NCBI RefSeq assembly: GCF_901538355.1
Contig: NZ_LR593887.1
Span: forward strand, 6,238,920-6,302,919
DNA: 64,000 bases
Direction: 5' to 3'
DNA from: Tuwongella immobilis
GTDB taxonomy: Bacteria > Planctomycetota > Planctomycetia > Gemmatales > Gemmataceae
Shown here: piece by piece, positions 1-64,000 of the stretch
Position numbering within the stretch: position 1 is the stretch's first letter
Layout: each line of letters starts with the position of its first letter
Made by a program: the position numbers and the translations under genes
Notes under the pieces: generated by a model
What the model was told of the DNA's origin: nothing
The model's database searches: none
Seen by the model: the letters and a program-made list of their open reading frames with translations, nothing else

Positions 1-115
1 GCAGCGCGTGATGCTGTTGCAGGTGGGTCAGGTACGCTTCCAAGCGCGAATCGTCGAGCATCCCGCTCTTGCGAATGAGGGTGACTAGATCGTCGAGAGT
101 TGCGGGTGCTGGCAT
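1..115 (-). CDS. N-terminus of a probable Ser/Thr protein kinase (partial)
   Basis: A minus-strand frame opens at the ATG whose complement lies at 113-115 and runs off the left edge, giving 38 residues. The peptide starts MPAPATLDDLVTLIRKSGML and continues with an amphipathic helix rich in Leu, Arg and His. In planctomycetes this kind of leader (a short helical segment about the product choosing between lines of defence, containing an IRKSGML-like motif) commonly precedes a cytoplasmic Ser/Thr kinase domain, but no catalytic motif is inside the window. The kinase call is therefore an inference from the leader only. The gene downstream on the same strand is outside the window; the LRR gene at 307 lies upstream. 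Confidence 0.45.
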   Translation of the reverse strand, partial: MPAPATLDDLVTLIRKSGMLDDSRLEAYLTHLQQHHAL

Positions 116-306
116 GGAGCCACCTGCGTTCAGAGTTTGGACAACGCGAAACCAACCTGCCGAATGCATTCCATGGCCGGATTCCGACACTTCGGACGGA
201 ACGCCACCGAAGCGGCCTACCTCCGATTAGCCATACTATAGGCCAGCCCTTGACGAATGGGAATCAACGATCGGGGAAAACCGAAGAATTCTCCGAAAGC
301 TGTCGA

Positions 307-1572
307 TTATATGAAATTTTCATGTGGTGGCGGACGTCGATTCCGCCGGAGCCGCGAGGAATCCGGTAGCCGTTCCGGATGTTCGTCCAAATCTAGTTTC
401 AATCGCCAATGAAAATACGGCGATTCTCGAATAATCTCGATCGCTTCTTTGGTAACCGCATTATCGGACATATCCAGTGATTCCAACTGTGCCAGCCAGG
501 GGGCATCCGCAATGGCCAGTGCGGCATCATCGCTCAGTCGATTTTTCCGAATGCGCAGGTGACGCAGCCGCAGGGCATTGTCGGATCGTGCCAGCGCTTG
601 AATTCCGCGATCGCCGAACAGATTGCCGGATAAATCCAACGATTCCACCTGTCGAAATCGCGGCGAGTTCACCAATTCTTGGATGCCCGGCAGACTAATT
701 GTGCTTTCCTCCAGATTCAGCACCCGCGCTCGCTGCATCAGGCGATGCCAGAGGTCGCCGCTAAGCAGCCAATGAATGCCCATGTCGCCGATATGATTTT
801 GATGCAACATCAAGCGGTTCAATCGTTTCAGATGCGGCGATTCCGACAGCATCCGCACCGCCCCGTCGCTCAGATCGTTCCCGCTGAGATCCAGCGTGTG
901 CAATCGCCGCAATCGCGGATTTCGGGCCAGGGCATCAACCCCGGCATCGGCAATTCGGCCATTATCGTTCAGATGCAATTCCGTAAGTCGTGCGACCCAA
1001 TCGGCTTGCATCAGTTGCCGCACCCCTTCACTGGTGAGCGAATTCACACTGAGGTCTAAAATTTCGAGCCGCTCCAAAAATGGCGCACGGGCCAACAGCG
1101 TCATGGTGCCATTGCCCAAGTCGTTGCCGCACAAATCCAATTCGCGGAGCTGCGATAATTCTTGCCGTTGTAAAATGCGTCCCATCCAACTGGCGGCATC
1201 GTACAGCCGTAACCGTCGCAGGGATGGAATCTGTCTTAGAATTTCGCCATGATCGAAAAAATCCCGCCCCGACATGGAAACGCTTTCCAGCAATCCCCGC
1301 CGAAATTGGGCATCCGAGACGATTCCTTTGAGTGGATGCAGCCAATCGGCGGCGTATTGATGCAAGAGTTCCGATTCGCGTTGGCGCAATTTTTTGCGGC
1401 GGCGATCATCCGCGGCCATGCGTGCGAGTGCGCATTGCACGCGAATCAATTCTCCTCGGGGGTCGTGACGCTCATCCAAAAAATCGGCGAAGATCAGTCG
1501 CGGGGCATCCTCATGCCACTGCGCCTGAATCCACTGCAAGAACCCTTGTTCCTCGGGCCAGAGTGGTGTCAT
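307..1572 (-). CDS. TIGR02996-domain leucine-rich repeat protein
   Basis: A 421-residue protein. Residues 1-45 (MTPLWPEEQGFLQWI...) match the TIGR02996 leader, which carries the typical APRLIFADFLDE core and is found mainly in Gemmata-like planctomycetes. Residues 100-400 are at least seven leucine-rich repeats of the ribonuclease-inhibitor type, with LxxLDLSxNxLxDxG consensus, for example near DLCGNDLG, DLSVNSLT, DLSGNDLSD and DLSGNLFGD. The frame is open 85 codons further upstream, but the ATG at 1572 begins exactly at the TIGR02996 leader and the upstream stretch is Arg/Cys-rich without domain similarity. No signal peptide is seen, so it is probably cytoplasmic. LRR proteins of this kind are presumed to bind proteins; the partner is unknown. 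Confidence 0.85.
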   Translation of the reverse strand: MTPLWPEEQGFLQWIQAQWHEDAPRLIFADFLDERHDPRGELIRVQCALARMAADDRRRKKLRQRESELLHQYAADWLHPLKGIVSDAQFRRGLLESVSMSGRDFFDHGEILRQIPSLRRLRLYDAASWMGRILQRQELSQLRELDLCGNDLGNGTMTLLARAPFLERLEILDLSVNSLTSEGVRQLMQADWVARLTELHLNDNGRIADAGVDALARNPRLRRLHTLDLSGNDLSDGAVRMLSESPHLKRLNRLMLHQNHIGDMGIHWLLSGDLWHRLMQRARVLNLEESTISLPGIQELVNSPRFRQVESLDLSGNLFGDRGIQALARSDNALRLRHLRIRKNRLSDDAALAIADAPWLAQLESLDMSDNAVTKEAIEIIRESPYFHWRLKLDLDEHPERLPDSSRLRRNRRPPPHENFI

Positions 1573-1741
1573 ACATCCCCATCGCCAGCACCGAAATCGA
1601 TCGTCCCAGCCGATCTGGTCTGAGAGTCCTGCCCCCGCGCAATCGATTCCGGTATTGCATTGTTGGTGGCGAATTTTCCAGAGGCAAGACACCGCCGGAA
1701 TCTTTCCGATTTCTCGAATTCCACGAACGTGCGTCCGTAGA

Positions 1742-1909
1742 TTAGCGGACCGTCTTCCCCGGCGGCGGCGGCACGCGCGGCCCGGTCGGAATCTTCGATT
1801 CAATCTTGGGATAGGTCGGCTCGGCACCGCCGCATCCGGCGATCATCCCCAGCAGAATGCCTGCGACCCAACAGCGGCACCGGATTCGCTTCCAATTTCG
1901 CATACTCAT
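1742..1909 (-). CDS. small Pro-rich lipoprotein
   Basis: A 55-residue lipoprotein starting [11 protein letters not shown]. It has a basic N-terminus, a hydrophobic stretch and a lipobox ending LLGMIAGC, so Cys26 would be lipidated. The mature part is only about 30 residues and Pro-rich. The start ATG overlaps the stop codon of the DUF1559 gene as ATGA (1906-1909), so the two are translationally coupled. Small lipoproteins directly after a DUF1559 gene are common in planctomycetes; the pairing suggests a shared cell-envelope role. The function is unknown. Confidence 0.75.
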
Positions 1910-2829
1910 GGCAATGTCACCGCCTCGCCGCCCGATCGGGTGGCCAATCCCGGCAGCAATCCCGCCGAGCCATAGGTCAAATAGTGTACCGACCCATCGA
2001 CCATCAGCCAGTTGCCCCCACCCGGGTGCAAACTCCAGAAGTGCCACGAATGTTCCAACGCGGGATCCACCAATTTCCCTGGACGGAATTGTTCCGCCAG
2101 CCCCGTTGGATCGCGGCGTTCGACCACGCCCAGGGTCACATCCGTCGTCCCGAAATTCGGCGCAGGCCCCGACCCGGCAAACCACCAGCCGTACACCAGA
2201 TCCTGCGAGGGCGGCCGCTCCCCCACCATCAGCGTATTCGAGGTGCCATCAGTAAACGACGCAAACCGATTTTGGGCATTGACATGCAGCGCCCCATCAA
2301 ACGCAAATTGATGGGTGCCACTCACCCCCAGATAGCCGGTCAACGCCACCCGTTGCCCCTGCTGGTAGGTCAACAGATCCGAACGGGTATCCGATGCACA
2401 CTGGAACAATTTCACCGGAATCCCATTGAGCGTATTGTCGGGCAAAATCGGCTGCCCCTGAAGATACTGCCACCAGGGATGGGCCGCGAAATCGACCTGC
2501 CGATAGATGTTTTCCTGCTCCACGTACGGGGCGATTCGCAGCATCCACCCGAACAGCCAACGGGTATCCCCGGGCGCAGGTCGGGCGAATTCCGGATAGT
2601 ACGAAGGGGCCAGCGAATGCGCCGGGGGCAGCATTTGTTGCGAATCATGATAGTTGTGCAACGCTAACCCGATTTGCTTCAACGAGTTGCGGCACTGGGC
2701 CCGAGCCGCCGCCTCGCGAACCTTCTGGATCGCAGGCAACAGTAACCCGATCAAAATTGCGATGATTCCGATGACCACGAGCAATTCAATGAGCGTGAAT
2801 GCTCGTCGATCGATGCGAAGGCCGGCCAT
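1906..2829 (-). CDS. DUF1559 family prepilin-like protein
   Basis: A 307-residue protein with the type IV prepilin-like N-terminal methylation helix ([20 protein letters not shown]) at about residues 10-30, followed by the DUF1559 signature [20 protein letters not shown] and a C-terminal block ending in the usual [10 protein letters not shown] motif. The Glu of TLIEL and the helix predict processing by a prepilin peptidase and assembly or anchoring in the inner membrane. DUF1559 proteins form very large paralogous families in planctomycetes and are thought to be pseudopilin-like surface or secretion components, with no assigned substrate. It is coupled to the lipoprotein at 1742 and divergent from the small gene at 2947. 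Confidence 0.92.
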
Positions 2830-2946
2830 ACGAATGTCCTTGCGTTGCAGGTCGGTCTAGCAAGACGAATCCCATCGAGATAAAATTGGCCACGAAGCGG
2901 CCCTAGAACGGATTTGGGGCCTCGGTTGATTGTTCGAGGAACACCC

Positions 2947-3129
2947 ATGGACACTTCCAAACCGTCGCCAACTGCCAAGCCAAACTTAACTCCCGAAGTT
3001 CCTCCCACTCCCATCGACGCTGCCGTGGATTGGAACGATCGGCTCGCATTTCAAATTTGGACGATTTTGTTCCTGTCCACCCTGTGCTTCGGGCTGCTGC
3101 ACTATCTCATGTTGTTTATTCGGTCTTAG
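2947..3129 (+). CDS. small single-span membrane protein
   Basis: A 60-residue protein, MDTSKPSPTAKPN..., with a Pro-rich cytoplasmic head of about 25 residues and one hydrophobic segment (WTILFLSTLCFGLLHYLML) near the C-terminus. An in-frame ATG exists 33 bases upstream, but the ATG at 2947 has a good Shine-Dalgarno GAGGA at 2936-2940. The gene lies alone, divergent from the DUF1559 gene and convergent with the DHH gene. I recognise no family. Confidence 0.6.
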   Translation: MDTSKPSPTAKPNLTPEVPPTPIDAAVDWNDRLAFQIWTILFLSTLCFGLLHYLMLFIRS

Positions 3130-3263
3130 TGCCGGCTGCGGACGCGCGAACAGCCCGTTCCTTGCGATTCTTGCTGTATCGTAGCCCGCCGTCACCGCCG
3201 CTGTCAATTCAGCAGTCGGTGAAAAGGCGGGTTCGCATCGTGTCGCCTGCATCCCGCGAATTC

Positions 3264-3286
3264 CAGCCCGCAGAACTGCCGGGCTG
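3264..3286. terminator. hairpin downstream of the 2947 gene
   Basis: A perfect 7-base inverted repeat, CAGCCCG at 3264-3270 and CGGGCTG at 3280-3286, with a 9-base loop. It lies between two convergent genes and just before a longer hairpin. There is no T tract, so termination is an inference. Confidence 0.4.
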
Positions 3287-3299
3287 AGCGGAAATGCAA

Positions 3300-3338
3300 C
3301 ATGCCTCCGAATCATCCCAGGGATGGCTCGGAGGCATG
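3300..3338. terminator. bidirectional terminator hairpin
   Basis: CATGCCTCCGA at 3300-3310 pairs perfectly with TCGGAGGCATG at 3328-3338. The loop contains a second palindrome, CATCCC/GGGATG (3313-3318 and 3320-3325), so the element folds into a long stem with one small internal loop. It sits between the convergent genes ending at 3129 and 3363, with AATTT on the plus side and weak T runs on the minus side. Confidence 0.7.
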
Positions 3339-3362
3339 GCAATTTCACCGATCGGAACGCGG

Positions 3363-4448
3363 TTACTTCAGGTTTTCCAGCAATTGCTTGCGTTTCACCA
3401 GTCGTTGTCCGCGGCATTCATCGATGTGCAGAGCTTTCAGAAAGCGTTTGCGCAGCAAGGATTGCAACTCTTCGATGGCGCTTGCCGACGTGCTGGTGAG
3501 CTTGATGCAGCCCCCTGCGCGACGATCGTGGCCACCGGCTTTGCCCAGTTCCCCGACGACGGTGCGGAGCATGTCTCCGGCGGCGGCATCAGGCAACGAG
3601 CTGCGAACCGACATCACCAACTTATCACCACAAACCCCGGCACAAACGGCCCAGTCGACGCGTTCGAAGCGGATGGCAAAATCCGCAACTTCCGCGGCTT
3701 GTTCGGGTTGTGGCAGGTTATCCACCCAACTAATGATCAGCCGATCGTAAATGAATGAACTTTGCAGTGCCTGCAACAGACATTCAAAGTGGCTGTGCGG
3801 AAGTCGGGCGTTGCGGATTTGAGCGATGAGGCTTCGATTGGCGAGTGGGAACAGCGTGCGAAGGGCTTCTTCGTCCGATGGTCCGGCTTCGCTGGGGTAG
3901 CCACAAACTTCGGTCTCGATTCCGTACAGCAGTGCGGTGGCCACACGACCGGGGATCGGAACCCCCTGTTCCATGAGATACCGCGTAACCAGCGTACAGG
4001 TGGCGCCAAGGCTGGGCCGAATGTCCACAAATGGGACATGGCTGACATCGCCAGGCGTGTCGTGGTGATCGAGCACCGCGACCAGAGGGATATTGGCGGA
4101 GAAACTGTGTCGGCCGGTATTCGGCTGGCTGTCCACCATGACCACAGCTTCTTCGGGCTCGCAGACCATCTCTTCGATGGGGAGCAAGTCGAGTTTGAGG
4201 GTTTCGACCATCGCACGATTTTCCGCGCGGCTAATGAGGCCATCGCGGGTCAGGCGGGTCGGTTTCCCCAATTTTGTTTCGACCAAATGTGCTAATCCCA
4301 GCATACTCCCCAAACTATCGGGGTCGGGATTCACATGGGAAACGAATGTCACGCGGGATGCGTGTTGAAGCGACTGCAGAAATCGACTCGATCGTTTCAA
4401 TCGAGACCTATTTCCGACGACTTCCGGTTCGGCGCCCAGTTGCGCCAT
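3363..4448 (-). CDS. DHH/DHHA1 family phosphoesterase (NrnA/RecJ-like)
   Basis: A 361-residue cytoplasmic enzyme of the DHH superfamily. Residues 37-50 (SHVNPDPDSLGSML) are motif I, VMVDSQ near 104 is motif II, and LDHHD at 126-130 is the name-giving DHH metal-binding motif. ETEVCGY near 179 and the C-terminal GGHDRRAGG at 305-313 are the DHHA1-type substrate part. Enzymes with this layout (NrnA) degrade nanoRNA or 3'-phosphoadenosine 5'-phosphate using Mn2+; the exact substrate here is inferred. The longer frame starts 17 codons upstream, but MAQLGAEPEV is a more usual start. A promoter-like pair lies about 90 bases upstream. Confidence 0.82.
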   Translation of the reverse strand: MAQLGAEPEVVGNRSRLKRSSRFLQSLQHASRVTFVSHVNPDPDSLGSMLGLAHLVETKLGKPTRLTRDGLISRAENRAMVETLKLDLLPIEEMVCEPEEAVVMVDSQPNTGRHSFSANIPLVAVLDHHDTPGDVSHVPFVDIRPSLGATCTLVTRYLMEQGVPIPGRVATALLYGIETEVCGYPSEAGPSDEEALRTLFPLANRSLIAQIRNARLPHSHFECLLQALQSSFIYDRLIISWVDNLPQPEQAAEVADFAIRFERVDWAVCAGVCGDKLVMSVRSSLPDAAAGDMLRTVVGELGKAGGHDRRAGGCIKLTSTSASAIEELQSLLRKRFLKALHIDECRGQRLVKRKQLLENLK

Positions 4449-4537
4449 GGCAGCGATTCTCCCGAGGCCGAACGGTCCACCGCACCCGGCGGCAAACAAA
4501 GGCGTCTTGAAGACACACGCTCGGCACTCCTCTCTAT

Positions 4538-4566
4538 CTTATACCTTATCGTCTCGGACTCGCCAA
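4538..4566 (-). promoter_or_regulatory. candidate sigma70-like promoter for the DHH gene
   Basis: On the minus strand a -35-like TTGGCG (complement of 4561-4566) and a -10-like TATAAG (complement of 4538-4543) are separated by exactly 17 bases. They match the consensus at 4/6 and 5/6 positions and point towards the start at 4448, with a leader of about 80 bases. Planctomycete promoters are poorly defined, so this is a pattern match only. Confidence 0.4.
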
Positions 4567-4861
4567 GATCGACAAAAAAACCGAAAAAATCTCCCGACTT
4601 CTCTGCCACCTCAAAACTCTTTTGCTGCCACAGGTTGCGAAAAGTCGCGCAGGATGGTCATTTCACGCGGATTCGCCCCATTGCGTGCATTCCGCAACCC
4701 GCAACAGCCATGCGGATCGTGCCCAATACGACGACGGTTCCTACAATAGCTTGAGGAGTTTCCCGATGGGGCTGCTTCTTCCGTGTGCGAAAATCAGCTA
4801 AACTCGGGAAGATATCCCGGTTGATGGCGAATCCTCCGGTTGACATTGCAGAAAGGCCAAC
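4567..4861. other. remainder of divergent intergenic region (4449-4861) without a gene
   Basis: The 413-base gap between divergent starts at 4448 and 4862 has no credible coding frame: short open stretches lack ribosome sites and family motifs. The right end holds two copies of CCGGTTGA (4817-4824 and 4836-4843) spaced 19 bases apart just before the ribosome site AAAGG of the SDR gene. These could be an operator, but this is weak. Confidence 0.4.
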
Positions 4862-5734
4862 ATGCGACGGGACTTGCGAGGCCGAGTCGTTCTGGTGACA
4901 GGCAGCTCGCGAAATTTGGGGAAGCGCATCGCTCAGATGCTCGCCCAACGTGGAGCCAAACTGGTCATCACCGGCCGGGATCCCAGCTTGGTGGAGGCGA
5001 CGGCTGCTGAAATTCGCCGCGACGGTGCCGAGGTTCTTGGCATTGCCGGCGATCTGACGCAAGATGCCGACCGCATTCGACTTCGAGACGCGATTGTCGA
5101 GCGATTCGGCGGGCTAGACGTGCTCATCAACAATGCAGGCATGGCCAGTTTTGGAGAATTCGCCACCAGCAGCGAAGCCCTGATGCGTACCATTTTGGAA
5201 ATCAACTTCTTCACGCCGGTGGAGTTGATTCGCCTGTTTACCCCGTTGCTCAAAGCCTCTGCCGATCAAGGCCGGATTGATGGCCAGGGGTGGCGACCGG
5301 CGATTGTCAACATTAGCTCCATCTGCGGACGTGTGGGCATTCCTTCGTACCCCGAACATTCTTCCAGCAAGTTCGCCATCGCTGGCATGACCGAATCGCT
5401 CCACGGGGAGTACAGCCGATTCGATATTGATGTGCTGCTGATTGTTCCGGGCACGGTGAATATGCCGGATCGCATGCGGCATTATCTGCGGAACGAAGGC
5501 CGCATTTCGCTGGATCTTCGCGGCACCCCGCAAGACACGGTTGCCGAGAAGATTATTCGCGCCATCGAGCGGAATCGTCGGGAGACGTTGATTGGCGGGA
5601 TGACCAAGTTTTTGGTGCTGAGCAAGAAACTGGCACCTCGCATTCTGGAATTCTTCATGATCCGCAAGGTGCGGAATTTCGAGAAGCGGGCCAAACTCGG
5701 CGAAGGATCCGCCACCACCGCTGGAAACGAGTAG
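4862..5734 (+). CDS. short-chain dehydrogenase/reductase family protein with His replacing the catalytic Tyr
   Basis: A 290-residue classical-type SDR. The Rossmann glycine motif TGSSRNLG is near residue 14, the NNAG motif is near 91, and the catalytic-region Ser is Ser153 in NISSICG. In the canonical S-x12-YxxxK arrangement the Tyr would be residue 166, but codon 5357-5359 is CAT (His166), followed by SSSK with Lys170 intact; a Tyr163 lies three residues earlier. The protein may therefore be a modified or inactive reductase, or may use His. It is the first gene of a tight cluster: the asparagine-synthase-like gene starts 6 bases after its stop, then an ABC exporter follows. A role in making or modifying the exported molecule is an inference. 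Confidence 0.88.
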   Translation: MRRDLRGRVVLVTGSSRNLGKRIAQMLAQRGAKLVITGRDPSLVEATAAEIRRDGAEVLGIAGDLTQDADRIRLRDAIVERFGGLDVLINNAGMASFGEFATSSEALMRTILEINFFTPVELIRLFTPLLKASADQGRIDGQGWRPAIVNISSICGRVGIPSYPEHSSSKFAIAGMTESLHGEYSRFDIDVLLIVPGTVNMPDRMRHYLRNEGRISLDLRGTPQDTVAEKIIRAIERNRRETLIGGMTKFLVLSKKLAPRILEFFMIRKVRNFEKRAKLGEGSATTAGNE

Positions 5735-5740
5735 CGATTC

Positions 5741-7756
5741 ATGTGCGGCATTGCAGGAATTATTGATTTAGCTGGCCAACAGCCGATCACCATGGATCGC
5801 CTCTCGGCGATGGCGACGGCAATCATCCACCGTGGGCCCGACGAAGACGGCTTCTTCCAAGAGCCGGGGCTGGGGTTTGCCTCGCGCCGATTGAGCATCG
5901 TCGGCCTGGCCGATGGTCGCCAACCCATCACCAACGAAGATGGTTCGGTGGTGGTGGTATTCAACGGCGAATTGTTCGATTATCCCGAACAACGGGCCAT
6001 GCTGGAAGGCAAAGGCCACAAGTTCGTCACGCATACCGATACCGAATTGATTCCCCACATGTGGGAAGAATATGGCGAGCAGATGTTCGAGCATCTGCAC
6101 GGCCAATTCGCCATCTGCTTGTATGATCGCAAGCAGCGCTGCGTGATTCTGGCTCGCGATCGCATTGGCATTTGCCCGCTGTTTTACAGCATTCAACGGG
6201 GACCGGGCGGCGAAGAAAAATTCATCTTCGGCTCGGAAATCAAAGCGCTGCTCGCCTCCGGATTGGTGCCCGCCAAGGCGGATGTCGCGGGGCTGATGCA
6301 CGTGTTCACCTTCGTGGCGGCTCCTGGCCCGGCAACCGCGTTCGCCGGGGTGACCGCAATGATCCCCGGGCGGTACATCCGCATCGATTTGGATCGATCG
6401 TCCAACAAAGTCAGCGACCAACGTCCGTACTGGCAACTGAGCTTCCCCGACTGGGGAAGTGAGGAAAGCGCGAACGAATCTGAGGATCGTCTGGTTGATC
6501 GGTTTGAAGAAGTTCTGCTGGGTGCCGTATCTCGCCGTTTGCGAGCGGATGTCCCGGTTGTATCGTATCTAAGCGGCGGGGTGGATTCGTCGCTTGTCGT
6601 GGCTTTGGCGTGCAAAGTGCTTGGGCGGCCGATTCCCACCTTTACGATTGGGGTGAAGGCCAAGGGGCTCAACGAAGAAGCCGAAGCCGGGATTGTCGCC
6701 AAGCATTTGAATGCGACTCCGGTGATTGTCCCCTGCGGTGATGCCGAGGTGCGGGACACTTACCCGGAAATGATCGAAGCGGGTGAAGGTCCGGTCATCG
6801 ATACCGCCTGTGCGGCCATGGTGCTGCTGGCGAAAAGCGTGCGGGCGCATGGCTTTAAGGTAGCCCTGACCGGCGAAGGGGCCGATGAATGGCTGGCGGG
6901 GTATCCCTGGTTCAAGATCCACAAATTATTGGGATTCTTGGATGTGATTCCGGGTGTGAATATCAGCCTGGGCCTGCGACAATTGGTGCTGTCGCTGATT
7001 GGTCAGCCGAAATTTAGCAAGGATCTGCTCAAACGGGCTCGCAATGCCGTGGGTGGGCACAATGCGTGGCTCGATTTGTATGGCATGATGAGTGTTTCCA
7101 AGCTGCGATTCTTCGCGCCGGAACATCAGGCGATTGCCACCCAACGGGCATTTGTGGATGAATTGCAGGTGAATCCGGCGATTTCCCGCTGGCACCCGTT
7201 CCACCGGTCGCTCTACATGGGTGGTCGCGTGCATTTGCCCGGTTTGCTGCTGGGGCCGAAAGGGGATCGCCCGGCGTTGCATTCCTCGGTGGAAACGCGG
7301 TACCCGTTCTTGGATGAACAGGTGATCCAGTTTCTGGCGAATCTGCATCCGAAGTGGAAGTTGCCGGGCTTCCAAGACAAATATCTGCTGCGCAAACTCG
7401 CACTGCGCTGGCTGCCGAAATCGATTGCCCTGCGGAAGAAACTGATGTTCCGCGCTCCGATGGATAGCTTCCATCTGACGCCCGCCCAGGGACAAACCAA
7501 AGCGGGCTGGATCGAACAGGTTCTCAGCCGTGAATCGCTGAAGAAGACGGGCTATTTTGATGCCGATGCCGTGGCGTACTGGCGCGAAAAGCTGCCGAGC
7601 ATGCCGCGAATGCTCAAGCGGACGACCATCGAAATGGGCCTGGTGGGAGTTACCGCCACCCAATTGTGGCATCACTTGTTTATTTCCGGCGATTTGGCCG
7701 AGATTCCTTCGTGGATTCGGTCCAGTGCGGCGGGAATGGCGAATCGCGGCAGTTAG
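5741..7756 (+). CDS. asnB: asparagine synthase-like glutamine amidotransferase
   Basis: A 671-residue AsnB-family enzyme. MCGIAGII places the catalytic nucleophile at Cys2 of the N-terminal class II glutaminase domain, with HRGPDE near residue 31 and FNGELFD near 76. The C-terminal synthetase domain carries the PP-loop SGGVDSS near residue 281, which binds ATP, and TGEGADE near 380. It transfers ammonia from glutamine to an adenylated carboxylate. True asparagine synthetase is possible, but many family members amidate natural products or envelope components, and the position between an SDR and a DevCAB-like exporter favours a specialised role. The last 60 residues look complete; no damage is seen. 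Confidence 0.88.
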   Translation: MCGIAGIIDLAGQQPITMDRLSAMATAIIHRGPDEDGFFQEPGLGFASRRLSIVGLADGRQPITNEDGSVVVVFNGELFDYPEQRAMLEGKGHKFVTHTDTELIPHMWEEYGEQMFEHLHGQFAICLYDRKQRCVILARDRIGICPLFYSIQRGPGGEEKFIFGSEIKALLASGLVPAKADVAGLMHVFTFVAAPGPATAFAGVTAMIPGRYIRIDLDRSSNKVSDQRPYWQLSFPDWGSEESANESEDRLVDRFEEVLLGAVSRRLRADVPVVSYLSGGVDSSLVVALACKVLGRPIPTFTIGVKAKGLNEEAEAGIVAKHLNATPVIVPCGDAEVRDTYPEMIEAGEGPVIDTACAAMVLLAKSVRAHGFKVALTGEGADEWLAGYPWFKIHKLLGFLDVIPGVNISLGLRQLVLSLIGQPKFSKDLLKRARNAVGGHNAWLDLYGMMSVSKLRFFAPEHQAIATQRAFVDELQVNPAISRWHPFHRSLYMGGRVHLPGLLLGPKGDRPALHSSVETRYPFLDEQVIQFLANLHPKWKLPGFQDKYLLRKLALRWLPKSIALRKKLMFRAPMDSFHLTPAQGQTKAGWIEQVLSRESLKKTGYFDADAVAYWREKLPSMPRMLKRTTIEMGLVGVTATQLWHHLFISGDLAEIPSWIRSSAAGMANRGS

Positions 7757-7783
7757 TCGGGCTTGCATCGGAGATCGACCGGC

Positions 7784-8911
7784 ATGAATTACGCCTTGCA
7801 AACCCTGTGGCACGATCGGGCACGCTTCCTTCCGGGCGTGCTGGCGGTGGCGTTCTCGGCCGTGCTCATCGGCGTGCAGTGCGGACTGCTGCTCGGGTTA
7901 TTCTCGCTCACGTCGATCTCCATCGATTTATCCCCCGCGCAAATCTGGGTTGGCTCGCCCAAGATGCTCTCGGTCGATCTGGGCGACCCCATTCCGGAAA
8001 GTTTCACCGGTCGCGTTGCCAGCGAACCGGGAATCGTCCGCACCGAAATGTACTATCAGTTGTTCGCCAATTTCACCAAACCCGACGGTGGTTCCGATAA
8101 GTGCATGATTATCGGCTTCAGTTTGGAGCCCAATGCGCTCGGTGCCATGAGTGTGGTCACGGATCAGATGCGGCACGATCTCAGCGAGCCGTTCGCGATT
8201 GTCATTGATGAATCCGATTTTGATCGTCTGGGCATCAAACAGGTCGGCGACACAGCGGAAATTAACAAGCAGCGGGTGCGTGTTGTCGGGACCGTTCAGG
8301 GGGTCAAAGGGTTAGCGGCCGCCTACATTCTTTGCTCGCCGGCAACCGCCCGTGCCCTGCTGAAAGTGAACTGTCCGCCCGGAAATACCGTTTTTGTGCT
8401 TGCGGAATGCGAAAATCCGGCAGAGGCACCGGCCATTGTCGAACGCCTTCGGGAAAAATATCCGAATGATATGAGTGTGTTCGCCTCGGCAGACTTTTCC
8501 AAACATTCCCGTTTGCACTGGTTAATCAAAACCAAGGCCGGGATTGCATTGGGGTATGCCGCGTTGTTGGGGTTGCTCGTGGGGCTGGTGGTGACCAGTC
8601 AAACCCTCTACGCCGCAACCACCGCATCGGCCCGCGAGTACGCCATTTTGCTCGCCCTGGGGATTCCTCGCTGGCGGGTGTCCATGGCGGTCGTCTCGCA
8701 ATCGTTCTGGGTGGGGACAATGGGCATTTTGGTGGCAATTCCCACCATCTTTGGCATGGGGCATTTGGTGGGCGTGATTGGCATTCAAGTGCTGATGCCG
8801 CCTTGGCTTCTGGCCAGCACCATCGGCGTCACCATGGCCATGGCCAGCTTGTCCGGCCTGATGGCATTGCGGTCGGTTCGACAGATCGAGCCGAACAACC
8901 TGTTGCGGTAA
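7784..8911 (+). CDS. ABC exporter permease, FtsX/DevC-like
   Basis: A 375-residue membrane protein. One transmembrane segment lies near residues 16-38 (LPGVLAVAFSAVLIGVQCGL), then a large extracytoplasmic domain of about 210 residues, then three C-terminal spans with the FtsX-type signature around AREYAILLALGIPRWRV. This is the MacB/FtsX/DevC fold, and its length is close to cyanobacterial DevC. The frame is open 7 codons upstream, but ATG 7784 begins the typical MNYALQTL sequence. The gene follows the amidotransferase by 27 bases and precedes the cognate ATPase by 22 bases with a good AGAAGGAG ribosome site. Confidence 0.88.
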   Translation: MNYALQTLWHDRARFLPGVLAVAFSAVLIGVQCGLLLGLFSLTSISIDLSPAQIWVGSPKMLSVDLGDPIPESFTGRVASEPGIVRTEMYYQLFANFTKPDGGSDKCMIIGFSLEPNALGAMSVVTDQMRHDLSEPFAIVIDESDFDRLGIKQVGDTAEINKQRVRVVGTVQGVKGLAAAYILCSPATARALLKVNCPPGNTVFVLAECENPAEAPAIVERLREKYPNDMSVFASADFSKHSRLHWLIKTKAGIALGYAALLGLLVGLVVTSQTLYAATTASAREYAILLALGIPRWRVSMAVVSQSFWVGTMGILVAIPTIFGMGHLVGVIGIQVLMPPWLLASTIGVTMAMASLSGLMALRSVRQIEPNNLLR

Positions 8912-8933
8912 TCCACCAGAAGGAGTCGCATTC

Positions 8934-9689
8934 ATGATCGACGATGAAACGACGCTGCGAGGTGTCGACCTCGTCCGCTCCTTCGGGGATGGCGAAGGCC
9001 GGGCCGTCGCCCTGCGAAGTGTCTCCATCGAATTGCGTCGCGGCCAATTTGCCCTGATGATGGGTCCATCCGGCAGCGGCAAATCGACCCTGCTCGCCAT
9101 TCTCTCTGGCCTGCTCCCCCCGGACGAAGGGGATGTCTGGGTACGGGACGATATGGGCGACCGATCGCTGTGGAAGATGACGCGCCGCGAACGCGAAGAT
9201 TATCGCCTGCGGCAAATCGGCTTCATCTTCCAGGGGTACAACCTCTTCCCCGCGTTGACCGCCCGCCAGCAGTTGGAAATCGTCCTGCGCTGGGGATACG
9301 GCACCAGCAGCAGCGAATCCCGGAAGCGGGCCGATGAGATGCTCAGCCTGTTGGGACTGGGCAAGAAAAGTCATCTGCTGCCCGGCCAGCTTTCCGGTGG
9401 GGAAAAGCAACGGGTAGCCATTGGGCGAGCGTTGATTAAGAACCCACGATTCTGCTTTGCCGATGAACCGACCAGCGCACTCGATTGGGCACATGGCGAG
9501 CAAGTGGTGGAACTGCTTCGCACGGCCGCCCATGAACGCGGGGCCACGATTTTGACCGTCTCGCACGATTCCCGATTGTTGCCGTTCGTCGATGTGTCGT
9601 TTCACTTAGAAGATGGCAGACTGAGCCGATCGGATTCGGAACTTGAAATGCCCAAACCGTCGGCTACACCTTTGAGGAGCGTCTCGTGA
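8934..9689 (+). CDS. ABC exporter ATP-binding protein, LolD/DevA-like
   Basis: A 251-residue ATPase with Walker A GPSGSGKST near residue 43, a Q-loop in FIFQGYNLFP near 99, the ABC signature LSGGEKQR near 153, Walker B FCFADEPTSALD near 176 and the H-loop VSHD near 210. It energises the FtsX-like permease encoded just upstream. The stop overlaps the start of the adaptor gene (TGATG at 9687-9691), so the two are translationally coupled. Confidence 0.92.
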   Translation: MIDDETTLRGVDLVRSFGDGEGRAVALRSVSIELRRGQFALMMGPSGSGKSTLLAILSGLLPPDEGDVWVRDDMGDRSLWKMTRREREDYRLRQIGFIFQGYNLFPALTARQQLEIVLRWGYGTSSSESRKRADEMLSLLGLGKKSHLLPGQLSGGEKQRVAIGRALIKNPRFCFADEPTSALDWAHGEQVVELLRTAAHERGATILTVSHDSRLLPFVDVSFHLEDGRLSRSDSELEMPKPSATPLRSVS

Positions 9690-10813
9690 TGCGTCGCATG
9701 TTACCGATTCTCGTCGTACTCGGCGCAATCACGCTGGTCGTCTCGATGATGGCAGCGGGCAACGGCCTGCAAACGCGGGCCAACGATCCGACTCCGCCCA
9801 CTCCCCCGCAACAACGCAACACGCGGGCGAACTCCGGAAGCGAAGGCGCGGGCGTGGTGGCGTATGGCAATGTCGATGTGGAAGCGGGCCAGATTCCGCT
9901 GTTTCCGCCGACCTTCCCGCAACCGTCGTACATTCGTCGCATTTCGGACAAGGCTGTGGAAGGGGCCCAAGTCAAGAAAGACGACGTGCTGGTGGAATTG
10001 GACGATACCTTGGCCCGGCTCAAGGTGCAAGAAGCCGAAGCGGGACTGAAGCAGGCCCAGGGCAAATTGAGCCAAGTGCAAGCGGAAGCCGATCGCGCCA
10101 CCACCACCCAGGCTGCTCTGAAGCGCCAACAAGAAAAGGCCGTGGAAGCCAAACGCCGCGAATTGGCATCGGCCCGCATTCGCTACGATCAATTGCGCGA
10201 TCTGCAAGCCAAGAATTTCGCCAACCGATTCGAAGTGACCGCCGCCGAAGAAGGCATCAAAGCCCTGGAAGCGGCGCTGGATGTGGAAACACTCAAACTC
10301 GAACAAGTGATTAACGCCAAGATCGATTTCTCTGCCGGCATGATGCAAGCCGAAGGGGCCGTCGATCAATACAAGGCACAACTGGAACAGGCGAAATATG
10401 GCCTGTCGCTGATGACCATCAAAGCCCCCAGCGATGGCACGATTCTGCGGTCGCTGGTGACCGATGGGCTGCAATTTGGCCCGCAATCCAAGCAGCCAGC
10501 GTTTCTGTTCCTGCCGAAGAGTCCGTTGATTGTTCGGGTGGACATCGATCAAGATTTCGCGCATCGCATCCAGATTGGCCAACAGGCGGTGCTGTTCGAT
10601 GACACCCAATCGAACGTGCGTTGGAAGGGGAAAGTCACGCGAATTGGCACCTCGTTCTTGCCACGCCGCACCAGCGTCATGCTGCCCGACCCGCTGCAGT
10701 TGAGCGAAGGCCGCGTGCTGGAATGCATCGTCACCGTCGAAGAAGGCGGCTCGGGCAATCCCAAACTGCGGGTGGGTCAGAAGTTGCGCGTGTCGATCGC
10801 CGGGAACCAATAA
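9689..10813 (+). CDS. periplasmic adaptor (HlyD/DevB-like membrane fusion protein)
   Basis: A 374-residue protein with an N-terminal signal anchor (MLPILVVLGAITLVVSMMAA), a short Pro-rich linker, a lipoyl-like half-motif, a long alpha hairpin at about residues 105-230 rich in Glu, Lys, Ala and Gln (LKQAQGKLSQVQAEADRATT), a second lipoyl half (IKAPSDGTIL near 248) and a beta-barrel domain. This is the HlyD/DevB adaptor architecture linking an inner-membrane ABC exporter to the outer envelope. I chose ATG 9689 rather than GTG 9686: both are served by GAGGAG at 9674-9679. It completes a DevC-DevA-DevB-like set, in the order C-A-B. Confidence 0.9.
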   Translation: MRRMLPILVVLGAITLVVSMMAAGNGLQTRANDPTPPTPPQQRNTRANSGSEGAGVVAYGNVDVEAGQIPLFPPTFPQPSYIRRISDKAVEGAQVKKDDVLVELDDTLARLKVQEAEAGLKQAQGKLSQVQAEADRATTTQAALKRQQEKAVEAKRRELASARIRYDQLRDLQAKNFANRFEVTAAEEGIKALEAALDVETLKLEQVINAKIDFSAGMMQAEGAVDQYKAQLEQAKYGLSLMTIKAPSDGTILRSLVTDGLQFGPQSKQPAFLFLPKSPLIVRVDIDQDFAHRIQIGQQAVLFDDTQSNVRWKGKVTRIGTSFLPRRTSVMLPDPLQLSEGRVLECIVTVEEGGSGNPKLRVGQKLRVSIAGNQ

Positions 10814-10853
10814 CGCTTTCCCCCGCGATTGGCGAATCCGAAACCTCCCACAG

Positions 10854-10885
10854 CCCCCGATGGTCAACCGATCATCGGGGGTTTT
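10854..10885 (+). terminator. rho-independent terminator after the exporter cluster
   Basis: CCCCCGATG at 10854-10862 pairs perfectly with CATCGGGGG at 10873-10881, with a 10-base loop, directly followed by TTTT. It lies 41 bases after the adaptor stop and ends the SDR-to-adaptor transcription unit. Confidence 0.85.
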
Positions 10886-10932
10886 GGCGTGCTGGGTAGG
10901 AATTTCCTCTTCCATGCCCTCCGTCGATCGTG

Positions 10933-10938
10933 TATAAT
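10933..10938 (+). promoter_or_regulatory. candidate -10 element upstream of dnaE
   Basis: A perfect TATAAT lies downstream of the terminator and about 145 bases before the dnaE start. No convincing -35 hexamer is found 16-18 bases upstream. It is the best promoter candidate for dnaE in the gap. Confidence 0.4.
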
Positions 10939-11083
10939 TCCGTTCACATCCTTCCCATTGTCGGGGCCAAGAATCCCGATCCTGCCGCGGGTTTCTGCTT
11001 GCGATCGCCCGACACCTTCGGGTATACGCCGAACCGATTTTGGCCCCTGCCCGGTGCCGAGAATGATTCTGGGAGACATCGGA

Positions 11084-14000
11084 ATGAGCGACCGCCGCTT
11101 TGTGCATTTGCATTGCCACAGCCATTACAGCCTACTCGACGGTGCCAGCCGGATTCCCGAGTTGGTGGCCCAGGTGAAAGCGCAAGGCATGAACGCGATC
11201 GCCTTAACCGATCACGGCAACCTGTACGGGGCCATCGAGTTATACCGCGAATGCACCGCCGCCAGCATCAACCCGATCATCGGCTACGAAGCCTACATTT
11301 CGCCCACCAAGCGGACCGATCGATCCGGCAAGCGCGGCGATGCGGCGTATCACCTGACGCTGCTGGCGATGAACGAGACGGGATTTAAGAATCTCGTCAA
11401 ACTGTCGTCGATCGCATTCTTGGAAGGATATTACTACGTCCCCCGGATCGACAAAGAACTGTTGGAAGCGCATTCCGAGGGGCTGTTCTGCCTGTCCGGA
11501 TGTCTGGCCGGGGAGTTCAACGAATTCCTGGTCAAAGGCGAAACTCAGAAGGCCGAGGAAGTCGCGTTCTGGTTCCAGAAAGTCTTCCAAGATCGCTATT
11601 TCATCGAAATCCAGAACAACGGCATGGACATCCAAGACGCCTGCACGGTGGAGGCGGTGCGCATTGCCGAGCGCACGGGGGTGCCACTGGTCGCCACGGC
11701 GGATGCCCACTATCTGACGCAAGAAGCGGCGGCGGCTCATGATGTGCTGATTTGCATCAACACTGGGGCCAAGCGATCGGATGAGAAGCGGCTGCGATAC
11801 GGGGATAATAGCCGATTCCCGAATCCGTATTATGTCCGCTCCCCGCAGGACATGTACCAGTTGTTCCCCGGCCACGCCGACGCCGTCGCCCGATCCCAGG
11901 AGATTGCCGACCGGGTCAATTTGAAGCTCGATTTCAAGAAACGGCACTTCCCCGTATTCCATCCGCCGGAAGGATTGACCGTCGAGCAATACTTCCGCCA
12001 ATTGTGCGAAGAAGGCATTCGCATTCGCTACGGCGAAAATCCCCGCCCGGAAGTGATGGCCCGCTTCGAGCATGAGTGCGGCATCATCACCCGCATGAAC
12101 TTTTCCAGCTACTTCTTGATTGTCTGGGACTTCGTGCGATTCGCCCGCGAACAGGGGATTCCCTGCAGCGCGCGGGGATCGGGTTGCGGCTCGCTGGTCT
12201 GCTATGTGATGTTTCTGAGCCACGTCGATCCGTTGCAGTATGACCTGCTGTTCGAGCGATTCTTGGACCCCAACCGGAGCGAAGCCCCGGATATCGACAT
12301 CGATTTTTGCCAAGACCGCCGCGAATTGGTCATCGAATATGTGAAGCAAAAATACGGCCGCGAGTCGGTTGCCCAGATTGCCACCTTCGGCACGATGGCG
12401 GCCAAGGCGGCGATCAAAGACGTGGGCCGCGTGCTGGATATTCCGCTGGAGCGGGTGAACTACATGACCAAACTGGTGCCCACCTATCTGGGTGCCAGCA
12501 TTGACGATGCGCTCAAAGAAGCCCCGGATTTTCGCAAGGAATACGACACCGATCCGCAAGTGCGGGAATGGATCAACATTGCCCGCGAATTGGAAGGCAC
12601 CAACCGCAACGCCGGCACGCACGCCGCCGGGGTGGTGATCGCCAATGGGCCGATTACGAACTATGTGCCCGTTCACCGCGTCATCCGCAAAGGCGACGAC
12701 GGCAACAAACAGGGCGAAGTCGTCATCACCACGCAATGGGTGATGGGCGACATCGAAAAAGTCGGCATGCTCAAGATGGACTTCTTGGGGTTGCGGACGC
12801 TCACATTGGTCGATCACGCTCTGCGGATGATTAAAAAGACCCGCGGCATCACGATTGATCCGTATCAAGACATTCCGATTGATGATGCCGAAACGTACAA
12901 GTTGCTGCAACGGGGCGAGGCGAAAGGGGTGTTCCAGTTCGAATCCGAAGGGATTCGGGAACTGCTCAAGCGGATGAAGCCGGACAACATCCGGGACATC
13001 ATCGCCTGTACCGCGCTCTATCGCCCCGGCCCGCTGGAAGGGGGCATGGTCGATGAATACATCGATTGCAAACACGGCCGCAAGCAGCCAACGTATCACC
13101 ATCCGATTATGGAAGAGGTGCTCGGCGAAACCTTCGCGGTGATGTGCTATCAGGAACAGGTGATGCGGCTGTTGAATCGACTCGGCGGCATCGAGTTGTC
13201 CAGCGCCTATGCCTGTATTAAGGCCATTTCCAAGAAGAAACAAGAAATCATCGACGCCCGAAAGGGGGACTTCATCAAGGGGGCCTCCGATAAGGGGATG
13301 GACCCGGAGAAGGCCCGCGAGATTTTCGAGCTGATCGAAAAGTTCGGCGGCTACGGCTTCAACAAGTCGCACTCGGCGGCATATGCCTATGTCTCGTATC
13401 ACACGGCCTATCTGAAGCGGCACTACACGCCGGAATTCATGGCCGCGCTGTTGTCTTCGGAAATCGACGATGGCAACAAGCGGGATATGCTCGTCGATCA
13501 CATCGCGGACGCTCGCAAATTCGGGGTGCCGGTGCTGCCACCGGATGTCAACCAAGGCGAATCCGACTTCACGGTCGTGGACAGCAAGATCGTCTTCGGT
13601 CTGACCGCCATCAAGGGATTGGGACGCGGCGCGGCGGAAGAGATTGTCCGCGCTCGAACCGAAGGCGGCCCATTCCGAGACATGTACGATTTCTGCGATC
13701 GCGTCGATCTGAAGATTGTCTCCCGAGCAGCGATTGAGCGGATGATTAAGGCCGGGGCGTTCGACCGCTTCGCCAACCCGTTTGGCCACCGCGCGCAAAT
13801 CATGATGGTGCTTCCCCGTGCCATTCAATCCGCCACGGAACGGCAGCAAGACCGCAAACGAGGCCAACGCTCGTTCTTCGATATTCTCGATCCCGGAAGT
13901 GACGCCAGCGGCGGCGGCAGCGCAGCCACCGAAGCCCTGCCGGAAGTCCCGTACTGGTCGAACACCGAAAAGCTGATGTTCGAAAAGGAAGCACTGGATT

Positions 14001-14605
14001 TCTACCTGTCCAGTCACCCACTCGCGGAATTCGATGCCGATTTGCGACGCTACACCACCCACGAGTGCAAGCAGCTCATCGATTTGCCCGATGGCAAAGA
14101 TGTCCGCATCGGCGGCATGATTACGCAGTTGCGCTACTTCACCAGCAAGCGTGGCAACCGCTACGCCCGCTGCAAGATCGAAGACTTTACCGGATCGGCC
14201 GAGTGCGTCATGTGGTCCGATGAACTCGAACGATTCAAAGATGGCATGGTCTCCGATCGCATCTGTCTGGCGGAGGCGACCGTCGAATTCGGCGACCGCT
14301 CCGAGCCGGTGATGGTGCTGAAAAAGCTGATGTCGCTGGACCAAGCGAAGAAGGATCTCACCAAGGGGCTGGTGCTGAAAATGACGCTGGGCGTGCATGC
14401 TCCGGAGGTGATTGAGGGGGTGGCGCGGGTGCTGCGGCGCACGCCCGGCCCCTGCCAAGTCTACATGCTCATCCGCGATGGCATGGGCAAAGAAGCGCGA
14501 CTGCAACTGGGCAAGCAGTACAATGTCAACCCGGCGGAACTCAAAACCGACGAGTTGGAAATGCTCCTTGGCCCCGGCTCGCTGATCTTTTCCGGACGCG
14601 GATAA
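11084..14605 (+). CDS. dnaE: DNA polymerase III alpha subunit
   Basis: A 1173-residue replicative polymerase, normal for DnaE1. It has an N-terminal PHP domain beginning FVHLHCHSHYSLLDGASRIP, the polymerase catalytic region with the PDIDIDFCQDRR carboxylate motif near residue 404, the QEQVMRL and GYGFNKSHS segments, helix-hairpin-helix motifs, and a C-terminal OB fold around VRIGGMITQLRYFTSKRG near 1008. The frame extends 85 codons upstream, but ATG 11084 has GGGAGA at 11071-11076 and begins immediately before the PHP domain; the upstream stretch contains the previous terminator. It is a single gene closed by a long hairpin. Confidence 0.97.
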   Translation: MSDRRFVHLHCHSHYSLLDGASRIPELVAQVKAQGMNAIALTDHGNLYGAIELYRECTAASINPIIGYEAYISPTKRTDRSGKRGDAAYHLTLLAMNETGFKNLVKLSSIAFLEGYYYVPRIDKELLEAHSEGLFCLSGCLAGEFNEFLVKGETQKAEEVAFWFQKVFQDRYFIEIQNNGMDIQDACTVEAVRIAERTGVPLVATADAHYLTQEAAAAHDVLICINTGAKRSDEKRLRYGDNSRFPNPYYVRSPQDMYQLFPGHADAVARSQEIADRVNLKLDFKKRHFPVFHPPEGLTVEQYFRQLCEEGIRIRYGENPRPEVMARFEHECGIITRMNFSSYFLIVWDFVRFAREQGIPCSARGSGCGSLVCYVMFLSHVDPLQYDLLFERFLDPNRSEAPDIDIDFCQDRRELVIEYVKQKYGRESVAQIATFGTMAAKAAIKDVGRVLDIPLERVNYMTKLVPTYLGASIDDALKEAPDFRKEYDTDPQVREWINIARELEGTNRNAGTHAAGVVIANGPITNYVPVHRVIRKGDDGNKQGEVVITTQWVMGDIEKVGMLKMDFLGLRTLTLVDHALRMIKKTRGITIDPYQDIPIDDAETYKLLQRGEAKGVFQFESEGIRELLKRMKPDNIRDIIACTALYRPGPLEGGMVDEYIDCKHGRKQPTYHHPIMEEVLGETFAVMCYQEQVMRLLNRLGGIELSSAYACIKAISKKKQEIIDARKGDFIKGASDKGMDPEKAREIFELIEKFGGYGFNKSHSAAYAYVSYHTAYLKRHYTPEFMAALLSSEIDDGNKRDMLVDHIADARKFGVPVLPPDVNQGESDFTVVDSKIVFGLTAIKGLGRGAAEEIVRARTEGGPFRDMYDFCDRVDLKIVSRAAIERMIKAGAFDRFANPFGHRAQIMMVLPRAIQSATERQQDRKRGQRSFFDILDPGSDASGGGSAATEALPEVPYWSNTEKLMFEKEALDFYLSSHPLAEFDADLRRYTTHECKQLIDLPDGKDVRIGGMITQLRYFTSKRGNRYARCKIEDFTGSAECVMWSDELERFKDGMVSDRICLAEATVEFGDRSEPVMVLKKLMSLDQAKKDLTKGLVLKMTLGVHAPEVIEGVARVLRRTPGPCQVYMLIRDGMGKEARLQLGKQYNVNPAELKTDELEMLLGPGSLIFSGRG

Positions 14606-14630
14606 CCCCGATTCCTGCCCGAGAATCGCC

Positions 14631-14680
14631 AACGCTCCGATGACTGGCATTCCTGCCAATCACCGGAGCGTTGCGATTTT
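14631..14680 (+). terminator. long hairpin terminator after dnaE
   Basis: AACGCTCCG at 14631-14639 pairs with CGGAGCGTT at 14664-14672. The interior continues as TGA-x-TGGCA/TGCCA-x-TCA with a 4-base loop TTCC, so almost the whole 42-base element is one stem with two mismatches. GCGATTTT follows. It may also serve the convergent gene ending at 14711. Confidence 0.8.
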
Positions 14681-14710
14681 GGGCGCGATGTTCGGCGACC
14701 GAGTTGCGAC

Positions 14711-16837
14711 TTACTTCATCGGGGCGGGAGCGGCCGGTCGAATGCCAGGCGGCAGTTTGCCATCCGGAATCCGCCGTTGCCAGTTCGCCAGAATCTTGGA
14801 CCGATAATCATCGGGTGCCCCGGCATCGAATTGGAATTGCTGCTCCCGAATGGCATCCGGATCGAGATTCCGCAGATGGAAAAACGCCAATTCCCGCAGC
14901 GCAATCTGATCGCTGGCCATCAGCTCAAAGATGCGTGCGTAGGTGGCCGGATTGCTCGCCTCGGATTCGGTGAAATCGTGCAGCAGGCTGACGAAATCGC
15001 GGGCTTGATCCGCGTTGTACCCGCGTTTTTCGACCAGCAGTTGATACAACTCGCGCTCGCGAGATGCTTCCCCGGCGGCCCAATGGCGAATGGCCAATAC
15101 CCCGTAGAATCGCATATCCGGATATTGATCCGATCGCAAGGCCGAGGCCACTTGGCTGATTTCACCCGTCGCTTGCAATCCGAGTAGGCCACAGATGCGC
15201 TGCGATTCCGTGGTGCGCTCGCCGAAGACCATTTCGGTCAACGGCAGCGACGGATTATCATTCGACATCGCATATTTTTTCGCCAGCCCGGTCATGGTTG
15301 TTTGCACGGCGGTGGTCCACGGCGATGCCGGCGGCGTTTTGGCCCACAGAGGCGACGGCTGATCGAGCTTGCGCGGCTCGGTCACGCCAAGCCCTTTATT
15401 GTCCCACACCAAAATCGTTGGCGCGAGCAGTTTGGGATTGTCGCGCGTGCCGACTTTGATTCCTGCCTCGCCAGTCGCAATCCCAATGGAGAGTTCGGTT
15501 TGCGGCGATTCCCCACCACCCGCCGGGGCAAACTTCGCTCCCAATGCGAACACCTGCACGCGGTCGAGCACAATCTCGGTCTTTTCGTCCGCCAGGGTAA
15601 TATCCCAGGCGACATCCAGCACACGCACCCGCACCTTCTGCGATTTCATTGGCGTGGTGCTGCTGAGGAACACACGACCAGATCGCAGCGTGAAATCGGC
15701 ATCGAATCCCTGTGGCGGCACATGAAATTGCACGGTCGAATCGAAAATCGGCAGTTCCACCCAGCCCGGCACATTGCCAAACAACGTCACTTTCACGCCG
15801 TTTCGCAGCAGGACTTCGTTGCTAAATCCCGGCAGGCTCATCAGAATATCATTGCTGAAAATCGTCGGCACCGCCTTCGGAGCCTTCGCCCAATCGCCGA
15901 CTTTCGATTCTCCCGGTCGCACGAACAGCACCGAATCCGGATTCCGTGCCGTGCCAATTTCGACCCGCGCCACGTTCGGCTTTTCCACTGGCGGAACCAG
16001 CGGCTTCGGCATGGGCATCGGCATCGGCATCGGCATCGGCATCGGCTCAACTGGCACCATCGGCATCGGCATCGGCGTCGGTGTCGGCTCAACCGGCATC
16101 GGCATCGGCATCGGCTCCGCTTTCGGCTCCGGCTTCGGCTCGATTTTCGGCTCCGGCTTGGGCGTGTTCATCGCCACCACGGTTGGCTCGCTGGCACTGC
16201 CCACCTTGGCGAGCGCCGCCCGCAGCGGGTCTGGGCCAAGGGTGGAATTGGGCCGCGGCAACGCCAGCGCCAGCACCGACGACAGCACCACCAGCAGCAC
16301 CGCCGCCGCGATCAGCAACCGCACCCCATTGGTGGACGTTGCATCATCGCCCGCGGCATCGCTCACCGGAACCGCACCGGATTGTGCTTCCGTTTTCGCA
16401 TCCAGCGATGCCACAACGGGTTTCGTCGATGGCACTCGATTCGGAATCGACGCTGCCCCCGACACCAGCAAATACATGCGAGCGTTGGCAGTTGGCGGCA
16501 CCCGAGCGGGTTCGCTGAGCACCAGCGACAGAATCTGATGGCACGCGGCCAATTCTGCCAGTTGCGAATCGGATGCGAGCGCGGCTTCCTCCAGCCGTTG
16601 CACATCCGCCGCGTTCAATTCATTGTCCAGATATTCCGCAATCGTATTCGGATCGGCGGCATTCGGATCATTCAGCGACGGCGACGCTAACCCCCGACGG
16701 CGCGTGATCTTGCGGATGCGCTCGACCAACTCGGGGACATCCTCGCTTTCGGTGATTTTCCGCCCGATCGTCTTGGAATCGCGTGGATCGAGCGTATCGT
16801 CCAGGTAGGCCAGCAGGGTCCGGAGCGTCAATCGCAT
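14711..16837 (-). CDS. FecR-like single-span membrane protein with Met-Pro/Pro-Glu repeat linker
   Basis: A 708-residue protein. Residues 1-120 form an acidic helical anti-sigma-like cytoplasmic domain (AEYLDNELN near 67) without an HxxxCxxC zinc motif. One membrane span lies at about 172-193 (LLIAAAVLLVVLSSVLALAL), followed by a low-complexity segment at 226-277 made of PKPEPK and tandem MP dipeptides. The extracytoplasmic part has a FecR-like beta region (GVKVTLFGNVPGWVELP, LRSGRVFLSS) near 350-430 and a helical C-terminal domain. Planctomycete proteins of this type are thought to sense envelope signals. No sigma factor gene is adjacent. The start is supported by GGGAG 7-8 bases upstream. 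Confidence 0.7.
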   Translation of the reverse strand: MRLTLRTLLAYLDDTLDPRDSKTIGRKITESEDVPELVERIRKITRRRGLASPSLNDPNAADPNTIAEYLDNELNAADVQRLEEAALASDSQLAELAACHQILSLVLSEPARVPPTANARMYLLVSGAASIPNRVPSTKPVVASLDAKTEAQSGAVPVSDAAGDDATSTNGVRLLIAAAVLLVVLSSVLALALPRPNSTLGPDPLRAALAKVGSASEPTVVAMNTPKPEPKIEPKPEPKAEPMPMPMPVEPTPTPMPMPMVPVEPMPMPMPMPMPMPKPLVPPVEKPNVARVEIGTARNPDSVLFVRPGESKVGDWAKAPKAVPTIFSNDILMSLPGFSNEVLLRNGVKVTLFGNVPGWVELPIFDSTVQFHVPPQGFDADFTLRSGRVFLSSTTPMKSQKVRVRVLDVAWDITLADEKTEIVLDRVQVFALGAKFAPAGGGESPQTELSIGIATGEAGIKVGTRDNPKLLAPTILVWDNKGLGVTEPRKLDQPSPLWAKTPPASPWTTAVQTTMTGLAKKYAMSNDNPSLPLTEMVFGERTTESQRICGLLGLQATGEISQVASALRSDQYPDMRFYGVLAIRHWAAGEASRERELYQLLVEKRGYNADQARDFVSLLHDFTESEASNPATYARIFELMASDQIALRELAFFHLRNLDPDAIREQQFQFDAGAPDDYRSKILANWQRRIPDGKLPPGIRPAAPAPMK
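16007..16162. repeat. hexanucleotide (GGCATC-type) coding microsatellite
   Basis: On the plus strand, runs of GGCATC hexamers, interrupted by GGCTC, GGCGTC and GGCACC variants, encode the minus-strand Met-Pro, Pro-Thr and Pro-Glu repeats of the FecR-like protein. Such tracts change length easily by slippage in steps of two residues. Confidence 0.85.
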
Positions 16838-16929
16838 GAGGGCATCTCCCGAGGTCGTCGGCTATCTCATTCAGATTAGTGGGAACCCAAAGCCGATTTC
16901 GTCGGAGAATTTGCGAAAAATTCCGAAAT

Positions 16930-17694
16930 TCATCCGGCCAATTCTCGCCAGTCGGCCCAGGCAAGCGGGGCAATTTGCGTTGGCGATGCGGCGAATTCTA
17001 GATGCACAATCCGCCGATGCCGCGTGGTCTCCGGCAGCGCATTGCGGCTGGCATGCCCCAACAGTGGCCGCATCAGCAGCACCGCCCCCTCCGCACAGGC
17101 CAACTCCCGCATCGGCCCCGCGTGCAGAAACTCACTCGCAGACGAACAATGACTTCCGGGAATCACCTGAAGCGGACCATTGTCTCCCGCCATGGCATCC
17201 AGATGGATGCGTGCCGTAAGCATTTGCGACAAAACAGGTTGCGGCGCTTCCAGATGCGGAATGCCCGCCTTGTGCGTCGGCTTGGAAAATCCCGGTGGCG
17301 GCTCCGCATTTGATTGCACCGCGATGGTGCGATCCTGATGCCACGGCAACGCCCACGAACTTCCCGGCGGCTTATCGAAAAAGAGCCCGCGGACCAATCC
17401 CGCTTGCGGCCCCAAAATTTCCCGAACGGCTTGCACCAACTGCGGTTGCAGCGTCAGCGCGATTCCTTCAGGCCAATCGCGGAGCAGATTTCGGGCACCG
17501 TACAACTCGCCGGAATCGCGTTGCAACAGCGACCCGTTGTGCGACTGGGAATCCCGCTGCGCCCGCTCCCGATGCCGATGCCACGAGTCCCGAACGGCCG
17601 CAACCTGCGACCCAGTCAGCACTTCCGGCAACCACGCATAGCCATCTCGTTCCAGAGTGGCTTGCCACGACTCGATGATGATGCTCGATTGCAT
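16930..17694 (-). CDS. phytanoyl-CoA dioxygenase (PhyH) family protein
   Basis: A 254-residue Fe(II)/2-oxoglutarate-dependent oxygenase-like protein. The HxD part of the iron-binding triad is WHQD near His119/Asp121, and the distal His is probably in LLGHASR near 214, with basic residues in RHRRIVHLEF for 2-oxoglutarate. PLQVIPGSH near 175-182 is a typical PhyH turn. The substrate cannot be read from sequence; family members hydroxylate fatty acyl or small-molecule substrates. The ATG at 17694 is preferred over the one at 17721 because GGAG lies 8 bases before it. The gene is divergent from nhaA. Confidence 0.8.
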   Translation of the reverse strand: MQSSIIIESWQATLERDGYAWLPEVLTGSQVAAVRDSWHRHRERAQRDSQSHNGSLLQRDSGELYGARNLLRDWPEGIALTLQPQLVQAVREILGPQAGLVRGLFFDKPPGSSWALPWHQDRTIAVQSNAEPPPGFSKPTHKAGIPHLEAPQPVLSQMLTARIHLDAMAGDNGPLQVIPGSHCSSASEFLHAGPMRELACAEGAVLLMRPLLGHASRNALPETTRHRRIVHLEFAASPTQIAPLAWADWRELAG

Positions 17695-17866
17695 GCGCGA
17701 CACTCCGACCGGAGACACCATTCCATCCCGAGCAAATCGGTGGGAATCCCGTTTGATTCGACGAATGCACCTATCCGATTCTGCGATCAGGGGTTACGAT
17801 AGGCGTTTTGCGATGCTCTCGCCCGGCGGAGGTCGCTCCATTCTGAGTCCATTTCCGAGGAACAGC

Positions 17867-19225
17867 ATGGCAAAAGCCAAGAAAACTCCCGATTCGCCGC
17901 GACTTCCCGATCGTCCGGTCGATCAGTTGTTGGTCCCCGTCCGCCGATTTCTGCATGTGGAATCCGCAAGTGGCGTCCTGCTGGTCATCTGCACGGTGAT
18001 CGCCCTCATTTTAGCGAATTCCGCATGGGCGAGCGCATTTTACGCGATTTGGAAGACACCCGTTTCGCTCACCTTTGGCAGTTTCGTGCTGGAAGGCGAT
18101 CTGGGCCATTTGGTGATTAACGACGGGTTGATGACGATTTTCTTCTTCGTCGTCGGCCTGGAAGTGAAGCGCGAAATTGTCGCCGGCGAGCTGAACGACC
18201 CGCGCAAAGCCCTGCTGCCGGTCGTCGGAGCATTGGGGGGCACGGTTGCGCCCGCCCTGATTTTTCTGCTGCAACAATGGGGCGAACCGGGGCAACGCGG
18301 CTGGGCCATTCCAATGGCCACCGACATCGCCTTTGTCGTCGGCGTGCTCGCCATGTTCGGCCAACGGGTGCCATTCGGCCTAAAGATTTTCCTGCTCACG
18401 CTGGCGATTGTCGACGATCTCGTCGCCGTGTTGATTATCGCCCTGGTCTTCAACAAAGCCATTGCCTGGGGTTGGTTGCTCGTCGCCGTGGCGGGATTCA
18501 TCATCACCATGCTGTTCAACCGCATCGGCGTGCGGGCCGTGCCGGTCTATGTCGTGGTGGGTGCGTTCATTTGGCTGGGCTTCCTGAAGGCGGGGATTCA
18601 CCCGACCGTCGCGGGGGTGATGCTCGGATTGCTAACGCCATCGACCGCGTGGATTGGCCGCGCGACCTTCTTTGATGTGTTTACCGCCAAATGGAATCAA
18701 CTGCGCGGCGCAGACAAACAAGCCAGCGAGCCGTTGCCAGTGGATGTCGAAAAACTGCAACTGCTGGCCCGCGAATCGGTGTCGCCACTGCACCGCTTGG
18801 AAATGGGGCTGCACCCATGGGTCGCCTTCGGCATCATGCCGATTTTCGCCCTCGCCAACGCGGGGGTGAAGCTCGATTTGTCGTCGCTGAGCCACCCCGT
18901 TTCAATCGCCGTCGCCAGTGGGCTGTTCATCGGCAAACCGTTGGGAATTCTGAGCTTCTGCGCGGTCGCCGTCTGGTTAGGGCTGACCCGACTCCCCGAA
19001 GGCGTCACCTGGCGCATGCTGACCGCCGGCGCATGTCTGGCGGGCATCGGCTTCACCATGGCGCTATTCCTGAATTCGCTCGCATTCGGCAGCGATGAAT
19101 CGTTCCGCAGCATGGAACTGGCGGGCAAGATCGGCACGCTCTCCGGCTCGCTGATGAGCGTGATTCTCGGCAGTGTCCTGCTGCTGCTGTCGCTACGCCC
19201 CAAGCCGACGGCCCCAACGACCTAA
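17867..19225 (+). CDS. nhaA: Na+/H+ antiporter NhaA
   Basis: A 452-residue inner-membrane antiporter, a little longer than E. coli NhaA (388). Characteristic motifs are ETFFFFVVGLEVKRE-like IFFFVVGLEVKREIV near 90, TDIAFVVG with Asp153, and AIVDDLVAV with the paired Asp183/Asp184 that bind Na+/H+. A cytoplasmic insertion of about 50 residues (WNQLRGADKQAS...) sits before the last helices. Start ATG 17867 has GAGGAA at 17857-17862; the upstream open stretch overlaps the divergent gene. It exports Na+ in exchange for H+ and supports pH and salt balance. Confidence 0.95.
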   Translation: MAKAKKTPDSPRLPDRPVDQLLVPVRRFLHVESASGVLLVICTVIALILANSAWASAFYAIWKTPVSLTFGSFVLEGDLGHLVINDGLMTIFFFVVGLEVKREIVAGELNDPRKALLPVVGALGGTVAPALIFLLQQWGEPGQRGWAIPMATDIAFVVGVLAMFGQRVPFGLKIFLLTLAIVDDLVAVLIIALVFNKAIAWGWLLVAVAGFIITMLFNRIGVRAVPVYVVVGAFIWLGFLKAGIHPTVAGVMLGLLTPSTAWIGRATFFDVFTAKWNQLRGADKQASEPLPVDVEKLQLLARESVSPLHRLEMGLHPWVAFGIMPIFALANAGVKLDLSSLSHPVSIAVASGLFIGKPLGILSFCAVAVWLGLTRLPEGVTWRMLTAGACLAGIGFTMALFLNSLAFGSDESFRSMELAGKIGTLSGSLMSVILGSVLLLLSLRPKPTAPTT

Positions 19226-19253
19226 CCCCCTGCCCAGTCAAATGTTCCGGCTT

Positions 19254-19284
19254 CCCCCGTGTGATCATCCGCGTCACGCGGGGG
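19254..19284. terminator. hairpin between convergent nhaA and acyltransferase genes
   Basis: CCCCCGTGTGA at 19254-19264 pairs with TCACGCGGGGG at 19274-19284 (one G-T pair), with a 9-base loop. It lies 28 bases after the nhaA stop and 8 bases before the convergent gene end. No T tract follows. Confidence 0.65.
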
Positions 19285-19292
19285 ATCGCTCA

Positions 19293-20039
19293 TCAGATGG
19301 GGCAGAGCACCGGAGTCGAGCGAAGGCGTTCCGTCAAATCCTGAAACGTCTGCTGCAATCGTTCTTCAAATTGATACCGCGATAATGCCAACACTTCAGC
19401 CTCGCAGCCATGTTGCATGCAGTGAAACGGCCGCAACATCCCGCTCCCGGTGGCCAGTCGCTTTGCCCCCATTCGTTGATCGAGGGTAGCCACAGAATTT
19501 TCCATCGTGGCAAACGTCAGTCCATGTTCATACTTCGCATGTTCGGACCACGAATTAATCGACATTCCGAGAATCACCGCCAGCGCAGAACCTCGCCACT
19601 CGGGTGCGACGATGAAGCCACCGACTTGAAACACTCGCTGGGTTTGTCCACGAATTTGGGCCAGGTAGCGGATCATGGCCTCGGTCACCTCGCGTTCCGA
19701 TTCCGGAGCAACGCGAACGCTATTGAATTCAAACAAATCCTCCTCCGTCACCGTCTCGACCATCCAAACGCGAATGCGAATCGCCCCAACGACTTCGTGG
19801 TCCGCCATCCGTCGCACGGCAATATGCCACGATTGCGTATCTCGATCGCAGAGCCGTTCTTCGGTGGAACCATCCTGAGTGAAATGATGCCCTTGTCGGA
19901 GCCGCACAATCCGCCGAAGCAGCGCGGCATACTGTTCGGAATCGACGATGATGCCGCCGAAATTCGCCCCGACATCATTGGAATTCGGAGCCGCCAGCAC
20001 CAGTTCGAGATTGTCTAATCGCTGAACTAAACTTCGCAT
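19293..20039 (-). CDS. GNAT-fold N-acyltransferase, FeeM-like
   Basis: A 248-residue protein with a GNAT-like core: a strand and turn at HIAVRRMADHEVVGAIRI near 80, FNSVRVAPESER near 110 and VGGFIVAPEWRGSALAVIL near 145, which is the acyl-CoA/acyl-ACP-binding region. The overall order resembles N-acyl amino acid synthases and autoinducer-synthase-like enzymes more than small GNAT acetylases. The C-terminal 60 residues (GMLRPFHCMQHGCEAEVLAL) are not recognised. I chose ATG 20039 (MRSLVQRLDNLELVL) over an upstream start at 20132 because the extra residues lack similarity. The gene stands alone; its product is unknown. Confidence 0.55.
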   Translation of the reverse strand: MRSLVQRLDNLELVLAAPNSNDVGANFGGIIVDSEQYAALLRRIVRLRQGHHFTQDGSTEERLCDRDTQSWHIAVRRMADHEVVGAIRIRVWMVETVTEEDLFEFNSVRVAPESEREVTEAMIRYLAQIRGQTQRVFQVGGFIVAPEWRGSALAVILGMSINSWSEHAKYEHGLTFATMENSVATLDQRMGAKRLATGSGMLRPFHCMQHGCEAEVLALSRYQFEERLQQTFQDLTERLRSTPVLCPI

Positions 20040-20812
20040 GATGTTCCGATGCTCCGTAGCGAGGTTGGCGAAGCGCGCGACGCCCCCAAGCCACCCTCGA
20101 CCAGTCGAGAGAGATTTCAAGGCCCGATCCACGATTCAGAATTTTCGTCGAATCAAAACATTCATCAATCCAACACACATGATCCCAATTTGCCGCGAAA
20201 GTCCGAATGAACCGGCATTTCGCGATTGGATTGGGAGTTCCCATCCCGCACCGAAGTGTGGGAACGGCAGGCAAAATCACCGGCCGCCCCCATGCGGGAG
20301 GAATCAACGTTTCCGAGCAATCCCCGCTCCAGGCAGCGACCACACCCCGACGCAATCAGGTGTTTCACTGCGGCATCATCACAATCGAATCATTCGGTAT
20401 TCACACCTTGAGGAGCTTGTGGGATCGCTCCTACCGATGAGAATGGGCCGACGTGGGTGGGTCTTTCGAGAATTTTGACTTTTTTCTGAAAAATTCTCCG
20501 ACACGTCCCAACCGAAGATCGAATGATTCGGACACTCGCATGATTCGGCTCGGTTTCCCCTGGCGGACGGGGGTGGCTCGATCGAAAATGCAAACTCGGA
20601 AGCGCAGCCCAGTCGCGCGGCAGATTCCGTCGCGGTTCGTAACCCATGCCCGGCATCGATCCTCCAACAGCGTTGGGGAGATTCCTGCGGGATCAATCCT
20701 GGGAAAAATGGCGAATTTTCGGCAATTTCACGAATTGTTCGTGACAGTTTTCAGAAGGGGCAATATCTTGAGAACAGGGCAAGTGTCATGCAGTCCAGCA
20801 CACCGATCCGAC
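20040..20812. other. 773-base gene-poor gap with an AT-rich inverted repeat
   Basis: No frame here has a good ribosome site together with family motifs or plausible composition; the longest minus and plus frames are under 110 codons and look like GC-driven open frames. At 20468-20498 there is a 9-base perfect inverted repeat (GAGAATTTT and AAAATTCTC around a 13-base T-rich loop). It is conspicuous for its AT content and could be a regulatory or terminator structure. The right end presumably carries the promoter of the DUF1559 gene at 20813. Confidence 0.5.
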
Positions 20813-21796
20813 ATGAGTCGCAGCACAATGCAAGCAACACGCCGAACCGGCTTCACACTCATTGAACTCCTGGTGGTGATTGCGATTATCGCCATTTTGA
20901 TCGGTTTGTTGCTGCCGGCAGTGCAGAAGGTCCGCGAAGCCGCCGCCCGCATGCAGTCGCAGAATCATCTCAAGCAGATCGGCCTCGCGGCGGCCAACTT
21001 CGAGAGTGCCCAGGGGCATTTTCCCAACGGCGGCGGCTATCCCAATCCGATCGCCACGCAGACAACGCCGAATATCTTCACCGTGATTCCGGGCTTCGGA
21101 AATTTCCGCCCGTATTGGGGTGATCCCAGCTTCGCGCCGAAATTCCAACTCGGCTCCGCGTTCTATTCGCTGCTGCCGTATATGGAGCAGGAATCGCTGT
21201 TTCGCAATCCGCTGCTCTGCTATTCCACACCGGTGAAAGCATACTACATGCCCTTGCGACGCTCCGGACAAGCGCAGACCGTCCCCGCGACCGATCCGGT
21301 CTACCCCGGCTGGTCGTATGGCGATGCCGGGCTGGGAGCGAGTGCCCGAACCGATTACGCCGCCAACGATCAGGTCATCTTCACGACGTATGGCAGCAAT
21401 TGGGGCCGCGTTTCCACATTCGCCAGCATCTCCGATGGCACTTCGAATACCGTGCTTTTCGGGGAAAAAGCCATGGCTGCGCGAGCGGTCGCCGCCGGAA
21501 GTTGGTACTGGGATGAGCCGTACATTCTGGGCGGAACCGGCGGCACCGGTCGCTGTGGCGATGAATTGTATTCCGATACGCAGTTGAACACCTTCCCCGA
21601 TCGGGCCACCGGCGCGGGGTGGACCGTCGGCAGCGAATCGTGCGGCGGCGGAAACTGGGGCACCCCCGCCTCGTCCGGACCGCAATTTGTTATGGGCGAT
21701 GGCTCGGTGCGGACCATCCGCTTCGGCACCACCGCCCCGATTGTGCGACTGTTCATGCGGCCTGCCGATGGCCAAGTCATCCCCGGCGATTCATGA
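20813..21796 (+). CDS. DUF1559 family prepilin-like protein
   Basis: A 327-residue protein with the prepilin helix ([20 protein letters not shown]) at about residues 12-32, the [20 protein letters not shown] signature and a C-terminal [13 protein letters not shown] motif. It is a paralogue of the protein at 1906 and is likely inner-membrane anchored and exported after prepilin processing. The frame opens 120 codons upstream, but starts before 20813 add basic sequence without similarity; ATG 20828 ([11 protein letters not shown]) is also possible. A lipoprotein gene follows after 16 bases, the usual planctomycete pairing. Confidence 0.9.
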
Positions 21797-21812
21797 CCCA
21801 AGGAAGATCACC

Positions 21813-22244
21813 ATGCGATCCATTTCCGGAATCATGTCTCGCCCAATGGCGCACTTGGCACGCTGCATCCCCGTGGGAATGCTTGCCGCAATGCTCTTGC
21901 TCGTCATCGGTTGCGGCGAATCTCCGCCGGTGTTGGTCCCCGTTACCGGCAAAGTGGAATATCAGGGCAAAGCGGTGACGGCGGGCAGCATCATCCTGCA
22001 CCCGATGGCCAGCAATGCCTACCAGAAAGACAAGCCAAGCAGCCTGTTGGAACTGGACGGCAGCTTCACCATCAAGACGTTCCCGTTTGGGGAGGGGGTG
22101 CCAGTGGGCAGCTACCAAGTGACGTTGGCCCCCGAAGTTGCCAATCGATTGCGACAGCCGAAATATGCCGACCCCGCCAAAACCCCTTGGACGCTGGACG
22201 TGCCAGCCACCGGAGTCAAAGACCATCGGTTTGAAGTGAAGTAA
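21813..22244 (+). CDS. lipoprotein with carboxypeptidase-regulatory-like fold
   Basis: A 143-residue lipoprotein. The signal has a basic start, a hydrophobic segment GMLAAMLLLVIGC and lipid-accepting Cys near residue 33. The mature part begins VTGKVEYQGKAVTAGSIILHP, the pattern of small carboxypeptidase-regulatory-like beta-sandwich domains that are abundant in planctomycetes next to DUF1559 genes. The ribosome site AAGGAAGA precedes ATG 21813. It probably sits in the cell envelope together with the product of the upstream gene. Confidence 0.8.
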   Translation: MRSISGIMSRPMAHLARCIPVGMLAAMLLLVIGCGESPPVLVPVTGKVEYQGKAVTAGSIILHPMASNAYQKDKPSSLLELDGSFTIKTFPFGEGVPVGSYQVTLAPEVANRLRQPKYADPAKTPWTLDVPATGVKDHRFEVK

Positions 22245-22278
22245 CCGGATTCGGATTCGGATTCTCGACCCCACGCTC

Positions 22279-22302
22279 CGCGGCAACCCACCCGTTGCCG
22301 CG
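22279..22302. repeat. 9-base inverted repeat before the VOC gene
   Basis: CGCGGCAAC at 22279-22287 pairs perfectly with GTTGCCGCG at 22294-22302, with a 6-base loop. It stands between the lipoprotein stop and the ribosome site GGAG (22306-22309) of the next gene, so it could be a weak terminator or could influence translation of the VOC gene. No T tract follows. Confidence 0.45.
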
Positions 22303-22316
22303 CACGGAGATGCTCC

Positions 22317-22955
22317 ATGCCCGATGATACACCAATGCCGACTTCCGCTGCGATTTCCGCCCCGAATCGGACGCCGTCGGAGGCCATGCAAACCATCAAA
22401 TTTCATGCCTCGCTGAATGTTTCCGATCTCGCCAAATCGGTGGAGTTTTACACGGCGTTATTCGGGGAAGGGCCGGTGAAATTCTACCCCGATTACGCCA
22501 AATTCGAGATTGCCAACCCGCCATTGGTTCTATCGCTCAAGCCCAAGCGGGCCTGCGCGGGGGGGCCGCTGAATCATCTCGGGTTGCGGATCACCGATGT
22601 CGCCCAGTTGCAGGCCATTCGCACGCGGCTGGAAGCGGTTGGTGCCCGCATCGGTCGCCAAGACGATGTCAAATGCTGCTACGCCTTGCAGACCAAATTG
22701 TGGATCACCGATCCCGATCAGACGCTGTGGGAAGTCTATGTGCTGCATGATGATGTGCCGAATTGGGGCGAAAAAGACAAAAAAGTGAAACTGCTCGCCG
22801 CCCCGCTGCAAGCGTTCGGCATCTGGGGAGTGATTCGCCGCAATTGGAACAACGCCTTTGGCCGTCGCCCGCAACCGACGGATCGCGTGCCCGTGCCGGA
22901 AGAGGAATCGGCGATCCCGGCGGATACCTGCCCGGTGCCCACGAGCAAGCCTTGA
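22317..22955 (+). CDS. VOC family protein, ArsI/CadI-like
   Basis: A 212-residue protein of the glyoxalase/dioxygenase (VOC) superfamily. Residues 24-150 form two beta-alpha-beta modules starting MQTIKFHASLNVSDLAKSVE. The vicinal pair Cys120-Cys121 in KCCYALQTKLWITDPD, His in NHLGLRI and Glu in LWEVYVLHDD match the ArsI/CadI pattern, in which the thiols bind trivalent organoarsenicals or cadmium and the His/Glu residues bind Fe(II). ArsI cleaves the C-As bond. The C-terminal 50 residues are unlike the core. No ars gene is adjacent, so arsenic resistance is inferred only from motifs. GGAG at 22306-22309 supports the start. Confidence 0.75.
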   Translation: MPDDTPMPTSAAISAPNRTPSEAMQTIKFHASLNVSDLAKSVEFYTALFGEGPVKFYPDYAKFEIANPPLVLSLKPKRACAGGPLNHLGLRITDVAQLQAIRTRLEAVGARIGRQDDVKCCYALQTKLWITDPDQTLWEVYVLHDDVPNWGEKDKKVKLLAAPLQAFGIWGVIRRNWNNAFGRRPQPTDRVPVPEEESAIPADTCPVPTSKP

Positions 22956-23009
22956 TTTCAAGCGGCGGCGCATTCCCACGAAACCCACCATCATCAACCC
23001 GACGAGGCC

Positions 23010-23981
23010 ATGAACTCCCCCCGACGCAACTGGCGTGATGACCTGCACTACTGGCTCGGCTGGCCCCTGCGCTGGCTGTACCAGATGGCCCACAATGGGC
23101 ATGGCATTGTTCGGGTGCTGGACATGACGCAGTTTCGTCGCATGCCTGCCGGGTTGGTGACGATGGATCACCCCTGGGTAACCGGGTTGAACCCCGTCAC
23201 CGGGCAGCCCATCTGGTACGACAATGTCATCTTCCGCACCGCTCGCCGCTCCTCGCGCAAGCACCTGCCCAGCGATGACACCATCGTTGCCAAAACCGGG
23301 CAATTTCTGGCGGATCGCGTGGCGCAATCGGCGATGGTGCCGGAACTTCCGCTCGGTCCCCAGCGTCGAATGCCGCACGGAATCAACTACATTCACGGCA
23401 GTTCGCATTACAATAGCGGCATTCTGATTTTCAACGATTTCACCGAAGCCTTGCAGCATGTCACCAATCCGGAATTCCGCCGCGAGTTGATCCGATTCGT
23501 AAAACGCGAACGGCGGGAAGTGCTGTTCCTATTCCGCGAACGCGCCTATTCTCCCCGCGAATATGCCTATTTTGCCGGCGCGATGCGAACGCTATTCCCC
23601 TGGTTTTGCAACTCCAATGGCCCGCGCGGTCGAGTGTTGTGGGGCAACGCCGCTCCCTTCCCGGCGGCCAATCTGATTACCGGGGCTTGGATTCGAGATG
23701 TCTACGCCTTAAAACATCCCCAGACAGCGGCTTCCGTCGTGCGGCCAGCAATCGCCCCCGGACAATACTTCCAAGCAATGGAATACGCTCCGGGTCGATC
23801 GCACTACCGATTCCCGGAAAAATGGCTCGCCTGGGCCACGTATCTCCGAGTGCGAATGCGTGGAGCCAAAGGCGGCATGTTTTTCGTCGATCGCCGCCAA
23901 GTGTATGCCGAACAACTCGCCCGCAAACGCGAGTTGGGCCTGCCCGATGAGCCGTTGGCCCGAATCGAATCCGCCACCTGA
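23010..23981 (+). CDS. uncharacterised protein
   Basis: A 323-residue protein, Trp-, Arg- and Tyr-rich, starting MNSPRRNWRDDLHYWLGWPL. I recognise no family. Visible features are HGSSHYNSGILIFNDF near 130, the very basic segment RFVKRERREVLFLFRERAYS near 168-187 and an aromatic C-terminal third. There is no signal peptide or clear membrane span. It lies 54 bases after the VOC gene and 20 bases before the CDP-alcohol phosphatidyltransferase gene, so it may act with one of them in lipid metabolism or at the membrane surface; this is speculation from position. Confidence 0.7.
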   Translation: MNSPRRNWRDDLHYWLGWPLRWLYQMAHNGHGIVRVLDMTQFRRMPAGLVTMDHPWVTGLNPVTGQPIWYDNVIFRTARRSSRKHLPSDDTIVAKTGQFLADRVAQSAMVPELPLGPQRRMPHGINYIHGSSHYNSGILIFNDFTEALQHVTNPEFRRELIRFVKRERREVLFLFRERAYSPREYAYFAGAMRTLFPWFCNSNGPRGRVLWGNAAPFPAANLITGAWIRDVYALKHPQTAASVVRPAIAPGQYFQAMEYAPGRSHYRFPEKWLAWATYLRVRMRGAKGGMFFVDRRQVYAEQLARKRELGLPDEPLARIESAT

Positions 23982-24001
23982 TTTCGCCTGAGAGAATCGC
24001 C

Positions 24002-24634
24002 ATGTTGGACGGCCGAATGCGGCGAATGATTGACCCGATTGTCGATCGCTTGGCCGGATTGCTGAGCCGACTGGGTTGCAGCGCCAATGCCGTCACGCTC
24101 ATCGGATTTGGCATCGGCATCCTCGCCGGAATCGCCCTGGCATATCGGGCATACGAGCTGGCATTGGCCGCGATTCTGCTCAACCGCGTCGCCGATGGCC
24201 TGGACGGTGCCCTGGCCCGACGATTGGGACCGACCGACTTGGGTGCGTATCTCGATATTGTGCTCGATTTTTTGATTTATTCCGGGCTGATATTCGGATT
24301 CGCCGTCGGCCAGCCGGAATCCGCTCTCGCAGCCGCGTTCCTGATTTTCAGCTTCGTCGGCACGGGGAGTTCCTTCCTGGCGTTCGCCATTCTGGCGGCC
24401 AAACGCGGGGAATCGACCACTTCCCGCGGCAAAAAAGGCATCTACTACCTCAGTGGCCTCGCCGAAGGCACCGAGACCATCGCCGTCTTGGTGCTGATCT
24501 GCCTGCGACCAGATTGGTTTGTGCCCATCGCCTACACCTTCGGCGGCATCTGCTGGCTGACCACCCTGCTCCGCATCCTCGAAGTCGCCCAGCGACTCCG
24601 CCTCCCGCCGCCCCAGCCGGAATCCGTTGGATGA
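24002..24634 (+). CDS. CDP-alcohol phosphatidyltransferase family protein
   Basis: A 210-residue integral membrane enzyme with about six spans. The CDP-alcohol motif D-G-x2-D-G-x-A-R-x8-G-x3-D-x3-D is present near residues 65-90 (DGLDGALAR, then GAYLDIVLD); these Asp residues bind the metal and CDP. It transfers a phosphatidyl group from CDP-diacylglycerol to a small alcohol. Which alcohol (glycerol phosphate, inositol or other) cannot be read from the motif. The start ATG 24002 follows the previous gene by 20 bases, so the two are probably co-transcribed. Confidence 0.88.
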   Translation: MLDGRMRRMIDPIVDRLAGLLSRLGCSANAVTLIGFGIGILAGIALAYRAYELALAAILLNRVADGLDGALARRLGPTDLGAYLDIVLDFLIYSGLIFGFAVGQPESALAAAFLIFSFVGTGSSFLAFAILAAKRGESTTSRGKKGIYYLSGLAEGTETIAVLVLICLRPDWFVPIAYTFGGICWLTTLLRILEVAQRLRLPPPQPESVG

Positions 24635-24843
24635 AATCGTTCATCCCGATGCATGCGGAAGCGGCGATTTTCGCTTGCGTCGGGGGTGGGAGTTCGTCAG
24701 AATGCGGGGGCGGTGGTAGGGTTCCGTGAAGTGCCCTGCCGGTAGCGGCTGATGGATTGATTCCGCGAGATTTCGGTGTGCCCCAGCCGGAATTGGCCGC
24801 GGACAGTCCGATGACGTCCCTGCGGGGCTGGCAGGAGCGGCCT

Positions 24844-27800
24844 GTGGCGTTCTCATGTCCGTATTGCTCCCATTCCATTTCGGTCAAAACACCGAAGCCG
24901 GGACGCTACACGCCCAAATGTCCCAAATGCGCGGGCGTCTTTCAGCTCATCATCCCCGCCGATGCGGATGCCGCCTGGCAAGTCAAGCCGCTGCCGAATG
25001 CCGGCCAACCCACTACCGCGCCAGCCGCCCCCCCGACCGCCCCATCTGGCGCGCCCGCGACTTCGGGAACGCCGACCAATCCGGGCACGACACCGGGAAT
25101 TCCAAGCAGCAAAACCGTGCTGCCGACCGCTCGACCCAACGCATCGGGGGATGCGCCGACGCTGCTGAATCAGCCGGGAGTGACCGTGCCGCCGCCCGCC
25201 CCGCCGCAATCGCATGCCAGCACGGAAGCCACGGGCAATTTCGAGCCAATCGGCGATTCTCCGCAGGCCGACCATTCCGCATCGAAATTGGTGCTGGGCA
25301 GTAAGACGGTGCCAGCGACTCAGAAAACCGTTCTGCCGACGGCCACGACTTCCCCGCCGCCCGCGGTGGAATCCACCGGGGAATTCCGCCCGGTGAGTGC
25401 CCCTGCGCCAAAACCGCTGACGCTGCCGGTGAGCAAGCCCGTGCCCGCGCCGCCGACGGATGCGACGCTGCCGAGTGCCGCCGCGATTCCGCCCGCGCCT
25501 CCATCGCACACGCTGCCGGCCAGCCAAGCCGCAGATGCACGCAGCGACGATGAACCAGCCGATGCCACACTACCACCGGACGCCGTGCCCGCGCAGCCAT
25601 CGCAAGCGGGGACCATTCGCATGGGCACCCAGGCCGGGCTGCCCGGGAAAACCCGGCTGCCAAGCGCCAAAACCAAAGTCGATGTGCCACCATCGGATGC
25701 GACACTCGCCACGGATCTTCCCGCAGCGGATGCGGATGAGCCGCAGGATTTTGCGGTCGATGAGCCGCCCCAAAAATCGCCTCCAAAGTCACCTGCCGGT
25801 TCATCTCGCAAGGCGAAATCCGCAACAGCGGCCGAGCCGGACGATTTGCCCGAAACGCTCGGCGGATACCGCATCGAGAAGGAATTGGGACGTGGCGGCA
25901 TGGGGGCTGTGTATTTGGCCCGACAACTGTCACTGGATCGCCCGGTGGCGCTGAAGGTGATGAATCCGCGCTGGGCAGCCGACGCCGTGTTCGTCGCCCG
26001 ATTCATCCGCGAAGCCTACGCCGCCGCCCAACTGGTGCATCATAATGTCGTGCAAATTTACGACATTGGCTTGGATCACGATGTGCATTTCTTCAGCATG
26101 GAATTTGTCGAAGGGCAATCGCTCTCGCAGGTCATCAAGCGCGAAGGCAAGCTCGACCCGGAATTGGCCGTCGGTTACATCCTTCAGGCGGCCCGCGGAT
26201 TGAAATTCGCCCACGATCGCGGCATGATCCACCGGGATATCAAGCCCGATAATCTGATGCTCAACACGCAGGGCATCGTGAAAGTGGCCGACCTGGGATT
26301 GGTGAAAACCCCCGCGATGCAGGCCGCCGATGATGCCCTGGGGAAGGTCACGCCGCCACCCACGGGCAGCCTCTCGGCATCGCTGGGGGCAGACATTACG
26401 AACGCGAATGTCGCCATGGGCACGCCCGCGTACATGAGTCCGGAACAGTGTCGGGACGCCGCCCAAGTCGATCATCGGGCCGATATTTATTCGCTGGGCT
26501 GCACCCTGTATGTGCTGCTTACTGGTCGCCCGCCCTTCACCGGCAGCACGGCCATTGAGGTGATGTCCAAGCACGTTCAAGAGGCGATGATTCCGCCAGA
26601 TCAAATCGTCAAATGGGTGCCCAAGGAAGTCTCGTCGCTGCTGCTGAAGATGACGGCGAAGAATCCCGCCGATCGGCACCCCAGCATGGACGCGCTGATT
26701 GCCGACCTGGAGCAATGGCTGGGCGTGCAAAGCAGCGGGCCGTTCACCCCGAAGGAAGAACACGCCAGCCTGCTGGAACAGTGCGTCAACCGCTTCCAAG
26801 ACGCCCCGCTGGCCAAGCTGCGCTCGCGGGTGATTCCGGGCTTTTTCGGCGGCAGTGCCCTGGTGGGGATCGCCAGCCTGCTGCTTGGCTACCCCAACAT
26901 CGCCCTGGGCATGGTCGGGATGCTGATTTCCGCCGTCGCCAGCTACTTTGTGCTGCAAGGCATTCGAGAAAAAACCTACCTGTTCCGTCGCGTTCGAGAA
27001 ATGATCTTCAGCAGTCCGCTGAGCGACCTGCTCGTTGGGGCCGCCGGTGGGTTGCTGTTGCTGCTGATGCTGTATTTTTCGGGGCTGTTGTGGGTCTGGT
27101 TGGGCTTTGGAATCGTCGGCGTGGGGGTCGCATTTGCGCTGCACACCACCATCGATCGCCCATTGGCCAAGCAGCGACAAGCCGCGCTCGATGATGCCGA
27201 GGCATTGTTCAAACGGCTGCGATTGCAAGGCTTGGAAGAAGACGCCCTGCGACAATTTGTCGGCAAATATTCCGGGAAACAGTGGGAAGAATTCTTCGAG
27301 GCGATGTTCGGCTTCGAGGCAAAACTGCAAACGCGGGCCATTCTCGAGCGCGTCGGCGGCGGCGCTCGCCAAGCCGAGAAACACGCCGCCTGGCGCGAGC
27401 CGTTGTTGCAGGCACTGGAAACGCTGCATCGCAAACGCCGCGAAGCTCGGGAACGAAAAATTCTGCAACAGTTGGAACAAAAAGCGCTGCTGGCCAAAGG
27501 CGTCGATTCCAAGACGGCCCAAACGCAAGCCGAAGCGGCGGCCGACTTTGTCGTCGCCCAGGCGGGAGAAATCCGGCAGATTGATGGACTCGACCCAACC
27601 GTCGTGGATGAAGCGAATCCCCAACCGACGGGCCGCCGCGTGCGCAATGTCAGCGAAATGATGCGTTCTGCCGAGAAGCCGCCCAAGAAAATGACGCGAC
27701 CGCCCGTTTCGCCGGTGCAGCGCATCACGCAAATTGCCATGAGCGGCAAACTGCGATTCCTGGTCGCCGCCGGGCTGTTGCTGGGGTGCTTTGCGTGGAT

Positions 27801-28119
27801 TCATCAGAATCTCGGCGGGACCGATGCGGCGAATCTGCTCAGCGTGCTCGATCGCACCACGCCCTGGAAACCGCTGGGATTCTTCGGGCTGTTCGATCAC
27901 GCCAATGCCGGGGTCGCCGGGCTGTGGTTGCTGGTGTCGCTGGGATTTGCAAGCTGGATTGGCCGGGGTGGGCTGATGCTGGCCGCCGCCGTCACCCTGA
28001 TTGGTCACCGATTGATCGTGCCCGCATTCGGGACCGTGCCGCCGTATTTGGTCGGAATTCTACTGGGAACTGCGATTGCGCTCGTGAGCATGGCCCTGTC
28101 GCCGCCGCCGAAACGCTGA
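24844..28119 (+). CDS. Ser/Thr protein kinase with zinc ribbon, Pro/Thr-rich linker and multi-span C-terminus
   Basis: A 1091-residue protein. A zinc ribbon (CPYC, CPKC) occupies residues 5-35 or so. A linker of about 300 residues rich in Pro, Ala and Thr carries repeated KTVLPTA, STGEFRP/ATGNFEP and DATLP motifs. The Hanks-type kinase domain at about 338-610 has the glycine loop LGRGGMGAVYLA, VALKVM, HRDIKPDN near 463 and DLGL in place of DFG. Behind it lie hydrophobic segments near 663-710 and 729-766, a charged helical region, and further spans near 970-1085. GTG 24844 is chosen because AGGAG lies at 24833-24837 and the ribbon starts at once; TTG 24757 or ATG 24811 would add residues without similarity. 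It is probably a membrane-bound signalling kinase. Confidence 0.88.
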   Translation: MAFSCPYCSHSISVKTPKPGRYTPKCPKCAGVFQLIIPADADAAWQVKPLPNAGQPTTAPAAPPTAPSGAPATSGTPTNPGTTPGIPSSKTVLPTARPNASGDAPTLLNQPGVTVPPPAPPQSHASTEATGNFEPIGDSPQADHSASKLVLGSKTVPATQKTVLPTATTSPPPAVESTGEFRPVSAPAPKPLTLPVSKPVPAPPTDATLPSAAAIPPAPPSHTLPASQAADARSDDEPADATLPPDAVPAQPSQAGTIRMGTQAGLPGKTRLPSAKTKVDVPPSDATLATDLPAADADEPQDFAVDEPPQKSPPKSPAGSSRKAKSATAAEPDDLPETLGGYRIEKELGRGGMGAVYLARQLSLDRPVALKVMNPRWAADAVFVARFIREAYAAAQLVHHNVVQIYDIGLDHDVHFFSMEFVEGQSLSQVIKREGKLDPELAVGYILQAARGLKFAHDRGMIHRDIKPDNLMLNTQGIVKVADLGLVKTPAMQAADDALGKVTPPPTGSLSASLGADITNANVAMGTPAYMSPEQCRDAAQVDHRADIYSLGCTLYVLLTGRPPFTGSTAIEVMSKHVQEAMIPPDQIVKWVPKEVSSLLLKMTAKNPADRHPSMDALIADLEQWLGVQSSGPFTPKEEHASLLEQCVNRFQDAPLAKLRSRVIPGFFGGSALVGIASLLLGYPNIALGMVGMLISAVASYFVLQGIREKTYLFRRVREMIFSSPLSDLLVGAAGGLLLLLMLYFSGLLWVWLGFGIVGVGVAFALHTTIDRPLAKQRQAALDDAEALFKRLRLQGLEEDALRQFVGKYSGKQWEEFFEAMFGFEAKLQTRAILERVGGGARQAEKHAAWREPLLQALETLHRKRREARERKILQQLEQKALLAKGVDSKTAQTQAEAAADFVVAQAGEIRQIDGLDPTVVDEANPQPTGRRVRNVSEMMRSAEKPPKKMTRPPVSPVQRITQIAMSGKLRFLVAAGLLLGCFAWIHQNLGGTDAANLLSVLDRTTPWKPLGFFGLFDHANAGVAGLWLLVSLGFASWIGRGGLMLAAAVTLIGHRLIVPAFGTVPPYLVGILLGTAIALVSMALSPPPKR

Positions 28120-28245
28120 TCGCCGCCGCAAAACGCTGAAACGGTTGATTCTCGAAGCTGCCGCGAGTTTCTACCATAACTCCTACGCCTCGCATCGGGC
28201 TGATTCCGGGCTGGCGGGTGGATGACCTTGCTGGAGAGATTCGTG

Positions 28246-29466
28246 ATGGATAACCGATCAATCGCCCGCTCCCTGATGGCGGGGAGCCTGTTGCTTCTGA
28301 TGGTGGGACTATCGTGGAGCCAACCCGCCGAAGTGCCCACCCAACCGGCATTTCTGCGCGTCAAACTCCCCGCCGATGCCAAACTCGAATTCGATGGCGT
28401 CGTCACGAAAACGACCGGCGAAATCCGCCGCTTTCAATCGCCACCATTGGCCACCGGCAAAAAATATCTGTACGACCTGAAATGGACGTACACCGAAAAG
28501 GGTCAGGCCATCACCAAGACCCGCACCGTGACCATCGTTCCGGGCAGCGAAGTCGAAATCGACCTGCTGGTCGAAGAAGCGAAGCCGGAACCAAAAGATC
28601 CGCCCAAGGCCGAACCGAAGCCCGCCCCGAAAGTCGAGCCAAAGACCGAACCAAAAGCGGAACCCAAGCCGGAAATGAAGGCCGAGCCGAAGCCCGCTCC
28701 AAAGGTCGAACCAAAGACCGAACCCAAAGCGGAACCCAAAGCGGAACCAAAGCCCGCCCCAAAGGTGGAGCCGAAGACCGAACCAAAGGCGGAACCCAAG
28801 CCGGAAATGAAGGCTGAGCCGAAGACCGCGCCAAAGGTCGAACCAAAGACCGAACCCAAAGCGGAACCAAAGCCTGCTCCCAAAGTGGAGCCGAAGACGG
28901 AACCGAAAGTTGAACCGAAAGCGGAACCCAAGGCCGAGCCAAAGCCCGCGCCCAAGGCAACAGGCAACGATGCGGAAGAAACCACCAAGGTGCCGTATGT
29001 GCCGACGCCGCAAGTGGTTGTGGAAGCGATGCTCAAGATGGCGGATGTCAAGGCCGGGGATACCGTGTTTGATCTGGGCTGTGGCGATGGCCGAATTGTC
29101 ATCACGGCGGTGAAGCAATTCCAAGCCAAGCGTGGCGTGGGAATTGATCTCGATCCGGATCGGATTTTGGACTCGAAATTGAACGCGAAGAAGGCGAATG
29201 TGGTCGATCGCGTCGATTTTCGGGAAGGCGATGTGCTGAAGCTCAAAGACTTATCGGAAGCCTCGGTGGTGACGCTGTATTTGCTGCCAGAAGTGAATTT
29301 GAAGCTTAAGCCGGTGTTACTTTCGACGCTGAAGCCCGGTTCGCGGATTGTCTCGCACGATTTCGATATGGGCGACTGGAAGCCCGAAAAAACGCTGGAT
29401 CTGCAAGACGAACGCGGCGATGAGCATACGATTTATCTGTGGACGGTTCCCGCCGCCAAGAATTGA
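28246..29466 (+). CDS. exported TIGR03000-type domain / PKAEPK-repeat / SAM-methyltransferase fusion
   Basis: A 406-residue protein. A signal peptide (SLMAGSLLLLMVGLSWSQ) covers residues 8-27. A TIGR03000-like extracytoplasmic domain follows at about 32-105 (KLPADAKLEFDGVVTKTTGE), then about 130 residues of Lys-Pro-Glu repeats at 112-240, then a class I methyltransferase domain at 250-406 with motif I FDLGCGDGR near 275 and the acidic motif II GIDLDPDR. The methyltransferase resembles small bacterial RrmJ/FAM173-like enzymes with a TLYLLPEVN motif. An exported SAM enzyme is unexpected because SAM is cytoplasmic. ATG 28246 has GGAGAG at 28233-28238; an upstream ATG at 28222 would still keep the signal peptide. 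Confidence 0.82.
   Translation: MDNRSIARSLMAGSLLLLMVGLSWSQPAEVPTQPAFLRVKLPADAKLEFDGVVTKTTGEIRRFQSPPLATGKKYLYDLKWTYTEKGQAITKTRTVTIVPGSEVEIDLLVEEAKPEPKDPPKAEPKPAPKVEPKTEPKAEPKPEMKAEPKPAPKVEPKTEPKAEPKAEPKPAPKVEPKTEPKAEPKPEMKAEPKTAPKVEPKTEPKAEPKPAPKVEPKTEPKVEPKAEPKAEPKPAPKATGNDAEETTKVPYVPTPQVVVEAMLKMADVKAGDTVFDLGCGDGRIVITAVKQFQAKRGVGIDLDPDRILDSKLNAKKANVVDRVDFREGDVLKLKDLSEASVVTLYLLPEVNLKLKPVLLSTLKPGSRIVSHDFDMGDWKPEKTLDLQDERGDEHTIYLWTVPAAKN
28580..28965. repeat. in-frame tandem repeat encoding PKAEPK/PKVEPKTEPK units
   Basis: Degenerate units of 12-30 bases built from codons for Pro, Lys, Ala/Val/Thr and Glu recur through this interval, including near-identical longer blocks (PAPKVEPKTEPKAEPKPEMK appears at least twice). 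The repeats stay in frame and form the linker of the methyltransferase fusion, so they are coding repeats, not a CRISPR array. Confidence 0.85.
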
Positions 29467-29505
29467 CGATCCCCGCCGATTTTCCTGCCCGAATGGAGGT
29501 GCCGC

Positions 29506-31104
29506 ATGGCCAAACGATACGATGCCATTATCATTGGTGCCGGTCACAATGGTTTGGTCACGGCGGCGTATCTCGCTCGGGCGGGCTATCGCGTGTTGGT
29601 GCTGGAACGCCGCGAGGTGCTGGGCGGCTGTGCCGTCACGGAAGAAGTTTGGCCCGGATACCGTGTCTCCACCGCCGCTTACGTCAACAGCCTGTTTCGC
29701 CCGGAAATCATCCGCGATCTGGAACTCAAGCGATTCGGCTTCCAGATGCTCCCCCGCAATCCCTCATCATTCACCCCGTTTCCCGACGGTCGATATTTGA
29801 TGATGGGACCGGATGCCGAACTGAATCGCCGCGAAGTTGGCAAATTCTCGGCCCGCGACGCCGAACGATTGCCCGAATACGAAGCGATGCTCACCCGCGT
29901 TGCCGACTTCCTCGAACCGCTGCTCGTCGAAACGCCGCCCGATCCCTGGTCATTCCGGCCCGGCGACTGGTGGAAACTCGGCAAAATCGGCTATCGCTTC
30001 CTGAAATTGGGTCGCCGCGACGCCGTCAAGGCCATCGAGATTCTCACGGGAGCCGCTCGGCCCATCCTTGATCGCTGGTTTGAATCCGAACAATTGAAGG
30101 TTACGCTGGCCACCGATGCCGTCATTGGCGTGATGGCCTCCCCCAGCATGCCTGGCACCGCGTATGTGCTGTTTCACCATGTCATGGGCGAATGCGATGG
30201 CGCTCGTGGCGTGTGGGGCTACGTCCGTGGTGGCATGGGGTCGCTCAGCAACGCCATTGCCGATTCCGCACGACGATTTGGCGCGGAAATCGTCACCAAC
30301 GCCGAAGTCGAGCGCATTCTCATCCGCGAAGGACGAGTCGAAGGGGTGGCACTGCGCAACGGCAACGAGTATCTCGCGCCGCGAGTCGCATCCGGGGTCG
30401 ATGCCAATCTCACCTTCCGCAAATTCTGCGATGCCAAGGAGCTACCACCCGAATTCCTCGCAGCGGTATCCGAAATCGATTACACCTCGGCCACGCTGAA
30501 AATCAACGTCTGCCTGAACGAAGTGCCCAACTTTATCGCCCTGCCCAACAGCGGAGCCGCCCACATTCCCGGCCCGCAGCATCGCGGCACCATGCACATC
30601 TGCCCGACGATGGACTACCTGGAACGGGCCTACGACGATGCGAAATATGGCCGCCCCTCGCAATCGCCGATTCTGGAATGCACCATGGCCACCACAGTGG
30701 ACGATTCGCTGGCCCCGCCCGGCAAACATCTCATGTCCATGTTCGTGCAGTATGCCCCGTATCACTTGCGAGAGGGGAATTGGGACGATATCAAAGAATC
30801 GTTCGCGGATCGCTGCTTTGACATTCTCAACGAATATGCCCCGAATTTCAAGCAATCCGTGATCGCCCGGCAGATTCTCACCCCAGTGGATCTCGAACGC
30901 ATCTACGGCTTAACCGGCGGCAATATCTTCCAAGGGTCGATGTCGCTCTCGAGCATGTTTTCGCTGCGTCCGGTGGCGGGATTCTGTCAATACCGCACGC
31001 CGATTGCCGGGCTATACCTGTGCGGGGCCGCCGCGCATCCCGGCGGGGGCGTACTCGGAGCCGCCGGTTGGAACGCCGCCCGCGAAATCCTCCGCGATCG
31101 CTGA
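29506..31104 (+). CDS. FAD-dependent oxidoreductase, phytoene desaturase/PYROXD2-like
   Basis: A 532-residue flavoprotein. The N-terminal dinucleotide-binding motif is IIIGAGHNGLVTAAYLARAGY at about residues 8-28, followed by LERREVLGGCAVTEE, the second FAD contact. The C-terminus has LYLCGAAAHPGGGVLGAAGWNAAREIL, typical of the PYROXD2/CrtI-like branch of the amine oxidase superfamily. These enzymes desaturate or isomerise polyene or other hydrophobic substrates; the substrate here is unknown. There is no carotenoid gene beside it. A GGAGG-type ribosome site lies just before ATG 29506. Confidence 0.87.
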   Translation: MAKRYDAIIIGAGHNGLVTAAYLARAGYRVLVLERREVLGGCAVTEEVWPGYRVSTAAYVNSLFRPEIIRDLELKRFGFQMLPRNPSSFTPFPDGRYLMMGPDAELNRREVGKFSARDAERLPEYEAMLTRVADFLEPLLVETPPDPWSFRPGDWWKLGKIGYRFLKLGRRDAVKAIEILTGAARPILDRWFESEQLKVTLATDAVIGVMASPSMPGTAYVLFHHVMGECDGARGVWGYVRGGMGSLSNAIADSARRFGAEIVTNAEVERILIREGRVEGVALRNGNEYLAPRVASGVDANLTFRKFCDAKELPPEFLAAVSEIDYTSATLKINVCLNEVPNFIALPNSGAAHIPGPQHRGTMHICPTMDYLERAYDDAKYGRPSQSPILECTMATTVDDSLAPPGKHLMSMFVQYAPYHLREGNWDDIKESFADRCFDILNEYAPNFKQSVIARQILTPVDLERIYGLTGGNIFQGSMSLSSMFSLRPVAGFCQYRTPIAGLYLCGAAAHPGGGVLGAAGWNAAREILRDR

Positions 31105-31172
31105 ACGGCCAAATACCGAGACAATCGCACAACCAACGATCAATCGGCCTAGCATTTGCCGATTCCGATTGA

Positions 31173-31178
31173 TACAAT
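31173..31178 (+). promoter_or_regulatory. candidate -10 element for the tRNA gene
   Basis: TACAAT lies 9 bases before the mature tRNA 5' end. No clear -35 is seen at the proper distance, so this is only suggestive. Confidence 0.3.
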
Positions 31179-31187
31179 GACGGTATT

Positions 31188-31260
31188 GCCCTCGTAGCTC
31201 AGGGGATAGAGCACCGGTTTCCTAAACTGGGGGTCACAGGTTCGATTCCTGTCGAGGGTA
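31188..31260 (+). tRNA. tRNA-Arg (anticodon CCT)
   Basis: A 73-base cloverleaf. The acceptor stem GCCCTCG (31188-31194) pairs with CGAGGGT (31253-31259) with a terminal G-T, and A31260 is the discriminator. The D arm is GCTC/GAGC, and the anticodon stem CCGGT/ACTGG encloses loop TTCCTAA with anticodon CCT, which reads AGG. The T arm is ACAGG TTCGATT CCTGT. CCA is not encoded. The gene stands alone between the PYROXD2-like gene and a small membrane protein gene. It is not disrupted and no integrase is near, although tRNA genes are common integration sites. Confidence 0.95.
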
Positions 31261-31456
31261 TTTCATCCACCATCGTCCCATTTCATCACCCCCATCAAAT
31301 CGTGAAGCCCCTGCGACGGTCGGATTCCGATTCCTCGTGTGGCAATCCATAAAAATCATCACATTTGTGGGAACCGCCATTCATCCCATGGCGATGTCGA
31401 TGCTACACTCTCCCGATGGGCGATTTCGCAAGGCAAAACGGCATCGGGGTGGAATC

Positions 31457-31669
31457 ATGCAATCCTTGGGAACAACTCTGTTGGTCATCGGAATCGGATG
31501 CGTTGCAGTCGGCACGGTGGGGCTGGTGTCGGTTCTGTTGGGGATGCTCGGGGTCAGTTTTGAATTCATCGTCCGCCCGTGGTACGGTCCGTTTCTGGGT
31601 GGAGCCTTGCTCGCAGGCATCGGCTGGAGCGTGCGTCGCCAAACACCGCCGAGCAATCCCGCCGTCTGA
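31457..31669 (+). CDS. small two-span membrane protein
   Basis: A 70-residue hydrophobic protein, MQSLGTTLLVIGIGCVAVG, with two predicted membrane segments joined by a short loop and a basic C-terminal tail. The open frame extends 40 codons upstream, but that stretch is basic and lacks similarity. A weak GGGTGG ribosome site precedes ATG 31457. It lies 62 bases before the phosphatase-like gene. I recognise no family. Confidence 0.55.
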   Translation: MQSLGTTLLVIGIGCVAVGTVGLVSVLLGMLGVSFEFIVRPWYGPFLGGALLAGIGWSVRRQTPPSNPAV

Positions 31670-31731
31670 TGCCGCAAAGTTGGTCCATCGCGGTGCGGCA
31701 GAATGGGTGGGCTTTGCACGAGGACAGCTCC

Positions 31732-32232
31732 ATGCGATTGGATGCGGAGCGGTTGTACGCGATCGAACCGGGACTGTTTCAATCGAGTCGACCGGGGCTG
31801 TATCCGCCGCCGGGAGTCTCGGTGGTGCTCAATGTCAGCGATACCGCGAATGATTTCGTCGTCGGGCATGGGCTGACGGCGATTCTGCACCTGCCAATGG
31901 CCGACCACCAATTCCCCGGTGTGGAATGGCTCGAAATGGCGGTAGATCTGCTGCACTCTTTCCGCCAACGCGGGCATTCCGTGCTGGTTCACTGCGATAT
32001 GGCCGAGAGCCGTAGTTCGATGGTGCTGCTAGGCTACCGCATGCGCACCCAAGGCATCGGCTTGGAATCGGCACTGGCGGCGCTCGTTCGCTGCAACCCG
32101 CATGCCGATCCGAACCATCACTTCCTCGCGGGCTTGCGCGAATGCGAACGCGCCTGGGGATTATCCCCCGCCGCTGCTCCAACCGCAGACGCAGACGCCC
32201 CAGCCGCCGCAACCGGCCAGCAATCCTCCTGA
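31732..32232 (+). CDS. dual-specificity protein phosphatase-like protein
   Basis: A 166-residue protein with a cysteine phosphatase P-loop, VHCDMAESRSS: Cys88 nucleophile and Arg94, separated by five residues as in Cx5R. The usual Gly of HCxxGxxRS is absent; the loop reads DMAES. The surrounding order (LNVSDTAND near 37, ILHLPMADHQFP near 53, then the P-loop and a helix) fits small dual-specificity phosphatases, with Asp57 or a neighbour as possible general acid. ATG 31732 has AGGA at 31721-31724; an alternative ATG at 31669 overlaps the preceding stop but has no ribosome site. It could oppose the local Ser/Thr kinases, but that is conjecture. Confidence 0.68.
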   Translation: MRLDAERLYAIEPGLFQSSRPGLYPPPGVSVVLNVSDTANDFVVGHGLTAILHLPMADHQFPGVEWLEMAVDLLHSFRQRGHSVLVHCDMAESRSSMVLLGYRMRTQGIGLESALAALVRCNPHADPNHHFLAGLRECERAWGLSPAAAPTADADAPAAATGQQSS

Positions 32233-32479
32233 CGGTCATCGCCACCGCAATCAACCGTCATGGTTCCCATTGGCATTCGCCAGAATTATCGATCCCAGGA
32301 AATTTCAAGAAATTCATTTGCGAACACTTTCCTAATCACTTATTCTCATCAATCGTTGTGGGTCGAGGAATCGCTTCGCAACACGTCGTCCGAAATCGCC
32401 CCAATCATCATCCGAACTTGGCATTCACTACGCTTGTTGCACAAGTTTTGGGTACCGACACACACGAGGAGAAGAAACG
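32233..32479. other. lower-GC intergenic region without a gene
   Basis: This 247-base stretch is visibly richer in A and T than its surroundings (for example CATTTGCGAACACTTTCC). It has no supported gene and leads into a strong GAGGAGAAG ribosome site at 32466-32474. Confidence 0.5.
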
Positions 32480-32923
32480 ATGGCAAACCATCCATACTAT
32501 TTGGTATGGTCCGGATCGCTCAACATGGGCGATACACCAGGCGTGTTCACAGACGCTCAGTTTGTGGGATTGATCCTTCAAATCCCCATTACCATCACGT
32601 ATTTGTCGGATGAAACAGCCCCGGCTCAATTCCTACTCACCACCACGGAAGTTGAGATTTTCAACCAGAAAACCCATCCGGTTTACTGGGATTGGACGCC
32701 AGGAACGGCCCTGCCAACTCCCGTTGGCCACATTGACGATACGGAATTCGTTCCGGGCAAACCGGAATTTCATCAACTGTCGATTCCCCGCACCGAACTC
32801 ACCCTGGGGAAGCATTGGCTCACGATTCTTGTGAACGCCGAAATCCCTGCCGGCCTTCGGGATGATTTTATCCTCAAGCGAATCGAGGCTCACAATTCCA
32901 TCGGTGCCAAGATCGGATGGTAA
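32480..32923 (+). CDS. orphan protein, probably beta-rich
   Basis: A 147-residue protein starting MANHPYYLVWSGSLNMGDTP. It alternates short hydrophobic strands (LILQIPITITYL, FLLTTTEVEIF, HWLTILVNAEI) with polar loops, suggesting a beta-sandwich. There is no signal peptide, membrane span or Cys pair. I recognise no family. The ribosome site GAGGAGAAG is among the best in the window. Base composition is less GC-rich than neighbouring genes, a possible sign of transfer. The function is unknown. Confidence 0.65.
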   Translation: MANHPYYLVWSGSLNMGDTPGVFTDAQFVGLILQIPITITYLSDETAPAQFLLTTTEVEIFNQKTHPVYWDWTPGTALPTPVGHIDDTEFVPGKPEFHQLSIPRTELTLGKHWLTILVNAEIPAGLRDDFILKRIEAHNSIGAKIGW

Positions 32924-33205
32924 CTCCCGCCGAAACCGATCGGGAAACCGCCAAAGCCGGTCGATTCGGTGGACAATGTCGCCATCGCACGGATTCTCTT
33001 CGGCGTGAGTCGGCGATTGTGTGGGATGGATGAATTTCTCGGCAATGTGGGCATCGGCGATGGTTACCGTTTGACAGTGGAATCGAGATCCCGGACAATT
33101 CCGTTGAATGTTCGGCGAACTGGCGAGTGACCTGGAATTGTTCGGGATCGGGAGCGGCGATTTGGCCCGAATTCTGACTGGGTCGCATCAATCGGGAGCG
33201 ATTCG

Positions 33206-33460
33206 ATGGGCACTCTGCCCCCCTTCATCGGCTTCGCCTGCATTGCCTGCTTCACGTGGTGGTTCTCGTCCCGTCCTCGGCTGTTTTTGCAAATCTTCGT
33301 TCCGCGTGAGGAATGGTTCCCCGTTGGGCGGCAAATCCTGCGGCATGCGGAGTTCCGTCGTGGAATGCGGATCCTGGCCGGGCTGCAATTGGCCATGGGC
33401 GGCCTATTGAAATGGTGGCTTCGCACCTCGTTTGTTGCCGATTCCAGCGGAAATTCCTGA
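33206..33460 (+). CDS. small membrane-associated protein
   Basis: An 84-residue protein, MGTLPPFIGFACIACFTWWF, with an N-terminal hydrophobic segment and a Trp- and Arg-rich remainder. GGGAG at 33194-33198 gives a good ribosome site, and the monooxygenase gene begins 20 bases after its stop, so the two probably share a transcript. I recognise no family. Confidence 0.5.
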   Translation: MGTLPPFIGFACIACFTWWFSSRPRLFLQIFVPREEWFPVGRQILRHAEFRRGMRILAGLQLAMGGLLKWWLRTSFVADSSGNS

Positions 33461-33480
33461 TTGTTGGAAAGGCGGGTTCG

Positions 33481-34725
33481 ATGACCGCAGGATTCCCGGA
33501 AACCGAAACAGTTGTCGATACCCACACCACCACCTGCTGCATTGTCGGCGGTGGGCCGGCGGGCATGGTGCTGGCACTGCTGCTGGCCCGGCGGGGGGTG
33601 CCGGTGACGCTGTTGGAAGCGCATCACGATTTCGACCGCGACTTTCGCGGCGATACGATCCATCCCTCCACCCTTGAAGCGCTCGATCAAATCGGATTGG
33701 CCGATCGCTTGCTGCAAATTCCGCACGGTCGAGCCGAAATTGCCGAAATCAACGCGGCGGGCCAGGTGACGGTCATCGGTCGATTCAACCGATTGGCGAC
33801 AAAATTTCCGTACATCATGCTGATGCCGCAAGCGAAATTCCTCGACTTTTTGGCCGCCGAAGCAAGCCAATACCCGTCATTCCGTCTGGTGAACGGCGCG
33901 ACCGTTCAGCGCTTGGTTCAGGAGAACGGCACCACTCGGGGCGTGCGCTACCGTGGGGCAGATGGAGCCTGGCACGAGGTGCAGGCGACGCTGACCGTTG
34001 GGGCGGATGGCCGATTCTCCAAAATTCGCAGCCTGTGCGGGGCGACGCCGATCAAGAGTGCTCCGCCGATGGATGTGCTGTGGTTTCGCTTGCCCCGCCA
34101 ACCGGAAGATCCCGCCGACCGAATCACCTTTTATGTCGGCTCCGGTCGAATGGTGATTCTGCTCGACCGCGGCGATCAATGGCAGGGTGGATACGTGATT
34201 CTCAAGGGGAAATATCAAGAAATCAAATCCGCAGGAATCGATGCGTTTCACGCCGATCTTCGCCGACAAATTCCCTGGCTGGGCGACCGAGTCAACGGCA
34301 TCGACGATTGGAAGCAAATGGCGGTTCTATCGGTGGAATCGAGCCGCGTTCCCACCTGGCATCAACCGGGCTTGTTGCTGATCGGCGATGCCGCGCATGT
34401 GATGTCGCCGGTGGCTGGGGTGGGAATTAACGCGGCCATTCAGGACGCCATCGAAACCGCCAATCAACTCGCCAAGCCGCTGTTGGCGGGCACGATCACC
34501 GATCAACAACTGGCGAAAGTTCAGCAACGGCGAGAGTTTTCCGTCAAAGTGACGCAACGATTCCAGGGCATCATCCAGAATCGGCTCGTGAAGGCAGCGC
34601 TCGATCCAGACAAGCCGTTTCAGCTTCCGCTCATCGCGCGGGTGCTGCTCAAACTCCCCATTTTTCGGGATCTTCCGGCGCGCATGATCGCCTTCGGGGT
34701 CGGTCGGTCTCGCGTGCAGCGCTGA
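33481..34725 (+). CDS. FAD-dependent monooxygenase (UbiH/PHBH type)
   Basis: A 414-residue flavoprotein hydroxylase. The N-terminal FAD motif is CCIVGGGPAGMVLALLLARRG near residues 18-38 with the following Glu in LLEAHH. The middle DG motif is LTVGADGRFSKIR, and the second FAD motif is LLIGDAAHVMSPVAGVGINA near 300. This is the class A monooxygenase pattern, using NAD(P)H and O2 to hydroxylate aromatic or quinone substrates. The last 60 residues end LIARVLLKLPIFRDLPARM, seen in several actinobacterial and planctomycete relatives. The substrate is unknown. ATG 33481 follows GGCGGG; an in-frame extension upstream is Arg/Trp-rich and overlaps the small gene. Confidence 0.87.
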   Translation: MTAGFPETETVVDTHTTTCCIVGGGPAGMVLALLLARRGVPVTLLEAHHDFDRDFRGDTIHPSTLEALDQIGLADRLLQIPHGRAEIAEINAAGQVTVIGRFNRLATKFPYIMLMPQAKFLDFLAAEASQYPSFRLVNGATVQRLVQENGTTRGVRYRGADGAWHEVQATLTVGADGRFSKIRSLCGATPIKSAPPMDVLWFRLPRQPEDPADRITFYVGSGRMVILLDRGDQWQGGYVILKGKYQEIKSAGIDAFHADLRRQIPWLGDRVNGIDDWKQMAVLSVESSRVPTWHQPGLLLIGDAAHVMSPVAGVGINAAIQDAIETANQLAKPLLAGTITDQQLAKVQQRREFSVKVTQRFQGIIQNRLVKAALDPDKPFQLPLIARVLLKLPIFRDLPARMIAFGVGRSRVQR

Positions 34726-34890
34726 CGTTTGCGGTCCATCCACCGCCGCTGATCCGCGTCGATCCGCCGTGCGGAACGCGAAAGCGGGCAGGCGCGTGGA
34801 ATTCCTCGCACTCCGGCAAATCCGCCGGGTAGAATGGGCAGCCGGTCTCGCTCTCTCCTGGGATTCCGTTTTTTCACTCGGAGTCGAACC

Positions 34891-36207
34891 ATGCGATGGT
34901 TGCTTTGTCTCAGCTTGCTTGGCGGTATCGGGATCGCCCCGGCAGTGGCAGCGGATTCGCCCCCGAATATCGTGCTGCTGATCGGCGACGATCAAGCCTG
35001 GGGCGATTACGGCTTCACCGGCCACCCGCATATTCAGACGCCGCATCTGGATCGGCTGGCCAGTCAAAGCCTGGTATTTCAACGGGGTTACGTCCCGACG
35101 AGTCTCTGCCGAGCCAGCCTTGCAACTATGATTACTGGGCTGTTTCCGCATCAACACAAAATCACGTCGAACGATCCGCCGCTTCCGCCGGGCAAAACGG
35201 GGGCCGCCGCCACGCAAGATGATGGCTATCTGGCCCAACGTGCGGAGATGATCCGAATTTTCGAACAATCGCCCACGCTGTCAAAACTTCTGGAAGAGAA
35301 AAATTACATCAGCCATCAATCGGGCAAATGGTGGGAAGGGAACGCCTGCCGTTGCGGTGGCTTTACCGAAGGCATGACCCATGGCGACCCGGCCAAAGGG
35401 GGCCGACATGGCGATGTCGGGCTGACCATCGGCCGCACCGGGCTGAAACCCGTGAACGATTTCATCACCAAGGCCAACCAGGAAAAGAAGCCGTTCTTCC
35501 TGTGGTATGCCCCGATGATGCCGCATACCCCGCACAATCCGCCCGAGCGACTGCTGAAAAAATATCGGCCGCTGCACCCATCGATTCACGTGGCGAAATA
35601 CTGGGCCATGTGCGAATGGTTCGATGAGACCATTGGCGACCTGCTGGCCCATCTGGAACGCGAAAAACTCGCCGAGAATACCATCGTCATTTACTTGCAT
35701 GACAATGGCTGGATTCAAGATGAGACCAGCCCGGCGTATGCCCCGCGCTCCAAGCGATCGCAGTATGAAGGCGGGATTCGCACGCCGATTATCATTCGCT
35801 GGCCCGGCAAAGTCGCTCCGGGGCAGGCTCCCGAATTGGCCAGTTCGGTCGATCTGGTGCCCACGGTTCTGACGGCGGTCGGGCTGAAGCCCTCCTCGAA
35901 TATGGCTGGCATCAACCTGCTGGATGCCCAAGCGCGGGCCAAGCGTGATGCGGTCTTCGGCGAAATCTTCGAGCATAACGCCATCGATATCACCAAGCCC
36001 GCGGCCAACTTGCAATATCGCTGGGTGATCGAAAACAACCTGAAACTCATCATCCCGGTCAAGCAGCGGATTCCGAACGGCGTCGTGGAACTGTACGACC
36101 TCGCCGCCGATCCCAAGGAACGCTCCAACTTGGCCGCGCAACAGCCGAAAACCGTCGAACGACTGCAAAAACGCCTCGACAATTGGTGGCCCGGCATCGA
36201 TCGATAA
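34891..36207 (+). CDS. sulfatase-like hydrolase
   Basis: A 438-residue exported protein. Signal peptide: MRWLLCLSLLGGIGIAPAVAA. The sulfatase metal-binding start PPNIVLLIGDDQAWGDYG follows, and later metal-site segments include HDNGW near 270. The active-site signature is C73-R-A-S-L-A-T: Cys at the formylglycine position and Ala at +2, but Leu instead of the Arg at +4 of the canonical CxPxR/CxAxR. The formylglycine enzyme may still act, or this may be a phosphoesterase or lyase relative; planctomycete genomes hold many such sequences. The substrate is unknown. The start ATG 34891 gives an intact signal peptide. Confidence 0.85.
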   Translation: MRWLLCLSLLGGIGIAPAVAADSPPNIVLLIGDDQAWGDYGFTGHPHIQTPHLDRLASQSLVFQRGYVPTSLCRASLATMITGLFPHQHKITSNDPPLPPGKTGAAATQDDGYLAQRAEMIRIFEQSPTLSKLLEEKNYISHQSGKWWEGNACRCGGFTEGMTHGDPAKGGRHGDVGLTIGRTGLKPVNDFITKANQEKKPFFLWYAPMMPHTPHNPPERLLKKYRPLHPSIHVAKYWAMCEWFDETIGDLLAHLEREKLAENTIVIYLHDNGWIQDETSPAYAPRSKRSQYEGGIRTPIIIRWPGKVAPGQAPELASSVDLVPTVLTAVGLKPSSNMAGINLLDAQARAKRDAVFGEIFEHNAIDITKPAANLQYRWVIENNLKLIIPVKQRIPNGVVELYDLAADPKERSNLAAQQPKTVERLQKRLDNWWPGIDR

Positions 36208-36352
36208 GCATTCTCTCCAACGGAATCGGCATTCGCGGGCGGGTCATCTGGCAGAGACGGGGGCGGGTTCGGTACACTAATCGGGTGCAACGATCGACTG
36301 GAATCGATTCGGTTCAATCGGATCGTACCGATGTCCTCAGCCGTGGAGTCCC

Positions 36353-37060
36353 ATGACGCCTGCCCCCGAACTGCCGCCCCAAGCCGATGCCGCCGCGCCG
36401 AAGTCTGGGTTTCTGTCGCATCGACGATTATACCGAATTGTGATTATTCTCGTCCTCATCATGCTCATCCCGGCATTGTTGTTCGACGATGAAGTCGATG
36501 CCTATTTCGGCGGCGAAGAAGGGCTGAACCGCCTCCGCCAATTCGGTGGCTGGGCCTGGCTGGTTGGCATTGGGCTGATTATCGCGGACCTCATCGCCCC
36601 GGTTCCATCCACGGCTGTCATCGCGGGGCTGGGGATGATTTACGGCCCGATTCTGGGCGGACTCATCGGCGGCATCGGCTCGACCTTGGCCGGTTTGGTC
36701 GCGTTTTATGGCTGCCGAGCGATCGGGCCACGAGTCGCACAACGCCTCGTGGGGGAATCCGACCTGGGATTGTTACAACGATTCTTTGAGCGGCACGGCC
36801 TGTGGGCAGTCGCCTTATCTCGCTGGATGCCGCTCCTTCCCGAGGCATTGTGCTGCTTGGCCGGACTCGCCCGCATGCGCTCGGGGCCATTCATCGTGGC
36901 GCTGGCGTGCGGCAGTTTTGCCATGGGATTCGCCTTTGGCGCACTCGGGCAAGCGTATTTGGAACGCCCCGCCGCCGGCCTGCTGCTCAGCGCCGCCATC
37001 CCACTCGCCGTCTGGCCGCCGGTCCATTACTTCATGCGTCGCAAGCCCGCCGATTCATGA
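36353..37060 (+). CDS. VTT-domain (DedA/TVP38-like) membrane protein
   Basis: A 235-residue integral membrane protein. The first span is near residues 28-45 (IVIILVLIMLIPALLF). The VTT-type core comprises GIGLIIADLIAPVPSTAVIAGLGMIYG, GGIGSTLAGLVAFYGCRAIG and RWMPLLPEALCCLAGLARM, with the re-entrant-loop Pro and Arg typical of DedA-family putative lipid scramblases. In other bacteria members flip undecaprenyl phosphate or phosphatidylethanolamine; which lipid here is unknown. The gene precedes the GNAT gene by 35 bases. Confidence 0.83.
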   Translation: MTPAPELPPQADAAAPKSGFLSHRRLYRIVIILVLIMLIPALLFDDEVDAYFGGEEGLNRLRQFGGWAWLVGIGLIIADLIAPVPSTAVIAGLGMIYGPILGGLIGGIGSTLAGLVAFYGCRAIGPRVAQRLVGESDLGLLQRFFERHGLWAVALSRWMPLLPEALCCLAGLARMRSGPFIVALACGSFAMGFAFGALGQAYLERPAAGLLLSAAIPLAVWPPVHYFMRRKPADS

Positions 37061-37095
37061 ACCGACCGCGACCACGGCCCGATTGAGGAGACGAG

Positions 37096-37614
37096 ATGGA
37101 CATTCGTCTTGCGACCTTGCCGGATCTGGAACGCTACGCCGAATGTGGCCGCCGGGCACAAGCGTGGCTCGATTCCCAGGGAATTGGGCAATATGTCCCC
37201 GCCGCACATGCGGCCAACCACGACGGCATTCGCGCACGAATCACCGCCGGTACACTCTTCGTGGCCGTCGACCAAGAAACGGCGGTCGGCTTTTTCGCAT
37301 TCGATCCGCAACCGTCCATTTGGTGGCCAACCGATGGACTTCCCGCACGCTACCTGTCGGGGATGGTCGTCGATCGGCAGCGAAGTCATTGCGGCGTCGG
37401 CAGCCACATCATCCGCTGGGCAGCCGAAACAGCCCGACAAAGCGGCTGTCAGGCCGTGCGTCTCGATTGTTTCGCTGGCAACCCCTGGCTATGTCGGTAT
37501 TACGAACGCCACGGATTCCAACTCCAAGGCCAAATCGAACAACATCCCGGCTACATGGGATGTCTGTATCAGCTCCATCTGAATGACGATGCCACGGCCC
37601 AGGCGGACGACTGA
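37096..37614 (+). CDS. GNAT family N-acetyltransferase
   Basis: A 172-residue GNAT enzyme: N-terminal IRLATLPDLERYAECG, the acceptor-side strand TLFVAVDQETAVGFFAF, the acetyl-CoA pyrophosphate region LSGMVVDRQRSHCGVGSHIIRW, and the C-terminal VRLDCFAGNPWLCRYYERHGF with the characteristic NPxLCxYYxRxGF turn. The canonical R/QxxGxG/A motif appears as RSHCGVG. The acceptor is unknown. GGAG just before ATG 37096 supports the start. Confidence 0.87.
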   Translation: MDIRLATLPDLERYAECGRRAQAWLDSQGIGQYVPAAHAANHDGIRARITAGTLFVAVDQETAVGFFAFDPQPSIWWPTDGLPARYLSGMVVDRQRSHCGVGSHIIRWAAETARQSGCQAVRLDCFAGNPWLCRYYERHGFQLQGQIEQHPGYMGCLYQLHLNDDATAQADD

Positions 37615-37826
37615 TTCCGCCGTGAGTGCCTCCCATTCGTGGGCGGAGTCGCACGGCGGTCCCCATCACGATTGTCGCGTTGGAATCCGATCCGCCGATC
37701 GAAATGCGTGATTTTGTTTCCACTCGCAGAATTCGCTCGGTAGGCTGCATGGTGCGCCAGCCGCCGTGTCGTGACTCAACGATTCTCAACGGCCATTGGG
37801 CGGATCGCTGGAATGGGGAGTGCCGC

Positions 37827-39701
37827 ATGTCTCGACCATCTCGCCGGGAATTTCTCCAGATCGCTGCCAGCGGCCTCACACTGGGGGGACAGCGCATCAG
37901 CCTGGCAGCGGATGCGCCAATAGTGCCGCAATCGGTGGCCGATTTATGGCGTGATTTTGATCCCCGCAACGATCCGCTGGAAACGGAAATCATCCGCGAA
38001 TGGCAGGAATCGGGGGCCATCTATCGGCATGTGCGATTTCTGGTGGGCCATTTCAAAGGCCACCCCGCACGCATGGCGGCCATTTATGGCGTTCCGTTGG
38101 GGACAATGAAGCGGCCTGCGGTGATGCACATTCACGGTGGCGGGCAACGGGCATCGCTCCAAGAAGTCAAGCTGCTGGTTCGTCGCGGCTATGCGACGTT
38201 GTCGGTCAACTGGGGCGGCAGCGGCACCGGCAAACCACCCATAAACGCCCCCGAAGGAGCACAACCCAACGACCCCAACACCGATTGGGGTGCGGTCGAC
38301 CCTTCGCAATTGAATGTGCCGGGGTATCATTCGCTGCGGCCTGGCCCGAAGCAATGGAATGAGAATCAGGAACATCCGAAGAACAATAACTGGTATTTGC
38401 TGACGCTGGGATGTCGGCGCGGCCTGACATTCTTGGAGCGTCAGCCGGAAGTTGACCCCGATCGATTGGGGGTGCATGGCTTTTCGATGGGCGGCAATCT
38501 CACGATGTATGTGGCCGGCAGTGACGATCGGGTCAAGGCGGCGGTTCCGGCGGTCGGTGGCTCGGGGTGGGGCTGGGAAGCGCATCGGTTCACCGCAGGC
38601 ACGATCACGCCGATGTCGATTCAGGGCAATCTCGACACGTTTCGCCGCACACTCAGTTTCGAAAGTTACGCGCCATGGATCCGCTGCCCGGTGCTACATC
38701 GCAGCAGTACCAACGATTTCCACGGGTGGATGGACGATGTCTATCGCACCAATGCCACGATTCGACACGCGGCCACGCGATTTTCATGGGCACCGCATTT
38801 GAATCATCGCTTCACGCCGGAAGTGGCCGTGACAATGCCGCTGTGGTTCGATCAGCATCTCAAAGGTGGCCCGGCGCTGCCCGAGACACCGCCCAGCACG
38901 CTGGTGCTGAAAACTGCCGGCGGGGTGCCGCAATTCCGAGTCACGCCAGTGGCGCATCGTTGGCCGATCTCGCAGTGTGAGATTTTTTATAGCGTAGACG
39001 ATGATCCCCGTGCCCGCTTTTGGCGAAGTGCCCCGGCCCGGCGTGAGGGGGATTCCTTTCTCGCAGATTTGCCACTGCATCAGACCAATCTGCCGCTGTT
39101 TGCCTTTGCGAATGTGCGGTACCAACTGCCGGAACCGATCGATCTTGGCCCCGGAACCGGATTCGCCTCGCCGGTGCGGGAAGTCTGCATCAGTTCGCTC
39201 CTGCACGCGGCCACGCCTGAGCAGTTGACCACGGCCCACGTCCGGGCGACGGCTCAACCCACGACGCTGCTCGACGATTTCTCGGCGGGATTTCGAGATT
39301 GGTATCAACTGAATGCGGGCAATCCCACGCATTGGGAAGCCTGGACCCGCAAAGTCACCGATCCGATGTTTCGCGGTCCACCTGGGGCACGCCTGCAACT
39401 GACGCTGGAGATGCCGAAGACCAACCGGCTCACATTTCTGATGATGGAAAACGAATGGCGAAGTTATCGCGGACCACGAAACCAATTTCTGTGCGAGCGG
39501 GAAATTCCCGGAAAAATCGGCCCGCAAACCATCACGCTGGGCATGGATGATTTCCGCAATCCGCAAGGAACACTGCGCTCCTGGAATCAGATCGATCAAT
39601 TGGGAATCGCGGCAAACTCGCCCAAAATCGGCAGAGCGGAACGGCGAATCATCCCCTGGAATGGCCCTGCCCCCACGCTCCTTCGCCTGGAATGGGTGTA
39701 A
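37827..39701 (+). CDS. Tat-exported alpha/beta hydrolase (acetyl-esterase/dienelactone-hydrolase type)
   Basis: A 624-residue protein. The twin-arginine signal is SRREFLQIAASGLTLGG at residues 5-21. The N-terminal hydrolase domain has the oxyanion turn MHIHGGGQRAS near 93 and the nucleophile elbow GFSMGG with Ser220; a candidate acidic residue and HLNHRF near 330 would complete the triad. The C-terminal 270 residues form a beta-rich domain of unknown role, possibly carbohydrate binding. It is exported folded. The natural substrate is probably a polysaccharide ester, but this is inferred. GGGGAG before ATG 37827 supports the start over the longer open frame. Confidence 0.82.
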   Translation: MSRPSRREFLQIAASGLTLGGQRISLAADAPIVPQSVADLWRDFDPRNDPLETEIIREWQESGAIYRHVRFLVGHFKGHPARMAAIYGVPLGTMKRPAVMHIHGGGQRASLQEVKLLVRRGYATLSVNWGGSGTGKPPINAPEGAQPNDPNTDWGAVDPSQLNVPGYHSLRPGPKQWNENQEHPKNNNWYLLTLGCRRGLTFLERQPEVDPDRLGVHGFSMGGNLTMYVAGSDDRVKAAVPAVGGSGWGWEAHRFTAGTITPMSIQGNLDTFRRTLSFESYAPWIRCPVLHRSSTNDFHGWMDDVYRTNATIRHAATRFSWAPHLNHRFTPEVAVTMPLWFDQHLKGGPALPETPPSTLVLKTAGGVPQFRVTPVAHRWPISQCEIFYSVDDDPRARFWRSAPARREGDSFLADLPLHQTNLPLFAFANVRYQLPEPIDLGPGTGFASPVREVCISSLLHAATPEQLTTAHVRATAQPTTLLDDFSAGFRDWYQLNAGNPTHWEAWTRKVTDPMFRGPPGARLQLTLEMPKTNRLTFLMMENEWRSYRGPRNQFLCEREIPGKIGPQTITLGMDDFRNPQGTLRSWNQIDQLGIAANSPKIGRAERRIIPWNGPAPTLLRLEWV

Positions 39702-39727
39702 GCCACTACGCGAATTGACGATGCGCG

Positions 39728-39768
39728 GTCGACTTGGCGAAGCGATGGCATCCCTCCGCCAAGTTGAC
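39728..39768. terminator. hairpin between convergent hydrolase and DUF1501 genes
   Basis: GTCGACTTGGCG at 39728-39739 pairs with CGCCAAGTTGAC at 39757-39768, twelve pairs with one G-T, around a 17-base loop. It lies 26 bases after the plus-strand stop and 8 bases before the end of the minus-strand gene. There is no T run, so it may act as a bidirectional barrier or transcript-end stabiliser. Confidence 0.6.
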
Positions 39769-39776
39769 AATCGCAG

Positions 39777-41243
39777 TTAGGCCAGAATCGACTTCACCAC
39801 ATTCCCGGCCACATCGGTGAGTCGGAAATCGCGGCCGTTGAAGCGGTACGTCAGCCGTTTGTGATCCATGCCGATGAGGTGCAGAATCGTGGCGTGCAGG
39901 TCGTTGATGCTGACGCGATCCTCGACCGCTTTGAAGCCCACTTCGTCGGTCGCCCCGTGATGCACACCACCCTTCACGCCGCCGCCGGCCATCCAGACGG
40001 TAAAGGCGTGCGGGTTATGATCGCGGCCCGTGCCCCCTTTTTGCACAATCGGCAGCCGACCGAATTCGCCGCCCCAGATCACCAGCGTGTCTTCCAACAT
40101 GCCGCGATTGGCCAAATCGGTGAGCAGCCCGGCAATCGGCTGATCGGTTTCCGCCGCGAATCCCGCATGATTCTTGATGATGTCCTGGTGGCCATCCCAC
40201 GACAATTCGTTTTCCATCCCACCGGAATAAATCTGCACAAACCGCACACCGCGCTCCACCAATCGGCGGGCCATCAAACACTGTTTCGCAAAGTGGGTCG
40301 CTTTCGGATTATCCAACCCGTAGAGTTTCTGCGTCGCGGAATCTTCCTTGGACAAATCCAAGGCATCCGGCGCGGCCATCTGCATGCGGTAGGCCAGCTC
40401 GAACGTCTCGATTCGGGCCGCCAAGTCCGGCTCACCCAAATTCGGATCAATCTTGCGACGATTCAATTTCGCCAGCAAATCGAGTTGCTTGCGCTGCTGC
40501 GAATCATCCATCCCGTTGGGCCGACGCAGGTTATCGATCGGATCGCCCTGCGGCTTGAATGCCGTCCCTTGATAGATGCTCGGCAAAAATCCCGCACCCC
40601 AATTCTGCGAATGCCCCTTGGGAATGCCCCGCCCCAGGGTATCGTACATGACGACGAACGCGGGCAGATTGCGGCTCTCACTCCCCAGGCCATACGTCAC
40701 CCAGGAGCCAACGCAGGGAAACCCTTGACGCGCCATCCCGGTATTGACTTTGAACAACGCCGGCGAGTGGTTGTTGGAATCGGTCCAACAGGAATGCAGG
40801 AACGCCATTTTATCGACGTGCTTGGCCAAATTCGGGAAGATGCTCGACACCCACGCCCCACTTTGGCCATGCTGCGCAAACGAAAACGGCGACTTCATCA
40901 ACGGCCCAACCGCAGCCGTGAAGAAGCCGGTATTTTTGTCAAATCCGGGCAATTCTTTGCCATCTCGCTTGGCCAATTCCGGCTTGTAATCCCAGGTATC
41001 AACGTGGCTTGGCCCGCCGTTCATGAACAGCCAAATGACCCGCTTGGCCTTGGCGGGGAAATGCGACGGCTTCGCGGCCATCGGATCGGGCGTGCCAGCC
41101 GGAACCGCCGCCGCTGCCAACCCGGAATCGCCCAACAGCGACGCCAACGCGAGCATTCCCATGCCATTGCCAGCACGCGACAACATTTCGCGACGGGAAG
41201 GATAACGCGGTTCGGCAGGCGCAAAAAAATGGGGCATCGTCAT
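39777..41243 (-). CDS. DUF1501 domain-containing protein
   Basis: A 488-residue Tat-exported protein (SRREMLSRAGNGMGMLAL at about residues 17-34). The DUF1501 core includes KRVIWLFMNGGPSHVDTWDYKP near 68, GLGSESRNLPAFV near 190, QIYSGG...WDGH near 345 and the C-terminal DLHATILHLIGMDHKRLTYRFNGRDFRLTD near 455. DUF1501 proteins resemble sulfatases and usually accompany DUF1549/DUF1553 cytochrome-like proteins in planctomycetes, but no such partner is adjacent here. The function is not known; an outer-surface or periplasmic hydrolase is suspected. TTGGAGA upstream supports ATG 41243. Confidence 0.92.
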   Translation of the reverse strand: MTMPHFFAPAEPRYPSRREMLSRAGNGMGMLALASLLGDSGLAAAAVPAGTPDPMAAKPSHFPAKAKRVIWLFMNGGPSHVDTWDYKPELAKRDGKELPGFDKNTGFFTAAVGPLMKSPFSFAQHGQSGAWVSSIFPNLAKHVDKMAFLHSCWTDSNNHSPALFKVNTGMARQGFPCVGSWVTYGLGSESRNLPAFVVMYDTLGRGIPKGHSQNWGAGFLPSIYQGTAFKPQGDPIDNLRRPNGMDDSQQRKQLDLLAKLNRRKIDPNLGEPDLAARIETFELAYRMQMAAPDALDLSKEDSATQKLYGLDNPKATHFAKQCLMARRLVERGVRFVQIYSGGMENELSWDGHQDIIKNHAGFAAETDQPIAGLLTDLANRGMLEDTLVIWGGEFGRLPIVQKGGTGRDHNPHAFTVWMAGGGVKGGVHHGATDEVGFKAVEDRVSINDLHATILHLIGMDHKRLTYRFNGRDFRLTDVAGNVVKSILA

Positions 41244-41367
41244 GGGATCGGTCTCCAACCAGGCGGGAGAGTAATACTGATATCTTACCGTAACCCCACC
41301 GCCCACGCCACGACTTTTCCACAATCGTTTCCGCCCCACTTCGCCGATTCGCGTTTGCGGGGGTGGG

Positions 41368-42387
41368 TTACAGGCGTTGGGCGTCGCCCAGGCGGGGGAG
41401 GTCTTCCAGGCTCCGCAGGCTGAATAACTCGAGGAAGCGTGCGGTAGTGGCGTAGGTGGCGATTCGTTCGCCGTTTTTCGTGGTGCGATTCAGCGTGACC
41501 AGCCCCAGGCGCACCAGTTGGCGTAGCGTTGGCGCGGAATCGGCACCGCGAATGCTGTCGATGGCGGCGCGGTCGATTGGCTGGCGGTACGCCACCAGTG
41601 CCAGCACATCCAGCGCGGCGGGGCTGAGGCGGGCTTCGCGAGGCGAACCTTCCAAGCGTTGCCGAATCTGGCGGAAACGGGTGCGCATCTCAATGCGAAA
41701 TCCGTCGCCGTGCCGGTCGATTCGGTAGGGACGATTCTGTTGGCGGTATCGGCGATTCAGCGTGTCAATCACGTCGTGAAATGCCTCGATGGTCAACCCG
41801 CGAATAATCGCACAGGCTTGGATTGGCGTGAGCGGATCGCCGCCGACAAAGAGCATCGCCTCCACCAATTGCACGGGCGAGGGCGGCAGTTCGTCGCTTT
41901 CGATCAGCCGCGAGGGGAACATCGTCGGCCCCATCGACGTGGCCCCAGTGGGCGAAGCGTGCGGTTGTCGGGTCGTCGGCAGCGGCGAATGCGGTTGGGG
42001 CGGGTTCGCCTGCATCGAATCGGCGACGGGAAAACTCCAGTTCGCGGGCGAATCCTCTGGCGCGGGCGAATCCTCTGGCGCGGGCGAATCCTCTGGCGCG
42101 GCCGCATCATGAAAGGGATGCCGACTCGCATCGGATGAGCGATTTCCCGGCGTCAGCGCAGTGGACATGCCGGCAACTGCATCATTCTGCGATGCGGAAT
42201 GGGGGAGCGCATCGTGTGGCGATCCGGCAGGCGGAGTGGCTCCGGAATCGCTGGTGGGGGGGGCGGCAAGCGGATCGGTCATCCAATCCAATTCGCCATC
42301 GACCTGCCAGGCATCCTGTCCCAGCAGCGAGGCGTAGCTTTTGCGAAGCTCCTCCAGGGGAGCATCTTCCGCAGCGGGATCGGTCAT
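41368..42387 (-). CDS. scpB: segregation and condensation protein B with long N-terminal extension
   Basis: A 339-residue ScpB. Residues 175-330 hold the two winged-helix domains, with VEAMLFVGGDPLT near 177, LSPAALDVLALVAYRQPIDRAAIDSIRGAD near 257 and YATTARFLELFSLRSLEDLPRL at the end. ScpB dimers bridge the ScpA kleisin to SMC in chromosome condensation. Most ScpB proteins are about 180-220 residues; here a Pro/Ser/Ala-rich acidic extension of some 165 residues comes first, containing three identical APEDSP units. scpA is not adjacent. GGGAG upstream supports ATG 42387. Confidence 0.85.
   Translation of the reverse strand: MTDPAAEDAPLEELRKSYASLLGQDAWQVDGELDWMTDPLAAPPTSDSGATPPAGSPHDALPHSASQNDAVAGMSTALTPGNRSSDASRHPFHDAAAPEDSPAPEDSPAPEDSPANWSFPVADSMQANPPQPHSPLPTTRQPHASPTGATSMGPTMFPSRLIESDELPPSPVQLVEAMLFVGGDPLTPIQACAIIRGLTIEAFHDVIDTLNRRYRQQNRPYRIDRHGDGFRIEMRTRFRQIRQRLEGSPREARLSPAALDVLALVAYRQPIDRAAIDSIRGADSAPTLRQLVRLGLVTLNRTTKNGERIATYATTARFLELFSLRSLEDLPRLGDAQRL
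42043..42096. repeat. three perfect 18-base tandem units in scpB
   Basis: CGCGGGCGAATCCTCTGG occurs three times in succession at 42043-42060, 42061-42078 and 42079-42096 without a mismatch. On the minus strand each unit encodes PEDSPA in frame. Perfect identity suggests recent expansion, so copy number probably varies between strains. Confidence 0.93.
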
Positions 42388-42443
42388 TCCCTGACTCCCG
42401 ACCAAAGACGAGGGGCACAGCCACGGCGGCAATCGCCCGGCCG

Positions 42444-42845
42444 TTACGGAGCGGTGTGCGGCAGCGTGAAGACGCCGGTGATGAATGTCCCCAGCCAAAC
42501 CAGGCTAAAGACCACGGCCAACGGCACATGGAATCGCCGATGGGTCATGCCACTGTACAGCATAAATGGCATCAGAATCGCGGAGGGAATCGAGAAACAC
42601 AAATGCAAATTCAGTGCCTGCCGCTGTTCGGGGGTAAACGAGGCGGTCAGTTGGGGATTAATCAATCGAATGATGACTTCAAAGAAGATCACCGCCACCA
42701 TGGTCAGCACAAAGAATGCCAGATTGATTCGGCCATGCAGCCGCTTGCGCCCCAGGATGATGGCGATGACCGAGGCAATTAACAGCACCGTAACCGCCGA
42801 AACGGCGATTTTCAGACCCATGATGACATTCGGAGCCGTGAACAC
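42444..42845 (-). CDS. DUF420 family membrane protein
   Basis: A 133-residue protein with four predicted spans, starting MFTAPNVIMGLKIAVSAVTV. Its order (GRKRLHGRINLAFFVLTMVAV, LNLHLCFSIPSAILMPFMLYSGMTHRRFHVPLAV) matches DUF420/YozB, a small family with conserved His residues linked in other bacteria to cytochrome oxidase assembly. It starts 1 base after the stop of the MgtE-like gene, so the two are co-translated; no oxidase gene is near. Confidence 0.8.
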   Translation of the reverse strand: MFTAPNVIMGLKIAVSAVTVLLIASVIAIILGRKRLHGRINLAFFVLTMVAVIFFEVIIRLINPQLTASFTPEQRQALNLHLCFSIPSAILMPFMLYSGMTHRRFHVPLAVVFSLVWLGTFITGVFTLPHTAP

Positions 42846-42846
42846 G

Positions 42847-43866
42847 TTAACTCACTCCTGATGCACGCATCAGCATTCGTGCGAGATTAAAATAGACCAA
42901 TAGCGTAACCATATCGGTGCCGGCAAGCGCAATCGGTCCCGCCGCCAATTGTGGATCGCGTTTGAGCAATCGTAGCACATTCGGAATGGCAATCCCGAGC
43001 AACGCCGCCGCGGTTACTCCACCGAGAATGCCCCCCAAGATACAACTGGCAACATCGGGCAATCCCTTCCAGATCAGTGCCGTCACCGCCACCAGAATTC
43101 CGGTGCCCAGCCCCAGCAGCAGCCCCGTCTGCATTTCGTTGAGCAATCGCTTGAATAACTTCTTCCACGTCGGCTGATCGTGCCGCAACGTGTCCAGCGC
43201 CAGGGTCACCGATTGAATGCTCACGCTCTCCGCCAGCGCCAGCACCACCGGAATGAACAACGCCAGCACCGCCGAATGCCATTGCAGCGTGTCATCGTAA
43301 ATGCCCGACAGAAACGCCGCCAATAACCCGCCGCCGACATTGCACAATAACCAAGGGAACCGCCCGCGAAAGGCGATGAGCGGATTCGCTTGCTGGGCCT
43401 TGCCCAGGGTCATCCCGATCAGTTGGAACACCTGATCGCTATTGGGTTTACCGATTTCTTCGAGTTCGTCGGTGTATAACTCGACATCGATGACCCCGAT
43501 CAACCGGCGGAATTCATCGACCACCGGGAACGCGAGTAACTTGTGGCGACCAAAGAACTCCAGCGCTTCCATCACCGTCGCCGATCCGGGAATGGTGATG
43601 ACATTCCGAATCATGATCTCGCTAATTTTGGCTTCCAACGCCGAAAGGAGCAATCGGCGAGTGGGCACCACCCCTTGCAAGCGATGGTCGTTGTCCAGCA
43701 CATAGAAATAGATGATGCGGCCCGTGGGTGGAAACGCTCGCATCGTCGCCAGGGCTTCCTCGACGGTCTGTTCGGGATATAGCGCGTAATAATCCCGACG
43801 GACATGCGCGGTGACAGGGTCCATCAGCCCGGCGTTCGGCAATGCGGTGGGTTGCGTGCTGGCCAT
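42847..43866 (-). CDS. MgtE-like Mg2+ transporter with CBS pair, lacking the N domain
   Basis: A 339-residue protein. Two CBS domains occupy about residues 10-140 (VTAHVRRDYYALYPEQTVEE, MIRNVITIPGSATVMEALEF), followed by the MgtE transmembrane domain with five spans: LLCNVGGGLLAAFLSG, LFIPVVLALAESVSIQSVTLALD and IALAGTDMVTLLVYFNLA. Pore-lining Asp in TDMVTLL is kept. Standard MgtE (about 450 residues) has an extra N-terminal helical domain that senses Mg2+, missing here. It is likely a divalent cation channel of the inner membrane. GAAGG upstream favours the ATG at 43866 over 43872. Confidence 0.87.
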   Translation of the reverse strand: MASTQPTALPNAGLMDPVTAHVRRDYYALYPEQTVEEALATMRAFPPTGRIIYFYVLDNDHRLQGVVPTRRLLLSALEAKISEIMIRNVITIPGSATVMEALEFFGRHKLLAFPVVDEFRRLIGVIDVELYTDELEEIGKPNSDQVFQLIGMTLGKAQQANPLIAFRGRFPWLLCNVGGGLLAAFLSGIYDDTLQWHSAVLALFIPVVLALAESVSIQSVTLALDTLRHDQPTWKKLFKRLLNEMQTGLLLGLGTGILVAVTALIWKGLPDVASCILGGILGGVTAAALLGIAIPNVLRLLKRDPQLAAGPIALAGTDMVTLLVYFNLARMLMRASGVS

Positions 43867-44158
43867 ATCCATCCTTCGGCGTGCGTGCCGTCATCGTCGT
43901 CCAGTCCATGGAATGGGAATCCTCGGTCCAGTATAGAACCGTTCCCCGCTTGGGAGTACCCCAAGTTGTGACATCTGCCACCGCCCCACTCGGATTCGCG
44001 GAATCGGAGGCGGGATCGAATTCGCACCGTCGGCCGTGTGCGGAATCGATCTTGCGAAGAAACTTCGATTGCGGCTACCCTACCGCGTGATGAGGCTTCG
44101 GGTGCTCCGGCCTCGTCATTGCGAATCCATCGCGACTCCCAGGGCAAGGATGCCGAGC

Positions 44159-45541
44159 ATGCAGTCGTTCCTCTCCTCGTTTGATTCTCCGCGTGCCCAG
44201 CGCTGGTTTCTGTTTGGGCTGATCGGCCTGTTTCTGGTCATCAGCGTGCAATACTCGCTGAAAGTGCTCAAGCCGCGGGCCGATGGTCACACGCGCTCCG
44301 CGATTCTTCGCTGGACCCCGCAACTGCAAGCCCTGGAAGCGGGCGAAAATATCAACGAACGCTACAACTACCCGAATCCGCCGATCATGGCGATTCTGTT
44401 GTGGCCGTTCACCAAATTGCCGCTCATGGGCACCGCACTGTCGTGGTTCTATCTCAAGGTGCTGCTGACATTTCTGGCGGTGCGCTGGTCGTTCGCCATG
44501 ATCGAGACGCCCACACACCCCTTCCCGGCTTGGGCCAAAGCGCTGACGATGATTCTCGCCCTGCGGCCCATCCTCAGCGATCTCTCGCACGGCAACGTCA
44601 ATCTGCTGATTCTCTTTTTGTGCATCGCCAGCCTGTACGCCTTCAGCTGCGGCCGCGACATTCTCAGCGGCGTCATCATGGCATTGGCCATCGCCTGCAA
44701 ATTAACCCCCGCCATGTTCATCGGCTATTTCGTCTGGAAGCGCGCCTGGCGGGCACTCGCGGGAACCGTCCTGGGATTGGTGCTGTTCTTCTTGGTGGTG
44801 CCCAGTGCGGTGCTTGGTGTCGAGCGCAACTGGGAACTGCTGAATAGTTGGGTGGATGTCATGGTCAAGCCGTTCGTGGTCGATGGCATCATCACCACGG
44901 AACATCCGAATCAGTCGATTCCCGGCGTGCTCAATCGGCTGCTCACCCATAGCCCATCGCATTCCGATTACATCAACGATGCCTACGTGCCGTTGGAATA
45001 TCACAATGTCGCAGATCTGGCTCCGAAGACGGTGCGGCGAATCGTCCAGGGGTGCATGCTGCTGTTCGCCATTCTGTTCATCGTCACCGCCCGACAATCG
45101 GTGGGCGCTGGCAGCCGAATCGAGCGCCAATCGCAGCGCGCGGGCTGGCCACTGGCCGCCGAATTCAGCATCATTTTGATTGGCATGCTGCTGTTTAGCG
45201 AACGCACCTGGAAGCATCACTGCGTGACACTGCTGCTGCCGTATGCCGTGCTATGCTATGCCTTTGCGGTGATTCCCATGCAAACGTGGCTGCGCAATGG
45301 CATCATCGGCACGCTCGTGTTCTCCATGCTCGCCATGGCCAGCACTAGCAGCGGATTGTTCGGCGACCGATCCGCAGAAATGGCCCAGGTTTACGGCGGA
45401 TTCACCCTGGCACTGTTGGCACTGCTATCGGCACTGTTCGCACTATTGGCCCAACAGACGAAATTGCGAGTGGCGATGGAATCCGCCACCCCCAATGGGG
45501 TGAGCCACCCGGAATCCCCTGCGACGACGTTGGCCCGCTGA
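44159..45541 (+). CDS. GT87/DUF2029-type polyprenol-phosphate mannosyltransferase-like protein
   Basis: A 460-residue membrane protein with about ten spans. The first span is at residues 15-35 (WFLFGLIGLFLVISVQYSL). A periplasmic loop carries ERYNYPNPPIMAILLWPF, and DLSHGNVNLLILFLCIASLYAF with KLTPAMFIGYFVWKR are typical of GT-C fold family 87 enzymes, which move mannose or arabinose from polyprenyl phosphate to a glycan. Sugar and acceptor are unknown. AAGGA at 44146-44150 favours ATG 44159. The Nudix gene follows. Confidence 0.8.
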   Translation: MQSFLSSFDSPRAQRWFLFGLIGLFLVISVQYSLKVLKPRADGHTRSAILRWTPQLQALEAGENINERYNYPNPPIMAILLWPFTKLPLMGTALSWFYLKVLLTFLAVRWSFAMIETPTHPFPAWAKALTMILALRPILSDLSHGNVNLLILFLCIASLYAFSCGRDILSGVIMALAIACKLTPAMFIGYFVWKRAWRALAGTVLGLVLFFLVVPSAVLGVERNWELLNSWVDVMVKPFVVDGIITTEHPNQSIPGVLNRLLTHSPSHSDYINDAYVPLEYHNVADLAPKTVRRIVQGCMLLFAILFIVTARQSVGAGSRIERQSQRAGWPLAAEFSIILIGMLLFSERTWKHHCVTLLLPYAVLCYAFAVIPMQTWLRNGIIGTLVFSMLAMASTSSGLFGDRSAEMAQVYGGFTLALLALLSALFALLAQQTKLRVAMESATPNGVSHPESPATTLAR

Positions 45542-45609
45542 TCGGCATGCACCCCATGCCGGGCACGGTTCACCGCTCGGAAATCCCCCCAATCGGAGCG
45601 ACCGTGCCC

Positions 45610-46014
45610 ATGGATGCCATCACGATTATCCCCGTCGCCACCGTCGCCCTGGTGCGCGATGGGCATTTGCTGATTGTCCGCAAGCAAGGCACGTCGCGGT
45701 TCATGCTGCCAGGCGGAAAATACGCCGCCGGCGAGACACCGCTTGATTGTGTGCGTCGGGAAGTTCACGAAGAAATTGGCATCGACCTGCCCGCGGAATC
45801 GCTCACCCTCTGGGGCACCTTCTCTGCCGATGCCACCAACGAACCCAACTGGCGCATCGAAGCAACGCTGTTTTCCGCCACGACGACCGACACACCCACT
45901 CCATGTGGCGAAATCGCCGAAATTCGCTGGCACCCCATCGCCGAAAATGACCCCACGCTGGCACCACTGATCCGCGAAGTGGTACTGCCCGGCTTGCGCA
46001 CGCGCGGCATCTGA
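45610..46014 (+). CDS. Nudix hydrolase
   Basis: A 134-residue Nudix protein. The Nudix box GKYAAGETPLDCVRREVHEEIGI fits Gx5Ex7REUxEExGU exactly (written here in two parts: GKYAAGETPLD, then CVRREVHEEIGI), giving the metal-binding Glu residues. It hydrolyses a nucleoside diphosphate linked to another moiety; the substrate is not readable. ATG 45610 has GGAG 10 bases upstream; ATG 45547 would add 21 residues without a ribosome site. Confidence 0.87.
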   Translation: MDAITIIPVATVALVRDGHLLIVRKQGTSRFMLPGGKYAAGETPLDCVRREVHEEIGIDLPAESLTLWGTFSADATNEPNWRIEATLFSATTTDTPTPCGEIAEIRWHPIAENDPTLAPLIREVVLPGLRTRGI

Positions 46015-46037
46015 GGCCGCATCCCCCATCCACGCAA

Positions 46038-46104
46038 TCACCCCGATCTCGGCCGACTTCGCATCGGCCGCCTTCGCATCGGAATCCGGCCCGACTCGGG
46101 GTGA
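46038..46104. terminator. inverted repeat enclosing a 15-base tandem duplication
   Basis: TCACCCCGA at 46038-46046 pairs perfectly with TCGGGGTGA at 46096-46104. The 49-base loop contains CGGCCGACTTCGCAT at 46050-46064 followed directly by CGGCCGCCTTCGCAT at 46065-46079, two copies differing by one base. It lies between the convergent Nudix and kinase genes and is probably a bidirectional terminator. Confidence 0.55.
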
Positions 46105-46129
46105 CGCATCGATTCGCAAGTGCTGACCA

Positions 46130-48619
46130 TCAGTCGAGTTCGAGCGGTTGATAGTTGCCCTTGCCGTCCAAGACCATGCCCCAAACCAGATGCGATCCCT
46201 GGTGATCGGAGGGCGAAAAGGCGATCGGTTTGCCCAATCCCAAATCGAAATCGCGGATCGATTCCAACGCATCCACCAGGCGATCCGGCGTGAGTTCCTC
46301 CCCAGCCCGCCGCATCCCTTCCACGAAAATCGCCGCCGTCAGATAGCCTTCCAACGAGGTCGCGTTGGGATGCTCATTCGGGAAATATCGCTGCAAATGC
46401 TCGCGGAATTTCAGCACCACCGTCGCCTGGGAATCGATCGGCGGCACCACCTGCGTGACAATCACACCATCGCCCAACTTGGGGTCCATCTCCCGCAGTT
46501 CCTCGGCCAGCGCATCGCCACCCACGAACGAGACATTGGTGAAAATCAGCTCGCGCTTCAGTTCCCGCATTCGGGCAATGAAGCGGGCCGCAGGGCGATA
46601 AGTCGAGATCATCACCACCGCACGAATATCCAGGCGAGCTTGGATTCCATCCACGGCCGATTTCACATCCACGCTATTGCGTTCGTGCCCCACCCGCAGA
46701 ATTTTGTCGGCGGCAATGCCCTGCTCCCGCAGCATCCGCATCACCCCGCGAAACCCGGCGTCGCCGTAGCTGTCATTCTGGGCAAACACGGCAATTTCGC
46801 TCGGCTTCACCCCGCGCGTCCGCAGCAGATATTTCACCACGGCGGCGGTTTCTTCTTCGTAACTGGCGCGAAAATTGAACACCAACCGATCCGGTGGCGT
46901 CTTTCGCAGCAGCGGTGCCCCGGTGAATGCTCCGAGAAACGGTAGCTTCGCTTCCTGGGCAATTGGCAGCGTCGCGGCTGTGGTGGGGGTGCCGACTGCG
47001 CCGAGCATCGCAAAAATCTGATGCGTATCCAACAGTGTTCGCAGATTGGTGACGGCTTGCGTCGGTTCGTAGCCGTCATCGAGTGCGATCAATTTCAGCT
47101 TGCGACCATGGATGCCGCCCATCGCGTTTTGATGGGCCAAATGTGTCTCAAGGCCCAATTTCATGGCCCGTCCCAACTCGCGGCCAGTGCCGGAGAACGG
47201 TGCCGTCATGCCGAGAATCACCGAATCCGCCGTGACGCCCCGACCACGAGCGATGGGCGTGACGCCGCTGGAAGCCCCTTCGGCGGGTTCGTCGGGAATC
47301 GGCACCAAGCGATTCGACCGCACGAAAATCACCCCCGCACCAATCGCCAGCAGCAATCCCAAGGCAATCCCGCCGATGACGCCCATTTTCGGCTTGCTGA
47401 CCACCACCGGAGTGGCTCCAGATGCTTGCAGCCGAGTCAGATCGACGCCACTCATCAGCGTGCCAATGGCTTCGAGTTCCTCAACGACCATCGCCGCCGT
47501 GTTGGGCCGATCGGCAGGCCGCTTCGACAGCAGCCGATCAATCAGCGAGCGCAACCCGCTGGGAATCGCGGGGTTCAGTTGCTCAATGGGAACGTGCCGT
47601 TGCATCGCGGCGGCCTTCATGATCGCCACCGCGGAATTGCCGGTGAACGGCGGGCGACCCGTGCAGAGTTCGTACATCACGCAGCCGAGGCTGAATAAAT
47701 CCGCCCGGCCATCAACTTGCTCGCCATCGGCCTGTTCGGGGGCCATATACGCAGGCGTTCCCACGACGGCCCCGGTGACGGTCATGCTGGAGTTATCGAA
47801 CATGGGCCGCGCCAGGCCGAAATCGAGAATTTTCACTCGGCGGGAATTCGAATCGAACCACAAATTCGATGGTTTGATGTCGCGATGAATCAAATCTCGC
47901 TGATGGGCGGTGGCCAATCCGCGTGCCATTTGCAGCGAATAATCCAACACCTTGGCCGGCGGTAACGGCGCATCGCGGCGGATGATCGCTTCCAGGGTTT
48001 CGCCTTCGAGCAATTCCATCGCCAAATATGGGACTTCACCGACCATGCCGACTTCGTAGATGGTCACGATATGATCACTGCGGACGGCGGCGGTGGCTCG
48101 GGCTTCGCGGAGAAATCGCTCGCGGGCAGAGGTATCGTGGGCCAGATGCGGTCGCATGAGTTTGAGCGCCACGCGGCGGTTCAGATGCGTATCTTCCGCC
48201 TCCAGCACCAGCCCCATGCCGCCTTCCCCACGGGCACGCAGCACCCGAAAATGCAGCAGCCAGCCGATTTCGTCGGTGTTGCGCGGCGGTTGCAGCAGTG
48301 GCACCACTCCCGCCAGCGAACTTTGCGGATTGGCACTCATCAGCGGCGAGGCCGAGGGGATCGACGGCCCCAACGGATTCGTCTGATCCAACATTGCCCG
48401 CGCCATCACCGACGGAGTGGTCGCCATCGGCGAAGCGTTCGACGCTGGCGGCGAGGCCAGTGTGAGATTCTCCGGAGAGGAACCAGGATTGCTCACCGGC
48501 AACACGGTCCCGCTGCTGGTGATCGCAGCCCCGCACGCCGGGCAAATCGTCGCCAAATTGCCCGACGATGACAATGCTGCGAGTTGTTGTCCACACTTGC
48601 CACAAATCAGGTTGGACAC
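46130..48619 (-). CDS. receptor-like Ser/Thr kinase fused to a periplasmic amino-acid-binding-type domain
   Basis: An 829-residue protein. A zinc ribbon lies at residues 6-29 (CGKC, CPAC). After a Pro/Ser linker, the kinase domain at about 122-385 has ARGEGGMGLVLEA, Lys153 in VALKLM, HRDIKPSN with Asp247 and DFGLARP with Asp267, so it looks active. A single span lies near 413-433 (GVIGGIALGLLLAIGAGVIFV). Residues 465-829 form a Leu/Ile/Val-binding-protein (Peripla_BP_6) domain: VILGMTAPFSGTGRELGRAM, GGIHGRKLKLIALDDGYEP, FVGGDALAEELREMDPKL. The topology puts the ligand domain outside and the kinase inside, so it is probably a ligand-controlled signalling kinase. The start is at MSNLICGKCG. Confidence 0.93.
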   Translation of the reverse strand: MSNLICGKCGQQLAALSSSGNLATICPACGAAITSSGTVLPVSNPGSSPENLTLASPPASNASPMATTPSVMARAMLDQTNPLGPSIPSASPLMSANPQSSLAGVVPLLQPPRNTDEIGWLLHFRVLRARGEGGMGLVLEAEDTHLNRRVALKLMRPHLAHDTSARERFLREARATAAVRSDHIVTIYEVGMVGEVPYLAMELLEGETLEAIIRRDAPLPPAKVLDYSLQMARGLATAHQRDLIHRDIKPSNLWFDSNSRRVKILDFGLARPMFDNSSMTVTGAVVGTPAYMAPEQADGEQVDGRADLFSLGCVMYELCTGRPPFTGNSAVAIMKAAAMQRHVPIEQLNPAIPSGLRSLIDRLLSKRPADRPNTAAMVVEELEAIGTLMSGVDLTRLQASGATPVVVSKPKMGVIGGIALGLLLAIGAGVIFVRSNRLVPIPDEPAEGASSGVTPIARGRGVTADSVILGMTAPFSGTGRELGRAMKLGLETHLAHQNAMGGIHGRKLKLIALDDGYEPTQAVTNLRTLLDTHQIFAMLGAVGTPTTAATLPIAQEAKLPFLGAFTGAPLLRKTPPDRLVFNFRASYEEETAAVVKYLLRTRGVKPSEIAVFAQNDSYGDAGFRGVMRMLREQGIAADKILRVGHERNSVDVKSAVDGIQARLDIRAVVMISTYRPAARFIARMRELKRELIFTNVSFVGGDALAEELREMDPKLGDGVIVTQVVPPIDSQATVVLKFREHLQRYFPNEHPNATSLEGYLTAAIFVEGMRRAGEELTPDRLVDALESIRDFDLGLGKPIAFSPSDHQGSHLVWGMVLDGKGNYQPLELD

Positions 48620-48747
48620 GGCATCCTCGTGGATGAAATCCCCAGAAAGACGAGCCTCTTCTATTGGACGAAACTCGTCAGCGGATCATTTCGCAAAATT
48701 CGCGGTTTGTTCGGGCCACCGATGCCGATGATGCCGATTTTACCGCA

Positions 48748-50190
48748 TCAGGGCGACGCCGAGCGGCCATCCGGCCCAACTCGCAAGACGCGAATCGTCG
48801 GCAAGCGATCCCCGCCTTCCAACGGGTGCCCGGCCAGCACCACCACCAGTTGCCCTGGCTCCAGCACCCCGGCTTCGACCGCCGAGAGCACCGCGGCGTC
48901 CATCCGCCCCTTGCCAGGCTCCAACGTCGGCATCTGCACCGGAATCACCCCCCAAATGATCGCCATTTGCCGCATCACATGCGCGTGCGGCGTTGGGGCA
49001 ATCAACTTCGTCCAGGGGCGATGGCGGGCCAACAGCCGAGCCGTTCGACTCGAAAGCGTCGGCATCACAATCGCATCCGCCGACAACTGCTGCGCCAACG
49101 AACAGGTCATATCGGTGATGGAATCATCAATCGACTGATTCGGAATCGGCGTATCCAAAAGCGCAGTTTGCGAGCCGAGCCGATGCAAATGTGCCTCGGT
49201 TTCCAGCGCAATTCGGTGCATGCAGGTGACGGCTTCGACAGGGTAATTGCCGACCGCCGTTTCTCCGGAGAGCATGACCGCATCGGTGCCATCGTAAATG
49301 GCGTTGGCCACGTCGCTGGCCTCCGCGCGGGTGGGGCGCGGATTCATCCGCATGGAATCGAGCATGTCGGTGGCGGTAATCACCGGCTTGCCCATGCTGC
49401 GGGCCAAACCAATCAGCCGCTTTTGAACCGATGGCACGCGTTCCAGGGGAATTTCGACCCCCAGGTCTCCCCGAGCGACCATGATGCCATCGAAGGCAGC
49501 GATGATGGCTGGGGCCGTCGTCACCGCTTCCGGGCGTTCGATTTTCGCCAAAATCGGGCAAACCAGGCCGAATTGGGCCATTTCCGCCCGCAATGCCTGT
49601 GCGGATTCCGGATCGCGGACAAAGGACAACGCCACCCAATCGACTTGGGCACGAGCGGCGATTTCGAGCGCGACGCGATCGCGGGGCGTCAACGCCTCGA
49701 TGCTCAACGGCGAATCCGGCAGATTGATGCCCTTATTGGGCAGCAACACCCCGCCGACTTTCACGCGGGCCACCAATCGGTACCCTTCAAAGCGGATGGC
49801 TTCGAGTTGCAATCGGCCATCGTCGAGCAAAATCCGGTGCCCGGGCTGCACATCGCGGAGCAATTCCGGTTCCGTGAGCGCAATATCGTCGGGATACTCC
49901 GCTTTTGCTAACATAGAAAAGGTGACATCATGCCCGGGAGTGAGCGTGAGTGGCTGCGGCATCTTGCAGCGCAGTTTGGGGCCGGGAAGATCCGCAAGCA
50001 CCGCCACATTCCGCCCTGCGGCACGGGCGGCTTGTCGAAATCGCTCGATGCGGTCGAGATGTTCCTCGGCCGAACCGTGCGAAAAATTGATGCGGGCAAT
50101 ATCCACGCCGGCTTCAATGAGCGCGGCTAAAATTTCCGGCGGATCTGCTGCGGGGCCAAGGGTTGCCACGATTCGCGTCCGTCGCCGCAT
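48748..50190 (-). CDS. pyk: pyruvate kinase
   Basis: A 480-residue pyruvate kinase, converting phosphoenolpyruvate and ADP to pyruvate and ATP in glycolysis. It starts MRRRTRIVATLGPAADPPEI, has RINFSHGS near 35, the active-site segment PILAKIERPEAV with the catalytic Lys, MVARGDLGVEIPLE for metal binding, and TDMLDSMRMNPRPTRAEASD. The C-terminal domain is the normal allosteric domain. GGGAGA upstream favours ATG 50190 over GTG 50208. It is a monocistronic minus-strand gene downstream of a divergent membrane gene. Confidence 0.96.
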   Translation of the reverse strand: MRRRTRIVATLGPAADPPEILAALIEAGVDIARINFSHGSAEEHLDRIERFRQAARAAGRNVAVLADLPGPKLRCKMPQPLTLTPGHDVTFSMLAKAEYPDDIALTEPELLRDVQPGHRILLDDGRLQLEAIRFEGYRLVARVKVGGVLLPNKGINLPDSPLSIEALTPRDRVALEIAARAQVDWVALSFVRDPESAQALRAEMAQFGLVCPILAKIERPEAVTTAPAIIAAFDGIMVARGDLGVEIPLERVPSVQKRLIGLARSMGKPVITATDMLDSMRMNPRPTRAEASDVANAIYDGTDAVMLSGETAVGNYPVEAVTCMHRIALETEAHLHRLGSQTALLDTPIPNQSIDDSITDMTCSLAQQLSADAIVMPTLSSRTARLLARHRPWTKLIAPTPHAHVMRQMAIIWGVIPVQMPTLEPGKGRMDAAVLSAVEAGVLEPGQLVVVLAGHPLEGGDRLPTIRVLRVGPDGRSASP

Positions 50191-50351
50191 TCGCATTCTC
50201 CCGGTCACAGAAGGGCATTGAAGCCGGACCGGCCGCCCATGCTGGCCAACGCGCTTCCCTGCGATTGTACAATCTTACCCGGTCGTCGGCGATGATCCGA
50301 TTCATCGACATTCGCTTCCGGGCACTTTTGCGGTTCACCGGAGTCACTCGC

Positions 50352-50921
50352 ATGCTGGGATTGACCTGGCTGATTCTGCTGCTGGCGATTTTGCTCCCCG
50401 ATTTCTCGGGCGAAACCCGCGTGCGGCTCACCGCCGATCTCGCGCTCGCCTATTGGTGGCTGGTGGTCGCCGGGCGGATTATCGGCATCCGGCCCCGCCC
50501 GCAACTCCGCTCGCTTTGGACGCTGGGGGCGATCAGCTTCGTGATTCATGTGCTGGTTTCGTTCCACGAAACGCACGGCTGGTCGCACGCCAACGCGGTC
50601 CAACATGTCCACGATGTCAGCGGATTCGGCCCCGGAATTGTCTTTTCGCACCTGTTTACGCTGCTGTGGCTGCTCGATTCCGCCTGGTGGTGGCTGGCAC
50701 CGACGCGATACGAACAGCGTTCCCGACTGCTGGATCGCACGATCCATGGATATATGGCATTTCTCGTCTTCAACGGGACGGTCGTGTATGAAAATGGCCC
50801 CATTCGCTGGATTGGGTTGATCGCCTTCGCGGGGTTGGGCGTGCTGCTGTGGTTGGCCCGTCGACGACAGTCGGCGCAACATTCCGCCACGGAATTGCCG
50901 ACAATTTCGCCCACGACTTGA
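50352..50921 (+). CDS. uncharacterised multi-span membrane protein
   Basis: A 189-residue protein with about five spans, starting MLGLTWLILLLAILLPDF. Conserved-looking polar features within spans are the His-rich HVLVSFHETHGWSHANAVQHVHD near 70 and HLFTLLWLLDSAWWWLAP. His residues in the membrane could bind metal or heme, but no family is recognised. GGAG at 50340-50343 supports ATG 50352; an earlier ATG at 50292 lacks a ribosome site. A -10-like TACAAT lies at 50267-50272. The PVC heme protein gene follows after 59 bases. Confidence 0.65.
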   Translation: MLGLTWLILLLAILLPDFSGETRVRLTADLALAYWWLVVAGRIIGIRPRPQLRSLWTLGAISFVIHVLVSFHETHGWSHANAVQHVHDVSGFGPGIVFSHLFTLLWLLDSAWWWLAPTRYEQRSRLLDRTIHGYMAFLVFNGTVVYENGPIRWIGLIAFAGLGVLLWLARRRQSAQHSATELPTISPTT

Positions 50922-50980
50922 GCCAACGCCACGCGTCCATTACAATCGGGCGGCCCCATTCTCCCCCCGGAGTTGCTGCC

Positions 50981-53900
50981 ATGCCGCGTGGATTGTCGCT
51001 GGTTGTCCTGTTGTCGCTGATTTCGCCTGGAATGGCCGCCGAACGCATCGCCCTGAATGGGCACCACTTCACGCTACCCGATGGCTTTACCGTCGAAATG
51101 GCCGCCGCTCCGCCGCAGGTGCTTCGCCCGATTACCGCCAGTTTGGACGAGCAAGGCCGCTTGTATGTGGCCGATTCGTCTGGCTCGAATGAACCCGTCG
51201 CCACCCAGTTGGAAAAGAAACCACACCGGATTCTGCGACTGGAAGACACCAACGGCGATGGTCGATTCGATCGTTCCACCGTGTTCGCGGATCAAATGAT
51301 GTTCCCCGAAGGCACCTTGTGGTATCAGGGTTCGCTGTATGTGGCGGCACCGCCGAGCATTTGGAAACTCACGGATACCAACGGCGATGGCGTGGCGGAC
51401 AAACGCGAGGAATGGTTTGCCGGCAAGACGCTCACCGGCTGTGCCAATGATTTGCACGGGCCGTATCTGGGGCCGGATGGTTGGATTTACTGGTGCAAAG
51501 GGGCGTTTGCCAAGCAATCGTACACACTCGCCAACGGCAAGGCGTTCACCACGCGGGCCTCGCACATTTTCCGCTGTCGGCCCGATGGCAGCGGCTTCGA
51601 GCCGGTCATGACCGGCGGGATGGATAACCCCGTGGATGTTGCATTCACCCCCACCGGCGAGCGAATCTTTACCACCACATTCTTCCAACATCCCGCCGGT
51701 GGGCAGCGCGATGGCCTGATTCATGCCATTTATGGTGGCATTTACGGAAAAGATCATGACCCCATTGATGAGCATCCCTGGACCAGCCCGACACTGATGC
51801 CGGTGCTGACGCATCTGGGACCGGCCGCGCCGGCGGGGCTGCATGCGCTGGAATCGTCGCAATGGGGTGCGGATTATGCAGGGAATTTGTTTGCCGCCCA
51901 GTTCAATTTGCGGCGGGTGAGTCGGCATCAACTCCGAGCAAATGGCGGCATGCTGCAATCGATGGATTCCGATTTTCTCGTCTCCGATCACATCGATTTC
52001 CACCCCACGGATGTGCTGGAAGATGCGGATGGCAGTTTGCTGGTGGTCGATACCGGCGGCTGGTACAAATTGTGTTGCCCCACGTCGCAATTCATCAAAC
52101 CCGATGTCGTGGGTGCGATTTATCGCATTCGCCGCAAGGGGACGATGCCGCCGCGTGATCCGTTGGGGAAATCGCTGGATTGGCAAGCGCCGACGCTGCC
52201 GGAATTGGCCCGTCGGCTGAGCGATGCCCGACCGATGGTGCGCCGGCGAGCCATGGAGCAACTGGCGACGGCAGGCGCGGCGGCGATTCCATCCCTGGAA
52301 ATGGCCGATCCGCTGGCCGCGATTTGGACCGCAGCGCGAATCGAAACGCCAGCGGCCCGCGCGCTGGTTCGACGCCAGTTGTCGCATGATCGGGAGGATG
52401 TCCGACTCGCCGCCTTGCAGGTGGTCAGCCTGCACCGCGATGCCGAAGCCCGCGACACGCTGCAATCGCTGCTCGCATCACCATCGCCAATGATTCGCCG
52501 ATTGTCCGCCGAATGTCTCGGACGGATCGGCAACCCGGCAGCCATTCCGTTTCTGCTGACCGCGATTGCGAATCCGGCCAATGATCGAATTGTGGATCAC
52601 GCAATGACTTATGCGTTGATCGAAATTGGATCGCCGGATCCGCTTCAATCCGGGCGGAATCATCCCTCGGCACGGGTGCGGCGGGCGGTGCTGACAGCGC
52701 TGGATCAGATGCCGGGCGGGAAACTCTCCGCAGATGCGATTGCGGCGGCGCTGTTGAGCGATGATGCGACACTGCGAGAAACCGCGCGGTGGATTGCGGG
52801 GCGACATCCGGAAATGGGCACCGCGTTGGCCGTGCAGTTTCGACCGCGATTGCAGCAGATTCGCACGCCGGAAGATTCCCGCGATTGGGTCACGCTGCTG
52901 GCACAACTCGCGGGGAATGATGCGATTTCGGCGTTGCTCGTGGAGCGTGTCACCGCCGGGGATCGCCTCGCACTCCAGGCCATGCGTGCGGCCCGACTCA
53001 AACAATCGCCCCCTGCGTGGTACTCCGCCTTGGCCAAGCGATTGCCCGGTGCGGATGCGACCCTCGCCGCGGAAATTCTCGACACGGCCCGAAGCATGAG
53101 CCACGCATCGCCCCCAGTGGACTGGTTGGATGCGCTCGCGCAGTTGGCCCACGCGACCGATCGCGCGGAATTGCTGCGCTTGCAGGCGTTGGCGTTGTTG
53201 CCCGCATCGCGATTCGTCGGCGGCGATTTCGCCTGGGTGTTGCCTCGGGTGCATCGCGATCAGCCGGTTGCGGTGCGTGCGACGGCGGCGGAAGTGCTGG
53301 CGCGGATGCCGCTGACGACGGAGCAGCGCCTCGAATTGGCGAGTCGATTGCCGCAAACCACGCCGATGGAATTGAACAAATTGATGGATCTGTATGCGAA
53401 TTCGGCGAATGTGCCGGTGGGGCTGGCGTTTCTGGAAGCGGTCGATCGCCCGGAGATGCGCGCGATTATGCGGAAAGAAACGCTCACGCCACGCTTTGAG
53501 AAAAGCCCGCCCGCCGTGCAAACGCGGCTGAAGCCGCTGCTGGCCGCGCTGGATGCCGCCCAAGCGGAGTCCCGGCAGAAGTTGGAGCAACTCGCCCGCG
53601 ATCTGCCCATGGGCGACATCCGACGGGGGCAAGCCGTGTTCCACGGGACGAAAGTGGCCTGCGTGGCCTGCCATAAAGTCGGGTACGTCGGCGGTCAGGT
53701 GGGGCCGGATATGACCCGCATTGGCAGCATTCGCAGCGAGCGCGATCTGCTGGAGGCCATCGTGCTGCCCAGTGCCAGCTTTGTGCGCAGTTACGAGCCG
53801 GTGCAAGTCACCACGGTCGATGGTCGGCTCATCAGCGGCATCCTCAAAAAAGACGGTCTGGATGAGGTGATTCTGACGCTGAACGCGGTGGATGAAATTC

Positions 53901-54028
53901 GCATTCCGCGTGGCGATATTGAGGAAATCACGCCGGGCCAAGTGTCGGTGATGCCCTCCGGGTTGGATCAGCAATTAAGCAAGCAAGAATTGGCGGACCT
54001 CATCGCCTTTCTGCGGGCCTGTCGCTAA
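50981..54028 (+). CDS. PVC-type heme-binding protein: beta-propeller, HEAT repeats and cytochrome c domain
   Basis: A 1015-residue exported protein with signal peptide LSLVVLLSLISPGMAA. Residues 20-370 form a PVC-type dehydrogenase-like beta-propeller (LYVADSSGSN, DTNGDGRFDRSTVF, DTNGDGVADKREEW, MDNPVDVAFTPTGE). The middle, about 395-860, consists of HEAT-like Ala/Leu-rich repeats. The C-terminal domain has the c-type heme motif CVACH (Cys894, Cys897, His898) and later GQVSVMPSGL with the probable axial Met. These large planctomycete proteins are thought to oxidise carbohydrate-related substrates and pass electrons through heme c; the substrate is not known. Confidence 0.92.
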   Translation: MPRGLSLVVLLSLISPGMAAERIALNGHHFTLPDGFTVEMAAAPPQVLRPITASLDEQGRLYVADSSGSNEPVATQLEKKPHRILRLEDTNGDGRFDRSTVFADQMMFPEGTLWYQGSLYVAAPPSIWKLTDTNGDGVADKREEWFAGKTLTGCANDLHGPYLGPDGWIYWCKGAFAKQSYTLANGKAFTTRASHIFRCRPDGSGFEPVMTGGMDNPVDVAFTPTGERIFTTTFFQHPAGGQRDGLIHAIYGGIYGKDHDPIDEHPWTSPTLMPVLTHLGPAAPAGLHALESSQWGADYAGNLFAAQFNLRRVSRHQLRANGGMLQSMDSDFLVSDHIDFHPTDVLEDADGSLLVVDTGGWYKLCCPTSQFIKPDVVGAIYRIRRKGTMPPRDPLGKSLDWQAPTLPELARRLSDARPMVRRRAMEQLATAGAAAIPSLEMADPLAAIWTAARIETPAARALVRRQLSHDREDVRLAALQVVSLHRDAEARDTLQSLLASPSPMIRRLSAECLGRIGNPAAIPFLLTAIANPANDRIVDHAMTYALIEIGSPDPLQSGRNHPSARVRRAVLTALDQMPGGKLSADAIAAALLSDDATLRETARWIAGRHPEMGTALAVQFRPRLQQIRTPEDSRDWVTLLAQLAGNDAISALLVERVTAGDRLALQAMRAARLKQSPPAWYSALAKRLPGADATLAAEILDTARSMSHASPPVDWLDALAQLAHATDRAELLRLQALALLPASRFVGGDFAWVLPRVHRDQPVAVRATAAEVLARMPLTTEQRLELASRLPQTTPMELNKLMDLYANSANVPVGLAFLEAVDRPEMRAIMRKETLTPRFEKSPPAVQTRLKPLLAALDAAQAESRQKLEQLARDLPMGDIRRGQAVFHGTKVACVACHKVGYVGGQVGPDMTRIGSIRSERDLLEAIVLPSASFVRSYEPVQVTTVDGRLISGILKKDGLDEVILTLNAVDEIRIPRGDIEEITPGQVSVMPSGLDQQLSKQELADLIAFLRACR

Positions 54029-54178
54029 ATTGCCGATGCCCGTTCCGCGATTTTCCTCTTCCCAAATCGCGGGCGGCTCGCGGTGAGGCGGCGGCGGGTT
54101 TTCGCCGGGTTGGACATTGTCGCCGGGCGGTTTACCGTCTACCATCGGATAACGGAATCATTCCTGGGAGGGAATCGA

Positions 54179-56296
54179 ATGTTGGTTCGCACGGCTGGTT
54201 TGGTGCTCGTGCTGGGAGGGGCCATTGCTATGGCGGACACCCCGCTGAGCTATCCGAAGACGAAAAAAGTCGATGTGGTGGACGAATATCACGGCACGAA
54301 AGTCGCCGATCCGTACCGCTGGTTGGAAGACGATGTCCGCAAATCGGACGAAGTCAAAGCCTGGGTCGAGGCTCAGAATCAACTGACCAGCGCGCATCTG
54401 GAAGCAATTCCACAGCGCGCCGCCATTCGGGATATGCTGACAAAGCTCTGGAATTACGAGCGATTTTCGGCTCCGTCCAAGATCGGCGGGAAGTATTTCT
54501 TCTCGAAGAACGACGGGCTGCAAAATCAAGCGGTGTTGTATGTGCAAGACAGCTTGGAAGCCGAGCCGCGCGTGCTGATCGATCCCAACGCGTGGACCAA
54601 AGACGGAACCGCCGCCCTGGGTGGCCTATCGATTAGCGACGATGCCAAGTACGCCGCTTATGCGGTGAACGATGCCGGTTCCGACTGGCAAACCTGGCGC
54701 GTGCTGACGGTGGCGGATGGCAAACTGCTCAGCGATGAGCTGAAGTGGTGCAAATTTACCGGCATCGAATGGTCCAAAGACGGCAAGGGCTTCTTCTACA
54801 GCCATTATCCCGAACCGAAGCCCGGCGAGACATTCCAAAGCCTGAATCTCAATCAAAAGCTCTTCTATCACGTCTTGGGAACGCCGCAAAGCGAAGACAA
54901 GGTGGTTTACGAGCGCACCGATCACCCGGATTGGGGCTTCAGCGCATCCATCGGCGAAGATGGCAAGTATCTGGTCATCAACACCTGGAAGGGGACCGAC
55001 AACAAGTACCGCGTCACGGTCAAGGATCTCACCAAGCCGGATTCGCCCCCGATTGAGTTGATCGATTCGTTCGAGAGCGAATATAGCTTCATCGAAAATG
55101 ATGGGCCGGTGCTGTATTTCAAGACCGATCTGAATGCGCCGCGTGGCCGAATCATCGCCATCGATTTGACCAAGCCAGAAAAGACCAACTGGAAGGAACT
55201 CATTCCGCAAGCCGCGGAGACGCTCACCGGCGTGGGTGTGGTCGCCGATCGATTCGTGCTGAACTACCTGAAAGACGCTCGCACGCAAGTCAAGCTGTTC
55301 AAGCTCGATGGCACCTTCGAGCGCGAGATTGAACTGCCCGGCATCGGCACCGCAGGCGGATTCGGTGGCAAACGAACCGACGAAGAAACCTTCTACACCT
55401 TCTCCAGCTTTGCCACGCCGCCCAGCATCTACCGCACCAATCTGAAGACCGGCGAAACCAAGCTGTTCCGTCAGTCGAAAGTCGCCTTCGATTCGTCCAA
55501 GTACGAAGTCAAGCAGGTGTTCTACCCGTCGAAAGACGGCACGAAGATCCCGATGTTTTTGACCATGAAGAAGGGCACGAAGTACGACGGCAACAATCCG
55601 GTGCTGCTGTACGGGTACGGTGGATTCAATATCTCGCTGACCCCGGCGTTCTCCGTGGCGCGGGTGGCGTGGCTGGAAATGGGCGGCGTGTTTGCCCAAG
55701 CCAACCTGCGTGGCGGCGGCGAATATGGCGAAGAATGGCACCAAGCGGGCACCAAGCTGAACAAGCAAAACGTGTTCGACGATTTCATCGGCGCGGCGGA
55801 ATATCTCATCCGCGAAAAGATCACCCAACCGAAGAAACTCGCCATTCAGGGCGGCTCCAACGGTGGGTTGCTGGTGGGTGCCTGTATGACGCAGCGTCCT
55901 GATCTGTATGGCGCGTGTCTGCCAGCGGTGGGCGTCATGGATATGCTGCGATTCCAGAAGTTCACGGCCGGTCGCTTCTGGGTGGATGATTACGGCTCAT
56001 CGGACAATGCCGAACAATTCCCGGCATTGTTCAAATATTCGCCGTATCACAACTTGAAACCTGGCACGAACTACCCGCCGACGCTCGTGACCACCGCCGA
56101 TACCGATGACCGAGTCGTTCCGGGGCACAGCTTCAAATTCACCGCGAGGCTGCAAGAATGCCAAGCGGGGCCAGCGCCGGTTCTGACGCGCATTGAAACG
56201 CGGGCCGGGCACGGTGCCGGGAAGCCGACCGCCAAATTGATCGAAGAAGCCGCCGACCTGTGGGCATTTCTTGCCAAGCACCTGGACATGAAATGA
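54179..56296 (+). CDS. prolyl oligopeptidase family serine peptidase (S9A)
   Basis: A 705-residue exported peptidase. Signal peptide: LVRTAGLVLVLGGAIAMA. The N-terminal propeller begins KKVDVVDEYHGTKVADPYRWLED, the usual S9A opening. The catalytic domain has the nucleophile elbow QGGSNGGLLVGA with Ser560, DTDDRVVPGHSFKF with the catalytic Asp near 643-647, and ETRAGHGAGKPTAK with His678. It cleaves short peptides after Pro in the periplasm. GGGAGGGAA before ATG 54179 is a strong ribosome site. Confidence 0.95.
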   Translation: MLVRTAGLVLVLGGAIAMADTPLSYPKTKKVDVVDEYHGTKVADPYRWLEDDVRKSDEVKAWVEAQNQLTSAHLEAIPQRAAIRDMLTKLWNYERFSAPSKIGGKYFFSKNDGLQNQAVLYVQDSLEAEPRVLIDPNAWTKDGTAALGGLSISDDAKYAAYAVNDAGSDWQTWRVLTVADGKLLSDELKWCKFTGIEWSKDGKGFFYSHYPEPKPGETFQSLNLNQKLFYHVLGTPQSEDKVVYERTDHPDWGFSASIGEDGKYLVINTWKGTDNKYRVTVKDLTKPDSPPIELIDSFESEYSFIENDGPVLYFKTDLNAPRGRIIAIDLTKPEKTNWKELIPQAAETLTGVGVVADRFVLNYLKDARTQVKLFKLDGTFEREIELPGIGTAGGFGGKRTDEETFYTFSSFATPPSIYRTNLKTGETKLFRQSKVAFDSSKYEVKQVFYPSKDGTKIPMFLTMKKGTKYDGNNPVLLYGYGGFNISLTPAFSVARVAWLEMGGVFAQANLRGGGEYGEEWHQAGTKLNKQNVFDDFIGAAEYLIREKITQPKKLAIQGGSNGGLLVGACMTQRPDLYGACLPAVGVMDMLRFQKFTAGRFWVDDYGSSDNAEQFPALFKYSPYHNLKPGTNYPPTLVTTADTDDRVVPGHSFKFTARLQECQAGPAPVLTRIETRAGHGAGKPTAKLIEEAADLWAFLAKHLDMK

Positions 56297-56358
56297 CCGC
56301 GCATCGACGCTGAACGCGAGCTGAGCCGCCACTCGACTCGCAATTGACTCGATTTCCG

Positions 56359-56398
56359 CGACAGATCCGCCCTCGTTTCCGTGGGACTGGATCTGTCG
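56359..56398 (+). terminator. hairpin after the prolyl oligopeptidase gene
   Basis: CGACAGATCC at 56359-56368 pairs perfectly with GGATCTGTCG at 56389-56398 around a 20-base loop, followed by GCGTTTCT. It lies 62 bases after the stop. Confidence 0.6.
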
Positions 56399-56464
56399 GC
56401 GTTTCTGGCACTAAAATTGCTTCAATCCCTTCCGTGGGCATGGAACCACTCTTGAGGATCCAAC

Positions 56465-57604
56465 ATGAATCTGCGATTGCGAATGCGAATGCTCCTGCTG
56501 GCTGTGCTGGGCACAACCGCATTGATGCTGATCACCCCGGCGGCTCCTTCGGCTGGTCCGACGGCGGATGAATGGAATGGCACCGTCGATAAGGCGCTTG
56601 CGTTTCTGAAGAAGTCGCAAAATCCGGACGGCTCATGGGCGTCGGGACGCTTCAATCGCGGGGTCGGTGGCATTGTCGTGACGGCCCTGCTGCAAACCGG
56701 CAAAGTCACGCCGGATGATGAACCCGCCAAGAAAGGTCTGGCATTCATCGAATCGCTGATCAATCCCCAAGCCAAGCACATCGCTGGCCCGGAAGCGACC
56801 GTGCAATTGCAAAATTATGTCACCAGTGTGAATCTGATGGCGCTGGCCACGGCCAATCGTCAAGACAAATATAAGACGGTGATCACCGATGCGGTTGGCT
56901 TCCTGAAGCAACTGCAATGGGATGACAGCGAAAACAAGACGGAAAAGGATGACTATTACGGCGGCGCTGGCTACGATAGCAAGAGTCGGCCCGACTTGTC
57001 GAACACACAATTCTTCCTGGATGCCCTGCATGCCGCGGGTCTGCCCAAGGATGATCCGGCCTACAAGAAGGCGTTGGTGTTCGTCAGCCGTTGTCAGAAT
57101 CTCAAGAGCGAATATAACGATCAACCATGGGCCGGGAAGATCAACGACGGTAGCTTCATTTACTCGGCGGCTGCCGGCGGACAAACCAAGACGGATGATC
57201 CCAAGGAATTGGCCGGTTACGGCAGCATGACGTATGCGGGCATCAAGAGCATGGTCTATTGCGGCATCAGCCGCGACGACCCGCGCTACAAGGCCGCCTT
57301 CGCCTGGATTAGCAAGAATTACACCGTGGACGCCAATCCCGGCATGCCCGAAGGATTGGAACAACGCGGCCTGTATTATTACTATCACACGATGGCGAAA
57401 TCATTGGCCGCGCTCGGTGTCGACGAAATTGTCGATGCCAAGGGTGTCAAGCATGATTGGCGAGCCGAATTGACCGCCGCCTTGGCCAAACGACAACGAC
57501 CCGATGGCAGTTGGGTGAATCCGACCGATCGCTGGCTGGAAGGCGAGCCGACCCTGGTGACCGGCTACGCTCTGATGGCGCTGAGCTATTGCAAACCCAA
57601 GTGA
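56465..57604 (+). CDS. exported prenyltransferase/squalene-cyclase-fold repeat protein
   Basis: A 379-residue protein with signal peptide LLLAVLGTTALMLITPAAPSA. The rest is an alpha/alpha-toroid of repeats with the QNPDGSW-type signature: KSQNPDGSWASGRFN near 45, DLSNTQFFLDALHAAG near 180, YGSMTYAGIKSMVYCGI near 255 and KRQRPDGSWVNPTDRW near 345. The fold is shared with squalene cyclases and prenyltransferase beta subunits, but the DXDD cyclase motif is not seen and the protein is too short, so it is probably a non-enzymatic or unknown exported member common in planctomycetes. Confidence 0.85.
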   Translation: MNLRLRMRMLLLAVLGTTALMLITPAAPSAGPTADEWNGTVDKALAFLKKSQNPDGSWASGRFNRGVGGIVVTALLQTGKVTPDDEPAKKGLAFIESLINPQAKHIAGPEATVQLQNYVTSVNLMALATANRQDKYKTVITDAVGFLKQLQWDDSENKTEKDDYYGGAGYDSKSRPDLSNTQFFLDALHAAGLPKDDPAYKKALVFVSRCQNLKSEYNDQPWAGKINDGSFIYSAAAGGQTKTDDPKELAGYGSMTYAGIKSMVYCGISRDDPRYKAAFAWISKNYTVDANPGMPEGLEQRGLYYYYHTMAKSLAALGVDEIVDAKGVKHDWRAELTAALAKRQRPDGSWVNPTDRWLEGEPTLVTGYALMALSYCKPK

Positions 57605-57607
57605 GTT

Positions 57608-59248
57608 ATGGTGGATTGCTGCTCATTGACGCGACTCACTCTCGACCGAATCTCGGTCGGGAGAGAGACCGCGCCGTGGCAGCCCACCACGCCCTTCACC
57701 GGGATTCTTCGTCTCACCGTCCCACTGATGCTGCTCGGCATGCTGTGGGGCGGTGTCGTCGCATCCGTCGCCGCTCATCCGCTCCCCACTGGCAATTATG
57801 AACGCGATCTGACCGTCAAATTCACCTACCCGGCAGTCGAAATCACCTATCAACTCGAAGTCGATGCCGTGGTTGTGTTTCGCGGCGTCCCGCAATTCCC
57901 GGATGTCGATCTCAACACGCTCAAAGGACCGAAAGATTTTCACGAGGCATTCATGCCCCGCGTCGGCAAATTGGTGGCCGATGGCATTCTCATGCGTATC
58001 AATGAACAAGAATTGACCGCCAAGTTGATCGCACAACGCTACGAAGTTCGAGAGAATCACCATCTCTGGTGCGAATATCGGCTGCAAATTCCCTGGAAAT
58101 GGACCGCAGCGGGGCCGCATTCGTGGGAATGGATCGATTCGCTATTTGTCGAAGAATCGGGTCGCTATGATTTGCGAATCTCCGCCGACAAAGGAATCGA
58201 CATTCGCCAGAATCCGCCTTCGGATGATCGGGACGAACGGCAAAATCGCAGCGGCACCATCACACTCGCCTGCTTGGAAGAACCACCTGCTTCCACGACG
58301 CCCACAGTCGCACCAGCTGCCCCGGCACCAAAATCGCCCCTGGAATCACCCCCGGAATCGTCCCCCGATGCGCGCGGCGAGTCGCAGACCGCTCCGCCTG
58401 CAACCGATGATTCGCTCTGGCGACGCCTGCAACTGCAAGGGCTGCCCGCACTCTTTGATTCGTCCTTGGGAATATTCGCATTATTGGGGATTGCCGCTCT
58501 GTTTGGAGCGGCCCACGCGCTGACGCCCGGCCACGGCAAAACCATGGTCGCCGCCTATCTCATTGGCGAACGCGGCACCATCGGCCAAGCGATTCTCCTG
58601 GGCATCGTCACCACCATCACCCACACCTCGAGCGTCATTCTGCTCGCGGCCATCCTCTGGGTAATCTACCCCGACACGGTCCCTGCTGACATTCAAGCGA
58701 CACTCAACATTCTCGGCGGCTTTCTCATCATGGGCCTGGGAATCTGGCTGCTGATGCTGCGACTGGGCGGTCGTGCCGATCACGTGCATCTCGGCGGCCA
58801 CTCGCACGAGCATCATCATCACCATGACGATCATCATCACCATGACGATCATCATCATCACCATGGCGATGCAGGCGCGGGTCCACCGGCGTCGCGCTGG
58901 CGAGTGATTCTGCTGGGCATCACCGGTGGAATGATTCCGTGTTGGGATGCGGTCGCTCTGCTGGGGATTGCGATTTCGGCCAATCGGCTCTGGTTGGGGG
59001 TGCCGCTCTTGGTGGCGTTTAGTGCTGGGTTGGCGGCGGTGCTGGTCGCGCTTGGCATTGCCGTGGTGATTGCGCAACGGTATGGAGCGGGACGATTTGG
59101 GGATCGCCGCTGGTTTCGTGCGCTGCCGATTCTGAGTGCGACGTTGTTGATTGGGATTGGCTTTTGGTTGTGCCGCTCGGCGTTGCACTCCGAATCGTCG
59201 GAGTCGGCCCCGACACCGGCCGCGCCTTCGGAGACACGCCCTGCATGA
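57608..59248 (+). CDS. NicO/RcnA-like Ni2+/Co2+ exporter with His-rich loop
   Basis: A 546-residue protein. After a hydrophobic N-terminal segment (VPLMLLGMLWGGVVASVA) comes an extracytoplasmic beta domain of about 170 residues and a Pro/Ser-rich linker. The membrane domain of six spans starts near 290 with the NicO motif AHALTPGHGKTMVAAYLIG. The loop near 395-420 contains about seventeen His residues mixed with Asp, a metal-binding stretch. It is likely a nickel, cobalt or related metal exporter. Start 57608 is 3 bases after the upstream stop with no clear ribosome site, so it is uncertain. The next gene overlaps its stop as ATGA. Confidence 0.82.
   Translation: MVDCCSLTRLTLDRISVGRETAPWQPTTPFTGILRLTVPLMLLGMLWGGVVASVAAHPLPTGNYERDLTVKFTYPAVEITYQLEVDAVVVFRGVPQFPDVDLNTLKGPKDFHEAFMPRVGKLVADGILMRINEQELTAKLIAQRYEVRENHHLWCEYRLQIPWKWTAAGPHSWEWIDSLFVEESGRYDLRISADKGIDIRQNPPSDDRDERQNRSGTITLACLEEPPASTTPTVAPAAPAPKSPLESPPESSPDARGESQTAPPATDDSLWRRLQLQGLPALFDSSLGIFALLGIAALFGAAHALTPGHGKTMVAAYLIGERGTIGQAILLGIVTTITHTSSVILLAAILWVIYPDTVPADIQATLNILGGFLIMGLGIWLLMLRLGGRADHVHLGGHSHEHHHHHDDHHHHDDHHHHHGDAGAGPPASRWRVILLGITGGMIPCWDAVALLGIAISANRLWLGVPLLVAFSAGLAAVLVALGIAVVIAQRYGAGRFGDRRWFRALPILSATLLIGIGFWLCRSALHSESSESAPTPAAPSETRPA
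58796..58872. repeat. CATCAC/GATCAT repeat encoding the His-rich loop
   Basis: Tandem CATCATCATCACCATGAC-like units encode HHHHHDD repeats of the NicO-like exporter. The repeat is in frame and copy number may vary. Confidence 0.8.
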
Positions 59249-60414
59249 AGATTGCAGCCCTGACGGTCCATGCCATTCGTGTGCCGTTGAAGCGGAAGAT
59301 CCGCCATGCGTCCCACACCCGCACCGACACCGACAATCTCATTGTCGCCTGTCAACTGGAAAATGGCATCATCGGCTACGGTGAAGGCGTGCCACGATCG
59401 TATGTCACCGGGGAAACCGTTGATGGGGCGATTGACTTGCTCAAACGCTCGAACATCCCCGCCCAAGTGGAACCCTGCACCAGCATGGGCACCCTGCTCG
59501 CCATGGCCGAACGACTCACACTCGCCCCCGTGCCCAACGATTCGCGTGGCATCGCCGGCAATGCCGCTCGCTGTGCCGTCGAAATGGCGATTCTGGACGC
59601 CTACCTGCGCCACTTCCGCGAGCCGCTCACCAAAATCATGCTGCGTCTCGGTGGCGAACTCTACCAGCCACGCGGGACAGTGCAATACAGTGGGGCGCTG
59701 ACATCCAGCAAAAAGTGGAAACTGCGCATCCTCACTTGGGCCATGCGATTGAATGCCTTTCCCAGCGTCAAAGTGAAGGTCGGCGTTTCCGGCGAAGACG
59801 ATCTCTGGAAACTGCGCTTCATCCGCAAGCGACTCAAGCCAACTGTCGCCCTGCGAACCGATGCCAACGAAGCGTATACTCCCGAGAATGCCGCCGAGAA
59901 GATTCGTCAACTGGAACCATTCGGCATCCGCAGCATCGAACAGCCGCTGCCTCAATCGCAGAATGCCGCACTCCCGGAGTTGCGTCGCTCCATTCAAACG
60001 CCCATCATGTTGGATGAATCGCTGTGCGGTCGCATCGATGCCGAGGAGGCGATTGCCAACGGCTGGTGCGATCTGTTCAATTTGCGAATTTCCAAATGTG
60101 GCGGCCTGATTCCCACCCTGCGATTGGCACAACTCGCCGCCGCCGCCGGAATCGGCTGTCAACTCGGCTGCCAAGTTGGAGAAACCGGCATTCTCTCCGC
60201 CGCTGGCCGCGCCTTTGCCACCTCCATTGGCGGACTGCGCGACATTGAAGGCTCGTTTGATCGCTATTTGCTGAAACAGAATATCATCCGTGAGTCGATC
60301 ACGTTTGGCCGACGCGGAAAAGCGCCGCAACTCTTAGGCCACGGCTTGGGTGTGACCGTGTTACCGAAGCGCTTGGCGGCCTTGACGTTCCGAACGGAGT
60401 CGCTACATGGTTAA
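59245..60414 (+). CDS. enolase-superfamily dipeptide epimerase-like / muconate cycloisomerase-like enzyme
   Basis: A 389-residue enzyme of the MLE/AEE subgroup. The N-terminal cap starts MKIAALTVHAIRVPLKRKIR. The barrel has the KxK acid-base pair Lys176/Lys178 in SVKVKVG, metal ligands Asp206 (LRTDANEAY), Glu232 (SIEQPLPQ) and Asp257 (IMLDESLCG), and the opposite catalytic Lys284 (FNLRISKCGG). All catalytic residues are present, so it should be active, probably as an epimerase or cycloisomerase of a carboxylate such as a dipeptide. Cap residues do not allow a substrate call. The start overlaps the NicO gene stop (ATGA at 59245-59248). Confidence 0.9.
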   Translation: MKIAALTVHAIRVPLKRKIRHASHTRTDTDNLIVACQLENGIIGYGEGVPRSYVTGETVDGAIDLLKRSNIPAQVEPCTSMGTLLAMAERLTLAPVPNDSRGIAGNAARCAVEMAILDAYLRHFREPLTKIMLRLGGELYQPRGTVQYSGALTSSKKWKLRILTWAMRLNAFPSVKVKVGVSGEDDLWKLRFIRKRLKPTVALRTDANEAYTPENAAEKIRQLEPFGIRSIEQPLPQSQNAALPELRRSIQTPIMLDESLCGRIDAEEAIANGWCDLFNLRISKCGGLIPTLRLAQLAAAAGIGCQLGCQVGETGILSAAGRAFATSIGGLRDIEGSFDRYLLKQNIIRESITFGRRGKAPQLLGHGLGVTVLPKRLAALTFRTESLHG

Positions 60415-61357
60415 GCACACGCCGGTCGTTCGAGTCCGAGGCGAGCCGCGCGTGCCACTTGCGGAACCCGGCGAACCGCTCCTGGATACCTTCCGCGCCA
60501 GCGATGGCTACCGATTCTATTATCGGCACTATCGTCCCGAAGGCGTTCCACGCGGGCGAGTCATGGTGGTGCATGGCATCCAAAGCCATGGCGGGTGGTA
60601 TGTTCGGTCAAATTCCGCACTCGCGGCGGCGGGCTTTGAAGTCTTCATGCTCGACCGACGCGGCAGCGGCCTGAACACCGCCTATCGAGGCGATGCCCCG
60701 AGTTTTCGTCGATTGCTGGACGACCTCGTGGAGTTTGCCCGAGCGGTGCCCACGATTGCCGCCAGCAAATGCAGTGGCGATCCGCGACCGGCGTTGGTGA
60801 CGATCTCCTGGGGGGCCAAACTCGGCCTGGGACTTCCGTATCGCCAGCCGGATTTGATTTCCCGACTCGCCTGGATCGGTCCGGGATTTTTTCCGCAAAT
60901 TCAGCCACCATTTTCGCAACGGGTGCAAATCGCCCGCGCCCGGTGGCGCAACCCCACGGTCATGTTCCCCATTCCGCTCAGCGAACCGGACCTATTCACG
61001 CAAACCCTGCATTGGCAAAAGTTTATCGCCAATGATCCGTTTTCCCTGCGCTACGCCACCAGCCGCATGCTGGTCAACAGTGCCATGCTGGACATCTACA
61101 TTCGCCGGGCTTGGAAGCATGTTCGCGTGCCGACCCTCTTGCAACTGGCCGGGGCGGATCGCATCATCAACAACGAGCAGACTCGCCGCAAAGTCCAGCA
61201 AGCGCTGCCGAACTGTACGATTCACGACTATCCCGGTGCGCATCACACGCTGGAATTTGAGCCAGAGCCGCTGCCACATTTATCCGATCTGATTCATTGG
61301 TTGCATACAGACGAGCCGACCACTTCGTCGGCCCCCAAGTCGGTTGGAAAGGGATAG
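60407..61357 (+). CDS. alpha/beta hydrolase (monoacylglycerol-lipase-like)
   Basis: A 316-residue cytoplasmic hydrolase. It has the oxyanion region VMVVHGIQSHGGWY near 53, DRRGSGLN near 84 and the nucleophile elbow TISWGAK with Ser134, in which the first Gly is Thr-Ile-Ser-Trp-Gly, a relaxed form. QLAGADRIINNEQ near 250 gives the Asp and GAHHTLEFE near 285 gives the His. The start overlaps the epimerase stop by 8 bases, so the two are coupled and may act on the same compound. Confidence 0.85.
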   Translation: MVKHTPVVRVRGEPRVPLAEPGEPLLDTFRASDGYRFYYRHYRPEGVPRGRVMVVHGIQSHGGWYVRSNSALAAAGFEVFMLDRRGSGLNTAYRGDAPSFRRLLDDLVEFARAVPTIAASKCSGDPRPALVTISWGAKLGLGLPYRQPDLISRLAWIGPGFFPQIQPPFSQRVQIARARWRNPTVMFPIPLSEPDLFTQTLHWQKFIANDPFSLRYATSRMLVNSAMLDIYIRRAWKHVRVPTLLQLAGADRIINNEQTRRKVQQALPNCTIHDYPGAHHTLEFEPEPLPHLSDLIHWLHTDEPTTSSAPKSVGKG

Positions 61358-61361
61358 CCGC

Positions 61362-62129
61362 ATGTCGACAGAAATCGCCGACTACCATGCCTCGGCCCGG
61401 CAGCGCGTGCGAAACCATCGCAATCGCACGTATCGCTGGGCGTGGATTTTTTTGATGATGTCCGGCTTCGGGCTGATGACCTGTCTCAGCCCGTTTGCCC
61501 TGCTGTTCATCGTTCCGCCAGACAGTCCCAAATCAACGACCACGACCGCCGAAACCAACGAATTGGAACGCGATTCCAAAGACACTGCGGTTCCCTGGCT
61601 CATCGGCCTGGGGTTGATTACGTTTCTACCCAGCACTGCCATTTCTGCGGTCTTATTCTTGCGATTATTCTTGTATCGCCGGGTAGAAAACCTAATCGAC
61701 ACCGCCGAAGCGTTGGGGATGCAATTCGTCTTCACACACGAACATCCCAGTGTTGTCGATCGCTTGCGGAGCCTCCCCGAATGGCCCCGCTCCTCGCAAG
61801 CAGGTGTGTTGGGAGTGGGCGGCATGATGATCCGCGAGCAAGGCAACCAACGAACCATCCTCGCCGAGCCAGGACGCGAAGGTGGCAGCACCGTGCTCTT
61901 TCGCACCTTCACGCCGGTCAATTATGTCCGTGTGGGTCCGAGTCGGGTTTGTCTGCTGCAACTGGAAATTCCATCTAGCGGAACCGGAATTGCCGATTTC
62001 TCCACCGGTCAGATCATCGATCAGCGCTGGGCGGCGATTCGACTCACCGACACCACCGCTTGTGGCGAATTTCTGGAACGATCCGCTCAGGAGACCGCCA
62101 ACGATCCAACAGTCGCCCAGCCATCCTGA
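61362..62129 (+). CDS. uncharacterised two-span membrane protein
   Basis: A 255-residue protein with a cytoplasmic basic N-terminus, two spans near 31-52 (WAWIFLMMSGFGLMTCLSPF) and 80-105 (VPWLIGLGLITFLPSTAISAVLFLRLFL), and a soluble C-terminal domain of about 145 residues (YRRVENLIDTAEALGMQFV, GQIIDQRWAAIRLTD). I recognise no family. It follows the hydrolase by 4 bases with AAAGGGA as ribosome site, so it is the last gene of a four-gene unit. Confidence 0.68.
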   Translation: MSTEIADYHASARQRVRNHRNRTYRWAWIFLMMSGFGLMTCLSPFALLFIVPPDSPKSTTTTAETNELERDSKDTAVPWLIGLGLITFLPSTAISAVLFLRLFLYRRVENLIDTAEALGMQFVFTHEHPSVVDRLRSLPEWPRSSQAGVLGVGGMMIREQGNQRTILAEPGREGGSTVLFRTFTPVNYVRVGPSRVCLLQLEIPSSGTGIADFSTGQIIDQRWAAIRLTDTTACGEFLERSAQETANDPTVAQPS

Positions 62130-62166
62130 TGGAGCGATCCTGACGTTCACCGGGGCCAAAACTATC

Positions 62167-62220
62167 GGCCTGCGAACCACTCGATTTCCGTCTATTGCGA
62201 CGATCGAGAATTCGCAGGCC
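62167..62220. terminator. nested hairpin after the four-gene unit
   Basis: GGCCTGCGAA at 62167-62176 pairs perfectly with TTCGCAGGCC at 62211-62220, and inside the loop CTCGAT (62180-62185) pairs with ATCGAG (62203-62208). GTTGATTTTC follows. It separates the plus-strand unit from the convergent anti-sigma gene ending at 62265. Confidence 0.7.
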
Positions 62221-62264
62221 CGTTGATTTTCAATCTACCGCTCAATCGCCAGCCGCCGCTGCTC

Positions 62265-63029
62265 TCAGGCCACCGGCACCAGCGTCTTCGACAGAAACGG
62301 ATCCAGAGTCGCCCCGGTGTAAACCACCACATAGGCCACCCGATTCGGCTCGTCGCGATCGGCCAATACCGTCACTGCGCAATTGCTTTGTTGGGCTTCC
62401 GCTCGCACGGCAGGCAGATCAAACTGCCGCGAATGGACGATATACACCCGCGCCACTGCATGTTCCCGATGGTTGGTGAGAATCAGCATCGGCACGGTAT
62501 TGCCCTGGAACTGGACCATCTCAAATCCCACGACCAGGGTCGGGTCCAGGGGCATTGCCGGGGTGAACCGCAACTGCTGATCCGCCAGCCAAGCGATGGC
62601 TTGGTTGAACGGCTCCCGACTTTGCGCATCATACGAAATGGCAAGGGTTTCCGCATCCAGCTGCGGCGCGGGTTTGGACCACTGCCAGACACCGACTCCG
62701 GCTAAAATCGCCGCCGCAACGGTGCTCGCCACCCGCCAGGGGAAACGCCGTCCCGGTCGATTCGCGGGAGCCGATGCCGGGGTGAGCGTCGGTGGGTTCG
62801 GTTGAGCCGGGGCAGTCAGCTTCGCAACCAAACGAACATGCAATCCTTCTGGAATTGCAATATCAGTCATCGCAGCTTGCATGCGACGATCGAACGCACG
62901 TTCCGCCGCCGCCATTGCCGCGCAAGTCGGACAACTGGCCAAATGGGCTTCGATCTCGGCCAAGCGATTGGCATCGAGTTCGTTGGCCCGCAACAGTGGC
63001 AGATACGGTTGTGTGGTTCGGCAGTCCAT
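62265..63029 (-). CDS. anti-sigma factor (zinc-finger type)
   Basis: A 254-residue protein. The N-terminal zinc anti-sigma domain has the HxxxCxxC motif at His29-Cys33-Cys36 (HLASCPTC), which binds zinc and holds the sigma factor. One span lies near 98-118 (WRVASTVAAAILAGVGVW). The extracytoplasmic 130 residues (LAISYDAQSREPFNQAIAWL, VVGFEMVQFQGNTVPMLILT) are not a known sensor. It follows the ECF sigma gene by 15 bases, the classic order for a sigma/anti-sigma pair. Confidence 0.9.
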   Translation of the reverse strand: MDCRTTQPYLPLLRANELDANRLAEIEAHLASCPTCAAMAAAERAFDRRMQAAMTDIAIPEGLHVRLVAKLTAPAQPNPPTLTPASAPANRPGRRFPWRVASTVAAAILAGVGVWQWSKPAPQLDAETLAISYDAQSREPFNQAIAWLADQQLRFTPAMPLDPTLVVGFEMVQFQGNTVPMLILTNHREHAVARVYIVHSRQFDLPAVRAEAQQSNCAVTVLADRDEPNRVAYVVVYTGATLDPFLSKTLVPVA

Positions 63030-63044
63030 GGTCGCCCTCCCGGT

Positions 63045-63575
63045 TCATTCCGAGGCGGGAAGCGACTCCGATGCCGGGGAATGGGAACCTGTGAGCCGTT
63101 GGCGCAAATACGCCTTGGCCCGTGCCAACCGCGACATCACCGTACCAATGGGAAGATCCATCTGTTCGGCAATGTCCCGATAGCTAAAATCTTCGAAATA
63201 ATACAAAATCAACGGAGTCCGCCATTCTTCGGCCAGATCGTTCAACGCGTGTTGCAGTTCCGCACGTTGTTCGGCAAGATCGGATTCGCCCGAAATGGCA
63301 AGATCCTCGACCTGGTCCAACGAAATCGCAGGATGAAGCTGTTCCGCACGATAGCGATGCAGATAGGCATTCCGCAAGATCCGAAACAGCCAGTTGCGAA
63401 TCCGCTTGGGATCCCGCAGTTGGCCTTGATGCTCTTGCACTTTGCAGAATGTCTCTTGGACAAGGTCTTCCGCATCCGCCGCACTTCCGCTTAGGCGATA
63501 ACCGTAGCGATACAGCGCAGCATAATGGGAAGTGACCCATTCCAACAAGTCGGCTTTACCGTCCGACGCCTCCAT
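63045..63575 (-). CDS. ECF sigma factor
   Basis: A 176-residue extracytoplasmic-function sigma factor. Region 2 is ALYRYGYRLSGSAADAEDLVQETFCKV near 20-46, binding the -10 element and core. Region 4 near 115-165 (LAEEWRTPLILYYFEDFSYRDIAEQ, then IGTVMSRLARAKAYL) contains the helix-turn-helix that reads the -35. ATG 63575 is chosen because AGGAGG lies just before it; the open frame extends 23 codons upstream without a site. It is encoded with its anti-sigma factor. The regulon is not known, and I could not identify a convincing autoregulated promoter. Confidence 0.93.
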   Translation of the reverse strand: MEASDGKADLLEWVTSHYAALYRYGYRLSGSAADAEDLVQETFCKVQEHQGQLRDPKRIRNWLFRILRNAYLHRYRAEQLHPAISLDQVEDLAISGESDLAEQRAELQHALNDLAEEWRTPLILYYFEDFSYRDIAEQMDLPIGTVMSRLARAKAYLRQRLTGSHSPASESLPASE

Positions 63576-63836
63576 CCCGCCTCCTTCACAAGGAGTGATC
63601 CCCAACGCGGTGTTTTTATTCCCGCTATTCGTCGGAAATGTCACCCGATTCGATGAAAATTGAGCTTACCAACTTTCGCATGAATAACCCACCCAAAGCC
63701 GCTTGAGAAAAACGGAACGATTTCCAAAAAACTCGGGAATAAATCCGGCACTTCGGGATCATTCTTTTCGACAAGGCTGGTGTTGGAGTGGTCCGACCCG
63801 CCAAAACCCAGGTGCTCACAATTCAGGAAGCACAAC

Positions 63837-64000
63837 ATGAAGAAGATCATCGCCGTTGCTATGTTGGCTGGTGTGTTCGCGATCGGCTGCGATTCGGCCA
63901 AGCCGACCACCGCCGCCAAGGCCACCCCGAGCAGCGCCGCCAAGGCCCCGGAAACCAAGAAGGAAGAAGGCAAGGCTCCGGAAGCTCCGAAGGCCCCCGA
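63837..64000 (+). CDS. small Lys/Ala/Pro-rich lipoprotein (partial)
   Basis: Plus-strand frame from ATG 63837 to the right edge (54 codons). MKKIIAVAMLAGVFAIGC is a lipoprotein signal with Cys18 at the lipobox FAIGC. The mature part is Ala-, Lys-, Thr- and Pro-rich (AKPTTAAKATPSSAAKAPET), probably an extended flexible linker. The gene is divergent from the ECF sigma gene with 261 bases between. The C-terminus is outside the window. Confidence 0.8.
   Translation, partial: MKKIIAVAMLAGVFAIGCDSAKPTTAAKATPSSAAKAPETKKEEGKAPEAPKAP

Follow-up and report, generated by a model that had tools for sequence, protein, structure and literature searches.

Architecture of the gene

The window, by which we mean the whole stretch of 64,000 nucleotides that was analysed, carries on its forward strand a gene whose frame runs uninterrupted from the ATG at 28246 to the stop codon ending at 29466 and encodes a protein of 406 aa. 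The gene, its parts and its two neighbours are as follows.

24757-28119, + strand: serine/threonine kinase-like gene with a zinc-ribbon N-terminus, the upstream neighbour (kinase identity by eye)
28233-28238, + strand: Shine-Dalgarno-like box GGAGAG, 7 nt 5' of ATG 28246 (read by eye)
28246-29466, + strand: exported methyltransferase gene, 406 aa (open reading frame and translation)
28246-28320, + strand: signal peptide, residues 1-25, sequence MDNRSIARSLMAGSLLLLMVGLSWSQ (our own heuristic)
28345-28566, + strand: TIGR03000 domain, residues 34-107 (profile match and AlphaFold2 pLDDT of about 95)
28570-28980, + strand: Lys-Pro-Glu spacer, residues 109-245, predicted to be disordered (composition, DNA repeat, AlphaFold2)
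28987-29454, + strand: class I SAM methyltransferase domain, aKMT4 type, residues 248-403 (Pfam, NCBIfam, PDB matches, fold)
29071-29094, + strand: SAM motif DLGCGDGR, residues 276-283 (translation and family alignment)
29506-31104, + strand: CrtO/PYROXD2-like flavin oxidoreductase gene, without a signal peptide, 39 bp downstream of the methyltransferase gene

The original prediction had placed a signal peptide, a TIGR03000 domain, a Lys-Pro-Glu repeat and an intact SAM motif in one reading frame. Our analysis confirms this architecture, the methyltransferase being of class I, and the repeat spacer measures 137 aa. The TIGR03000 region reaches 65.8 bits, over the family's cut-off of 43.1, and thus belongs to that family. 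The spacer is 71.5% K+P+E, and its coding DNA is a tandem array. In the AlphaFold2 model, made with 42 aligned proteins, pLDDT is about 95 for TIGR03000, about 50-60 for the spacer and about 97 for the methyltransferase domain; the low value of the spacer is what would be expected of a disordered linker. The extended motif FDLGCGDGR occupies residues 275-283. Cleavage of the signal is likely between SWS and Q, judged by eye, and the top candidate of our script lies 2 residues earlier. The longest open reading frame starts at 28222, 24 nt before ATG 28246, and that version retains the signal peptide too. An antisense ORF (28309-29124, minus strand, 271 aa) lies over the K-P-E repeat and most likely reflects the way in which codons recur there. 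In 27900-31400, a scan for promoters and terminators gave 2 promoter-like sites (1.3 expected) and 7 terminator-like sites (3.9 expected, sd 2.1), 5 of the latter on the minus strand.

A methyltransferase domain of the aKMT4 class

The methyltransferase domain matches Pfam Methyltransf_31 (2.7e-11), and its best NCBIfam model is NF041081, an archaeal protein-lysine N-methyltransferase (1.2e-45), at 155 bits, below that model's equivalog cut-off of 200 bits; against both copies in this genome the model scores 158 and 139 bits. Among PDB sequences the domain matches 5bxy (4.5e-51), aKMT4 5fa8 (5.8e-42) and 5jwj (8.6e-41), and the best fold matches of the predicted structure are 5bxy (with SAH), 5fad (SAH) and 5fa8 (SAM), with target TM-scores of 0.92-0.93. 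The nearest solved structure is thus 5bxy of Salinibacter ruber, 56% identical at a target TM-score of 0.92, which is called an "RNA methyltransferase" in its depositors' title only. The aKMT4 of Sulfolobus islandicus (5fa8, 5fad, 5jwj; NF041081) has the same methyltransferase domain, with 44-46% identity in fold alignments and the same SAM motif. In the PDB, aKMT4 is a 161-residue chain that lacks a signal, and its described substrates are intracellular; the window protein has a signal, TIGR03000 and a spacer in addition. By sequence and predicted fold, the domain is of the aKMT4 protein-lysine methyltransferase class, and lysine would be its substrate.

The SAM site is strictly kept: D276, G280, D281 and G299 are invariant in 124/124 distinct exported domains, and position 301 is acidic (D or E) throughout. 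The structures 5fa8 and 5bxy carry the same invariant residues, with E at 301. Counting along the PDB sequence alignment, G280 of the window protein, kept in all 124 domains, corresponds to G38 of aKMT4; passages of PMC4639711 report that aKMT4 methylates several proteins and itself and that its G38R mutant is inactive. The conservation of the site argues against a decayed domain, although it falls short of proving methyl transfer outside the inner membrane. A reading without methyl transfer would have the exported fold serve as a sensor or scavenger that binds a nucleoside or some other ligand. Some exported folds have been repurposed, and we know of no SAM source or SAM pool outside the inner membrane; nevertheless, the four invariant residues match those of SAM-bound aKMT, and the structure of 5bxy, 56% identical by fold alignment, contains SAH. 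We regard such repurposing as improbable.

Export signals and topology

Export signals were called with our own script rather than SignalP, as a positive n-region, a hydrophobic core and a cleavage or lipobox motif. By this heuristic the window protein has the cleavable N-terminal signal with a positive n-region that marks Sec export, and a signal is called in 130/133 non-redundant relatives with a usable start, a set that leaves out near-duplicate domains as well as ORFs cut by the 5' edge of their locus and ORFs that have no start codon ahead of the domain. The 3 misses are an apparently frame-shifted piece in L109, together with L139 and L152, both signal-peptide-like by eye. As controls, the script called 1/24 oxidoreductase ORFs from the same loci and 1/6 other class I methyltransferases of the same genome; these were used since PrmA (TIGR00406), a cytosolic methyltransferase control, matched 0/95 Gemmataceae genomes at 1e-20, as against 9/14 control genomes. 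The puzzle raised in the original prediction, a SAM-binding domain behind an export signal, is real.

One proposed way out of this puzzle was that the signal is an uncleaved membrane anchor which leaves the methyltransferase on the cytoplasmic side; FAM173, turned towards the mitochondrial matrix, would be the parallel. FAM173A/B (ANT-KMT, ATPSc-KMT) are mitochondrial proteins with a putative N-terminal membrane segment before the methyltransferase domain, FAM173B being a distant aKMT homologue and FAM173A its paralogue, as passages of PMC9006661 describe them; we liken them to the window protein by description only. The hydrophobic run in the relatives, with a median of 16 residues and an upper decile of 20, also speaks for an anchor. 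However, the mean net charge is +2.2 before the hydrophobic core and -0.1 after it, with the side before the core the more positive in 116/130 and the reverse in 2/130, and cleavage-like motifs recur, along with 5 lipobox signals and 13 with an RR-type motif, some of them classical Tat. The TIGR03000 domain, which we take to be extracytoplasmic, likewise counts against an inward-facing enzyme. FAM173A/B further differ from the window protein in that, according to the same passages of PMC9006661, import leaves them unprocessed and the loop of ANT that they methylate faces the matrix. We consider an anchor with the enzyme inside very improbable.

Tat-like signals were seen in the betaproteobacterial members L106, L109, L126, L132 and L138 (e.g. 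RRTFIKL in L106; RRxFLAGL). Such signals would export the domain folded, possibly with its cofactor bound.

The domain is predicted to lie outside the inner membrane in ordinary double-membrane bacteria as well. The same exported enzyme occurs in Bacteroidota, Acidobacteriota, Pseudomonadota, Myxococcota and Cyanobacteriota, so that an appeal to the planctomycete periplasm or invaginated space, a second suggested solution, is unneeded, and planctomycete cell architecture is not the explanation.

Spread of the exported methyltransferase

A second protein of the same genome has a signal peptide, TIGR03000 and a methyltransferase domain 62% identical to that of the window protein, without the K-P-E spacer. 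Among Gemmataceae, 69/95 genomes have a methyltransferase match at 1e-25, a single genome having as many as 7 matching domains, and across Planctomycetota 16/393 genomes do, ten of these 16 in Gemmataceae. From a scan of public genomes we retained the best 80 of 572 relatives (the 80 public loci), which come from Planctomycetota, Acidobacteriota, Bacteroidota, Pseudomonadota, Myxococcota, Cyanobacteriota, Armatimonadota, Sumerlaeota, Binatota and a doubtful Campylobacterota bin. The exported enzyme spans about nine phyla; weaker, non-exported members may exist beyond the best 80 of 572.

This spread bears on the two conditions that the original prediction named as refuting it: that the fusion is an assembly artefact, or that translation starts after the signal and yields a cytoplasmic enzyme. 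The K-P-E repeat could in principle cause misassembly, but the artefact explanation fails, as the paralogue shows the same domain order while lacking the repeat, and the fusion recurs in other genomes: in an alignment of 42 proteins that we chose, with 25 rows picked for a long N-terminus, TIGR03000 is present in 26/42 and NF041081 matches 42/42. As for a late start, the Shine-Dalgarno-like box lies before the signal, and the export signals of the 130/133 relatives also count against it and make it unlikely. Artefact or late start, taken together as an explanation, seems to us extremely improbable.

Several members have tandem domains: L163 (G033:C45, about 5092-7917) has five copies in one exported protein, and L154, L156, L157, L158 and L172 have two each. 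The match in L056 (G024:C1:631637-632110) contains one in-frame TGA. In a methyltransferase tree made by a quick method, with 51/123 inner branches weak, the window domain falls in a Gemmataceae-dominated fork of 26 rows (SH-aLRT 84), 20/26 of them oxidoreductase-linked. On this tree the permease label described below requires 13 changes, with gain and loss indistinguishable. The methyltransferases of L080 (contig labelled Bacteroidales) and L116 (Arcobacter) group with those of Gemmataceae and Acidobacteriota; both contigs are probably mis-binned.

A LAT-type permease beside the methyltransferase in relatives

In 28/80 loci (best 80 of 572 relatives) a permease lies on the same strand within 1 kb of the methyltransferase gene, upstream in 26/28, and among the Bacteroidota loci of these best 80 the adjacent permease is present in 13/14. 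Elsewhere in 602 kb, at the same threshold, there are 2 other permease ORFs, both just downstream of a methyltransferase on the other strand. On plasmids, the methyltransferase adjoins an annotated amino-acid permease in 3/4 loci, and the 4/4 plasmid records with a permease of at least 45% identity also carry an adjacent methyltransferase; a fifth record, 34% identical, is unannotated. Among Gemmataceae the permease is found in 27/95 genomes at 1e-60 and stands beside the methyltransferase in at least 10, with coordinates compared by eye.

The adjacent permeases match LAT/xCT-type structures best and share the GGWN motif with LAT1 of the LAT-type (SLC7) transporters. The one permease scanned against NCBIfam, from Leptolyngbya, is closest to TIGR00911 at 210 bits, below the cut-off of 701.8. 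On the evidence of these matches, the adjacent permease is of the LAT class, in the same superfamily as TIGR00911 and in a separate subgroup. At the TM6 position of LAT1 Tyr, 35/35 aligned rows of adjacent permeases (33 distinct) have an acidic residue, Glu or, in two rows, Asp; three unlinked permeases have Asn there. The acidic residue suggests a cationic amino-acid-like cargo such as lysine, methyl-lysine or SAM.

In three loci (L093, L100 and L134, the last running off its contig), a LIV-type ABC amino-acid importer follows the methyltransferase in place of the permease, as identified by Pfam and NCBIfam on L100 and by Pfam on the L093 binding protein. Since these loci are close relatives, this is probably one event.

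The window genome has a sole, distant permease (34% identity), which is unlinked, and gives no match to the Gemmataceae version, so the permease role would be dispensable there or done otherwise.

The flavin oxidoreductase and other neighbours

The flavin oxidoreductase encoded downstream of the methyltransferase has CrtO as its best NCBIfam model, at 304.6 bits against a cut-off of 1000, and it is 47% identical over 545 columns to what we take to be the human PYROXD2 sequence, so that its kinship to PYROXD2 is tentative. An oxidoreductase lies within 3.3 kb of the methyltransferase in 13/80 loci (best 80 of 572), six of the 13 also having the permease; 45/80 of these loci have neither. Oxidoreductase-linked loci beyond Planctomycetota include Burkholderiales/Betaproteobacteria and one "Deltaproteobacteria" bin, where the gene is on the opposite strand. 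In L093 the oxidoreductases are on the opposite strand.

In Gemmataceae the oxidoreductase is single-copy in 71/95 genomes at 1e-100 and, by eye, beside the methyltransferase in at least 19/71. Hand-compiled presence lists (methyltransferase at 1e-25, oxidoreductase at 1e-100) give both in 59 of the 95 genomes, the methyltransferase only in 10, the oxidoreductase only in 12 and neither in 14, a co-occurrence with a Fisher p of 3e-4 by a statistic that ignores kinship. In G032, the permease and oxidoreductase are close together, with no methyltransferase match at 1e-25.

In L067, a piece resembling the upstream kinase (by eye) precedes permease, methyltransferase and oxidoreductase in that order. 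Judging by this gene order, a permease gene may have dropped out of a kinase-permease-methyltransferase-oxidoreductase arrangement in the window. Other recurring neighbours (LeuC/LeuD, malonyl-CoA decarboxylase, TANGO2) were set aside as ordinary synteny of close relatives.

A proposed methylation, uptake and oxidation module

Based on these findings, we propose that the window protein is an exported lysine methyltransferase of the aKMT4/FAM173 class working in a module of methylation, uptake and oxidation, a reading to which we give a probability of about 0.5. Sec would carry the protein over the inner membrane, probably with cleavage of the signal. The catalytic domain would be kept in the envelope by TIGR03000 and the flexible K-P-E spacer, and there it would most likely methylate lysines of extracytoplasmic proteins. 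The exported methyltransferase would be joined in the module by the LAT-type permease with its acidic TM6 residue and by the PYROXD2-like, cytosolic-looking flavin oxidoreductase, with the LIV-type ABC importer replacing the permease in one lineage. The permease would transport a cationic, amino-acid-like compound connected with the reaction: either methyl-lysine inward, or SAM in exchange for SAH. In the variant that we favour, methyl-lysine would be recovered by the permease or importer, and the oxidoreductase would then take the methyl groups off it in the cytoplasm. We favour it because it puts the three genes on one substrate line and fits both the acidic residue and the importer. Several observations count against the module: neither partner is near the gene in 45/80 loci (best 80 of 572), the window genome is without the linked permease, the domain scores below the NF041081 cut-off, the kinship of the oxidoreductase to PYROXD2 is tentative, and the L093 oxidoreductases are on the opposite strand.

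The permease could instead supply the methyl donor to the exported enzyme, exchanging cytosolic SAM for SAH over the inner membrane, while the oxidoreductase serves another step. Exchange is the usual transport mode of LAT-class permeases, which are amino-acid transporters, and the amino-acid end and positive charge of SAM could suit the acidic TM6 residue. This scheme also solves the donor problem better than methyl-lysine recovery does, and the permease found next to the gene in relatives is a candidate for SAM supply outside the membrane, the third solution offered in the original prediction. In Candida, a SAM transporter belongs to the amino-acid permease family, according to PMC5177730, which makes SAM/SAH exchange plausible. 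It leaves the oxidoreductase unexplained, however; the LIV-type importer after the methyltransferase in one lineage points to uptake; and the adjacent permease is absent from the window genome and from 52/80 loci (best 80 of 572). We therefore think SAM/SAH exchange rather unlikely and prefer methyl-lysine recovery.

For the oxidoreductase step of methyl-lysine recovery, human PYROXD2 is of interest. According to passages of PMC9730628, the strongest association in one plasma study was that of PYROXD2 variants with methyl-lysines. PMC8777681 describes PYROXD2 as a protein of the mitochondrial inner membrane or matrix and as the product of a human disease gene about whose exact role little is known; passages of that paper do not mention methyllysine. 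Taking the bacterial and mitochondrial proteins together, we raise as tentative and somewhat doubtful the idea of a dedicated bacterial system for extracytoplasmic SAM-dependent methylation, in which a lysine methyltransferase of the aKMT class would be exported, a LAT-type permease would be specialised for SAM/SAH or methyl-lysine and a PYROXD2-like oxidoreductase would recycle the methylated product, and of which mitochondrial FAM173 and PYROXD2 would be relics or counterparts.

Significance

The window protein, with its TIGR03000 domain and spacer, belongs to an exported branch of a known methyltransferase class. What is new beyond the original prediction is its aKMT4-class identity and the permease and oxidoreductase gene context. 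In the open-licence PMC literature, we found no description of a periplasmic methyltransferase, nor of the exported branch with its transporter-oxidoreductase context. Among the listed papers on 10 of 7,064 matches for planctomycetes or TIGR03000, the domain did not come up, which says little about its absence. Similar-phrase matches in that literature, judged by the titles and abstract starts of those listed, dealt with M. tuberculosis, with host chromatin during infection, or with clubroot or other protists that infect plants, none with periplasmic methylation; matches on bacterial methyllysine catabolism, amine oxidase and transporter were unrelated by their titles and the starts of their abstracts.

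SAM-dependent enzymes are assumed to act where SAM is made. With export signal and SAM motif both conserved over about nine phyla, either that assumption fails or the fold acts otherwise outside, and either alternative could be put to the test on a domain that is small and soluble and has relatives of solved structure. A candidate transporter and a candidate enzyme for handling the product are suggested by the neighbouring genes, and the module may give independent genomic support for a role of PYROXD2 in methyl-lysine metabolism.
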